Positions 1-36,610 of a stretch of 36,610 bases of DNA are shown one piece after another. Positions within the stretch are counted from its first letter, which is position 1, and every line of letters begins with the position of its first letter. The notes below the pieces were generated by a model. The model was not told the DNA's origin. It saw only the letters and a program-made list of their open reading frames with translations, and searched no databases. The stretch is taken from positions 1 through 36,610 of the forward strand of contig CAMBZJ010000030.1 of NCBI GenBank assembly GCA_945872365.1, in the 5' to 3' direction. The position numbers were made by a program, and so were the translations under genes. Origin of the DNA: Klebsiella pneumoniae. GTDB taxonomy: Bacteria > Desulfobacterota > Binatia > UBA12015.

Positions 1-465
1 CAGTCGTCGCGGCCCCCGCCGTCGAAGGCGCAGCCGCCACCCGCGCACCCGCCACGGCGTCACGCCGGATGCGCGCGTGGGGTGCGAAGCTCCGTGGTAG
101 ATCAGCAAATGGATGCGCGGCCTCGGGACGAGCGCCGCGAGCTTCTCGAACAGCTCGATGGGCGTGAACAGGATGGCGCAGGTACCGTCGCGCTAGGGGC
201 GGCGGAGCGCGAGGCAAACCGTGCCATCCGGCAGGATCTCGAGCGCGTCCCGGGCCACGGGCGGGCGCAGGACGTAACGCACGAGGCCCTCGAGCCGGCG
301 GTGGTCGCCGGCCGGGACGAAAACGCTGGCGTGCAGGTCGAAGCCCGCCACTCGGGCGTGGTACGGCCCGCGCGAGGACGGCATGCCAACCGCGGCCGAT
401 GCGGTCGCACCGGCGCCAGAACCGCCGTCTTCGTGCGCGTCGATCGCGTTACGTAGCCGCCGCAC
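1..465 (-). pseudogene. IS91-type transposase remnant (C-terminal part)
   Basis: The minus strand encodes residues typical of the C-terminal half of IS91-type (Y2/HUH) transposases: GFDLHASVFVPAGD, then VRYVLRPPVA, then DGTCAILFTPIELFEKL, PRPRIHLLIYHG, and in another frame APHARIRRDAV. The reading frame is broken by an in-frame TAG (complement of 193-195) exactly where the family usually has Trp in 'RPW-DGT', consistent with a TGG to TAG change. A second break, a single-base frameshift, lies near 85-93 just after YHG. The N-terminal zinc-binding and catalytic tyrosine regions are absent, and the fragment runs off the left edge. It abuts and slightly overlaps the 3' end of the glycosyltransferase-like gene. 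I see it as a dead mobile-element fragment. The family assignment is from recalled motif similarity. Confidence 0.75.
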
Positions 466-1384
466 AGAGCCGGTGCTTGCGACGTCGCATGCGGCTGAGC
501 CACCGCGACCTCACCATCGCATAGCTCCTGATGAAGCCGTCGAGCCAGAACGAGAAAAACCGCCCACGAGCATCGACCTCAAGCCGCATGGCCTCCCGCA
601 GGTAGGGGTAGCCGGAGTCACGGGCGCCCACGAAATGGGGAAGGACCGGACGGACGACACGGCCGAGCCTCATGAAGGAGCAAGTGCCGGCAAGCACGTC
701 GATGTCGATCTGGAAGAGCGGCTGTTCGGGCGCGAACATGATGTCGAGTCGCAGATCGTCGACTGCCTCCAAGCCCAGTTTCGCCATCGCCAGACTGAAC
801 AGCGGCTCTTCGGACTCCACGCCGTTCGGGCAGTCCGGCGAGTGTGAGACTCGCGCGAGGTCGAGGTCGTCGTACTGTGGCAGTAGCGCCTTGGCCTCGC
901 GGTAGACGGCGGCCGCGACGGGTGACTTCTGAAAATAGTAGAGCCCGCCGTTGAAGACAGGATATGTCGCGGACTGCACCAGGTCGGCGACCTTGTCGGG
1001 CGACTGGATATAGTGGGTCGCGGGCTCGTTTCTCCCGAAGACGGCAAACGGCCGATCGAGAAAATAGTCGAACACCAGTTCCAGCGACCGTACGGCCAGG
1101 CAGTCGGTCTCGATGAAGAGCGTCGTCTCGAAGGGGGAGATTTCGTAGGCCTCGAGCTTGCAGAGCACACCGGGCCAGCCGCTGAAGTCCCAGGGAATGA
1201 CGATGTCGTAGAGACCGCGGAACAGCCGGGCATCGAGGTCGGTCGCCACCGCCAGGGGCATGTCGGGATCACGCAGCTTGATGGAGCGAGCCAGCGTCAC
1301 GGCCTGCGTCGCATATTTGGGCTTGGTGTGGGCGATCGTCAGAACGCCCTTGGCTTTAGGCACGCCGCATTCTTTTGAGTTCAT
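449..1384 (-). CDS. glycosyltransferase-like protein (GT-A fold, nucleotide-diphospho-sugar transferase type)
   Basis: This gene encodes 311 residues from the ATG at 1384; an alternative ATG lies three codons upstream at 1393. The N-terminus (LTIAHTKPKYATQAVTLARS) followed by a conserved acidic stretch (ETTLFIETDCLAVRSLE) looks like a GT-A sugar transferase: a beta strand with the nucleotide contact, then a DxD-like metal site represented by ETD. Later segments NGGLYYFQKSP and GVESEEPLFSLAM fit acceptor-side loops of GT8-like enzymes. There is no signal peptide or membrane segment, so a cytoplasmic or peripheral protein is expected. It stands alone; its last codons overlap the transposase remnant, so the native C-terminus may have been altered by that insertion. 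The donor and acceptor sugars cannot be told. Confidence 0.7.
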   Translation of the reverse strand: MNSKECGVPKAKGVLTIAHTKPKYATQAVTLARSIKLRDPDMPLAVATDLDARLFRGLYDIVIPWDFSGWPGVLCKLEAYEISPFETTLFIETDCLAVRSLELVFDYFLDRPFAVFGRNEPATHYIQSPDKVADLVQSATYPVFNGGLYYFQKSPVAAAVYREAKALLPQYDDLDLARVSHSPDCPNGVESEEPLFSLAMAKLGLEAVDDLRLDIMFAPEQPLFQIDIDVLAGTCSFMRLGRVVRPVLPHFVGARDSGYPYLREAMRLEVDARGRFFSFWLDGFIRSYAMVRSRWLSRMRRRKHRLCAAAT

Positions 1385-1547
1385 GGATGGCATGACAGTC
1401 CGGGATCGATCCACGGTTCTGGAGCCGCGAGAGCCTCTTCGCCACGCTCTTCGATACCGAGTGATCCGTCCATCGGCGACCTCGCCGATCGTCCCTTCGC
1501 GGGTCTTTGACCTAGCCACCACGCTTCGCCTAATCTTGAGCGAAGAG

Positions 1548-1781
1548 ATGCTTGCGCTCGTGACCATGCGGGAGATCGAGGCGATCTTCGAGATCCTCGA
1601 CCGGCTCGGCATCTCCAGGGAGGCCGTCGTCATCCCGCTGCGCCCGGTCGCCCCGGGCCGCGCGGACCGGCGTCCCGACGGCAAATACGAGATCCTCGTC
1701 GAGGCGGAGCGTCCGCTCGAGGATTGGCTGCCGGAACTCGAGGCACGTCTCGTCGACCTGCGCGACGGTCGGGCCACGTGA
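1548..1781 (+). CDS. small conserved-looking protein coupled to MBL hydrolase
   Basis: This is a 77-residue frame from ATG 1548, or 71 residues from ATG 1566. The 1548 start has a purine-rich AGCGAAGAG immediately upstream. Codon use matches the neighbours, with G or C in nearly every third position. The stop TGA overlaps the GTG start of the next gene by four bases (GTGA), which strongly suggests translational coupling and supports the frame being real. The protein has a predicted helical N-terminus (MREIEAIFEILDRLGI), a short basic middle (GRADRRPDGKYEILVEAE) and a Trp-containing amphipathic C-terminus. I do not recognise a family. Location next to a metallo-hydrolase suggests a linked function, but this is inference. 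Confidence 0.65.
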   Translation: MLALVTMREIEAIFEILDRLGISREAVVIPLRPVAPGRADRRPDGKYEILVEAERPLEDWLPELEARLVDLRDGRAT

Positions 1782-2680
1782 CCGAGGCCCAGGCGCTCGG
1801 CGAGCACGTCGTCGTCCTCGGCGACGAGCGCGGCGGCAAGTACCCGCACGGCCGCTCGCTCCTCGTGCGCGGCGCCGAGGAGACGGCCATCATCGACCCC
1901 TCTCTCGCGGTCGTGGCCCGCTCCGCGCCCGACCGGCCACGGGCCGACCGCGTGCTTGGAAGTCATTGCCACGAGGACCACGTCGCCGGGAACCACCTCT
2001 ACCCGAAGGCGAGTTGGCACCTGCACGAGGCCGACGCGCCCGGCCTGCGCTCGCTCGAAGGCATGTTGGCGATCTACGGCATGAGCGGCGCCGCGGCCGC
2101 GGCCTTCGGCGAGGCCGTCGTGCGCGACTTCCACTGGACGGCGCGGCCCGACGTCGAGACCTTCGTCGACGGCGCCGTCTTCGACCTGGGCGGCGGCTGC
2201 CGGGTGCGGGCCGTCCACACCCCGGGTCACACGCGCGGTCACTGCGTCTTCGCGATCGAACCCGACGACGTGCTCTACCTGGGCGACATCGAACTCACGA
2301 GCTTCGGACCCTACTACGGCGACGCCTGGTCCTCGCTCGAGGACTTCGAGAGATCGCTCGACCTGGTGCGCGGCCTGGAAGCGCGCTGGTACGCGACCTT
2401 CCACCACGTCGGCGTTCTCGAAGGTCGAGCGGCCTTTCTCGACCGCCTCGATCGCTTCGCGGCCGTGATCGCGGTCCGCGAGCGCAGACTGCTCGACTTT
2501 CTCACCGAGCCACATTCGCTCGATGACGTCGTACGCCACCGCTTCGTCTATCGGCCGGGGGACGCGATTCCATGGGCCGACGACGTCGAGCGGCGCAGCA
2601 TGGGGCAGCATCTGGCGCGACTGCAGTCCGCGGGTCGGGTCGCCGAGGTCGAACCGGGCCTCTATCGCGCCGCCCGGTAA
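1778..2680 (+). CDS. MBL-fold metallo-hydrolase
   Basis: The gene encodes 300 residues from GTG 1778. The metallo-beta-lactamase metal ligands are readable: SHCHEDHVAGN gives H63, H65, D67 and H68; HTPGHTRGH gives H147 and H151; LGDIEL gives D170; FHHVG gives H209/H210. These supply both metal sites of a binuclear centre. About 90 residues after the last ligand (VIAVRERRLLDFL and following, ending HLARLQSAGRVAEVEPG) resemble the winged-helix tail found in LACTB2-like hydrolases. No signal peptide is present, so it is probably cytosolic. The substrate is unknown; thioesters, glutathione conjugates or nucleic acids are all handled by relatives. The GTGA overlap with the upstream small gene makes a two-gene operon. 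Confidence 0.9.
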   Translation: MTEAQALGEHVVVLGDERGGKYPHGRSLLVRGAEETAIIDPSLAVVARSAPDRPRADRVLGSHCHEDHVAGNHLYPKASWHLHEADAPGLRSLEGMLAIYGMSGAAAAAFGEAVVRDFHWTARPDVETFVDGAVFDLGGGCRVRAVHTPGHTRGHCVFAIEPDDVLYLGDIELTSFGPYYGDAWSSLEDFERSLDLVRGLEARWYATFHHVGVLEGRAAFLDRLDRFAAVIAVRERRLLDFLTEPHSLDDVVRHRFVYRPGDAIPWADDVERRSMGQHLARLQSAGRVAEVEPGLYRAAR

Positions 2681-2723
2681 CGAGAGCCGCGGGTCGCCCG
2701 GGCACCGCGAAACCCCGCGCGAG

Positions 2724-2742
2724 ACGCGGCCCATCGCCGCGT
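2724..2742. terminator. small hairpin between convergent genes
   Basis: ACGCGG at 2724-2729 pairs with CCGCGT at 2737-2742 across a 7-nt loop. It lies in the 96-nt gap between the MBL hydrolase (plus) and the SDR gene (minus). There is no T tract, so any terminator role is only suggested by position. Confidence 0.3.
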
Positions 2743-2776
2743 GCGAGTCCGCCGCAGCCCGTCGGAACGGAACTCC

Positions 2777-3595
2777 CTAGCGCCGGTCGTTCCGCACGAG
2801 TTTCGCCGTGATCTCACTCATCATCTCGATCGCCTGGCGGCGCGGCAGCGAGGCGATCGCCGCGGCGCCCATGCGGTTCATCTCGCCCGGGATCAGCACG
2901 GTGGCCTCCCCGCCGAGCGCATCGAGTGCCTCACGCACGACCTCGCCGGGCTCCATGACCATCGGGCCGGTCGCTGCCCCCTCGGGCTTCTGCGAACTGA
3001 GCCAGCCCGGCGTCCGGGTCGATCCCGGCTGCACCGCGAGCACGTCCACGCCCCGGGGATGCAGTTCCGCCCACAGCGCGTCGCACAGCACCAGGTCGAA
3101 GGCCTTGGTCGCGGCATAGACGGCGAGTTGCGCCGAGCCGACGTTGCCCGACATCGACGACATGAGGATGATGCCGCCGCGCCCTCGTCCGACCATGGCC
3201 GGGGCGAGTGCACGCACGAGGCGCATCGGGCCGCGGCAGTTCACGTCGAGCATCGCGTCCATGTGCGCGGGATCGAGGTCGAGAAACGGGGCGACGGTCC
3301 CCAGCGCCGCGTTGTAGACGAGCAGTCCGATCTCGGAACCCCCGAGTACCGGGGCGAGTGCCTCGACCAGGTCTACACGCCCGAGGTCGAGCGCTACCGC
3401 CGTGACCTCGACGCCGCACTCGCGGCGGATCGCGTCCGCGGTCGCGCGCAGCGGGCCCTCGTCCCGGTCCACGAGGACGAGATCGAGGCCCCGGTTCGCG
3501 ATCTGCCGGGCGTACTCGGCGCCCAGGCCGACTGCGGCCCCGGCGACCAGAGCCCGCGGGCCGTAGCGTGAGGTGAAGTTCGATGCGTCGGGCAT
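2777..3595 (-). CDS. short-chain dehydrogenase/reductase (SDR)
   Basis: The protein is 272 residues, a usual length for classical SDRs. The dinucleotide-binding motif is GAAVGLG at residues 19-25 (first Thr of the usual TGxxxGxG replaced by Ala-Gly). YNAA matches the NAG core motif; MSSMSGN carries the catalytic Ser and YAATK gives Tyr160 and Lys164. The D-R pair after the second beta strand (LVLVDRDEG) is compatible with NAD(H) preference, but this is not certain. The ATG at 3595 has AGGA upstream (TTAGGAC). It is the last gene of a minus-strand block after the GST and carboxylase genes, though a 240-nt gap leaves operon membership open. The C-terminal extension (IPGEMNRMGAAAIASLP) resembles SDRs acting on lipids or steroids; the substrate is not determined. 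Confidence 0.9.
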   Translation of the reverse strand: MPDASNFTSRYGPRALVAGAAVGLGAEYARQIANRGLDLVLVDRDEGPLRATADAIRRECGVEVTAVALDLGRVDLVEALAPVLGGSEIGLLVYNAALGTVAPFLDLDPAHMDAMLDVNCRGPMRLVRALAPAMVGRGRGGIILMSSMSGNVGSAQLAVYAATKAFDLVLCDALWAELHPRGVDVLAVQPGSTRTPGWLSSQKPEGAATGPMVMEPGEVVREALDALGGEATVLIPGEMNRMGAAAIASLPRRQAIEMMSEITAKLVRNDRR

Positions 3596-3716
3596 GCGAT
3601 CGTCCTAACCCAAGCCGTCCCGCCGCGAAACGGGTCGTCACCGGCTGCAAAAGGCGCCGGCCGCCGCGCCGGCCCACCTCGACCGGTGGACCGCGCCGTC
3701 CGGAGTTCTGCGCGCA

Positions 3717-3801
3717 CAAGAAGCTCGGAATTGCCGCCAACAACAGCAACGGCATGGTCCGCCCGATCCGCTACTTCGAGGTGATGGTGCCGACCCCCTG
3801 A
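3717..3801 (+). pseudogene. possible C-terminal gene remnant
   Basis: The last 28 or so codons before TGA 3799-3801 on the plus strand read like protein (KKLGIAANNSNGMVRPIRYF then EVMVPTP) with third positions almost all G or C. Upstream of about 3717 the same frame turns into Arg/Pro-rich, non-protein-like sequence and has no sensible start. It lies in the 240-nt gap between the SDR and GST genes, both on the other strand. I do not recognise the parent family. It could equally be chance composition. Confidence 0.3.
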
Positions 3802-3835
3802 AGTCGCCCGGGGACTCGACGCGTCCCGGGCCGGT

Positions 3836-4999
3836 TCAGGCCCGGGACGCCGCCGCCCCCCAAACTTCGCGGTTGTCCCGCCGCTCGACGCGTCGGTGCG
3901 TTCGTAGGTCGAGCAGCGGCTCGAGGCCGACGGCGGCGAACAGGTCGCGCACGGCACGCCGTCCGCCGCCGTCGCACTCGGCAAAGGCGTCCTGGATCCG
4001 CTGGAGGAGCCAGATCCTGTAGGGAAAAACCCCGACCGAAAGCGTTCGACCGCGCCAGGCGACTTCGGTACGGCCGATCGACCGTTTGTTCGGCGCACCG
4101 CCGACCACGTCGCCGTCGTCGATCGACGGGTGCTCCGACAGGTGGCGGTTCACGAAGTCCACCTGGGCCGTGATCTCGTCGAGGTACTCCTCGGCGACAT
4201 AGCGAAGCAGCGCCGCGAGCGTCGGCGGGATGGCGTCACCCTCGAACCAGGCGGGTTGCACGTCCACGTACTCGGCCATGTCGAGTCCGGGTGCATTCAT
4301 GCGCTCCACCCAGCGCGCCACCCGCGGTGCCGTTCGCCGCATGAGGTCGGCGGGCCTGGGGTCGCGTGCGAGGTGCGCGAAAAGCGGCGCCAGCAGGCCG
4401 TAGTCGCCGATCGAGGGCCGCCCGCCGAGCAGGTAGGGCGCCGTCTCCACGTGGGCGTCGAGCAGAGCCAGGAACTCCGCGTAGGCCGCCTCGACGGTCG
4501 GGATGCTCCGCTCGTTCACGCCGAACAGATCCATCGCCTGCTTCATGCGACCGGAAGCGAACTCGAACACGGCCTCCTTCTCCGCGGGGGAACCGCCCGG
4601 GGCGAGGAAGTTGCCGAACTCGATGCGCAGGAAGCGATCGTTCTCCGCGGGGAAGTTCCAGCGGTAGTGCATCGCCGGCCGCAGCAGACCCTCGCCGCCG
4701 AACAGTTCGAAGACGAGCGCCACGACGCGCTGCCTCGGCGTGGTCGGATAGGCGCTCCAGCGCGCGAGGCCCGTGCGCTCGAAGTAGTCGATGATCGCGG
4801 TGCCGTCCTGCACGATCCCGTCCTCGGGCGTGAGCAGCACCGGGACGATGAAGCGGCCGATCCGCGGCACGATCTCCTCGCGGAAGCGCTTCGTGCCCAT
4901 CGGGTGCTCGACGAAGTCGATCCCCTGCTTGCGCAGGTACGAACGCGGCTTGCCCGTGTAGAGCGAGCCCGGCATGCCGATCAGGGTGTAGGTGCTCAT
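3836..4999 (-). CDS. glutathione S-transferase-like protein, extended
   Basis: The gene encodes 387 residues from ATG 4999, preceded by a strong GAGGAGG ribosome site. The N-terminal ~80 residues form a thioredoxin-like GST domain (YTLIGMPGSLYTGKPRSYLR, then IVPVLLTPEDGIVQDGTAIIDYF, the usual 'P-V-L-x-D-G-x-x-I-x-x-S/D-x-I' region). A helical C-terminal GST domain follows (YLLGGRPSIGDYGLLAPLFAHL). The remaining ~130 residues (from about AEYVDVQPAWFEGD) form an extra region not found in ordinary 200-220 residue GSTs. The canonical Tyr/Ser/Cys catalytic residue is not obvious. It lies 46 nt downstream of a second GST gene in the same direction, so co-transcription is likely. Role in conjugation, isomerisation or non-catalytic binding is open. 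Confidence 0.85.
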   Translation of the reverse strand: MSTYTLIGMPGSLYTGKPRSYLRKQGIDFVEHPMGTKRFREEIVPRIGRFIVPVLLTPEDGIVQDGTAIIDYFERTGLARWSAYPTTPRQRVVALVFELFGGEGLLRPAMHYRWNFPAENDRFLRIEFGNFLAPGGSPAEKEAVFEFASGRMKQAMDLFGVNERSIPTVEAAYAEFLALLDAHVETAPYLLGGRPSIGDYGLLAPLFAHLARDPRPADLMRRTAPRVARWVERMNAPGLDMAEYVDVQPAWFEGDAIPPTLAALLRYVAEEYLDEITAQVDFVNRHLSEHPSIDDGDVVGGAPNKRSIGRTEVAWRGRTLSVGVFPYRIWLLQRIQDAFAECDGGGRRAVRDLFAAVGLEPLLDLRTHRRVERRDNREVWGAAASRA

Positions 5000-5045
5000 G
5001 CGCGGAGAGCCTCCTCGGGGCGTGATGCGCAACCGCTTCGAAGGC

Positions 5046-5732
5046 TCAGGGTTCGAACTCGCTCGGCGGGATGAAGCGGCGTTCCTCCGCGACGCAAGCG
5101 GCGAAACTCGGCCGGTCGAGCATCGCCTCGACGTAGGCCGCGAGGGCGGGCCACCGGGAGCGGTCGATCCGTGCCCCGGCGTGGTGGAAGTTCACGAACT
5201 GGGTGGCCACCGCGACGTCGGCGATGCCGAGGGTGTCGCCGAGGAGGAAGGAGCGGCCTTCGACCGACTTCTCGAGGTGGTCGAAGAGCGGCGGCAGTTC
5301 CTCGCGCAGCGTCTTGCGCGCGCGCTCGATGTCGGGCTCCTTGCCAAACATCCGCGCCATGACCATCGGACGGAAGATCCCGAGCCCGATGCGCGACGCG
5401 AGTTCCGAGTCGGCGTATTCCTCGATCGAGATCGCCTGGGCGTACTCGAAGTCGTCGCGCGGGAAGAGCGCGGGCTCCGGGTACTTGCGCTCGAGGTAGA
5501 CACAGATGGCCGAGGAGTCCGGGATCGTACCCGCCACCCCCTCGGTCCCGACCGAGCGATCGCGCAGCACGGGAATGCGCTTGGCCGGGCTGATCTCGGC
5601 GAACCAGTCGGGGGAGGGGAACGGGCTCGCCATGACGAACTCGTGGTCGAGCCCCTTCTCGGCCAGAATGACCAGCACTTTTCGGACGAAGGGCGACCCC
5701 TTCATGCCGTAGACGACGAGATCGGTGGCCAT
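5046..5732 (-). CDS. glutathione S-transferase family protein
   Basis: The protein is 228 residues, a normal GST length, starting at ATG 5732 with GAGGAG upstream. The N-terminal thioredoxin-like domain starts LVVYGMKGSPFVRKVLVILAEKG; 'SPFVRKV' is the typical active-site helix start, and 'KRIPVLRD' with 'IPDSSAICVYLERKYP' holds the cis-Pro and the glutathione-gamma-glutamyl contact (DSSAI). The C-terminal helical domain contains the N-capping motif region FLLGDTLGIADVAVATQF, where the conserved Asp is seen. It is cytosolic. It lies between the carboxylase (199 nt upstream) and the larger GST-like gene (46 nt downstream), suggesting a role in detoxifying or isomerising intermediates from the same pathway; this is inference. 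Confidence 0.92.
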   Translation of the reverse strand: MATDLVVYGMKGSPFVRKVLVILAEKGLDHEFVMASPFPSPDWFAEISPAKRIPVLRDRSVGTEGVAGTIPDSSAICVYLERKYPEPALFPRDDFEYAQAISIEEYADSELASRIGLGIFRPMVMARMFGKEPDIERARKTLREELPPLFDHLEKSVEGRSFLLGDTLGIADVAVATQFVNFHHAGARIDRSRWPALAAYVEAMLDRPSFAACVAEERRFIPPSEFEP

Positions 5733-5931
5733 GGACGACTCCTCGGGATGCGCGGCCCCGGCGGAGCGCGTCCGGCGGCCGGGAAATGGCGCCTCCGCCG
5801 TGCATCCGGCGGAAGTCCGCCGAAGCTAGCATGGACCCTGCCGATTCACACCGGCGCGATCCCGGTCGCTCTGGCGGCGTCTCCGTGCCGCGGCCGCGAC
5901 CGCGACCGCGACGCCGCTCGCCCGTGCGGTG

Positions 5932-8900
5932 CTACCAGGCGTCGATGCAGGGCCGCTTGCGGCCGCTTCGCACCTGCGGCGGGGGTGAAGCGCGCAGCGC
6001 CGCTGCGACCCGAGCCCGCGAGCCGGCCGGGTCGATCACGTCGTCGATCTCGAAGTGGCTCGCGGTGTTGAGCGCCTTGCCGCGCTCGTAGGCCCGTTCG
6101 ACCATGGTCTCGTAGAGACGCCGCCGCTCTCCGGGATCCGCGACGGCCTCCAACTCCTTGCGGAAGCCGAGCTTCACCGCGCCCTCGAGTCCCATGCCGC
6201 CGAACTCGCCGGTCGGCCAGGCGACCGTGAACAGGGGCGCCTTCTGGCTCCCGCCCGCCATCGCCTGCGCTCCGAGTCCGTAGGACTTGCGCAGCACGAT
6301 CGTCATGAACGGCACGGTCAGGCTCGCGCCGACGACGAAGAGGCGAGCGCAGTGGCGCACGATCGCCGTCTTCTCGACCTCGGGTCCCACCATGATCCCC
6401 GGTGTGTCGCAAAGGAACAGGACGGGGAGGTCGAAGGCGTCGCAGAGTTGCAGGAAGCGCGCGGCCTTGTCGGCCGCGGGAGCGTCGATCGCCCCGGCGA
6501 GGTGGCGCGGGTCGTTCGCGACGATGCCGATCGGGCGGCCCTCGATGCGAGCGAATGCGGTCACCATGCCGCTACCGAAGCCGCGCCGCAATTCGAGCAC
6601 CGATCCCGCGTCTGCGAGCGTCTCGATGACGGAGCGGATCTCGTAGATGCGCAGCCGGTTCTCCGGGATCGCGTGGCGCAGCGCGCGCTGGTCGTTCTCG
6701 GTCCACGTCGGCAGATTGCCCTGGAAGTAGGACAGGTAGCGCCTGGCGACCGCGACTGCCTCGCGCTCGTCCTCGACCGCGACGTCCACGACCCCGTTGG
6801 GCACCTGGACCGACATCGGCCCGACCTCCTCGGGCCGGAAGACGCCGAGCCCGCCACCCTCGATCATCGCGGGGCCGCCCATGCCGATATTCGAATTTCG
6901 GGTCGCGATGACCACGTCGCAGCAGCCGAGGAGCGCCGCGTTGCCGGCGAAACATCGGCCGGAGTTGATGCCGACGAGCGGCACGAGCCCCGAGAGACCG
7001 GCGAACAGGTGGAAGGCCATGCAGTCGAGCCCGGCCACACCGGACACGTCGGTGTCGCCGGGGCGTCCGCCACCGCCCTCGGTGAAGAGGACCACCGGCA
7101 GGCGGAGTCGGCCGGCGAGTTCGAATAACCGGTCCTTCTTGCGGTGGTTCAGCGCGCCCTGCGTGCCTGCGAGAACCGTGTAGTCGTAGGATGCGACCGC
7201 GCAGCGGCTGCGGTCGTCGGTGAACAGGTCGCCGTTCACCCGCCCGATGCCGGCGACCAGGCCGTCCCCCGGCGTGTTCGCGACCAGGTCCTCGACCGAC
7301 CTGCGACCACGCTGGGCGGCGATCGCGAATCCGCCCCACTCCTCGAAGCTGTCCGGGTCGCACAGATCGGCGACGTTCTCGCGCGCGGTGCGCCCGCCGA
7401 TCTTGCGGCGGCGCGCCACGGCGTCGGGACGCGCCTCGTCCATGAGGAGTGCCCGGCGCGCCCGCCATTCGGCGAGATCGGGACGGACGTGATCGGGATC
7501 CGGGGCCGCCACGGCGTCGCCCGCGTCGTCCGGTGCCTCGCCCGGCTCGATCCAGGCGAGCGCCAGGCCTTCGGGTACCGTGTCGCCCGTCGCGACGGCG
7601 ATCCTGCGGACGATCCCTGCCAGCGGCGCCGAGACGACATGCTCCATCTTCATCGCACTCATGACGAGGAGGGGCTGGCCCGCACGCACGGCGTCGCCCT
7701 CGGCAACGGAGATCTCGACGATCGTGCCCTGCAGGAGTGCGCGCACGGCGCCGGGCCCGGCGGACTCCACGGCGTCCCCGCCCGCTGCGGCGGACGCCTG
7801 CTTCCCGTAGGCGAGCACCGCCAGCGGATCGCCGGTATCGATGCGCGCGCCGAGGCCGCCGCGCCCAATGGGTTCGCCCACGGGTCCGGCCGGGACTTCG
7901 GCACCGATTGCTGCGCGCCGCGTCCCGGAATGCGCCGCGATCCGCGCCGCCTCGTCCGCCAGTTCCTCGCCGTGCCGCTCCAGGAACCCGGTGTCGATCC
8001 GGTTCGCGATGAACTCCGGGTGGCCGAGCAGCGCACGCAGGAAGGCGAGGTTCGTGCGCAAGCCCGCGATCCGGAACTCGTCGAGAGCGCGGGCCGTGCG
8101 GGCACACGCGTCGGCGAAGCGCGGCCCGCCGTCGTGGCCGATCACCTTCGCGAGCAGCGAGTCGAAGGCAGGGTTCGGTGCCCAGCCGGCGCGCGCGGCG
8201 GTGTCGGTGCGCACGCCCCGCCCCGAGGGCGGCTCGAAGACGAGCAGCGTACCGACCGACGGTCGCACCGATCCGTCGGGATCGATCGACTCCGCGTTCA
8301 CCCGCACCTCGATCGCGTGTCCGCGCGGGCTCGGTGTGGCGGCGAGTCCCAGCTCGGCGAGGGAGCGACCGCAGGCGATCTCGAGCTGCGCGCGCACCAG
8401 GTCGATTCCGAACACCTCCTCGGTGACCGGGTGCTCGACCTGCAAGCGAGGATTCGCCTCGATGAACGCCCAGCGGGCGCTCTCGTCGAGCACCGCCGCG
8501 CGCGCCTCGATCAGGAACTCGAAGGTCCCCGCGCTGCGGAAACGCAGTTCGCGCGCGAGGCGCAGGGCCGCCTCGACCAGGCGCGTGCGCAGCCCCGGTG
8601 CGAGACTCGGGCAGGGCGCGATCTCGACGAGCTTCTGGTGGCGGCGCTGGATGCTGCACTCGCGCTCCCCGAGGGCGACCGTCGACGCCCCGTCGCCGAG
8701 CACCTGCACCTCGATGTGCCGCGCCGGCGCGAGCAGGACCTCGACGTAGAGACGATCGTCGCCAAAGGCGGCCCGCGCTTCGGACCGGCAGCGCAGCCAG
8801 GCCGCGTCGAGTTCGTCGGCCGAGCGCACGACGCGCATGCCGCGCCCGCCGCCGCCGGCGAGCGCCTTCACGACGATCGCCGCCGTCCCGCTCGTCGTCC

Positions 8901-9351
8901 CGGCGACCGTGGCCGCGAGGAAGCGATGCGCTTCCTCGACGGAGATCGCTCCGTCGCTACCGTCGAGAAGCGGGATGCCGCAGCCTGCGGCGAGAGAGCG
9001 CGCGCGCGTCTTGTCGCCGAGCGCGTCGAGCGTCGCGGAGTCCGGACCGACGAAGGCGATGCCCGCGGCCTCGCAGCGCCGGGCGAAAGCCGCGTTTTCT
9101 GCGAGGAACCCGTAGCCGGGATGGATCGCGTCACAGCCGGACTCTCGCGCGATGGCGACGATGCGCTCGCCGTCGAGGTGGGCTGCGGTGCCGGGGCCTG
9201 CGAGGGCGCGCGACTCGTCGGCGCGATCCAGGTGCGGCGAGGCGGCGTCGTCGGTCGCGTGGACGGCGACCGTCGGGATGCCGAGTTCCGCCGCAGCGCG
9301 CAGGATGCGCGCCGCGATCTCCCCTCGATTGGCGACCAGGAGCTTCCTCAT
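5932..9351 (-). CDS. single-chain biotin-dependent acyl-CoA carboxylase
   Basis: This 1139-residue protein joins all functions of an acyl-CoA carboxylase. Biotin carboxylase covers about residues 1-450: start MRKLLVANRGEIAARI, ATP-grasp loop GGGGRGM near residue 170, and EANPRLQVEHPVTEEVFG. A biotin carrier domain has VMSAMKMEHVV with the biotinyl Lys at residue 568. The carboxyltransferase covers about 640-1120, with N- and C-halves both present (NTPGDGLVAGIGRVNG, INSGRCFAGNAALLG, MGGPAMIEGGGLG, CDTPGIMVGPEVEKTAI). The same layout is known in single-chain long-chain acyl-CoA carboxylases. It would make 2-carboxyacyl-CoA from acyl-CoA, bicarbonate and ATP; chain length cannot be told. The ATG at 9351 has GGGGGAGAGG upstream and begins exactly at the biotin carboxylase N-terminus. 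It heads a minus-strand block followed by two GST genes. Confidence 0.93.
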   Translation of the reverse strand: MRKLLVANRGEIAARILRAAAELGIPTVAVHATDDAASPHLDRADESRALAGPGTAAHLDGERIVAIARESGCDAIHPGYGFLAENAAFARRCEAAGIAFVGPDSATLDALGDKTRARSLAAGCGIPLLDGSDGAISVEEAHRFLAATVAGTTSGTAAIVVKALAGGGGRGMRVVRSADELDAAWLRCRSEARAAFGDDRLYVEVLLAPARHIEVQVLGDGASTVALGERECSIQRRHQKLVEIAPCPSLAPGLRTRLVEAALRLARELRFRSAGTFEFLIEARAAVLDESARWAFIEANPRLQVEHPVTEEVFGIDLVRAQLEIACGRSLAELGLAATPSPRGHAIEVRVNAESIDPDGSVRPSVGTLLVFEPPSGRGVRTDTAARAGWAPNPAFDSLLAKVIGHDGGPRFADACARTARALDEFRIAGLRTNLAFLRALLGHPEFIANRIDTGFLERHGEELADEAARIAAHSGTRRAAIGAEVPAGPVGEPIGRGGLGARIDTGDPLAVLAYGKQASAAAGGDAVESAGPGAVRALLQGTIVEISVAEGDAVRAGQPLLVMSAMKMEHVVSAPLAGIVRRIAVATGDTVPEGLALAWIEPGEAPDDAGDAVAAPDPDHVRPDLAEWRARRALLMDEARPDAVARRRKIGGRTARENVADLCDPDSFEEWGGFAIAAQRGRRSVEDLVANTPGDGLVAGIGRVNGDLFTDDRSRCAVASYDYTVLAGTQGALNHRKKDRLFELAGRLRLPVVLFTEGGGGRPGDTDVSGVAGLDCMAFHLFAGLSGLVPLVGINSGRCFAGNAALLGCCDVVIATRNSNIGMGGPAMIEGGGLGVFRPEEVGPMSVQVPNGVVDVAVEDEREAVAVARRYLSYFQGNLPTWTENDQRALRHAIPENRLRIYEIRSVIETLADAGSVLELRRGFGSGMVTAFARIEGRPIGIVANDPRHLAGAIDAPAADKAARFLQLCDAFDLPVLFLCDTPGIMVGPEVEKTAIVRHCARLFVVGASLTVPFMTIVLRKSYGLGAQAMAGGSQKAPLFTVAWPTGEFGGMGLEGAVKLGFRKELEAVADPGERRRLYETMVERAYERGKALNTASHFEIDDVIDPAGSRARVAAALRASPPPQVRSGRKRPCIDAW

Positions 9352-9437
9352 CGAAACCTCTCCCCCGCAGCGAATCCCCGGCTGGAGCGTCGTCCATCGA
9401 CCCTGTTCCGCGGCGCCCGGATGTTGTAGGTCGGCAC

Positions 9438-10040
9438 ATGGACCTGGTCGAACTGTTCGGTGGAATCGTGAAAGGCGTGCGCGTCCTTGGCATGGCCCTC
9501 GTCGGGCTCGCGGCGCTCTGCGCGCTCGCCCCGGTCGGGACGGGCGCGGCGGTGATCCTGCTTCTGGGCCTCGTGCTGCTGGCCGCCGGCCTCCTGCGGG
9601 GAGCCTTCGGCTGGCGCGCGCTGCGCGCCGGAAGGGGCCCGATGGGATTCGTGGTCGGCCTGCTGACCGGGCTGTTCGGGTTCTTCCTCGCGCTGCACCC
9701 GGTCGCGGCCCTCGGCCCGGCGACCTCGCTGGTCGCGCTCTACCTGCTCCTCGACGGCCTCGCCGGTGCCGTCTTCGGCTTCCAGATGCGGCCCGAGGAC
9801 GGCTGGTCGGAAGCCTTCGTCGAGGGGATGCTCTCGATCCTGCTCGCGGCTTCGATCTGGAAGGGATGGCCGGTGGCCGGCGAACGGGCGATCGGTCTCG
9901 TGCTCGCGGCAAAGCTCACCGCGTCCGGCGCCCTCGTCCTGCGGCTGCAGCACAACATCGCCCGCGCCGAGGCCCGCGTGCTCGGCCTGCGCGAGCAGGT
10001 CGCGCGCCGGGTCCGTGCCGGTCGCCAGCCGCTGGCCTAG
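9438..10040 (+). CDS. HdeD-like (DUF308-type) integral membrane protein
   Basis: The protein is 200 residues, almost wholly hydrophobic, with about six predicted transmembrane helices arranged as repeating pairs (for example ALVGLAALCALAPVGTGAAV, VVGLLTGLFGFFLALHPVAA, SMLS/ILLAASIWKGWPVAG). The pattern 'G-x-x-x-L-x-G-x-x-x-x-x-x-P' repeated in each pair is typical of HdeD-like proteins, which sit in the inner membrane and have been linked to acid or stress resistance in some bacteria. The start ATG 9438 is 86 nt from the divergent carboxylase start. Its last four bases overlap the last four of the opposing hydratase gene. Family assignment is by pattern; physiological role unknown. Confidence 0.75.
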   Translation: MDLVELFGGIVKGVRVLGMALVGLAALCALAPVGTGAAVILLLGLVLLAAGLLRGAFGWRALRAGRGPMGFVVGLLTGLFGFFLALHPVAALGPATSLVALYLLLDGLAGAVFGFQMRPEDGWSEAFVEGMLSILLAASIWKGWPVAGERAIGLVLAAKLTASGALVLRLQHNIARAEARVLGLREQVARRVRAGRQPLA

Positions 10041-10810
10041 TCGCCCCGGCGCATCCCGAGTTTCTCGCGCTGGCGCGCACGCGCCGTACGGCTTTCCGCG
10101 GAGCTCCAGACGTCCGCCGCGCGCTCGGCCTCCGCCTCGCTCTCGCCGCGTACGCGCACACCGGTGTCCGCGAGCAGACCCTCCTTGGCGTGCGCATAGG
10201 AGGCCGCGGGGAAGGCACCCAGCCGTGCTGCGCGGCGCAGCACGGTCGCCTCGGCCACGTCGGCGGGCAGCATCTCGTCGACGACGCCGAGCCGGATCGC
10301 CTCGCTCGACGGGTAGATCGACGCTCCCAGGACGAGTTCGCTCGCCCGCGCGGGCGTCAGTCGCAGCTTCACGATCTCCAGGGAGACACGCTTGAAGGAC
10401 GCGCCGATCGCGACCTCGTTCAGGCCGAGCCTCCAGTCGCCGACGGCTCCGAGCCGATAGTCGCAGGCGAGGACCAGGACCAGGCCGCCCGCGGTCGCAT
10501 GGCCGCGGACCAGGGCGACGGTCGGCTTGGGCAGTTCCAGCAGACGCAAGTGCGCCTCGCGGTACAGGTCGCGGAGACGGCGTGTTCCCGCCGCGTCGCG
10601 GCGCTGCAAGCCCAGGTCGAAACCGCCGCAGAAGAAGGCGCCGGCCCCGGTAAGGACGACCGCGCGTACGCCCGGGTCGCGCGCGGCCGCGGAGCAGGCC
10701 GACTCGAGCGCCTCCAGCATCGCCTCGTCGATGGCGTTGGCAGGGGGGCGGTCGAGCGTCAGCAGGAGGACGCCGCCCTCACGGAGATCGCTGCGCACCG
10801 GGGTGGACAT
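10037..10810 (-). CDS. enoyl-CoA hydratase/isomerase (crotonase) family protein
   Basis: The protein is 257 residues, the usual crotonase length. The first oxyanion-hole segment is GAGAFFCGGFDL and the second is RGHATAGGLVLVLACDYRLG. Glutamates sit in LNEVAIGASF and ASELVLGASIY, at places matching the two catalytic Glu of crotonase by rough alignment, so hydratase activity is possible, though the family is functionally broad. It is cytosolic. The start ATG 10810 is isolated, 170 nt from the next gene. Likely role is beta-oxidation or related acyl-CoA chemistry, in keeping with the acyl-CoA carboxylase nearby. The 3' end overlaps the opposing membrane-protein gene by four bases. Confidence 0.9.
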   Translation of the reverse strand: MSTPVRSDLREGGVLLLTLDRPPANAIDEAMLEALESACSAAARDPGVRAVVLTGAGAFFCGGFDLGLQRRDAAGTRRLRDLYREAHLRLLELPKPTVALVRGHATAGGLVLVLACDYRLGAVGDWRLGLNEVAIGASFKRVSLEIVKLRLTPARASELVLGASIYPSSEAIRLGVVDEMLPADVAEATVLRRAARLGAFPAASYAHAKEGLLADTGVRVRGESEAEAERAADVWSSAESRTARARQREKLGMRRGD

Positions 10811-10967
10811 CGCCGGGAAGCTACAACGCCGCGTGGCGCCGGCAAAGTTGCGAGGGCCGACCTCCTGGACCCGCGCCGAGAAAAGTGCCAGCCGGGGCTT
10901 TTTGCTGGACGCAGCCGTGACGCAAGCGGAGTGTCGATGTCGACGGGTAGTCCGTCCGTCGGGATCG

Positions 10968-10973
10968 AAGGAG
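10968..10973 (+). promoter_or_regulatory. strong ribosome binding site of repeat protein
   Basis: AAGGAG lies 7 nt before the ATG at 10981, an almost ideal Shine-Dalgarno site. It decides the start of the secreted repeat protein and argues that the frame is expressed. Confidence 0.7.
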
Positions 10974-10980
10974 ATGCGTC

Positions 10981-11418
10981 ATGAATCGATCGAAGGCATG
11001 GCTCCTGCTGTTACCGCTCCTGCTGCCAGCCCCGGCCCTCGCGTCCACCGGGAGGACCCCGGGTGCTTCGGCTCCGAGGCAGGGTCGGCCGCCCGTCGTC
11101 CAGCTTGCCGGGACGACCGTGCATAGCGGCAAGAGCAACTCGAGCGAGCGCACGGCCCCGCCCGAGGTGGCCCCGGCGGCGACGACCGTGAAGAGCAGCA
11201 AGAGCAACTCGAACGAGCGCATGGCCCCGCCCGAGGTGGCCCCGGCGGCGACGACCGTGAAGGCCAGCAAGAGCAACTCGAGCGAGCGCACGGCGGCGCC
11301 ACCGCAGCCGCCCGGAGCGTCGAACCTGAACAGCTCGCGCAGCAACCGTATGGCTGCACCGCCGGGTGGCTCGGCGCCGCAACCGTCGATCAACCTGAAC
11401 GGCTCGAAAAGCAACTGA
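10981..11418 (+). CDS. secreted 23-residue-repeat protein, unrecognised
   Basis: The gene encodes 145 residues. A Sec signal peptide is clear: MNRSKAW, a Leu-rich core LLLLPLLLPAP and cleavage after ALA at about residue 22. The mature protein is built from four units of 23 residues plus a partial fifth, each opening with x-[VL]-x-[SAG]-[SG]-[KR]-S-N: TVHSGKSNSSER, TVKSSKSNSNER, TVKASKSNSSER, NLNSSRSNR and NLNGSKSN. Units 1 and 2 end APPEVAPAA. No cysteines, no aromatic residues and almost no acidic residues occur in the repeats, so it is probably extended and soluble in the periplasm or outside. It has a strong ribosome site and stands alone. I know no function. It may be a surface, matrix or adhesin-like peptide, or a structural fibre; all of these are guesses. 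Confidence 0.8.
   Translation: MNRSKAWLLLLPLLLPAPALASTGRTPGASAPRQGRPPVVQLAGTTVHSGKSNSSERTAPPEVAPAATTVKSSKSNSNERMAPPEVAPAATTVKASKSNSSERTAAPPQPPGASNLNSSRSNRMAAPPGGSAPQPSINLNGSKSN
11113..11319 (+). repeat. 69-bp tandem coding repeat
   Basis: Units start at 11113, 11182 and 11251 with ACGACCGTG, an exact 69-nt period. Units 1 and 2 are near-identical at the nucleotide level, unit 3 diverges in its second half, and further protein-level units follow to 11418. The high nucleotide identity suggests recent duplication. Confidence 0.85.
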
Positions 11419-11419
11419 A

Positions 11420-11439
11420 CCGCGCCCGGAGCCGCGCGG
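11420..11439. terminator. hairpin after repeat-protein gene
   Basis: CCGCGC at 11420-11425 pairs with GCGCGG at 11434-11439 over an 8-nt loop, immediately after the TGA of the repeat protein and before the hydroxylase remnant on the other strand. No T tract follows. Confidence 0.35.
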
Positions 11440-11443
11440 GACG

Positions 11444-11653
11444 TCAGCCCCGCGCCGCCCCGGCGCCGGCCTGCCGTCGCGCGGCGAGATCCTCGGCGTA
11501 GCCCTTCGACAGCGTTCCGAACACCCGGTCCGTCCACACGAGGTACCCCGCGTAGTTCCCGCGCACGCGCAGGTGGTGCATGTCGTGGTGGCGAGCGCCG
11601 TCGTTGCTCGGCAACCAGTGCGTCGGCGTCCGGCCCGGAACCCGTCGGGGAGT
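11444..11653 (-). pseudogene. fatty acid hydroxylase / sterol desaturase C-terminal remnant
   Basis: On the minus strand, ending at TGA 11444-11446, about 65 codons encode the C-terminus of a fatty acid hydroxylase-type enzyme: LPSNDGARHHDMHHLRV, then RGNYAGYLVWTDRVFGTL. HHDMHH is the last of the histidine clusters that bind the di-iron centre, and GNY...DRxFGT is the usual segment after it. The N-terminal histidine clusters and membrane helices are missing, because the frame begins at about the ccmD stop codon. I find no start codon that would yield a functional enzyme. It is a 5'-truncated relic directly downstream of ccmD, so a deletion probably joined the ccm operon to this gene's tail. 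It may still be transcribed with ccmABCD. Confidence 0.8.
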
Positions 11654-11791
11654 TCAGGATTTCCGGCGACGCTTCAGGTCTTCGATCTCCCGCTCGAGGC
11701 GGCTCGCCTGGCGGCCGATCGAGAGCAGGTAGAAGAAGAGCCCGCCCCAGATCGCGAGGTAGGCGGCGGCGAGATAGTCGAGGCCCCTCAT
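11654..11791 (-). CDS. ccmD: CcmD-like small haem exporter subunit
   Basis: The protein is 45 residues with one membrane helix (LAAAYLAIWGGLFFYLLSIG) and a charged C-terminal tail rich in Arg, Glu and Lys (SRLEREIEDLKRRRKS). This is the form of CcmD, which binds CcmABC and helps release haem-CcmE. Start ATG 11791 overlaps the ccmC stop by ATGA. Context in a ccmABC operon makes the call firm even though the sequence is short and poorly conserved. Confidence 0.85.
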   Translation of the reverse strand: MRGLDYLAAAYLAIWGGLFFYLLSIGRQASRLEREIEDLKRRRKS

Positions 11792-12495
11792 GAGCGTTCG
11801 TCCTCCAGGTCGAGGGCGGCGATCTCCCGGTCGATGCGCAGCAGCCGCATCCGCAGGGAGACGAGCCAGTCGAAGAGCAGTGCCATCGCGACGTTCGCCA
11901 CCAGGAGAGCCCAGATCATCGACGGATCCTTCAGGCCCGCCTCGGGATCCTTGTTGATCATGACCGCCGGGTGGATGCCGCGCCACAGCCGCACCGCGAG
12001 CACGAGCAGCGGAATGTTGAGCGCACCCACGATGCCGAGTACCGCCGCGTAGCGACGGGTCGTGTCGTCGCCCGCCGAAAGCCGCCCGAGCATCAGGTAG
12101 GCGGCATAGATCGTCCACAGGACGACCGTCATCGTGAGTCGCGGATCCCAGGTCCACCAGGTCCCCCAGATCGGCCGGGCCCAGATCGGACCCGTCACCA
12201 GCACGAGCGTCGTGAAGAGCAGCCCGACCTCGGCGCAGGCTTGCGCGAGCCGGTCGGCGGCCTCGCTGCCGGTGCGCAGGAACCAGGCGCTTGCGGCGGC
12301 GACCAGCGCGAATCCGGCGAACGCGAGCCACGCGGCCGCCACGTGGAAGTAGAAGATGCGCTGCACGACCCCCTGCTCGCGCTCGTCGGGCACGACCAGG
12401 AAGACCATCACGATCGCCGCTGTCATCGCGGCCCCGGTGAGCCAGGGCAGGATGCTGTCGCGCCAGGGCCGGGGGTTGCCGTCGTTCGTCGTCAT
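11788..12495 (-). CDS. ccmC: CcmC haem-handling protein
   Basis: The protein is 235 residues with about six membrane helices. It carries the tryptophan-rich WWD domain (WGTWWTWDPRLT) between helices, the periplasmic platform that presents haem to CcmE. Two haem-axial histidines flank it by family rule; candidates are in YFHVAAAW and the WRGIHPAV segment. It works with CcmA, CcmB and CcmD in System I cytochrome c maturation at the inner membrane. Start ATG 12495 overlaps the ccmB stop by four bases and its own stop overlaps ccmD, so the three are translationally coupled. Confidence 0.95.
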   Translation of the reverse strand: MTTNDGNPRPWRDSILPWLTGAAMTAAIVMVFLVVPDEREQGVVQRIFYFHVAAAWLAFAGFALVAAASAWFLRTGSEAADRLAQACAEVGLLFTTLVLVTGPIWARPIWGTWWTWDPRLTMTVVLWTIYAAYLMLGRLSAGDDTTRRYAAVLGIVGALNIPLLVLAVRLWRGIHPAVMINKDPEAGLKDPSMIWALLVANVAMALLFDWLVSLRMRLLRIDREIAALDLEDERS

Positions 12496-13154
12496 TCCTC
12501 GATGATCCAGTCGAAGGCGAGCCAGCCCGCCGTCGTGAAGATGATATCGAATCCGAGCAGCACGGCCAGCCAGGAGGCGATGTCGGCCGGGCCCCGGCCG
12601 ACCAGCGCACCGGAGGTCGCCCGGGCGGCGGCGATGAGCAGCGGCGCGAGCAGCGGGAAGGCGAGCAGCGGCATCAATACCTCGCGAGCCCGCGACCGGC
12701 TGGCAATCGCGGCGCAGAGCGTGCCGATCGCCGCGATCCCGAACACGCCGAGGAAGAGCGTCGTGACAAGAGTCACCGGGGCCGGCTCCAGCCCGCGTGT
12801 GCCGAGGAGGATCGCGATTACCGGCAGCAGAACCACCGCGGCGAAGGTGAGCAGGACCAGATTCGCGAGCATCTTGCCGAGGTAGATCGATCCGCGATCC
12901 ACGGGCAGGAGCGCGAGGGCCGTCCACGCCCCGGCCTCGCGCTCGATGAGAAACGAGCGGTTGAGCGCGAGCGTGCCCGAGAACAGGAGCGTCGCCCAGA
13001 GCATGCCGGCCGCGATTTCCGGGCCGGCGAGCCGCTCCGGTTCGACGGCGAACGCGAAGACCAGGATGACGAGCAGCGCGAGCAGGAACAGCGACGAGAG
13101 CATCTCGCCGGTGCGCCGTTCGATCGCGAGGTCCTTACGCGCGATCGCCCACAT
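12492..13154 (-). CDS. ccmB: CcmB haem exporter membrane subunit
   Basis: The protein is 220 residues with six predicted helices, starting [18 protein letters not shown]; 'KDL-E-R' and the following 'LFLLALLVILVF' are typical of the CcmB start. It is the membrane subunit of the CcmAB ABC transporter. The start ATG 13154 lies 20 bases inside the end of ccmA, so the two genes overlap and are coupled. The stop overlaps ccmC by ATGA. Confidence 0.92.
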   Translation of the reverse strand: MWAIARKDLAIERRTGEMLSSLFLLALLVILVFAFAVEPERLAGPEIAAGMLWATLLFSGTLALNRSFLIEREAGAWTALALLPVDRGSIYLGKMLANLVLLTFAAVVLLPVIAILLGTRGLEPAPVTLVTTLFLGVFGIAAIGTLCAAIASRSRAREVLMPLLAFPLLAPLLIAAARATSGALVGRGPADIASWLAVLLGFDIIFTTAGWLAFDWIIEE

Positions 13155-13863
13155 CGGGATCCTCTCCGGTCGCGTCGCGCCAGGCTTCTGCCAACCCCCT
13201 CGCGTCGGGTACCGGCGAGATGTCGAACGCCACGCGGCCGCGATACAGCAGGACCGCACGCGTCGCGATCCGCGGCACGGTGGCGAGGTCGTGTGAGACC
13301 AGCATCACGCTCCGGTCGGCCGCGCGCGACTCGGCGACGAGCGTTTCCAGGTGGGCACTCGCCGCCGGGTCGAGCCCCGTGAACGGCTCGTCGAGCAGGA
13401 GCAGGTCGGGGTCGTGCAGCGTCGCACGGGCGATCGCCAGCCGCTGCAGCATGCCGCGCGAGAGCAGGTGCGTCGGCCGGGCGGCCGACGCCGTGAGCCG
13501 GGCCCGTGCGAGCGCATGCTCCACCAGCGCCGCCCGTGCGGCGCGATCGCCCACGGTGAACGACGCGAAGAAGTCGAGATTCTCGCGCGGGGTCAGGTCG
13601 CGGTAGATCAGCGGCTCGTGGCCGAGATAGCCGAGCCGCCCGAGCACCAGGGGATCGGGCGGTCCGGGACGGACTTCCGCGCCGAGCACCCGAAGCCGCC
13701 CGCCGCCGGGACGCACGATGCCTGCGACGAGCCGCAAGAGCGTGCTCTTTCCGGTGCCGTTGGGCCCGAGGATGGCCACCACCTCGCCGCGTGCGACGTC
13801 GAGGTCCACGCCACGCAACACCGGAAAGACGCCGAAGGATTTCGCGAGGCCGCGCGCGGACAC
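13135..13863 (-). CDS. ccmA: CcmA haem exporter ATPase
   Basis: The protein is 242 residues from GTG 13863. Walker A is GPNGTGKST at residues 33-41, the signature is [10 protein letters not shown], Walker B is LLLLDEPF and the switch His is in MLVSHDL. This is the CcmA ATPase that with CcmB drives haem-CcmE release. The start is uncertain: a TTG at 13920 would add 19 residues ([12 protein letters not shown]...) and has a nearby AGGA; the GTG start begins just before the first ABC strand. It follows infC by 106 nt in the same direction and overlaps ccmB by 20 nt. Confidence 0.93.
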
Positions 13864-13969
13864 GAGGCTCGCTGCGGCATCCGGGGTTGGCGTCGCCGGG
13901 TTTTTCGTCGCGGACGGCAAGGTTCCTGCCGGGGCCCGGGTGGAAGGACCGAGCGGGAAGCCGTCCAGC

Positions 13970-14653
13970 TCAGTGGGCCGGATTCGGCGGGCTCGGTGGC
14001 GCCTCGGGCTTGGCGGCTGCCGCGCCGGACGGTCGCGCAGCGGTTGCCGGGGTGGCAGCCGGGCTGGCGGGACGAGGCGGCGACAGGGTCGGGATGATCT
14101 TCTTGCGCGCACCCGGTGCGAGCACGAGGTTCATCACGCGGCCTTCGGTGCGCGGCTCGAGTTCGATCCAGCCCACGTCGGAGAGCTGGTCGGCGACGCG
14201 CAGCAGTTTCTCGCGACCGAGCTGCTGGTGGGCCATCTCGCGACCGCGGAAGCGCAGCGTGAACTTCACGCGCTGTCCGTCGGAAAGGAACTCGTGCGCC
14301 TTCTTCAGCTGGCGCTCGAGGTCGTGGTCGTCGGTGCCAGGCCGCACGCGCAGTTCCTTCAACTGCGTCACGTGCTGCTTCTTCTTGGCCTCCGCTTCCT
14401 TCTTCTGCTTCGAATAGCGGAACTTGCCGTAGTCGAGCAGCCTGCAGACCGGGGGCTGCGCCGCAGGGGCGACCTCGACGAGATCGACCTCCGCCTCCTG
14501 CGCCATCCGGATAGCCTCTTCGGTACCCACCACCCCGAGTTGCTCGCCCTTGACGCCGATCAGCCGGACCTGGGGAACCCGGATCTGGCGGTTGATCCGG
14601 TGCTCGTCCTCGGGCCGGACGGGCAGGAATTGGCGTCCACGCGGTCTCTGCAT
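13970..14653 (-). CDS. infC: translation initiation factor IF-3
   Basis: The protein is 227 residues. The N-domain shows [24 protein letters not shown] and [31 protein letters not shown], the C-domain [25 protein letters not shown] and [18 protein letters not shown], all classic for IF-3. It binds the 30S subunit and checks start-codon pairing. The last ~40 residues are a Pro/Ala-rich tail ([17 protein letters not shown]...) longer than the usual end. The start is ATG 14653 with AGGAG upstream, not the rare AUU used for autoregulation in E. coli. Unusually, rpmI and rplT do not follow; ccmABCD does, so it may be co-transcribed with them. Confidence 0.96.
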
Positions 14654-14749
14654 AGCTCTCCTGGGTCGAACCGGACGGGCGGTCCGGGAATCCTTGGGCT
14701 AGCACAGCGCTCGGCTTCGACAAACCCGCGAAGAGCAAACCCGCGGCGT

Positions 14750-14778
14750 TTGCACCCAGCCGGGGGGCGTTGTAAGAG
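14750..14778 (+). promoter_or_regulatory. possible promoter of cold-shock gene
   Basis: TTGCAC at 14750-14755 and TAAGAG at 14773-14778 are separated by 17 nt. The -35 is a fair match; the -10 is weak. If used, the leader would be about 100 nt, in keeping with the long 5' leaders of many cold-shock genes. Confidence 0.3.
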
Positions 14779-14881
14779 CGGCGCCGATTTTCGAGCGGGA
14801 GCATCGGTGCGCAACGCGTTCCGGCCAGGGTGGTCGGGCGCGGCACCCGGGCCGCCCGCGTTGCATGAGGAGTCGACAGAA

Positions 14882-15082
14882 ATGCCCACCGGCAAGGTGA
14901 AGTGGTTCAACGCGCAAAAGGGTTTCGGCTTCATCGAGCAGGAGGGCGGAGAGGACGTCTTCGTGCACTACTCGGCGATCTCGGGTGACGGCTACAAGGC
15001 GCTCGAGGAGGGCCAGGAGGTCCAGTTCGAGGTCGTCCCCGGCCGCAAGGGCTCGCAGGCGGCCAACGTTCAGAAGGTCTGA
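14882..15082 (+). CDS. cold-shock domain protein (CspA family)
   Basis: The protein is 66 residues, the full length of a CspA-type protein. RNP1 is KGFGFI and RNP2 is VFVHY; it starts [18 protein letters not shown]. It is a single OB-fold that binds single-stranded RNA or DNA and acts as an RNA chaperone. It is a lone gene, divergent from infC with about 228 nt between, and closed by a hairpin. Which Csp paralogue it is, and whether it is cold induced, cannot be told. Confidence 0.95.
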
Positions 15083-15091
15083 CGGGCGGGT

Positions 15092-15122
15092 GGGGCGATC
15101 GGGCTGCTTGTCCGGTCGCCCC
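15092..15122. terminator. bidirectional hairpin between csp and membrane protein
   Basis: GGGGCGATCGG at 15092-15102 pairs with CCGGTCGCCCC at 15112-15122: an 11-bp stem with one G-U wobble and a 9-nt loop. It lies in the 44-nt gap between the convergent csp and membrane-protein genes, overlapping neither. There is no T run, but the strength and site fit a bidirectional terminator. Confidence 0.65.
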
Positions 15123-15126
15123 GACC

Positions 15127-17274
15127 TCAGGGGATGACCAGGGGCCTGCGCACCGGCGCCACGCCGCAGGCCGAGAGCGGGCCGTCGGCGGTCTGGACGA
15201 GGCGTGCCTCGATCTCATAGTTGCCGGGTGGCAGGTCGCCGGCGTCGATCCAGTTGCCCGAAGATACGGGTTCGCCCGGACGCAGGTCGGCGGGGAAGAA
15301 GAAGTCGATCGCGGGGCGGATCGGGCGCCCGTCTCGAAGAATGCGAGCTTCGCCCTTGACGAGGTGCGCCGGAAAGAACCCGAATGCGGGCCATGGCGTG
15401 TGGCTGCGGTTGACTGCCTCGATGACGAACCACTGCGGGCCTGTGCGGTGCGGGAAGTCGATGGTCGCATCGACGAAGCGGAGCGCGCCCGGGCAACGCG
15501 GTCCGACCGACGTGAGTTCGACGCGGCCGGGTGTCCGGGTCGTGGAGAGGATGCGCGTGCGCATGTCGTCGGTGGCCCGTCGCGTGACCGAGAAGAGCAG
15601 GTCGTCGCCGAATTGCCCCTCCGGCTGCAGGCCATCGGGAAGCGGCTCGGACCAGCGCGCGGCCTGCTCCGGTGTCATCTCGGCGGTGTGGACGAGGATC
15701 CAGCCGAGGTCGACGTTGTTGACCAGGGCCTGCAGGCTGTCTGCCCCGGGAAGGTTCCAGGCGACCCAGTAGAGGTGCTGCGCGGTTCGGGGCGGGTAGC
15801 CGCTGTAGCCGTCGATGATGGGCAGCCAGTGGTAGGTGCTGAGATACATGCGCCGGCCCGCACCCGAGAAGGTGCTCCCCGGCAGTTCCATGAGCGGCCG
15901 TCCGTGTCCGTTCTCCGCGAGCCAGCGCACCGCCCCGGGTAGGTCCGCGGGCGAGGGCTGCTTCGCCAGGTCGACTTCGGGCCGGTTGGCCGCCGACAGC
16001 GCGAGCGAGGCCGCCCCGACAGCGACGGCCGCCGCCCAGGCGACCCGGCGCGAAAGGCGTCGCGCGAGAAGCTGGAAACCCGCGGCGCCGGTCACGGCGA
16101 TCCCGAGTTGCGTGAGTACGAGGAATCTCCCGAGACCGCGCATCGAGGCGAAGCCCGGCACCCAGCGAAACAGCAGCAGCACCGGAGAGGTCAGCTCGCG
16201 GCCACCGAGGTCGACGATCGGCCCCAGTGCCAGCACGACTCCCGCGACGGCGAGTGCGATTCCGCAGCCGATCGGTCTGCGCAGCGCGCCGCCCGCGCGC
16301 AGCGCCGCGCCCACCGCGAGCAGGGCGAGCAGCCAGCCGACCGCGCTCGGACCCGTATGCAACAGGTAGTCGCGAACGAGGAAGGCCGCGTTGGCCGGCT
16401 GCAAACCGGTCATGGCTTGCAGGTCGGTCGGGTCGTAGGTCGGGATCAATCCGAGGGCCCGCAGCTCCAGGTAGGGCCGCGCCATCAGGACCACGGGCAG
16501 CCCCGCCATCCCGAGTGCAAGGGCGAGACCGACGAGACGGCGGGCGTCGAGCCGGTCGCGAAAGCGCCACAGGGCGGGTGGCAGGAGCAACCCGAGCAGG
16601 ATCGCCACGATGTAGGCGAAGTAGAACGAGGTGAGCATCTGCATCGCGACCGCGATCGCGAGCAGGACCGCATCGAACGCACGCGCGCGCTCCAGCCAGC
16701 GCAGGACCAGCAGGATGACAAGCGGCAACCACTGCGCACCCAGCATGTAGACCTGCGGGGGTGCTCCGAAACGCATCGGATGGAAAGCGAACACGATCGC
16801 AGCGAAAGCAGCCGCAGGCGGATCGACCCAGCGCCGCGCAAGTGCGTACGCGGCGAGAGCGCACAGCGGATAGGTGAGGAAGATCAGGATATTCGTCGCG
16901 AATTGCGCGTTGCCGGTCGCAAGGAAGGTCGGTGCGAAAAGCGGTGCAAGTCCGAGAAGGTGCTCCGAGTAGGCGAGTGCATGCTTCGTGGGGTGAAAGA
17001 TGTTGGCCTCGAAGAACTGGCCGAACGGAAGAGAGACCAGTGCGTGCGTGCCCCAGGCGAGTTCCCAGATGATCAGGTTCACGTCGGCGGCGCCTAGCTC
17101 GACGATCTCCGGCACGACGCCGTGGGACTTCCACCAGATCGTGTTCACCGAGTGGTCGCGCCACAGGGCCGGCAAGGGCCACAACCACCACAGGGCGACG
17201 GCGGCGAACGCGAGTGCGAGGAGGATCGCCGTCGCGCCGCGGGAGAGGCGGCCATGGCCTGGCGCGGGAACCAT
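15127..17274 (-). CDS. large polytopic membrane protein, GT-C-like
   Basis: The protein is 715 residues. The N-terminal ~430 residues hold about ten to twelve membrane helices, and the rest is a soluble, probably periplasmic, domain of ~280 residues. The layout resembles GT-C glycosyltransferases and related proteins that use lipid-linked sugars: an acidic loop after the first helix (HSVNTIWWKSHGVVPEI, then ELGAADVNLIIWELAW) and PTKHALAYSEHLLG. A fold of this sort would act at the outer face of the inner membrane. The start ATG 17274 is followed by a short basic stretch and helix 1. It is a single gene, divergent from the peptidase gene. Donor and acceptor are unknown, and a non-enzymatic membrane protein cannot be excluded. 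Confidence 0.6.
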   Translation of the reverse strand: MVPAPGHGRLSRGATAILLALAFAAVALWWLWPLPALWRDHSVNTIWWKSHGVVPEIVELGAADVNLIIWELAWGTHALVSLPFGQFFEANIFHPTKHALAYSEHLLGLAPLFAPTFLATGNAQFATNILIFLTYPLCALAAYALARRWVDPPAAAFAAIVFAFHPMRFGAPPQVYMLGAQWLPLVILLVLRWLERARAFDAVLLAIAVAMQMLTSFYFAYIVAILLGLLLPPALWRFRDRLDARRLVGLALALGMAGLPVVLMARPYLELRALGLIPTYDPTDLQAMTGLQPANAAFLVRDYLLHTGPSAVGWLLALLAVGAALRAGGALRRPIGCGIALAVAGVVLALGPIVDLGGRELTSPVLLLFRWVPGFASMRGLGRFLVLTQLGIAVTGAAGFQLLARRLSRRVAWAAAVAVGAASLALSAANRPEVDLAKQPSPADLPGAVRWLAENGHGRPLMELPGSTFSGAGRRMYLSTYHWLPIIDGYSGYPPRTAQHLYWVAWNLPGADSLQALVNNVDLGWILVHTAEMTPEQAARWSEPLPDGLQPEGQFGDDLLFSVTRRATDDMRTRILSTTRTPGRVELTSVGPRCPGALRFVDATIDFPHRTGPQWFVIEAVNRSHTPWPAFGFFPAHLVKGEARILRDGRPIRPAIDFFFPADLRPGEPVSSGNWIDAGDLPPGNYEIEARLVQTADGPLSACGVAPVRRPLVIP

Positions 17275-17424
17275 CGCGGATGGTTTCTACCCGCCATCGC
17301 GGAGTCGACCAAGCGGGCGGCGATCTCGGCCGCTCTTGAAGAGGCACTCGGCCGTCGCATCAAGGGTCGTCGCCGCCATCGCCGCCGGCGTCGCGCGTTC
17401 GCCGGCGCGTGCTAGGACGTTCGC

Positions 17425-19524
17425 GTGAACGCCGAAAGCGCAAGCGCCGCATCCGACCCCGCTTCTAATCCGTTGCTCGCACCGGGCTCCCCACCCGCCT
17501 TCGACCGCATCCGGCCGGAGCACGTCGTGCCTGCGGTGCGCGCGCTGCTCGCCGAACTCGCGGTTGAACTCGAGCGCGTCGAGGCCGCGGCCGCACCCGA
17601 CTGGCCTCGCTCGGTCGACCCGATCGAACGTATCGGCGACCGGTTGTCGCGGGTCTGGGGCACGGTCGGTCATCTCATGGGGGTGCGGAACTCCGACGAC
17701 TTGCGGCGCGCACACGACGAGGTGCAGGGCGAAGTCGTCGCCTTCTCCATGCGGATGGGCCAGAGCCGTCCGCTCTACCTCGCCTTCAAAGCACTGCGCG
17801 ACGGCCCTGGCTTCGCGTCGCTCGACGCGGCCCAGCAGCGCATCGTGCAGGCACTGGTGCGCGATGCCGAACTCTCGGGCGTCGGCCTCGAGGGCGAGCG
17901 CCAGGAGCGCTTCAACCGCATCCAGGCGGAGCTCGCCGAGGTCGCGACCCGCTTCTCGAACAACGTGCTCGACGCGACGAAGGAATGGAGCCTCCTCCTG
18001 CGCTCGCCCGAGGAAGCCGACGGCCTGCCGGCGAGCCTGCGCGAACTCGCCGCACAGTCCGCGCGCGAGGCCGGGGAGAACGCCGCAACCGCCGCAGTAG
18101 GCCCCTGGCGAATCACGCTTGATGCGCCGACCTATAGTCCCTTCATGCAGCACTCGCGCCGTCGCGACCTGCGCGAGAAGACCTACCGCGCCTTCGTCAC
18201 GCGCGCTTCGAGCGGCGCTCACGACAACGGCGGGGCGATGCTGCGCATCCTGCGGCTGCGACGCGAGGAGGCGGCCCTCCTCGACTACCCGAACTTTGCC
18301 GACGTGAGCCTCGCGACCAAGATGGCGCCCGACGTCGCGACCGTCGAGAAGATGCTCGAGGAATTGCGCCTCGCCTCCTTCGAGCCCGCGCGCCGCGACC
18401 TCGCCGAACTCGTCGAACTCGCCCGCTCCGAGGGTGCGGCCGAAGCGGGCGACCTGCGACCGTGGGACGTCGCCTTCTGGGCCGAGCGCCTGCGCGAGCG
18501 GCGCTTCGAATTCACCGACGAGCAGTTGCGCCCCTACTTTCCGCTGCCGCGCGTGCTGCAGGGACTCTTCGACCTGGTCGGCCGGCTCTTCGAGGTCACC
18601 GTGCGCGCCGCCGACGGCGAGGCGCCGGTGTGGCACCCCGACGTCCGCTTTTTCCGCATCCACGACCGCACCGGCGCGGAGATGGCGGCCTTCTACCTCG
18701 ACCCCTACAGCCGCCCCGCCGAGAAGCGCGGCGGCGCCTGGATGGACGAGTGCGTCGGACGCGCCCCCGGCCGTCTCCCGATCGCGTACCTGGTCTGCAA
18801 CCAGGCACCGCCGGTCGGCGACAAGCCCTCGCTCATGACCTTCGGCGAGGTCGAGACGCTCTTCCACGAGTTCGGACACGGCCTCCAGCACATGCTGACG
18901 CGAGTCGACCATCCGCTCGCCGCCGGGATCCGCAACGTCGAGTGGGATGCCGTCGAACTGCCGAGCCAGTTCATGGAGAACTGGTGCTACCACCGCGAGA
19001 CCCTGCTCGGGCTCTCGGGTCACTGGCAGACCGGCGAGAAGCTGCCGGACGACCTGTTCGCCAAGATCCTCGCCGCGCGCACCTTCCGCTCCGGGTCGGA
19101 CATGCTGCGCCAGATCTACTTCGCCGCGACCGACCTCGCGCTCCACTCGGACTACGATCCCGACGGCCCGGCCTCGCCGATCGACGTCCAGCGTCGCATC
19201 GCGGAGAAGACGACGGTCCTGCCGCCGCTTCCCGAGGACCGCATGCTGTGCAGCTTCAGCCACATCTTCGCGGGCGGCTACGCGGCCGGCTACTACAGCT
19301 ACAAGTGGGCAGAGGTGCTGAGCGCCGACGCGTTCGCCGCCTTCGAGGAAGCAGGACTCGACGACGCGGACGCGGTCGCCGCGACCGGCCGTCGCTACCG
19401 CGACACCGTGCTCGCGCTCGGCGGCAGCCGTCATCCGCTCGAGGTGTTCAGCGCCTTCCGCGGTCGCGCGCCCAGCACCGAGCCGCTTCTCCGCCACGCG
19501 GGACTGTTGCGCCCGGCGGCCTGA
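17425..19524 (+). CDS. prlC: oligopeptidase A (M3 family metallopeptidase)
   Basis: The protein is 699 residues, close to E. coli PrlC. The zinc motif is HEFGH at residues 481-485, with the third ligand Glu in the following NVEWDAVELPSQFMENW segment. Other family blocks: NPLLAPGSPPAFDRIRPEHV at the N-terminus and HIFAGGYAAGYYSYKWAEVL near the C-terminus, which closes over the substrate. It is cytosolic and degrades short peptides, including cleaved signal peptides. The start is GTG 17425. GNAT follows 45 nt downstream and may be in the same transcript. Confidence 0.95.
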   Translation: MNAESASAASDPASNPLLAPGSPPAFDRIRPEHVVPAVRALLAELAVELERVEAAAAPDWPRSVDPIERIGDRLSRVWGTVGHLMGVRNSDDLRRAHDEVQGEVVAFSMRMGQSRPLYLAFKALRDGPGFASLDAAQQRIVQALVRDAELSGVGLEGERQERFNRIQAELAEVATRFSNNVLDATKEWSLLLRSPEEADGLPASLRELAAQSAREAGENAATAAVGPWRITLDAPTYSPFMQHSRRRDLREKTYRAFVTRASSGAHDNGGAMLRILRLRREEAALLDYPNFADVSLATKMAPDVATVEKMLEELRLASFEPARRDLAELVELARSEGAAEAGDLRPWDVAFWAERLRERRFEFTDEQLRPYFPLPRVLQGLFDLVGRLFEVTVRAADGEAPVWHPDVRFFRIHDRTGAEMAAFYLDPYSRPAEKRGGAWMDECVGRAPGRLPIAYLVCNQAPPVGDKPSLMTFGEVETLFHEFGHGLQHMLTRVDHPLAAGIRNVEWDAVELPSQFMENWCYHRETLLGLSGHWQTGEKLPDDLFAKILAARTFRSGSDMLRQIYFAATDLALHSDYDPDGPASPIDVQRRIAEKTTVLPPLPEDRMLCSFSHIFAGGYAAGYYSYKWAEVLSADAFAAFEEAGLDDADAVAATGRRYRDTVLALGGSRHPLEVFSAFRGRAPSTEPLLRHAGLLRPAA

Positions 19525-19569
19525 AGCCACGGGCCGGTCGCAAAGGACGGGGGGCATCGGGACGACGGC

Positions 19570-20103
19570 ATGCGCGACCCACGCGACCGACCCGTCCGCA
19601 TCCGCCCGGGGCACGGCGACGACCTCGTTGCATTGACGGCGATCTACAACCACTACGTCCGGGCCACGGCGGTCACTTTCGACGTGGCCGAGTTTTCCAT
19701 CGACGCCCGCCGGGCCTGGGTCGATTCGCACGCCGAGCGCGGCCGCTACCGGCTGCTCGTCGCGGAGGTCGACGGAAGCGCCATCGGCTGGGCGTCGAGC
19801 GGGACGTATCGCGCGCGTGCGGCCTTCGAGACCACGGTGGAAACCGCCGTCTACCTCGCACCCGGTGAGACCGGTCGCGGCATCGGGACGACTCTCTACG
19901 GCGCGCTCTTCGAATCCCTCGAGGGCGAGGACGTGCATCGAGCCGTCGCCGCGATCACGCTGCCGAACGAAGCCAGCGTCCGATTGCATCGAAGGCTCGG
20001 CTTCACAGCCGTCGGGCGCTTCTCCGAGAGCGGTCGCAAGTTCGGCCGGTTCTGGGACGTCCTCTGGATGGAGCGTCCGGTCGGGGCCGCCCGGCGCACT
20101 TGA
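19570..20103 (+). CDS. GNAT N-acetyltransferase (phosphinothricin/methionine sulfoximine type)
   Basis: The protein is 177 residues. It starts VRIRPGHGDDLVALTAIYNHYV, then ATAVTFD and the WASSGTYRARAAFETTVETAVYL segment typical of the Pat/Bar/MddA branch, with the acetyl-CoA loop GETGRGIGTTLYGAL (R/Q-x-x-G-x-G/A form) and LPNEASVRLHRRLGF. It probably acetylates an amino group on an amino acid analogue such as methionine sulfoximine; the true substrate is not certain. It lies 45 nt after prlC in the same direction. Confidence 0.88.
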   Translation: MRDPRDRPVRIRPGHGDDLVALTAIYNHYVRATAVTFDVAEFSIDARRAWVDSHAERGRYRLLVAEVDGSAIGWASSGTYRARAAFETTVETAVYLAPGETGRGIGTTLYGALFESLEGEDVHRAVAAITLPNEASVRLHRRLGFTAVGRFSESGRKFGRFWDVLWMERPVGAARRT

Positions 20104-20106
20104 CTC

Positions 20107-20129
20107 CGACGGGTTGCCTTAGTCCGTCG
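20107..20129. terminator. hairpin between convergent GNAT and tRNA-binding genes
   Basis: CGACGG at 20107-20112 pairs with CCGTCG at 20124-20129 over an 11-nt loop, in the 95-nt gap between genes that converge. Weak, with no T tract. Confidence 0.3.
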
Positions 20130-20198
20130 CCGTTTCGAGATGCCCATCCCGAGACCGACCCAATACGAGAGCGCGATGCTCGAACCGGCGGCGCCGGG

Positions 20199-20600
20199 CT
20201 ACTTGACGCGAGCCCCCGTCGCCATCGTCCGCTCCGGTCGTACGAGCGCAAGCCCGCTCTCGTCGCTCGCGGCGAGCAGCATGCCCTGGCTCTCGATGCC
20301 GCGCAGCTTCGCCGGCTTGAGATTCGCGACCACTACGACCTGTCGGCCGACGAGTTCCTCGACCGCGTAGGCGGCCCGGATGCCGGCGACGATCTGCCGG
20401 TCATTTCCCTCGCCTAGATCCACCCGAAGGACGACCAGGCGGTCGGCGTTGGGATGCGCCTCGGCGGTGTGGATGGTGCCGACCTTGAACTCGATCCGCG
20501 CGAATTCGTCGATGGAAAGCAACTCGGGGGTGGTCGGGGTGGCGGCGACCGGGGTCTCCGCGGCCGGTGCCGGCGATGTCGGCGGGTTCGGATCGTTCAC
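20199..20600 (-). CDS. stand-alone tRNA-binding domain protein (MetG C-terminal / CsaA type)
   Basis: The protein is 133 residues from GTG 20600, which has AAGGAGG ten bases upstream; an ATG at 20636 would add 12 residues but lacks such a site. After a Pro/Thr/Ala-rich tail of ~25 residues comes an OB-fold: ARIEFKVGTIHTAEAHPNAD, VVLRVDLGEGNDRQIVAGI and NLKPAKLRGIESQGMLLA. This is the domain found at the C-terminus of bacterial methionyl-tRNA synthetase, in EMAPII and in CsaA. Stand-alone copies occur in many bacteria. It is the last gene of a minus-strand run from ccmE; a link to cytochrome maturation is not expected, so it may just be co-transcribed. Confidence 0.88.
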   Translation of the reverse strand: MNDPNPPTSPAPAAETPVAATPTTPELLSIDEFARIEFKVGTIHTAEAHPNADRLVVLRVDLGEGNDRQIVAGIRAAYAVEELVGRQVVVVANLKPAKLRGIESQGMLLAASDESGLALVRPERTMATGARVK

Positions 20601-20651
20601 CGGGAAATCTCCTCCTTCGTTGCCGCGGGGCAGCACCTTCCGACGCTCGCC

Positions 20652-21116
20652 TCAGGACGGGCGGACTCGAGCCCCCGACGGAGCCTGCAGGGACTTGCCG
20701 CAAGCCTTGCAGAAGCGCGCGTCGCCCGGCGCGGCGGATCCGCAGGCTGAGCAGAAACCGTGCCGGCCCGCCGCCCGGCGGCGCGCCACCCCACGCTGCA
20801 GGGCGTTGCGTTCGATCGGGCTCGCCTCGTCGACCGCGGCGATCGCCGCGATCGCCGCCAGAGCGCGCTCTTCCTGCCCGGCCCGCAGGAGGCCGTAGTC
20901 CTGGTCGGAAAGCTTGCCGAGCCGATGGTCGAACTCAGCCTCGCGAATCGCTGCCAGGGCGTTGTCGCGAGTTCTCTCCAGATCGCCGCGCTCGTCGTTC
21001 GACGGGGCCTCCGGGATCGCCGGGGCGACGCTCTCGGGCGCCCCGGCGAGCAGCGGCCAGGTGACCCACCATGCCGCGCCGAGCACGCCGAGCAGACCGA
21101 GCAGGGTGACCAGCAT
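20652..21116 (-). CDS. CcmI-like membrane protein with C-terminal zinc ribbon
   Basis: The protein is 154 residues from ATG 21116. It begins with one membrane helix (MLVTLLGLLGVLGAAWWVTW), then a helical stretch LERTRDNALAAIREAEFDHR and GKLSDQDYGLLRA that matches the N-terminal region of CcmI/CycH. Where CcmI would go on into TPR repeats this protein instead ends in a zinc ribbon, CSACGSAAPGDARFCKACG (two CxxC knuckles). It lies 5 nt after ccmH, the normal site of ccmI. I infer a reduced CcmI-like partner of CcmH, or a metal-bound assembly factor. Topology would put the zinc ribbon on whichever side the C-terminus faces; not determined. Confidence 0.75.
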   Translation of the reverse strand: MLVTLLGLLGVLGAAWWVTWPLLAGAPESVAPAIPEAPSNDERGDLERTRDNALAAIREAEFDHRLGKLSDQDYGLLRAGQEERALAAIAAIAAVDEASPIERNALQRGVARRRAAGRHGFCSACGSAAPGDARFCKACGKSLQAPSGARVRPS

Positions 21117-21121
21117 CGCGA

Positions 21122-21634
21122 TCAGCTCCGCTTGTCCCAGTCGTCGAGGGCGGCCTCGATGCGGGCGCGCCGCGTCGGGTCCTCGACGTCGGCGACCTGC
21201 GCGTCGGCTGCGGCCGCCGCACCGCTGCGACGCCACCGGGTGAGCACCCAGCCGACCAGTCCGCCGCCGAGGCCGATCGCGATGAAGGGCACGGTCCAGG
21301 CGGCGAGATTGAAACCCGTCGTCGTCGGCGAGGACAGGATCTTCTCGCCGTACTTCGTCTGGAAGTAGCCGACGATCTCTTCTTCGGATCCACCGAGCGC
21401 GATCCGTTCGGCGATCTCCTTCTTGAGAGGAATTCCCGAGCCGCAGTTCAGGTGGTTGCAGGAGTGGACGGTAAGGCCGCAACCGCACTGGCAGGTGAGC
21501 CCGCTCTCGACCGCGAACTGCGACGCGGGCGACTCCGCCGCAAGGGCCGGGAAGGCCGAGACGACCGCCGCTGTCCCGAGGACCGTTCCGAGGAACTCGC
21601 GCCGCGATCGCGACCGGGGGAAAGTTCGATTCAA
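21122..21634 (-). CDS. ccmH: CcmH/CycL-type cytochrome c maturation thiol protein
   Basis: The protein is 170 residues from TTG 21634, which overlaps the ccmF stop (TTGA). The signal region has SRREFLGTVLG, a twin-arginine-like pattern, then AAVVSAFPALAA. The redox site is LTCQCGCGLTVHSCNHLNCG; instead of the plain LRCxxC of E. coli CcmH it has CxCxC and two more Cys. This Cys-rich form is seen in several deltaproteobacterial CcmH proteins. A C-terminal helix (WTVPFIAIGLGGGLVGWVL) anchors it in the inner membrane. It should reduce the apocytochrome CxxCH disulfide for haem attachment by CcmF. The start is not certain but the overlap is a good guide. Confidence 0.88.
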   Translation of the reverse strand: MNRTFPRSRSRREFLGTVLGTAAVVSAFPALAAESPASQFAVESGLTCQCGCGLTVHSCNHLNCGSGIPLKKEIAERIALGGSEEEIVGYFQTKYGEKILSSPTTTGFNLAAWTVPFIAIGLGGGLVGWVLTRWRRSGAAAAADAQVADVEDPTRRARIEAALDDWDKRS

Positions 21635-23622
21635 GACGCGGTCCGTGTTCGGGACGGCACTCCTGCCGCGACGGTCGACATCTGCTCGGACCACGAGGGC
21701 CACATGCAGACGGCCGTGCCCAGCGCCATGACCACGCCGCCGATCCACATCCAGGAGATGAGCGGGTTCACGAACACCTGGATGACCGCCGACTTCGTCG
21801 GCGGATCGTAGCTCCCCAGCACGACGTAGAGGTCGGCGCCGAGCGTCGACCAGATCGCGACCTCCGTCGTGGGCTGCTTGGGCTTCTTGTAGAAGCGCTT
21901 CTCCGGCTCGAGCGTGGCGATCGGCTCGCCGTCACGCGACACCGCGATCTGGGCGAGCGTCTTGTCGACGTGTGCGTCGCTCTCGGTTCGAACGCCGTCG
22001 TAGCGCAGCGTGTAGCGCCCGATCGAGACCGTTTCGCCGGGCTCGAGCCCCTTTTGCACCTCGACCTTGAAGACCGAGGACGCGACGATGCCGACGAAGA
22101 CCATCGCGGTTCCGACGTGGACGATGTAACCGCCGTAGCGACGGCGGTTCTTGCCGATGAGGCGCGATAGCGCCGTCCACGGCTTCTCGCCGAGCATCGC
22201 CTGGCGGACCCGCATGCCGCGCCAGAACTCGGTCCACACGGTGGTCAGCGCGAAGGCCGCGAACGAGAAGGCGACGACCGCGTAGTAGTTGCCGCCCGCT
22301 TGGGCGAGCGCGAGCGCTCCGACCGAGAGACCGACGAGCACCGGCCAGAGGAAGCTGCGCTGCAGGCTCTGCCAGCTCGCTCGCCGCCAGGCGATGACCG
22401 GACCGACGCCCATGAGGAACACGAGCGCCAGCGCGAGCGGGGCGTTCACCCGGTTGAAGAAGGGTGGACCGACCGTGATCTTCACCCCGCGGACCCACTC
22501 GGAGATGACCGGGAAGACCGTTCCCCAGAAGACGGTGAAGGCGATCCCGACCAGCGCGAGGTTGTTCAGCAGGAAGGCCGCCTCGCGCGAGAACACCGAT
22601 TCCAGCTCGTTGCGGCTCTTGAGCAGCGGCAGGCGCCAGACGAGCAGGCCGAGCGAGAGCGCGAGCATCGCGAGCAGGAACCCCATGAAGAACGGGCCGA
22701 GGCCCGACTGCGTGAAGGAGTGAACGGACGAGATCACGCCCGAACGCGTGAGGAAGGTGCCGAAGATCGTGAGTGCGAAGGTCAGGATGACGAGCACCAT
22801 GTTCCAGACCTTCAGCATGTCCTTCTTCTCCTGGATCGTCACCGAGTGCAGGAAGGCGGTCGCGGTGAGCCAGGGCATGAAGGCGGCGTTCTCCACCGGA
22901 TCCCAGGCCCAGTAGCCGCCCCAGCCGAGGACGACGTAGGCCCAGGCGGCGCCGAACAGGTTTCCCAGGGTGAGGAAGAACCAGGAGAAGATCGCCCAGC
23001 GCCGGGTGGTCCGGATCCAGGTGTCACCGAGCTTGCCGGTGGCGAGCGCGGCGATCGCGAAGGCGAACGGAACGGTCGTCGTCACGAACCCGATGTAGAG
23101 CGACGGCGGGTGGATCGTCATCCAGTAGTTCTGCAGGAGCGGATTGAGGTCGGACCCCTCGGCGGGGGTGAAGGAGAGCCGCTCGAACGGATTGGTGATG
23201 AAGACCAGCAGGGAGAGGAAGAATGCGCCGACCATGAGCAGCACGGCCGTCACCCAGGGCATCGCGTCGCGGTTCTTGTCGCGGTTCTGGAACTGTACGA
23301 TCGCGTTGCAGACCGCGAGGATGAAGGTCCACCAGAGCAGCGAACCCTTCATGCCGCCCCAGAGCGCGGCGATCGTGTACCAGACCGGAAGCGTCGACGA
23401 GGAGTAGGCGGAGACGTACTCGACGTTGAAGTCGTGGGTGAGCAGCAGGTAGAGCAGGGCTGCGACCGCGATGCCGACGAGCCCCGAGAAGGCGTAGGCG
23501 GCGTGCGATCCGCTGGCGACCAGATCGTCGTCGCGGCGCAGGGCCCCCGCGACGCTCGCGACGATGCCCCAGATCGCGACGATGAAGCCCAGGACGATCG
23601 CCAGGCGGCCGATGTCACTCAC
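21631..23622 (-). CDS. ccmF: CcmF haem lyase core subunit
   Basis: The protein is 663 residues from GTG 23622, which overlaps the ccmE stop by GTGA. It has about 14-15 membrane helices. The WWD domain is WGGYWAWDPVENAAFMPW, with flanking His candidates in MTIHPPSLYIGF and TAFLHSVTIQE and later HSFTQSG. The C-terminal soluble part (VEVQKGLEPGETVSIG...) precedes a last helix. CcmF takes haem from CcmE and attaches it to apocytochrome with CcmH. Length is normal for the family. Confidence 0.96.
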   Translation of the reverse strand: MSDIGRLAIVLGFIVAIWGIVASVAGALRRDDDLVASGSHAAYAFSGLVGIAVAALLYLLLTHDFNVEYVSAYSSSTLPVWYTIAALWGGMKGSLLWWTFILAVCNAIVQFQNRDKNRDAMPWVTAVLLMVGAFFLSLLVFITNPFERLSFTPAEGSDLNPLLQNYWMTIHPPSLYIGFVTTTVPFAFAIAALATGKLGDTWIRTTRRWAIFSWFFLTLGNLFGAAWAYVVLGWGGYWAWDPVENAAFMPWLTATAFLHSVTIQEKKDMLKVWNMVLVILTFALTIFGTFLTRSGVISSVHSFTQSGLGPFFMGFLLAMLALSLGLLVWRLPLLKSRNELESVFSREAAFLLNNLALVGIAFTVFWGTVFPVISEWVRGVKITVGPPFFNRVNAPLALALVFLMGVGPVIAWRRASWQSLQRSFLWPVLVGLSVGALALAQAGGNYYAVVAFSFAAFALTTVWTEFWRGMRVRQAMLGEKPWTALSRLIGKNRRRYGGYIVHVGTAMVFVGIVASSVFKVEVQKGLEPGETVSIGRYTLRYDGVRTESDAHVDKTLAQIAVSRDGEPIATLEPEKRFYKKPKQPTTEVAIWSTLGADLYVVLGSYDPPTKSAVIQVFVNPLISWMWIGGVVMALGTAVCMWPSWSEQMSTVAAGVPSRTRTAS

Positions 23623-24116
23623 GTCTTCGTCTCCCCGGTGGCACCGCCGGCTTCGGCGGGCTTCTGCCTTTCGGCCTCGTACTTCGACGGGCAGGTGGTG
23701 AGCAGGGAGCGGGCTCGGAAGACGCCGTCGACGACCCGACCCTCGACGATCACGTCGCGACCATCGGCGAACATGTCGGGCACGATGCCGTTGAACTCGA
23801 CCGGCAGGCGGGCCTGCGCGGTCGAGGCGGGGAGGACATCGCCGTCCCGTCGGGCCTCGTGGGTGCCGCCCTCGCCCTTGGGGATCGCCTGGAGGACGAA
23901 TGCGAGGTCGAGCGTCCTCGGGTTCCACTGGACGCTGCCCTGCGAAACCCGACCGGCGAGCCGCAGTGCGTCGGAAGAGTGCGCCCCCGGGTCCGCCGCC
24001 CACTCGTCGACGGTCATGAAGTAGGCCGAGGTTTCCCGGACGGCGGTCCAGATCAACGCAGCCACCGCGGCGACGATCAGGACCGACCCGACCAGGAACT
24101 TGCGCTTTCGGTTCAC
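23619..24116 (-). CDS. ccmE: CcmE haem chaperone, Cys (CxxxY) variant
   Basis: The protein is 165 residues from GTG 24116 (or GTG 24122, two codons earlier). After a basic start NRKRKFLVGSVLIVAAVAALIW with one membrane anchor, an OB-fold follows with LRLAGRVSQGSVQWNPRTLD, VEFNGIVPDMFADGRDVIVEG and the end ARSLLTTCPSKYEAE. In most bacteria the haem-binding site here is HxxxY; this protein has C142 in place of the His, with Y146 kept. A CxxxY form is known from Desulfovibrio and archaea and is believed to bind haem through the Cys. The C-terminus after it is short and charged. It is the first gene of ccmE-ccmF-ccmH. Confidence 0.93.
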   Translation of the reverse strand: MNRKRKFLVGSVLIVAAVAALIWTAVRETSAYFMTVDEWAADPGAHSSDALRLAGRVSQGSVQWNPRTLDLAFVLQAIPKGEGGTHEARRDGDVLPASTAQARLPVEFNGIVPDMFADGRDVIVEGRVVDGVFRARSLLTTCPSKYEAERQKPAEAGGATGETKT

Positions 24117-24215
24117 CGGCACCTCTGCTCTGGGGGGCCGGGCCGCTCGTTGGGCCGGAAACTCCGGCCGGGAGGATCCGGCCCGACCTGCTGAAGAAAA
24201 GCTAGCCCAGCCCGC

Positions 24216-24244
24216 TTGGGGGCGCAATTCGCTTCGCTTATGAT
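24216..24244 (+). promoter_or_regulatory. sigma70-like promoter of uppP
   Basis: TTGGGG at 24216-24221 and TATGAT at 24239-24244 are 17 nt apart. The -10 matches five of six consensus bases. Transcription would start near 24251, about 46 nt before the GTG at 24297 chosen as the uppP start, and downstream of the ATG at 24240. Confidence 0.6.
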
Positions 24245-24296
24245 CTTCTCGCCGCCATCCGGCGGTGGACGGGGCGGCAGCGGCGCGGAGGTGGAC

Positions 24297-25112
24297 GTGG
24301 ACGGGATCGCCGACTTGTGGAAGGCGGCCACGCTGGGCGTGGTCGAGGGTCTCACCGAATTCCTGCCGGTCTCGTCGACCGGGCACATGATCGTCGCCGG
24401 CCGGCTGCTCGGCTTCGGCACGCCGACCTTCGAGATCTTCATCCAGCTCGGAGCCATGCTGGCGCTCACCTGGGTCTATCGCGAGCGGATCCTGGGCCTG
24501 TTGCGCGATGGCGCCACGCGGCCGGCGACCAGGCTCCTGGCCGTCAAGATCGCCCTCGCGTTCCTCCCGGCGGCGATCGTCGGATTCCTCGCCCATCACT
24601 GGATCGAGGACCACCTGTTCCGGCCCGTGGTGGTTGCCGCCTCGCTCATCGCGGGGGGGTTCGTGCTGCTCTGGGTGGACGGCCCGGGGCGCTCCCCGCA
24701 GGGGCATTCCGAGGGACTCTCCGACCTGGAGGAGATGAGCTTCGGCCAGGCGCTCGCGGTCGGCCTCGGCCAGACCGTGTCGATGATTCCCGGCGTGTCG
24801 CGATCGGGCGCGACGATCGTCTCGGGCATGCTCGCCGGACTCGACCGCCGTGCGGCGCTCGACTTCTCGTTCCTGCTCGCGCTGCCGACGATGTATGCGG
24901 CCTGCCTCTACTCGTTGTGGAAGGCGCGCCACGACCTCGACGCCGCGGGTGCACTCACGATGACCGTGGGCCTCGTCGCCGCCTACGTGAGCGCGCTGGT
25001 CGTCATCCGTGCGTTCCTGCGCTGGGTCGGCGATCACTCGCTGCAGCCCTTCGGCTGGTACCGGATCGCCGCCGGCCTGGCCGTGCTGATCTGGCTCTTC
25101 CTGGCCTCCTGA
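24297..25112 (+). CDS. uppP: undecaprenyl-diphosphatase UppP
   Basis: The protein is 271 residues, a normal length, with about eight membrane helices. Motif 1 is VVEGLTEFLPVSSTGH (E and catalytic-site residues), motif 2 is PGVSRSGATI. It removes phosphate from undecaprenyl diphosphate to renew the lipid carrier for peptidoglycan and other envelope sugars. The GTG at 24297 has GGAGG at 24287-24291; the frame is open back to 24216, but the promoter seen here would place those earlier codons before the transcript. The gene is single, divergent from ccmE and convergent with murF. Confidence 0.95.
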   Translation: MDGIADLWKAATLGVVEGLTEFLPVSSTGHMIVAGRLLGFGTPTFEIFIQLGAMLALTWVYRERILGLLRDGATRPATRLLAVKIALAFLPAAIVGFLAHHWIEDHLFRPVVVAASLIAGGFVLLWVDGPGRSPQGHSEGLSDLEEMSFGQALAVGLGQTVSMIPGVSRSGATIVSGMLAGLDRRAALDFSFLLALPTMYAACLYSLWKARHDLDAAGALTMTVGLVAAYVSALVVIRAFLRWVGDHSLQPFGWYRIAAGLAVLIWLFLAS

Positions 25113-25131
25113 GGGAGGCGTGGTACCTCCC
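25113..25131. terminator. hairpin between uppP and murF
   Basis: GGGAGG at 25113-25118 pairs with CCTCCC at 25126-25131 over a 7-nt loop, between the convergent stop codons of uppP and murF. No T tract, but it fills the gap between two gene ends. Confidence 0.4.
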
Positions 25132-25139
25132 GGTTCGCG

Positions 25140-26549
25140 TCATGAAGCGAGCAAGGCCACGACCACCCGCTCGAGTGCGATCCCGCGCGATCCCTTGACC
25201 AGTACCGTCGCCGGGCCGCTACCGACGAGTGCCAGCACGCGGTCGGCCGCGGTCCGGGCATCGGCTACGTGCTCGGCCGAGACGCCCCGCGCCCCGGCCG
25301 CGTCGGCCGTGCGCCGCGCCGCCGTACCGACGGCGACCAGGTGCGCGCCGGGTGCGATCCGGGCGACGTCGTCCCCGAGTTCACGATGCGCTTCGTCGCT
25401 CGCGGTGCCGAGTTCCAGCATGTCGCCGAGAACGGCGACCAGGCGCGACCCCGGTTCGCGCAGCGCGACGGCCGCCTCCAGCGCGGCTCGCGCCGAGGCG
25501 GGGTTGGAGTTGTAGCAGTCGTCGAGCACGAAGAGCGGCCGGGTGGCGTGCCGCACCGGCGACATGCGGTGCGCCGCGGGGCGCGCGAGCTCTAGACCGG
25601 AGCGGATCTCCTGCGGCGAGAGCCCGAGATGGGTCGCCGCGGCGATCGCGAAGGATGCGGCCCATGCCGCGGGTTCGCCGAGCAGCGGCAACCGCCACGC
25701 GGTGCGCGGCGCGCCTGGGCCCTCCAGTTCGAAGCGGGTTCCGTCGCGTCCGAGCGAGATCCCGCCGAGTCGCCAGGCGTCCTCGGCTCGCCGACCGAGC
25801 GATTCGAGCCGGACCGCGCCGCGCCGCCGCGCGGCCGCGACGAGCCGCTCCTCGGCGGAACCGACCAGGGCGAGTGTGCCCGGCGCGAGGTGGTCGAGGA
25901 TCTCGGTTTCCGCCTCGACCACGCCGTCGACGCTGCCGAGGAATTCCAGGTGTTCGGCGAAGGCCGCGGTGACGATCGCCAGGTCCGGCTTCGCGAAGGA
26001 AGCCAGCCGGCCGAGTTCGCCCGGAAAGCTCGTGCCCAGTTCCAGCACCAGAAACTCGACGTCGAGCGGGGTCGCGAGGATCGTCATCGGGGCGCCGATC
26101 TGGCTGTTCTCGTTGCCCGGGGTGGCGAAGGTCCGGCCACGCGCGGAGAGGACGGCCGAGACGACTTCCTTGGTGGTCGTCTTGCCGTTGCTGCCGGCGA
26201 TGCCCACGACCGTCGCCCGGAGCCGTGAGCGCCACTCGCGCGCCGCCGCCTGGACGGCTGCGAGCGTGTCCGCAACCTCGATGACGACGGCGGCACCCGG
26301 TACCTCGCCGGGACGCGAGACCAGCACGCCGTCCGCCCCGGCGGCGAGGGCCCGGGGCAGGAACTCGTGGCCGTCGACCCGTGCCCCCGCAAGCGCGACG
26401 AAGAGCGATCCGCGCGGCACGGCGCGCGAATCGATCGCCAGCGAGGAGAACCGTCGTTCGGGGTCGCCAGCGACCACCCGTCCGCCCGCCGCAAGGGCGA
26501 TTTCGCCCGCCGAGAGTTCGATCGGGTGCAGCGGACCGCCGTCGCTCAC
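25140..26549 (-). CDS. murF: UDP-MurNAc-tripeptide-D-alanyl-D-alanine ligase MurF
   Basis: The protein is 469 residues from GTG 26549, overlapping the purE stop by GTGA. The Mur ATP loop is [11 protein letters not shown] with Lys123; the N-domain has [19 protein letters not shown], and the C-domain has [16 protein letters not shown] and LGDMLELG, typical of MurF rather than MurC/D/E. It adds D-Ala-D-Ala to the UDP-MurNAc-tripeptide in the cytoplasm. It is away from the usual mur/fts cluster here, coupled to purE at the end of the mrp run. Confidence 0.95.
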
Positions 26550-27082
26550 GACTTGGCGCGCGGCTTGTCGCGCAGGAGGTTGCGATTCTTCTGGCGGCAC
26601 GACTCGGCGAGTTCCGCGCGGTGCGTCGCCAGTCGCGCGGCGACCTCCTCGTCGGAGGTGCCGATGATCTGGGCGGCCAGCAGGCCGGCGTTGGTCGCCC
26701 CGCCGATCGCAACCGTCGCGACCGGGATGCCGCTCGGCATCTGCACCATCGACAGCAGCGAATCGAGGCCTCGAAGCGGCTCGATCGCGACCGGGACGGC
26801 GATGACCGGCAGCGTGGTGTAGGCCGCGATCACGCCCGCGAGGTGGGCCGCGCCGCCTGCTCCCGCGATGATCGCCTTGAGCCCGCGCTCGCGCGCGGAG
26901 CGCGCGTATTCCGCGACGTCGTCGGGTGTTCGGTGCGCCGACGAGACCCGCACCTCGCAGCCGATGCCGAGGTCCGCGAGGACGTCGGCCGCCTTCTGCA
27001 TCACCGGAAGGTCCGAGTCGCTGCCCATGAGGATGCCGACGAGCGGACCACGCGTCTTCTTGCTCCCGTGGGATTCCGACAT
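26546..27082 (-). CDS. purE: N5-carboxyaminoimidazole ribonucleotide mutase PurE
   Basis: The protein is 178 residues, the form of a class I PurE. The phosphate site is GSDSD at residues 20-24, followed by SSAHRTPD and [14 protein letters not shown] with the catalytic His in AHL. It turns N5-CAIR into CAIR in purine synthesis. purK, its usual partner, is not in this window. It starts at ATG 27082, 58 nt after mrpG in the same direction, and is coupled to murF by an overlapping stop/start. Confidence 0.95.
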
Positions 27083-27140
27083 CGACGAAGCGTTAACCGA
27101 TTCGGTCCGGCGCGTCGAGAGTACCGGGTCGCCCCGGGGG

Positions 27141-27521
27141 TCATTCGTGCCCGAAATCCTCGTCGGGTACGACCGGCATCCAGCGCTCGAGTTCGTCGAG
27201 CGCGGTGCCTGGGTGGAGCGGATAGCGGGTCGCGTAGCAGGCGTGCGCGAGGAGGTAGGTGGCGCTCGGCGTCGTCAGGAACTGGAAGACGATCGCTAGC
27301 GTGCCACGCAGGCTTACGAAGGGTTCGCTCCCCGCGAAGAAGAAGACCGGGGCCAGGATGAGGAGCGCCACGCCGATCGTGCCGGCCTTCCCGGCGGCGT
27401 GCATGCGCGTGTAGACGTCGGGGAAGCGGAGCAGGCCGAGCCCGGTCACGAACATGAAGAAGGCGCCGCCGAGCATCGCAGCCGCTGTGAGCCCCTCGCG
27501 CAGGGTGTTTAGTGCGCTCAC
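27141..27521 (-). CDS. mrpG: Mrp antiporter subunit G
   Basis: The protein is 126 residues from GTG 27521, with three membrane helices: [40 protein letters not shown] and [16 protein letters not shown]. '[13 protein letters not shown]' and '[10 protein letters not shown]..' are typical of MrpG/MnhG/PhaG. It is a small subunit of the Mrp Na+/H+ antiporter in the inner membrane. Start overlaps mrpF by GTGA. Confidence 0.95.
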
Positions 27522-27796
27522 GGGAAGAGCCTCCCGCGTGCCAGGTAGCGGGCGATCGCGGCCGACCCGAGGAAGCCGACCAGCGTCAGGATCCACACGG
27601 CGTCGAAGTAGAGGCTCGACTGCCAGAGGATGCAGAACAGGCAGATCATTCCGATGATGATCGACGAGAGGGTGTCGAAGGCCACCGCGCGATCGGCCGC
27701 CCCGGGCCCGACGGCGATGCGGTAGAGGCAGAGCAGCGCGCTCGCGAAGAGCATCAGGAGGCAGAACTGCGTGATCCAGGCCAACCAGGGGCTCAT
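27518..27796 (-). CDS. mrpF: Mrp antiporter subunit F
   Basis: The protein is 92 residues from ATG 27796, three membrane helices, with YRIAVGPGAADRAVAFDTL, the family's conserved 'R-x-x-x-G-P-x-x-x-D-R-x-x-x-x-D' segment. It starts MSPWLAWITQFCLLM. It overlaps mrpE and mrpG by four bases at each end. Confidence 0.95.
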   Translation of the reverse strand: MSPWLAWITQFCLLMLFASALLCLYRIAVGPGAADRAVAFDTLSSIIIGMICLFCILWQSSLYFDAVWILTLVGFLGSAAIARYLARGRLFP

Positions 27797-28158
27797 TTGC
27801 CGGCTCCCTTCCCCGCCCGACCGGCGCGCGTCCAGCGCAGGATGTTCGCCTCGAGCGCGCTGCGCGTCGCCTCGCGCACGCTCTCGGGATCCTCGCCGAT
27901 GTCGATCGCGTGCATGACGAGCAGGCGCTCCTGCGGATCGACGTGGACCGTGATCGTGCCGGGCGTGAGCGTGATCGAATTCGCCAGCGTCGTGATCTCC
28001 AGATCGGTCTCGGCCTCCATCGGGTAGGCGACGAAACCCGAACGCAGGCGGTCGATCGGACCGAAGACGAGCTTGGTCACGCTGATGCTGGCGAGGATCA
28101 CCTCGCGCATCAGGATGACGAGGTAGCGGAGGAACTCCGGGATCGCGCGCAGGCTCAC
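27793..28158 (-). CDS. mrpE: Mrp antiporter subunit E
   Basis: The protein is 121 residues from GTG 28158. It begins VSLRAIPEFLRYLVILMREV and contains VTKLVFGP, TTLANSITLTPGTITV and LLVMHAIDI, the conserved core of MrpE/MnhE. One or two membrane segments at the N-terminus are followed by a small soluble domain. The usual N-terminal helices are somewhat shortened. The C-terminal tail is Gly/Lys-rich (RAGRAGKGAGK). Coupled to mrpD and mrpF by four-base overlaps. Confidence 0.93.
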   Translation of the reverse strand: MSLRAIPEFLRYLVILMREVILASISVTKLVFGPIDRLRSGFVAYPMEAETDLEITTLANSITLTPGTITVHVDPQERLLVMHAIDIGEDPESVREATRSALEANILRWTRAGRAGKGAGK

Positions 28159-29699
28159 GGGGCATCCTCCCCGGCGCGGCCCGCCAACGCCACCCGCGAC
28201 GCCCCCGGCCCGAGTACCGCGCGTACGTACTCGGTGGGGTCGGTCACGCCGCGGGCGGCATCCGCGGCGAGTCGCAGAAAGGGCTGCGCCGCGACCCCGA
28301 GCAGGACCGTCGCCGCGACGAGCACCGCAACGGGCGCCGCCATGCGTCGCCAGGCACCGCCCGGCGGCGCGCCGTGCCAGTCGCCCCAGAAGGCGTAGCT
28401 CCAGATCTTCACCATCGACAGCAGCGTGAGGAAACTCGTCGCGACCGCGGCGGCCACGACGAACCAGTGCCCGCCGCGCAGGGCGGAGCGCACCAGCACG
28501 AGTTTCGCGAGGAACCCCGAGAACGGCGGCATCCCCGCGAGCGACAGCGCCGCGACGAAGAACAGGACCGCCGCGAACGGAGCGGCGAGCGCGATGCCGC
28601 CCATCTCCTTGAGGCGCCCCGAACCCGAGACCTCCTCGGCGATCCCCCCGATCAGGAAGAGGCTCGCCTTCACGATAATGTGGTGGACGACGTAGAAGAT
28701 CGTCGCCGCGATCGCGGCGGTCGCGATCGCGGCGTCGCTCGCGAGGCCGATCCCCATGAGCATGTACCCGACCTGGCTGATGATGTGCCACGACAGGACG
28801 CGCCGGATCTCCCACTGGCAGAGGGCCCCGAGGACGCCGACGACCATCGTGAGCGCCGACAAGACGAGCAGGATCTGCAGGGCGAACTCGTTTCCACCCT
28901 GCCGAAAGGTCATGACGAAGACCCGCAGCAGCGAGTAGATGCCCACCTTGGTGAGGAGCCCCGCGAAGTAGCCGTTCACGCCGGCCGGCACGACCGGGTA
29001 GGAGTCGGGCAGCCAGAAGAAGAGCGGGAACGCCGCTGCCTTGAGGGCGAAGACGACCAGCAGGACCATCGAGGCGGCGGTCAGCATCGCGGCGCGCGGC
29101 GCCGGGAGCGCGCTCGAGACCACCGCGATGTCGGCCATGTTGAGCGTGCCGACGATCGAGTAGACGAGCCCGAGCCCGATCACGAAGAGCGATCCGCCGA
29201 GCAGGTTGATCGCGATGTAGGTCAGCGTCTGGCGCACCTGCTGGCGCGAGGCGCCGACCATCATCACGCCGTAGGAGCCGATCAGCATCACCTCGTAGGA
29301 TACGAAGAGGTTGAAGAGGTCGCCGGTGATGAACGACCAGTTCACGCCGAGCAGGAGCACCTGGAAGAGCGGGTAGAAGAAGTGCCGCTGCTGGAGCGGA
29401 GTGACCGTAGAAGGGACGTAGAACGCGACCACGCTCGCCACGAGCATCGAGAGGCAGAGCATGATGCACGAGAGGCGGTCGGCGACGAAGGCGATGCCGT
29501 AGGGTGCAGCGTAGCCGCCCATCATCGAGACCTGCGGCCCGGTCGCGTCCACCCGGAACAGGAGCCAGGTGACGAAGCCGAGTAGCCCGAGGCAGGAAGC
29601 CGCGTTGAGCGCCGCCTCGGCCCGCGGGTGCTCGCGCAGCAGCGCGAGCACGATCGCGGTGAGGAACGGGACGAGGATCACGAGGACGATGGAGTTCAC
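28155..29699 (-). CDS. mrpD: Mrp antiporter subunit D (NuoL/M/N-like)
   Basis: The protein is 514 residues from GTG 29699, with about 14 helices. It carries the proton-antiporter signature: FVSYEVMLIGSYGVMMVG (conserved Glu in helix 5), FALKAAAFPLFFWLPDSYPV (Lys in helix 7), RRVLSWHIISQVGYMLMG and HHIIVKASLFLIGG. It is homologous to the NuoM/N subunits of complex I and moves H+/Na+ across the inner membrane. It lies 10 nt after mrpC. Confidence 0.96.
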   Translation of the reverse strand: MNSIVLVILVPFLTAIVLALLREHPRAEAALNAASCLGLLGFVTWLLFRVDATGPQVSMMGGYAAPYGIAFVADRLSCIMLCLSMLVASVVAFYVPSTVTPLQQRHFFYPLFQVLLLGVNWSFITGDLFNLFVSYEVMLIGSYGVMMVGASRQQVRQTLTYIAINLLGGSLFVIGLGLVYSIVGTLNMADIAVVSSALPAPRAAMLTAASMVLLVVFALKAAAFPLFFWLPDSYPVVPAGVNGYFAGLLTKVGIYSLLRVFVMTFRQGGNEFALQILLVLSALTMVVGVLGALCQWEIRRVLSWHIISQVGYMLMGIGLASDAAIATAAIAATIFYVVHHIIVKASLFLIGGIAEEVSGSGRLKEMGGIALAAPFAAVLFFVAALSLAGMPPFSGFLAKLVLVRSALRGGHWFVVAAAVATSFLTLLSMVKIWSYAFWGDWHGAPPGGAWRRMAAPVAVLVAATVLLGVAAQPFLRLAADAARGVTDPTEYVRAVLGPGASRVALAGRAGEDAP

Positions 29700-29709
29700 G
29701 CGCGTGCCC

Positions 29710-30108
29710 TCACTCCTCGTACTTCGGCGGACCGGATTCGCGTGCCGGGCCGACCAGAATGTCGTCGATCTCGCGGACGGGTAGCAGCTCCGGGTCGTCG
29801 GTCCCGTACTCGCGGTAGACGACGTAGCAGATGGTGAGGAACAGGGCGCCCACTGCAAAGCTGATGACGATCGCCGTCAGGATGATGTCCGGCGGGATCG
29901 GGTCCATCAGCCCGTCGACGCGGCGCGGATCGGTGACGAACGGCGCGGCGGTCTCGAGCTTGAATCCGCCGCAGAGGATCATCAGCAGGTTGACGGCGTT
30001 CGACAGCAGGCCGAAGCCGATCACGATGCGGAACAGGTTTGGCCGCAGGATCGAGTAGGCGCCCCCCGCGAAGAGCAGCGCGATCGCGATGGCGAGCGGC
30101 AGTTCCAC
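29710..30108 (-). CDS. mrpC: Mrp antiporter subunit C (NuoK-like)
   Basis: The protein is 132 residues with three helices, starting LPLAIAIALLFAGGAYSILR. 'FRIVIGFGLLSNAVNLLMIL' and 'DPIPPDIILTAIVISFAVGALFL' match the NuoK-like fold, with 'PPDIILTAIVI-A' as the Mrp hallmark. The charged tail (YREYGTDDPELLPVREID...) is cytosolic and 30 or more residues long. Separated from mrpB by one base. Confidence 0.96.
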   Translation of the reverse strand: MELPLAIAIALLFAGGAYSILRPNLFRIVIGFGLLSNAVNLLMILCGGFKLETAAPFVTDPRRVDGLMDPIPPDIILTAIVISFAVGALFLTICYVVYREYGTDDPELLPVREIDDILVGPARESGPPKYEE

Positions 30109-30109
30109 G

Positions 30110-30508
30110 TCAGCGCCGCTCCAGGCTGAGTTCGACGAAGATCGTCATGAGCGTGCCGACGACGATCAGCATGACGCCGAGGTCGAAGAAGGTCGCGGTC
30201 GGAAGGTGCACCGGCCAGTGGAGGATCTCGTTGTCCATGTAGGGGTGGCCAAGCAGCATGGGCCAGATGCCGTTGCAGACGGAGACCAGGAGGCCGATCA
30301 CCGCGACCCGCCACCAGCGGATCCGGGCCGCGCGCTCGACGCCGTACGAAAGAAGGTGGATCGCACCCGCGGACGCCACCAGGACGCCCGCGATGAAGCC
30401 GCCACCCGGCTCGTCGTGCCCTTGGAAGAAGATGCGCAGGGCGACCAGCAGGGTTAACGGGATCGCGTACCCTGCGACCGTGCGGAGGATGGGGGATTCG
30501 GCGTTCAT
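30110..30508 (-). CDS. mrpB: Mrp antiporter subunit B
   Basis: The protein is 132 residues from ATG 30508, four helices. 'GHDEPGGGFIAGVLVASAGAI' is the MrpB/MnhB signature, and 'TATFFDLGVMLIVVGTLMTIF' the conserved last helix. Start overlaps the mrpA stop by ATGA. Confidence 0.96.
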   Translation of the reverse strand: MNAESPILRTVAGYAIPLTLLVALRIFFQGHDEPGGGFIAGVLVASAGAIHLLSYGVERAARIRWWRVAVIGLLVSVCNGIWPMLLGHPYMDNEILHWPVHLPTATFFDLGVMLIVVGTLMTIFVELSLERR

Positions 30509-32946
30509 GCAGCGGTGCTCCTTGCACGCCGGGCGCGCAGCAGGCCGTAGATGCACAATCCGACCCCGACGAGGACGGTGATCTCTCCGTTGGTGTCGAG
30601 CGAGCGGATGTCGACGATGATGACGTTGACCGCGTTCGCGCCGCCGCCCTTCTCGAGCGCGAGCGAGAGGAGGCCGCCGGGGCGGACCGCGATGTTCGCC
30701 TCCTCGCGCAGGCCGGGGGTCATCGACAGCAGGAGCAGCACCGTGATCGCCAGGCTGAACATGGTGGCCACGCCCATCGCCACCAACTGCGAGGATCGGT
30801 CCATGTCGCGTTGCGGAAACGCCGGCATGAAGAGCAGGACGAGCAGCACGAAGATCGTCGACACGGTCTCGATCAGGATCTGCGTCAGCAGGATGTCCGG
30901 CGAACGATAGACCACGAACAGCATCGAGACGATGAAGCCGATCGTGGTCGTGGCGATCGCCGCCTGCAGGCGGTTGGTCGCGCTCACCGCCGTGACCGTC
31001 GCGATGCCGAGCAGCACGCACAGGAAGAGTCCGAACCACGGCAGGTTCGTCAGGCTGACGGCGATGTCGCGGTACGAGAGCCCGACCCTCGCCAGAGCGA
31101 GCCAGGAGAGGACCGGGACGGCGAGCAGCGTCGTGATGAAGTAGCGGCGCAGGGAGCCGTTCTGCCAACGGGAGGAGAGCGCCTCGCCGAGCACCGCGAG
31201 GTTGGCGATCCCGCGCTCCCAGAGCCGGTCGAACGAGTGGTGGGCGGCATGGGCCGCGGGCAGCGCCGCGATCCGCGTGCGCATCGACCAGAGGACGAAG
31301 GCGAGCAGGAAGCCGGCGAGGGAGAGCCCGAGCGGAAGGCCGATCCCGGGGAGCAGCGAGAGATGGAAGTCGTGTTCCGGACGCGACGCGATCGCTGTCG
31401 CCAGGTGACCCGTGAAGCTCGTGGCGCCGAGCAACCCGAGCGCGAGCGCCGTCACGGCGAGGGCAAGCGGGGAGATCCAAAGCGGAGGCGACTCGATGTG
31501 CGCGCCACCTCCGCCATGTCCCCCCCCGTGGTCGTCGGCGTGGTGCCCCGCCGTGGCGTGTGAACCGGCGCCGTCGTGGCCGCCGACCGGCGTGCCCTTC
31601 CTCTCGCCGAGGAAGGTCCCGATCACGAATTTCGCGGCGACTGCGGCGACCAGCGCATTCGCCGCAAGGCAAGCGAGAAGGATCGCCCACCGCAGCAGAG
31701 GCTGGCCGGCCAGGAGTTCGTCGTGAAGCATCCCGGTGTAGAACGATTCCTTCGCGAGGAAGCCGAGCATCGGCGGCACGCCGGCCATCGACAGGGCGGC
31801 GAGCGTTGCCGCGAGGAACGGCAGCGGGAGTTCGCCGCGCAAGCCGCCGAGTTTGCGCAGGTCGCGGGTGTGGACGCGGTGGTCGACGATGCCCGCGACC
31901 AGAAAGAGCGCCCCCTTGTACAGGGCGTGGTTCAGCATCTGCAGCGCGTCCTGCTCGGCCGCCCCTAGTCCGTAGAGCAGGGTGAGGAAGCCGAGCGTCG
32001 AACCGGTCGTGCGAGCGAGGATCGCCTTCAGGTCGGTCTCGTGGAAGGCCTTCCAGGCGCCGAGAAGCATCGTGATCGAGCCGACGATAACGAGGGTCGG
32101 CGTCCACATCGGGAGGCCTCCGAAGAGCGGAAGCATGCGGCCGAGCAGGAAGACGCCGGCCTTCACCATCGTCGCCGCGTGCAGGTAGGCCGAGACGGGG
32201 GTCGGCGCGACCATGGCGCGCGGCAGCCAGAAGTGGAACGGGAACTGCGCCGACTTGGTGAAGACGCCGACCAGGATGCAGGCGAGCGCGGCGGGTGCGA
32301 GCGGCGAGGACAGCAATGCCGCGACCTGCGCGGGGCTGGAAGCGATGCCGCTCATCGAGAAGGTGCCGGTGATCTGGGCGACGAGCAGGATGCCGAGTGC
32401 GAGCACGAGACCGCCGAGGCCCGTCACCTGCAGCGCCAGCAGGGCACCCGCGCGCGCCTTCGGGTCGTCGTCGTGGTGGCCGATGAGCAGGAACGAGGAG
32501 AGGCTCGTGATCTCCCAGAAGAGGAAGAGGAGGAGCAGATCGTCCGACAGGGCGATCCCGATCATCGCCCCCATGAATGCGGCGAGCGCGGCCCAGAAGC
32601 GCGGCATGCGGCGCGCGTCTTCCCCCGCCATGTACGCGATCGCGTAGAGGACGATGAAGATCCCGACGCCGCTCACCAGGAGGGCGAAGAAACGCCCGAA
32701 GGGATCCGCGCGCAGCGCGAAGTCGACGCCGATCGCGGGCAGCCAGGGAACCCGGAACCCCGCCACCTCGCCATGTCCCGGCAGCCCGGCGAGGATGGCG
32801 GTGCTGGCCGCAGCCGCCGCGAACACGATCCAGCCGGTCGCCCGGCCGAGCCGTCGGCCAAAGCCGGCGGCGATCGCGGCGGCGGCAAAAGGCAGCGCGA
32901 GCGCGAGGGGAAGGGCGTTCACTTCGATCGTGGGAGGGGGCGGCAC
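30505..32946 (-). CDS. mrpA: Mrp antiporter subunit A (NuoL-like, with MbhD/E-like C-terminus)
   Basis: The protein is 813 residues from GTG 32946 (GGGGAGG upstream). The N-terminal ~500 residues are the NuoL-like part: LFLFWEITSLSSFLLIGHHD (Glu), TKSAQFPFHFWLPRAMVAPTPVSAYLH split over two helices (Lys, His), LNHALYKGALFLVAGIVDH. The C-terminal ~250 residues (GIATVTAVSATNRLQAAIA, DILLTQILIETVSTIFVLLV, NVIIVDIRSLDTNGEITVL) are the domain shared with MrpB/MbhDE. Between the two, a glycine-histidine loop at about residues 457-483 holds seven His. It forms the Na+/H+ path of the Mrp complex with MrpD. It heads mrpABCDEFG. Confidence 0.96.
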   Translation of the reverse strand: MPPPPTIEVNALPLALALPFAAAAIAAGFGRRLGRATGWIVFAAAAASTAILAGLPGHGEVAGFRVPWLPAIGVDFALRADPFGRFFALLVSGVGIFIVLYAIAYMAGEDARRMPRFWAALAAFMGAMIGIALSDDLLLLFLFWEITSLSSFLLIGHHDDDPKARAGALLALQVTGLGGLVLALGILLVAQITGTFSMSGIASSPAQVAALLSSPLAPAALACILVGVFTKSAQFPFHFWLPRAMVAPTPVSAYLHAATMVKAGVFLLGRMLPLFGGLPMWTPTLVIVGSITMLLGAWKAFHETDLKAILARTTGSTLGFLTLLYGLGAAEQDALQMLNHALYKGALFLVAGIVDHRVHTRDLRKLGGLRGELPLPFLAATLAALSMAGVPPMLGFLAKESFYTGMLHDELLAGQPLLRWAILLACLAANALVAAVAAKFVIGTFLGERKGTPVGGHDGAGSHATAGHHADDHGGGHGGGGAHIESPPLWISPLALAVTALALGLLGATSFTGHLATAIASRPEHDFHLSLLPGIGLPLGLSLAGFLLAFVLWSMRTRIAALPAAHAAHHSFDRLWERGIANLAVLGEALSSRWQNGSLRRYFITTLLAVPVLSWLALARVGLSYRDIAVSLTNLPWFGLFLCVLLGIATVTAVSATNRLQAAIATTTIGFIVSMLFVVYRSPDILLTQILIETVSTIFVLLVLLFMPAFPQRDMDRSSQLVAMGVATMFSLAITVLLLLSMTPGLREEANIAVRPGGLLSLALEKGGGANAVNVIIVDIRSLDTNGEITVLVGVGLCIYGLLRARRARSTAA
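31496..31578 (-). other. histidine-glycine-rich loop within mrpA
   Basis: Codons for about residues 457-483 of MrpA give GGHDGAGSHATAGHHADD, then HGGGHGGGGAH: seven His in 27 residues between antiporter helices. It contains a run of eight C (plus strand 31520-31527) that may be prone to slippage. Confidence 0.8.
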
Positions 32947-33007
32947 GGGGCCTCCCCTTCAAGTCGCTTCCGGTGGCGAGATCAAGCGCGCCCGCCCGAT
33001 TCCCGGC

Positions 33008-34345
33008 TCAGGGGGTGATCGTCGCCATGACCTCGCCGGAGGACTGGTCGACGATCTCGACGGTCGTGGCGGGCGACCCGGCGAAGCGCTGGCCAGCATC
33101 GGCGATGCCCTTCTTCATCTTCTCGAGGTAGCCGTTGCGCATCATCTCCGGCATCTGGCCCATCGGAAACCCGTTCATCGAGACGCGGACGCGGTCGGGC
33201 GAGGACCAGTCGACGGCCGTGACCTTGGGACCGGCGATCGCATGGCCACGGAAGAGCGCCTCGACGGCGGCCGTGTAGGTGGTCGCCGCCGCGGCCGCCG
33301 CGTTCGCCGCGGCTCCCGCCGCGGCTGCGTTCGGCGCCGCCATGCCGCCGCCCGCGGGGCCGGCCGCCCCCGCCATGCCCGGGGGCATCGCACCCGGGAC
33401 TGCGCCCGCGCCCGCGCCCGCGCCCGCGGCGCCGGGCATTCCACCCGCGGGGGCCGCGGCGGTCTGGGCCGACAGGTCGTCGGCCGCCTCGGCGAACGAC
33501 TTCCCGCCGGCGGTAGCCTGGAGCAGACCCGAGATGCGCTGCTTCACGGCATCCTCCGGGGCGAGGTCGCGCGCCTTCTCGAGATCCTTGCGGGCCCCGT
33601 CGCGATCGCCCGAGGCGTCGTGCACCACGGCCATGTTGAAGTAGGCCTGGAAGAACTTCGGGTTCTTTTCGAGGACGCGCTGGTACTCGAGCAGAGCCCG
33701 CTCCTTGTCGCCGCTTTCGAAGAACATGGTGCCGAGATCGGTGCGCACCTCGGCGTCATCGGGCTTCAGGTCGAGGTACTTGTCGTAGTATTCGATCGCC
33801 TTCGCCCGGTCCTGCCGGTCGTAGGCGACGTTGGCGAGCCCGCGGATCCCCTCGAGGTCCTTCGGATCGACCTGAAGCACGTGCTGGAAGGCGGCGACCG
33901 CCTTGTCGGCATAGGAGGGATCGACGCGCGACGCGCGATAGTAGACTCGGGCGAGGGTCTGCCAGGCCGCGAGATCCTTGGGCTTGGCGTCCGCGTCCTT
34001 CTGCAGGCCCGCCATGTACTGCTTGATGTCGTCCGGCAGATCGATCTTCTGGCGCGGTCCTGCGCCCGCCGCTGCAGGAGCACCGGCCGCCGCCGGTGCG
34101 GCCGCAGCGGGTCCCGCCGCGGTCCGGCCCTCGCCCGGCTTGAGGCCCCGGGGGGTTTCCGGAGCGAGCCGCTGCCAGAGCCAGAAGCCGCCCCCCAGGA
34201 CGAGCAGGGTCGCGAGCGATACCAGCCCCGCGAGGGGCGCCGGAGATCCGGCCCGCACTCCTCCCACCGGTTTCCCGCAGCCGCCGCAGAAACGGCCTCC
34301 GGGCTCGACCTCGACGCCGCACTCCGGGCAGTATTTAAAGGCCAT
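33008..34345 (-). CDS. zinc-ribbon / TPR membrane-anchored protein
   Basis: The protein is 445 residues from ATG 34345. A double CxxC zinc ribbon opens it (CPECGVEVEPGGRFCGGCG), then one membrane helix (LAGLVSLATLLVLGGGFWLW). After a Pro/Ala/Gly linker come about four TPR-type repeats at ~110-270 (AWQTLARVYYRASRVDP, AVAAFQHVLQVDPKDLEG, AIEYYDKYLDLKPDDAEVRTD split, ALLEYQRVLEKNPKFFQAYF). A second Ala/Gly/Pro/Met linker (~290-385) leads to a last domain of ~60 residues. It resembles CcmI/CycH-type TPR proteins and the smaller zinc-ribbon protein after ccmH in having a zinc ribbon and one helix. It is 61 nt before mrpA, same strand. Role unknown: protein-protein scaffold is the safest guess. Confidence 0.85.
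   Translation of the reverse strand: MAFKYCPECGVEVEPGGRFCGGCGKPVGGVRAGSPAPLAGLVSLATLLVLGGGFWLWQRLAPETPRGLKPGEGRTAAGPAAAAPAAAGAPAAAGAGPRQKIDLPDDIKQYMAGLQKDADAKPKDLAAWQTLARVYYRASRVDPSYADKAVAAFQHVLQVDPKDLEGIRGLANVAYDRQDRAKAIEYYDKYLDLKPDDAEVRTDLGTMFFESGDKERALLEYQRVLEKNPKFFQAYFNMAVVHDASGDRDGARKDLEKARDLAPEDAVKQRISGLLQATAGGKSFAEAADDLSAQTAAAPAGGMPGAAGAGAGAGAVPGAMPPGMAGAAGPAGGGMAAPNAAAAGAAANAAAAAATTYTAAVEALFRGHAIAGPKVTAVDWSSPDRVRVSMNGFPMGQMPEMMRNGYLEKMKKGIADAGQRFAGSPATTVEIVDQSSGEVMATITP
33402..33425 (-). repeat. 6-bp tandem repeat within coding linker
   Basis: Four head-to-tail copies of GCGCCC on the plus strand (33402-33425) encode the AGAGAGAG linker of the TPR protein. Multiples of 6 nt keep frame, so slippage would only change linker length. 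Confidence 0.8.
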
Positions 34346-34656
34346 CGGGCGCTTCTAGAACACTCGCTGGTCGATGTCATCCCGCACCGGCCCGCCTCGA
34401 CGCCCTTCCGCGGCGAGTCCCCCGAGGTCGAAGCCCCTGGCCGCCGCCTGAGCGTCGGATGTGCCGACCGTCCCGGTCCCGGCAAGACGTTCACGGTCAA
34501 GCGGTCGTCGGCTTCTGAGCCTGCGACGGCAGAGCGACGGCAAGCAGCCCAGGTGCGGCGACGTCGCTCGACGCGACCTCCGACTGTGGCGCGAGGTCCG
34601 GCGACGGCAAGCGCAACGTCTGCATCTAGCTCGACGGCGGCCAACTCTTAACGCTC

Positions 34657-34694
34657 GGCGTCAAAATCGGCGTCAAAATCGACGGCAAAAGTCG
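34657..34694. repeat. 12-bp tandem repeat, two exact copies plus one degenerate
   Basis: GGCGTCAAAATC is repeated exactly at 34657-34668 and 34669-34680, followed by a related GACGGCAAAAGTC. AT-rich AAAA tracts at a fixed spacing stand out in 70% GC DNA and look like binding iterons or operator sites. Confidence 0.75.
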
Positions 34695-34729
34695 CGACGA
34701 CGCGACAGGACGCGACGGCATGACGCGGC

Positions 34730-34761
34730 AAGGTGCGGCGAAGGTGCGGCGAAGGTGCGGC
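34730..34761. repeat. 11-bp tandem repeat, three copies
   Basis: AAGGTGCGGCG occurs at 34730-34740, 34741-34751 and 34752-34761 (last copy lacks one base), then a partial AGGTGCG. It lies just past the 3' end of the minus-strand phage-like gene. Confidence 0.8.
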
Positions 34762-34771
34762 AGGTGCGTGC

Positions 34772-35134
34772 CTATGCTGCGCGACGCCGGCGCGTATCGC
34801 CGAACGGATTCCGCCTCGGCGTCGACCCGAGATCCGCCGCGCGCATGATCCGCGCGCGCAGGCCGTCGACTTCGACGCCGAGCACCTCGGCGACGAACTC
34901 GACGCTGAAAGCCGGACCCGGCTCTGGCTCGTTGCCTTCGACCCAGGCACGCGCGTCCGGGTCGCCGCGCTGGAGGTCGCCGATCGCGACGGCGATCAAC
35001 GCACCGACAAGCGCGAGCTCCGGTGTCGGTGCGCGCGACGGCACTAGCGCGTCGGTCGGGTCGTCGCCGACGAGATCCGCGATCGCGCAGTCGCTCACCC
35101 AGCCGGACGCGACCGACCCAATTTCGTTCCGCAT
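34772..35134 (-). CDS. small phage-type hypothetical protein
   Basis: The protein is 120 residues from ATG 35134 with a weak ribosome site. It has an Ala/Leu-rich helix (LALVGALIAVAIGDLQRGDP), then DARAWVEGNEP and FSVEFVAEVLGVEVDGLRARI. A pattern 'D/E-A-x-x-W-[x]n-F-S-[FV]-x-x-[VI]-[CA]-E-V-L-G-[LV]-[DE]-x-x-x-[LV]-R' is, from memory, common in short proteins encoded in prophages and mobile regions; I know no function. The last part is basic (RRNPFGDTRRRRAA). It is divergent from the small operon that starts at 35246, as in many phage control regions. Confidence 0.65.
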   Translation of the reverse strand: MRNEIGSVASGWVSDCAIADLVGDDPTDALVPSRAPTPELALVGALIAVAIGDLQRGDPDARAWVEGNEPEPGPAFSVEFVAEVLGVEVDGLRARIMRAADLGSTPRRNPFGDTRRRRAA

Positions 35135-35245
35135 CGCACCAGCCTAGTGGATCCCGCGCTATATCGAACCGAAACCGCTGGCGTTCGCGCGCGTTCGCTG
35201 CGGTAATCCGGATTTCCAACGCCCATCGTCCACGAGGGTTGCGCC

Positions 35246-35452
35246 ATGCAGCCCGACCGCTTCGATTCCTGGCCGACTCCCGGTCGCGTGCCTGTTCGCG
35301 CAGTGCGACCAACCGCACCGGCGCGCTCGACCGCACCCGTCACGATCCGCGCCTCGGCCTCGTGGTTCGCGACGCGCGCCGCTCGTGCCGACTGGCTTGC
35401 GCTGCTGGCATCGACGCGCGCGACGCTCGCCGCTGCGAAGGTGCGTTCATGA
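35246..35452 (+). CDS. small hypothetical protein, first of phage-like operon
   Basis: The protein is 68 residues from ATG 35246. Its stop TGA overlaps the ATG of the next gene (ATGA), which supports the frame. It is Ala/Arg/Thr-rich (TAPARSTAPVTIRASASW, LALLASTRATLAAAKVRS) with no motif I recognise. Low complexity keeps confidence low. Confidence 0.5.
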   Translation: MQPDRFDSWPTPGRVPVRAVRPTAPARSTAPVTIRASASWFATRAARADWLALLASTRATLAAAKVRS

Positions 35453-35718
35453 TCCGTTTCGTCATCGAGGGCGACGAGTCGACGCGCCACGGCTTCGCCG
35501 AGAAGGTCGAATGGCCCGACGGCGCGACCTACACGATCCGAGAGTTGCCATCCGGCCGCCTGCTCGAAAACGGCACCGCGGTCCGTGTCCTGGGCGTCGA
35601 TCCGCTGGATTATTTCAGGATCAAAGAGTCGGCGCTTTGCTTCGTCGGTGGGCTTCCGACACCTCGCGCCGACGACGGTTCGCGCTGGCTGCGCGAGCAG
35701 CTCGCTCGCGAACGATGA
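35449..35718 (+). CDS. small hypothetical protein, second of phage-like operon
   Basis: The protein is 89 residues from ATG 35449, coupled to both neighbours by four-base overlaps. Composition is well balanced: FVIEGDESTRHGFAEKVEWP, YTIRELPSGRLLENGTAV, VLGVDPLDYFRIKESALCFV. It seems to be a compact beta-rich fold. No family is recognised. Confidence 0.7.
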   Translation: MIRFVIEGDESTRHGFAEKVEWPDGATYTIRELPSGRLLENGTAVRVLGVDPLDYFRIKESALCFVGGLPTPRADDGSRWLREQLARER

Positions 35719-36167
35719 GCAGAACAGTCGGACCCGAACGCCGCGCCCAGTCCGCGACCTCGGCCCGTCGGGTCGGCGCCCGCGAGCGTGAGCTCGCCGC
35801 GGTGGGTCTGCGGCTCCAGGGCTTGCCCTACGGAGCGATAGCCGCGCGGCTAGGAACCAGTCGAGGGACGGCGCACGCGCTCGTCCTGCGGTCCCTGGAG
35901 CGCACGGCGGGGGCCCCGGGCGAGTCGGCCGGCGTCCTGCGCGAGATCGAGGTCGCCCGGCTCGACGAGTTGCTCGCCGGCCTCTGGCCCGCGGCGATCT
36001 CGGGCGACGTGCCGTCGGTTGGCATGGCTCTCCGAGTCGCAGAGCGACGGGCTCGGCTACTTGGCCCCGATGCGCCGACACGCCAGGAACTGACGGGCGC
36101 CGACGGCGGACCGCTCTCGTTCGTCGAGGTCGCGACGGCCTGGGCTCGCGACCGGGTGACCGCGTGA
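35715..36167 (+). CDS. HTH protein, terminase small subunit-like
   Basis: The protein is 150 residues from ATG 35715. The N-terminal half is a helix-turn-helix: LRLQGLPYGAIAARLGTSRG then TAHALVLRSLERT. The C-terminal half LREIEVARLDELLAGLWPAA followed by GDVPSVGMALRVAERRARLLG DAP is a pattern I associate with phage small-terminase-like or DNA-packaging-associated HTH proteins ('E-x-x-R-L-D-x-L-L-x-x-L-W-P-x-A-x-x-G-D'). It may bind phage DNA or regulate nearby genes. Coupled to the genes on both sides by ATGA/GTGA overlaps. Confidence 0.7.
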   Translation: MSRTVGPERRAQSATSARRVGARERELAAVGLRLQGLPYGAIAARLGTSRGTAHALVLRSLERTAGAPGESAGVLREIEVARLDELLAGLWPAAISGDVPSVGMALRVAERRARLLGPDAPTRQELTGADGGPLSFVEVATAWARDRVTA

Positions 36168-36358
36168 TCGTCCGCACCGGAGGCCGGCTAGCCGAGGGCC
36201 GGATCGCCTGGACCGAGGGCGCTCGCGGTCGCATGCTTCCGTCCGTCATCGTCGGCTTGCAGGAGCTCGGGCCGGCCAGCGTCGAGGTGCTCGTCGCCGG
36301 CGACGACCAGGCCGAGGCGCTCGTCGCGGCCGGGTATCGCGTGAACATGAAGCACTAG
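36164..36358 (+). CDS. small hypothetical protein, last of phage-like operon
   Basis: The protein is 64 residues from GTG 36164, overlapping the previous stop (GTGA). RIAWTEGARGRMLPSVIVGL and ASVEVLVAGDDQAEALVAAG suggest a small alpha/beta fold. No family is recognised. The 252 nt that follow, to the window end, hold no gene I can support. Confidence 0.55.
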   Translation: MIVRTGGRLAEGRIAWTEGARGRMLPSVIVGLQELGPASVEVLVAGDDQAEALVAAGYRVNMKH

Positions 36359-36610
36359 GACTGCCGCCTGCCTCGCGCTGGTGGCGGCGAAGGTCCGGGC
36401 ACGATGGGCTCCGGTGTGCCTGGCTGGCGTCGGAATTGTCTGGCGTCGGTGGCCGTCGATCCGCGTGGGTGGCCTGCGAGGATCGACGGTCGGGCCTTCG
36501 ACGCGCGGCACCGACCCGACCCTCCACGCACCCGTGCTGCCCGCCTGCGGCACGATCCCGACCCGGCTGGAGTCGCCCTAGCCGCCAGCTGCTCGGCGCT
36601 CCTGCGGGCG

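Follow-up and report, generated by a model that had tools for sequence, protein, structure and literature searches.

A bacterial gene for an exported-looking chain with five copies of a K-S-N peptide unit, and the patchily distributed family of such units

Analysis of the window (the whole stretch of DNA studied here: contig C30, 36,610 bases, 70% G+C, from a 3.1-Mb genome that is 97% complete) revealed a gene for an exported-looking chain in which a modular peptide unit occurs five times. The unit comes in several interchangeable flavours and, to judge from its codons, is selected as a peptide. We tentatively favour the reading that the product is a secreted multi-copy precursor from which peptides of 9–13 residues would be released at Arg, over that of an uncleaved multivalent motif. 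The K-S-N sequence family appears to be new, and the favoured way of working would be of a known kind.

Repeat anatomy and gene neighbourhood

The features of the gene and its surroundings are listed in Table 1. The earlier note on this DNA had described a secreted repeat protein, and its sequence observation was confirmed as a whole, including the ORF, the start that by eye resembles a signal peptide, and the five units. The step from core to core is exactly 69 nt across all five units; the 69-bp period that had been claimed for repeats 1–3 therefore holds, but its restriction to these three was wrong, as repeats 4 and 5 keep the same step. Tandem Repeats Finder reported a period of 69 with 2.7 copies and 92% matches at 11112–11294. 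Three units are near-identical and two are diverged: DNA identity was 93% between units 1 and 2, as expected from the recent duplication that had been proposed, 75–77% between unit 3 and these two, and 45% for unit 4; repeats 4 and 5 have indeed diverged while keeping the core. Units 1 and 2 differ by four replaced residues and no silent codon, with K-S-N untouched.

Table 1. Features of the five-unit gene and its neighbourhood in the window
Feature	Position	Strand	Core (start)	Basis
Enoyl-CoA hydratase	10037-10810	-		Pfam
AAGGAG, ribosome-binding-like stretch	10968..10973	+		Sequence; 7 nt 5' of ATG
Five-unit protein gene, 145 aa	10981..11418	+		ORF list; unit profile re-finds the gene in its own genome
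Signal-peptide-like start MNRSKAWLLLLPLLLPAPALA	10981..11043	+		Judged by eye
Unit 1, F1: TTVHSGKSNSSER + linker TAPPEVAPAA	11113..11181	+	VHSGKSN (11119)	
Unit 2, F1: TTVKSSKSNSNER + linker MAPPEVAPAA	11182..11250	+	VKSSKSN (11188)	
Unit 3, F1: TTVKASKSNSSER + linker TAAPPQPPGA	11251..11319	+	VKASKSN (11257)	
Unit 4, F2: SNLNSSRSN-R + linker	11320..11388	+	LNSSRSN (11326)	
Unit 5, F2, protein end: INLNGSKSN-stop, without Arg	11389..11418	+	LNGSKSN (11395)	
Fatty-acid hydroxylase-like C-terminal remnant	11444-11653	-		PF04116 positions 93-132 of 132, E 3.9e-6
Cytochrome c assembly protein, CcmB, ABC ATPase	Beyond the 11444-11653 remnant	-		Pfam

The [KR]-S-N core, which had been taken as the invariant unit, proved to be part of a larger design with two flavours and a downstream Arg. 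The two main flavours, 12–13 residues long, are F1 (TTVK-x-S-K-S-N-xxx-R) and F2 ([T/S]NLN-x-S-[K/R]-S-N-xx-R). Both occur in the single window chain, where units 1–3, which read TTV[HK]x[GS]KSNS[SN]ER, are F1 and units 4 and 5 are F2; Arg follows the core in all units except the last. The mature chain (residues 23–145 assumed) contains no Cys, Phe, Trp or Tyr, in line with the reported lack of Cys and aromatic residues, and has a pI of 11.6. A single-sequence AlphaFold model was without structure (mean pLDDT 54, weak evidence). None of 20,000 shuffles of the mature chain gave more than one core (16 shuffles gave one) compared with the five observed, and in 300 first-order Markov sequences the six-frame core matches averaged 0.09 and reached 2 at most, compared with 8 observed, 3 of which are scattered chance matches in other frames.

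The fatty-acid hydroxylase remnant, which scored 27.7 bits against a curated cut-off of 31, lies directly behind the repeat gene. The six window neighbours scanned by Pfam suggested no partner for the five-unit gene. A 238-aa minus-strand ORF in the ORF list overlies the gene.

Searches and distribution of the unit

The full-length window protein had no credible relative in protein searches, in tblastn of genome contigs, or in plasmids and phages. The two matches among 98 relatives were the window itself and a frame in G061 (L002), which lies antisense to an acyl-CoA dehydrogenase-like gene. The window protein stayed below every cut-off of Pfam, NCBIfam, PHROGs and PADLOC, in agreement with the earlier statement that it belongs to no known family, and PDB sequences gave no match to the unit profile. 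The core strings searched were absent from the openly licensed PMC papers covered, an absence of little weight.

Searches based on the unit recovered relatives. At E 0.1, unit profile A1 had matches in 22 genomes among the 148 of the class, and only G000 and G005 were kept; profile A2 matched 7 of 395 phylum genomes at E 0.02, of which the window alone was kept. Re-reading of 28 A1 and A2 matches, those on the minus strand on both strands, left this choice unchanged. The dropped matches were lone ones in short or antisense-looking frames or within other proteins, with neither repetition nor an adjacent signal peptide. They included GSKSNSQERVAA in a 316-aa frame (L030, E 6.3e-4) and TVKASRSNSGQR in a 247-aa frame (L020), which indicates that chance can produce an isolated match with an E-value of 1e-3 to 1e-4. 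The weakest accepted matches (G858, G861, G974 and G1140, E 1.5e-4 to 3e-4) were retained on the basis of orthology, further units or a signal peptide. A DNA pattern for T-V-K-x-x-K-S-N-[ST] found 18 loci in genome contigs; five were accepted after frame reading (L038, L041, L046, L047 and L053) and 13 were dropped as short or out-of-context frames. Among these 13 were TVKSSKSNSDNAKRK in a 52-aa frame (L052) and a 70-aa frame of a Deltaproteobacteria MAG (L048, 2656-2681) that ends in TVKSSKSN-stop. None of 13 loci found by pattern in viral contigs was retained. The L048 frame was dropped as uncertain; if accepted, it would be a seventh end without Arg and would fit the Arg rule described below.

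In total, the family comprises 56 units in 25 proteins at 22 loci, from MAGs labelled as Deltaproteobacteria, Methylomirabilota, Dehalococcoidia, Acetothermia and Bordetella (perhaps mislabelled), and from relatives of these. The distribution of the K-S-N unit is rare and patchy. With the starting genome included in each count, profiles built from the growing set of units were positive in 9 of 95 Methylomirabilota genomes, 4 of 100 genomes in the phylum of the Acetothermia MAG, 5 of 245 in the class of the Dehalococcoidia MAG, 2 of 143 in the window's class, 1 of 228 in the window's phylum, 1 of 231 in the phylum of the Dehalococcoidia-class genome G1228, and 1 of 299 in the phylum of the Bordetella-labelled MAG. 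Within the window's family, the profile identified an 87-residue protein of G005 that ends in MATTVKSSKSNSQDRTTVKGSKSNSSE-stop; the window genome and G005 each yielded a single matching unit-bearing protein. The same-genus genomes G001 (95% complete) and G002 (81%) gave no match in full-length or unit-profile searches.

Host proteins and exchange of flavours

The units are carried by diverse proteins. Methylomirabilota hosts are tiny secreted-looking proteins in which, on reading, F1 or F2 directly follows the apparent signal peptide. Acetothermia hosts are three neighbouring paralogues with two units each, with a DUF11 domain in both of the two scanned, and relatives of Acetothermia have proteins with one unit. 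An RHS protein (Pfam PF05593, E 3.8e-7) carries five units with glycine-rich linkers between them. In the Dehalococcoidia class the hosts are linker proteins that bear between two and twelve units and contain the additional flavours INNSKSNTFR, VKSKSNITNNR, INNTKSNIKN and INTSHSNIKNLR. The Chloroflexota linker proteins L119 and L121–L123 have, by eye, no obvious signal peptide. The unit protein of the MAG labelled Bordetella parapertussis (L053) is 56% identical to a Methylomirabilota one, so this label may be a binning error.

Comparison of orthologues and paralogues indicates that flavours replace one another at a fixed site. Four Methylomirabilota genomes have a small gene between the same two neighbours, by reading comF-like and GAPDH genes; in a fifth, where the contig ends, the small gene adjoins one of the two. 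Its product carries F1 in four cases and F2 in one, and the whole proteins are 60–69% identical to the first. The three Acetothermia paralogues (identity of 62 and 76% between the first and the other two) carry F2, F1 and F1 at site 1, and F2, a third form (TIKTTKSNTFR) and F2 at site 2. Invariant among them are S-K-S-N with Arg at site 1 and K-S-N with Arg at site 2. In G527 (L082), a single small ORF separates two genes, one of which carries F1 and the other F2. The core is slightly more variable than the earlier note had stated: [KR]-S-N is invariant in the window units, whereas in the family His replaces Lys or Arg in two cores (L119 and L122). To our knowledge, few short bacterial modules keep their identity on unrelated exported proteins while swapping versions at a fixed site.

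The longest string, twelve K-S-N units of differing flavours, was found in the long linker protein of L119 (G1228, 16377-18755, minus strand). This protein also contains a second repeated motif, PPRDLKDQR, and LGHEVTHTVQQ at its C-terminus, which matches only the last 16 of the 79 positions of eCIS_core (PF13699). This domain was seen in one relative only, at 13.7 bits, below the cut-off of 22, and the window protein gave no match; a reading as an eCIS or Rhs toxin was dropped after this follow-up. L121, L122 and L123 are small K-S-N proteins with [MV]GEKE near the start, and a gene that reads as uvrB-like lies within about 6 kb of the unit genes in L119, L121 and L123. A match between L127 and ExtJ (E 0.61), which lay mostly in the signal peptide, was disregarded, and the AlphaFold model of the DUF11 protein of L047 was too poor for use (mean pLDDT 38.5).

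An Arg rule at unit boundaries

An Arg lies within five residues past the core in 47 out of 50 non-terminal units compared with none of the six units that end a protein; related sequences were counted separately, so that Fisher tests overstate the contrast. Because this count is inflated by the Arg column of the profiles used to find single-unit proteins, we recounted multi-unit proteins, again with related sequences counted separately, and found Arg in 33 of 36 non-terminal and 0 of 6 terminal units. Within the six unit-ended proteins themselves the counts were 12 of 13 and 0 of 6, and in the window 4 of 4 internal units and 0 of 1 terminal. Arg is missing from three non-terminal units, one of L092 and two of L119, which read IKNV.

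The position of Arg is fixed for each flavour: among non-terminal units, three residues separate it from S-N in 25 of 26 F1 units, and two residues in 14 of 16 F2 units. Three terminal units are F1 and read S-N-x-x-x-stop, one F2 unit reads S-N-I-D-stop, and two F2 units, including that of the window, read S-N-stop. The stop therefore stands exactly at the place of Arg in four of six terminal units, and in the other two it follows S-N directly, before the usual F2 place; in unit 4 of the window, Arg directly follows S-N, which is the place of the stop in unit 5. The terminal stops are TGA in four units and TAG in two, with one TAG at the exact place of Arg. Since TAG is more than one change away from every Arg codon, mutation of CGA to TGA cannot account for all of the terminal ends. 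Ala immediately precedes 30 of the 56 units. Kept at a fixed place when the chain continues and dropped at the chain end, Arg behaves like a cleavage residue.

Competing explanations and the favoured reading

Selection acts on the peptide, as far as codon usage can tell, because the core Ser draws on both codon families (50 distinct instances, including a chance match in L102, divide into 30 with AGY and 20 with TCN); this bears out the earlier suggestion of selection on the core. Most variation falls at third codon positions in six of eight motif positions. A motif conserved as DNA, whether a mobile or regulatory element whose reading frame is incidental or a case in which the minus-strand ORF is the gene, would fit that overlying ORF and the spelling of the core S-N as AGC AAC in 28 of 31 copies (the set outside L119–L123, which includes the window units, L046, L053, L082 and L089–L096). 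This predominance arises in part because the DNA search pattern asked for AGC AAC; the spelling also occurs in 10 of 11 copies from protein-profile loci (L082 and L089–L096), and the remaining Ser and Asn codons within the unit are variable. We rejected a DNA-level element as scarcely credible and largely refuted by the split of Ser codons, the third-position variation and a stop within the antisense frame of L041; antisense frames are not preserved, and the sense frame yields signal-peptide-like starts in relatives. A spurious or decaying low-complexity ORF of a GC-rich genome is very unlikely and also largely refuted. The adjoining hydroxylase remnant and the lack of matches in two same-genus genomes would suit it, but the same units occur in the G005 homologue and in 23 other proteins, and shuffles fail to yield them. 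The earlier note had named the lack of any homologue with the same core as a mark of such an ORF, and the 24 proteins found by the unit searches support a real gene.

Among readings in which the peptide matters, it is possible, with less confidence than we place in a precursor, that the units form an uncleaved, disordered multivalent motif, in which K-S-N would dock a partner (glycan, nucleic acid or envelope protein), the copies would give avidity and Arg would be part of the motif. The hydrophilic, basic units within disordered-looking linkers, the high pI of the mature chain, the proteins with five (RHS) and twelve (G1228) units, and the joining of units to DUF11 and other secreted proteins are consistent with this. 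It leaves unexplained, however, why all six protein-ending units lack Arg, and why the stop codon of four of these stands precisely where Arg would be. Alternatively, the unit could mark proteins for an enzyme that acts in trans (by glycosylation, crosslinking or sorting). Such a tag, comparable to C-terminal sorting signals, would agree with a short conserved core on unrelated exported proteins, with interchangeable flavours, and with units at terminal and N-terminal places. We consider it improbable, as a sorting system should serve numerous substrates whereas one unit protein was matched in each of the window genome and G005, the units have no hydrophobic or sortase-type tail, and no linked enzyme was present among the recurrent neighbours listed.

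The Arg rule, the apparent signal peptide, the mature N-terminal placement and the tandem copies together make a precursor of short extracellular peptides the simplest mechanism. We infer that the chain would be exported and then cut before or after the Arg behind each unit, which would free peptides of hydrophilic and basic character, for example TTVKSSKSNSNE(R) and SNLNSSRSN(R); Arg would be dispensable in the last unit because the protein end already frees it. The freed peptides would act extracellularly by binding a partner via their K-S-N core, and specificity would depend on the flavour. The same release would be possible in relatives, in which other proteins bear the unit where the mature chain begins or at their very C-terminal end. 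Besides the Arg rule, this precursor reading is favoured by the Ala before the unit, the exchange of flavours, the split of Ser codons and the structureless AlphaFold model. Against it stand the three internal units without Arg, the two terminal stops that come early, the linker proteins L119 and L121–L123 without an evident signal peptide, and the lack of a match in G001 and G002. Among the recurrent neighbours listed, no protease, transporter or modifying enzyme was a common neighbour, the shared neighbours being clade-specific sets; no RiPP-type modifying enzyme was seen among the six window neighbours (Pfam) or the recurrent neighbours listed for 22 other stretches (ORFs of at least 90 aa, named by eye).

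The interpretation offered in the earlier note was thus partly supported. Its guess of a peptide precursor is favoured by the pattern of Arg and protein ends, whereas a fibre or matrix role is not supported: the AlphaFold model, weak evidence in itself, is structureless, and 14 of the 25 proteins carry one unit, so that fibre-building is not the common denominator. In a broader reading, which we regard as rather unlikely, K-S-N units would constitute an undescribed bacterial peptide 'alphabet', in which F1, F2 and at least three rarer interchangeable words of 12–13 residues would be borne by exported proteins of distant phyla, singly at the mature start, at the C-terminal end, or as many as twelve in a row, with release at Arg and specificity set by flavour. 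If the units are released, they would represent a new class of bacterial extracellular peptide in lineages known mostly from metagenomes, and the peptides would be predictable by the rule SN-xxx-R or SN-xx-R, with Arg lacking from a unit that ends the protein; without such release, the units would represent a new docking motif.

Comparison with known systems

The yeast alpha-factor precursor is a eukaryotic multi-copy pheromone precursor that is cut at basic residues. Precursors of this type resemble the window protein in having a signal peptide, tandem copies, a basic residue at each junction and a last copy without a cutting site. The K-S-N protein differs in being bacterial and in having a single Arg, a candidate cut site only, rather than a dibasic one; no sequence relation is claimed.

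Omega-ester rings, the chemistry of microviridins, use an acidic residue, and F2 mostly has none. A microviridin precursor with several cores is a multi-core peptide precursor (PMC5934393), and the likeness lies in a short conserved peptide present in several copies per precursor with linkers between them. In contrast to that system, the K-S-N neighbourhoods looked at contained no ATP-grasp or modifying gene, the K-S-N signal peptide is apparently of the Sec type, and K-S-N units also occur singly on unrelated proteins.

The bacterial amyloid signalling motifs BASS1-10 (PMC8086366), samples of which in that paper are 20–40 residues long and which occur in Bell/NLR pairs, differ from K-S-N units, which are 12–13 residues long, polar, charged and mostly on exported-looking proteins. 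The string KSN was absent from the main text of that paper, and no Bell or NLR domain was found among nine unit-bearing proteins scanned, the tenth protein of that scan being a neighbouring TPR protein; other neighbours were read by eye. The RHS protein (PF05593) and the protein with the partial eCIS_core match (PF13699) are hosts of K-S-N units and not relatives of the window protein. K-S-N units and the BASS motifs, as presented there, have in common a short motif without a globular fold, and the two flavours in nearby genes of L082 recall the paired arrangement.
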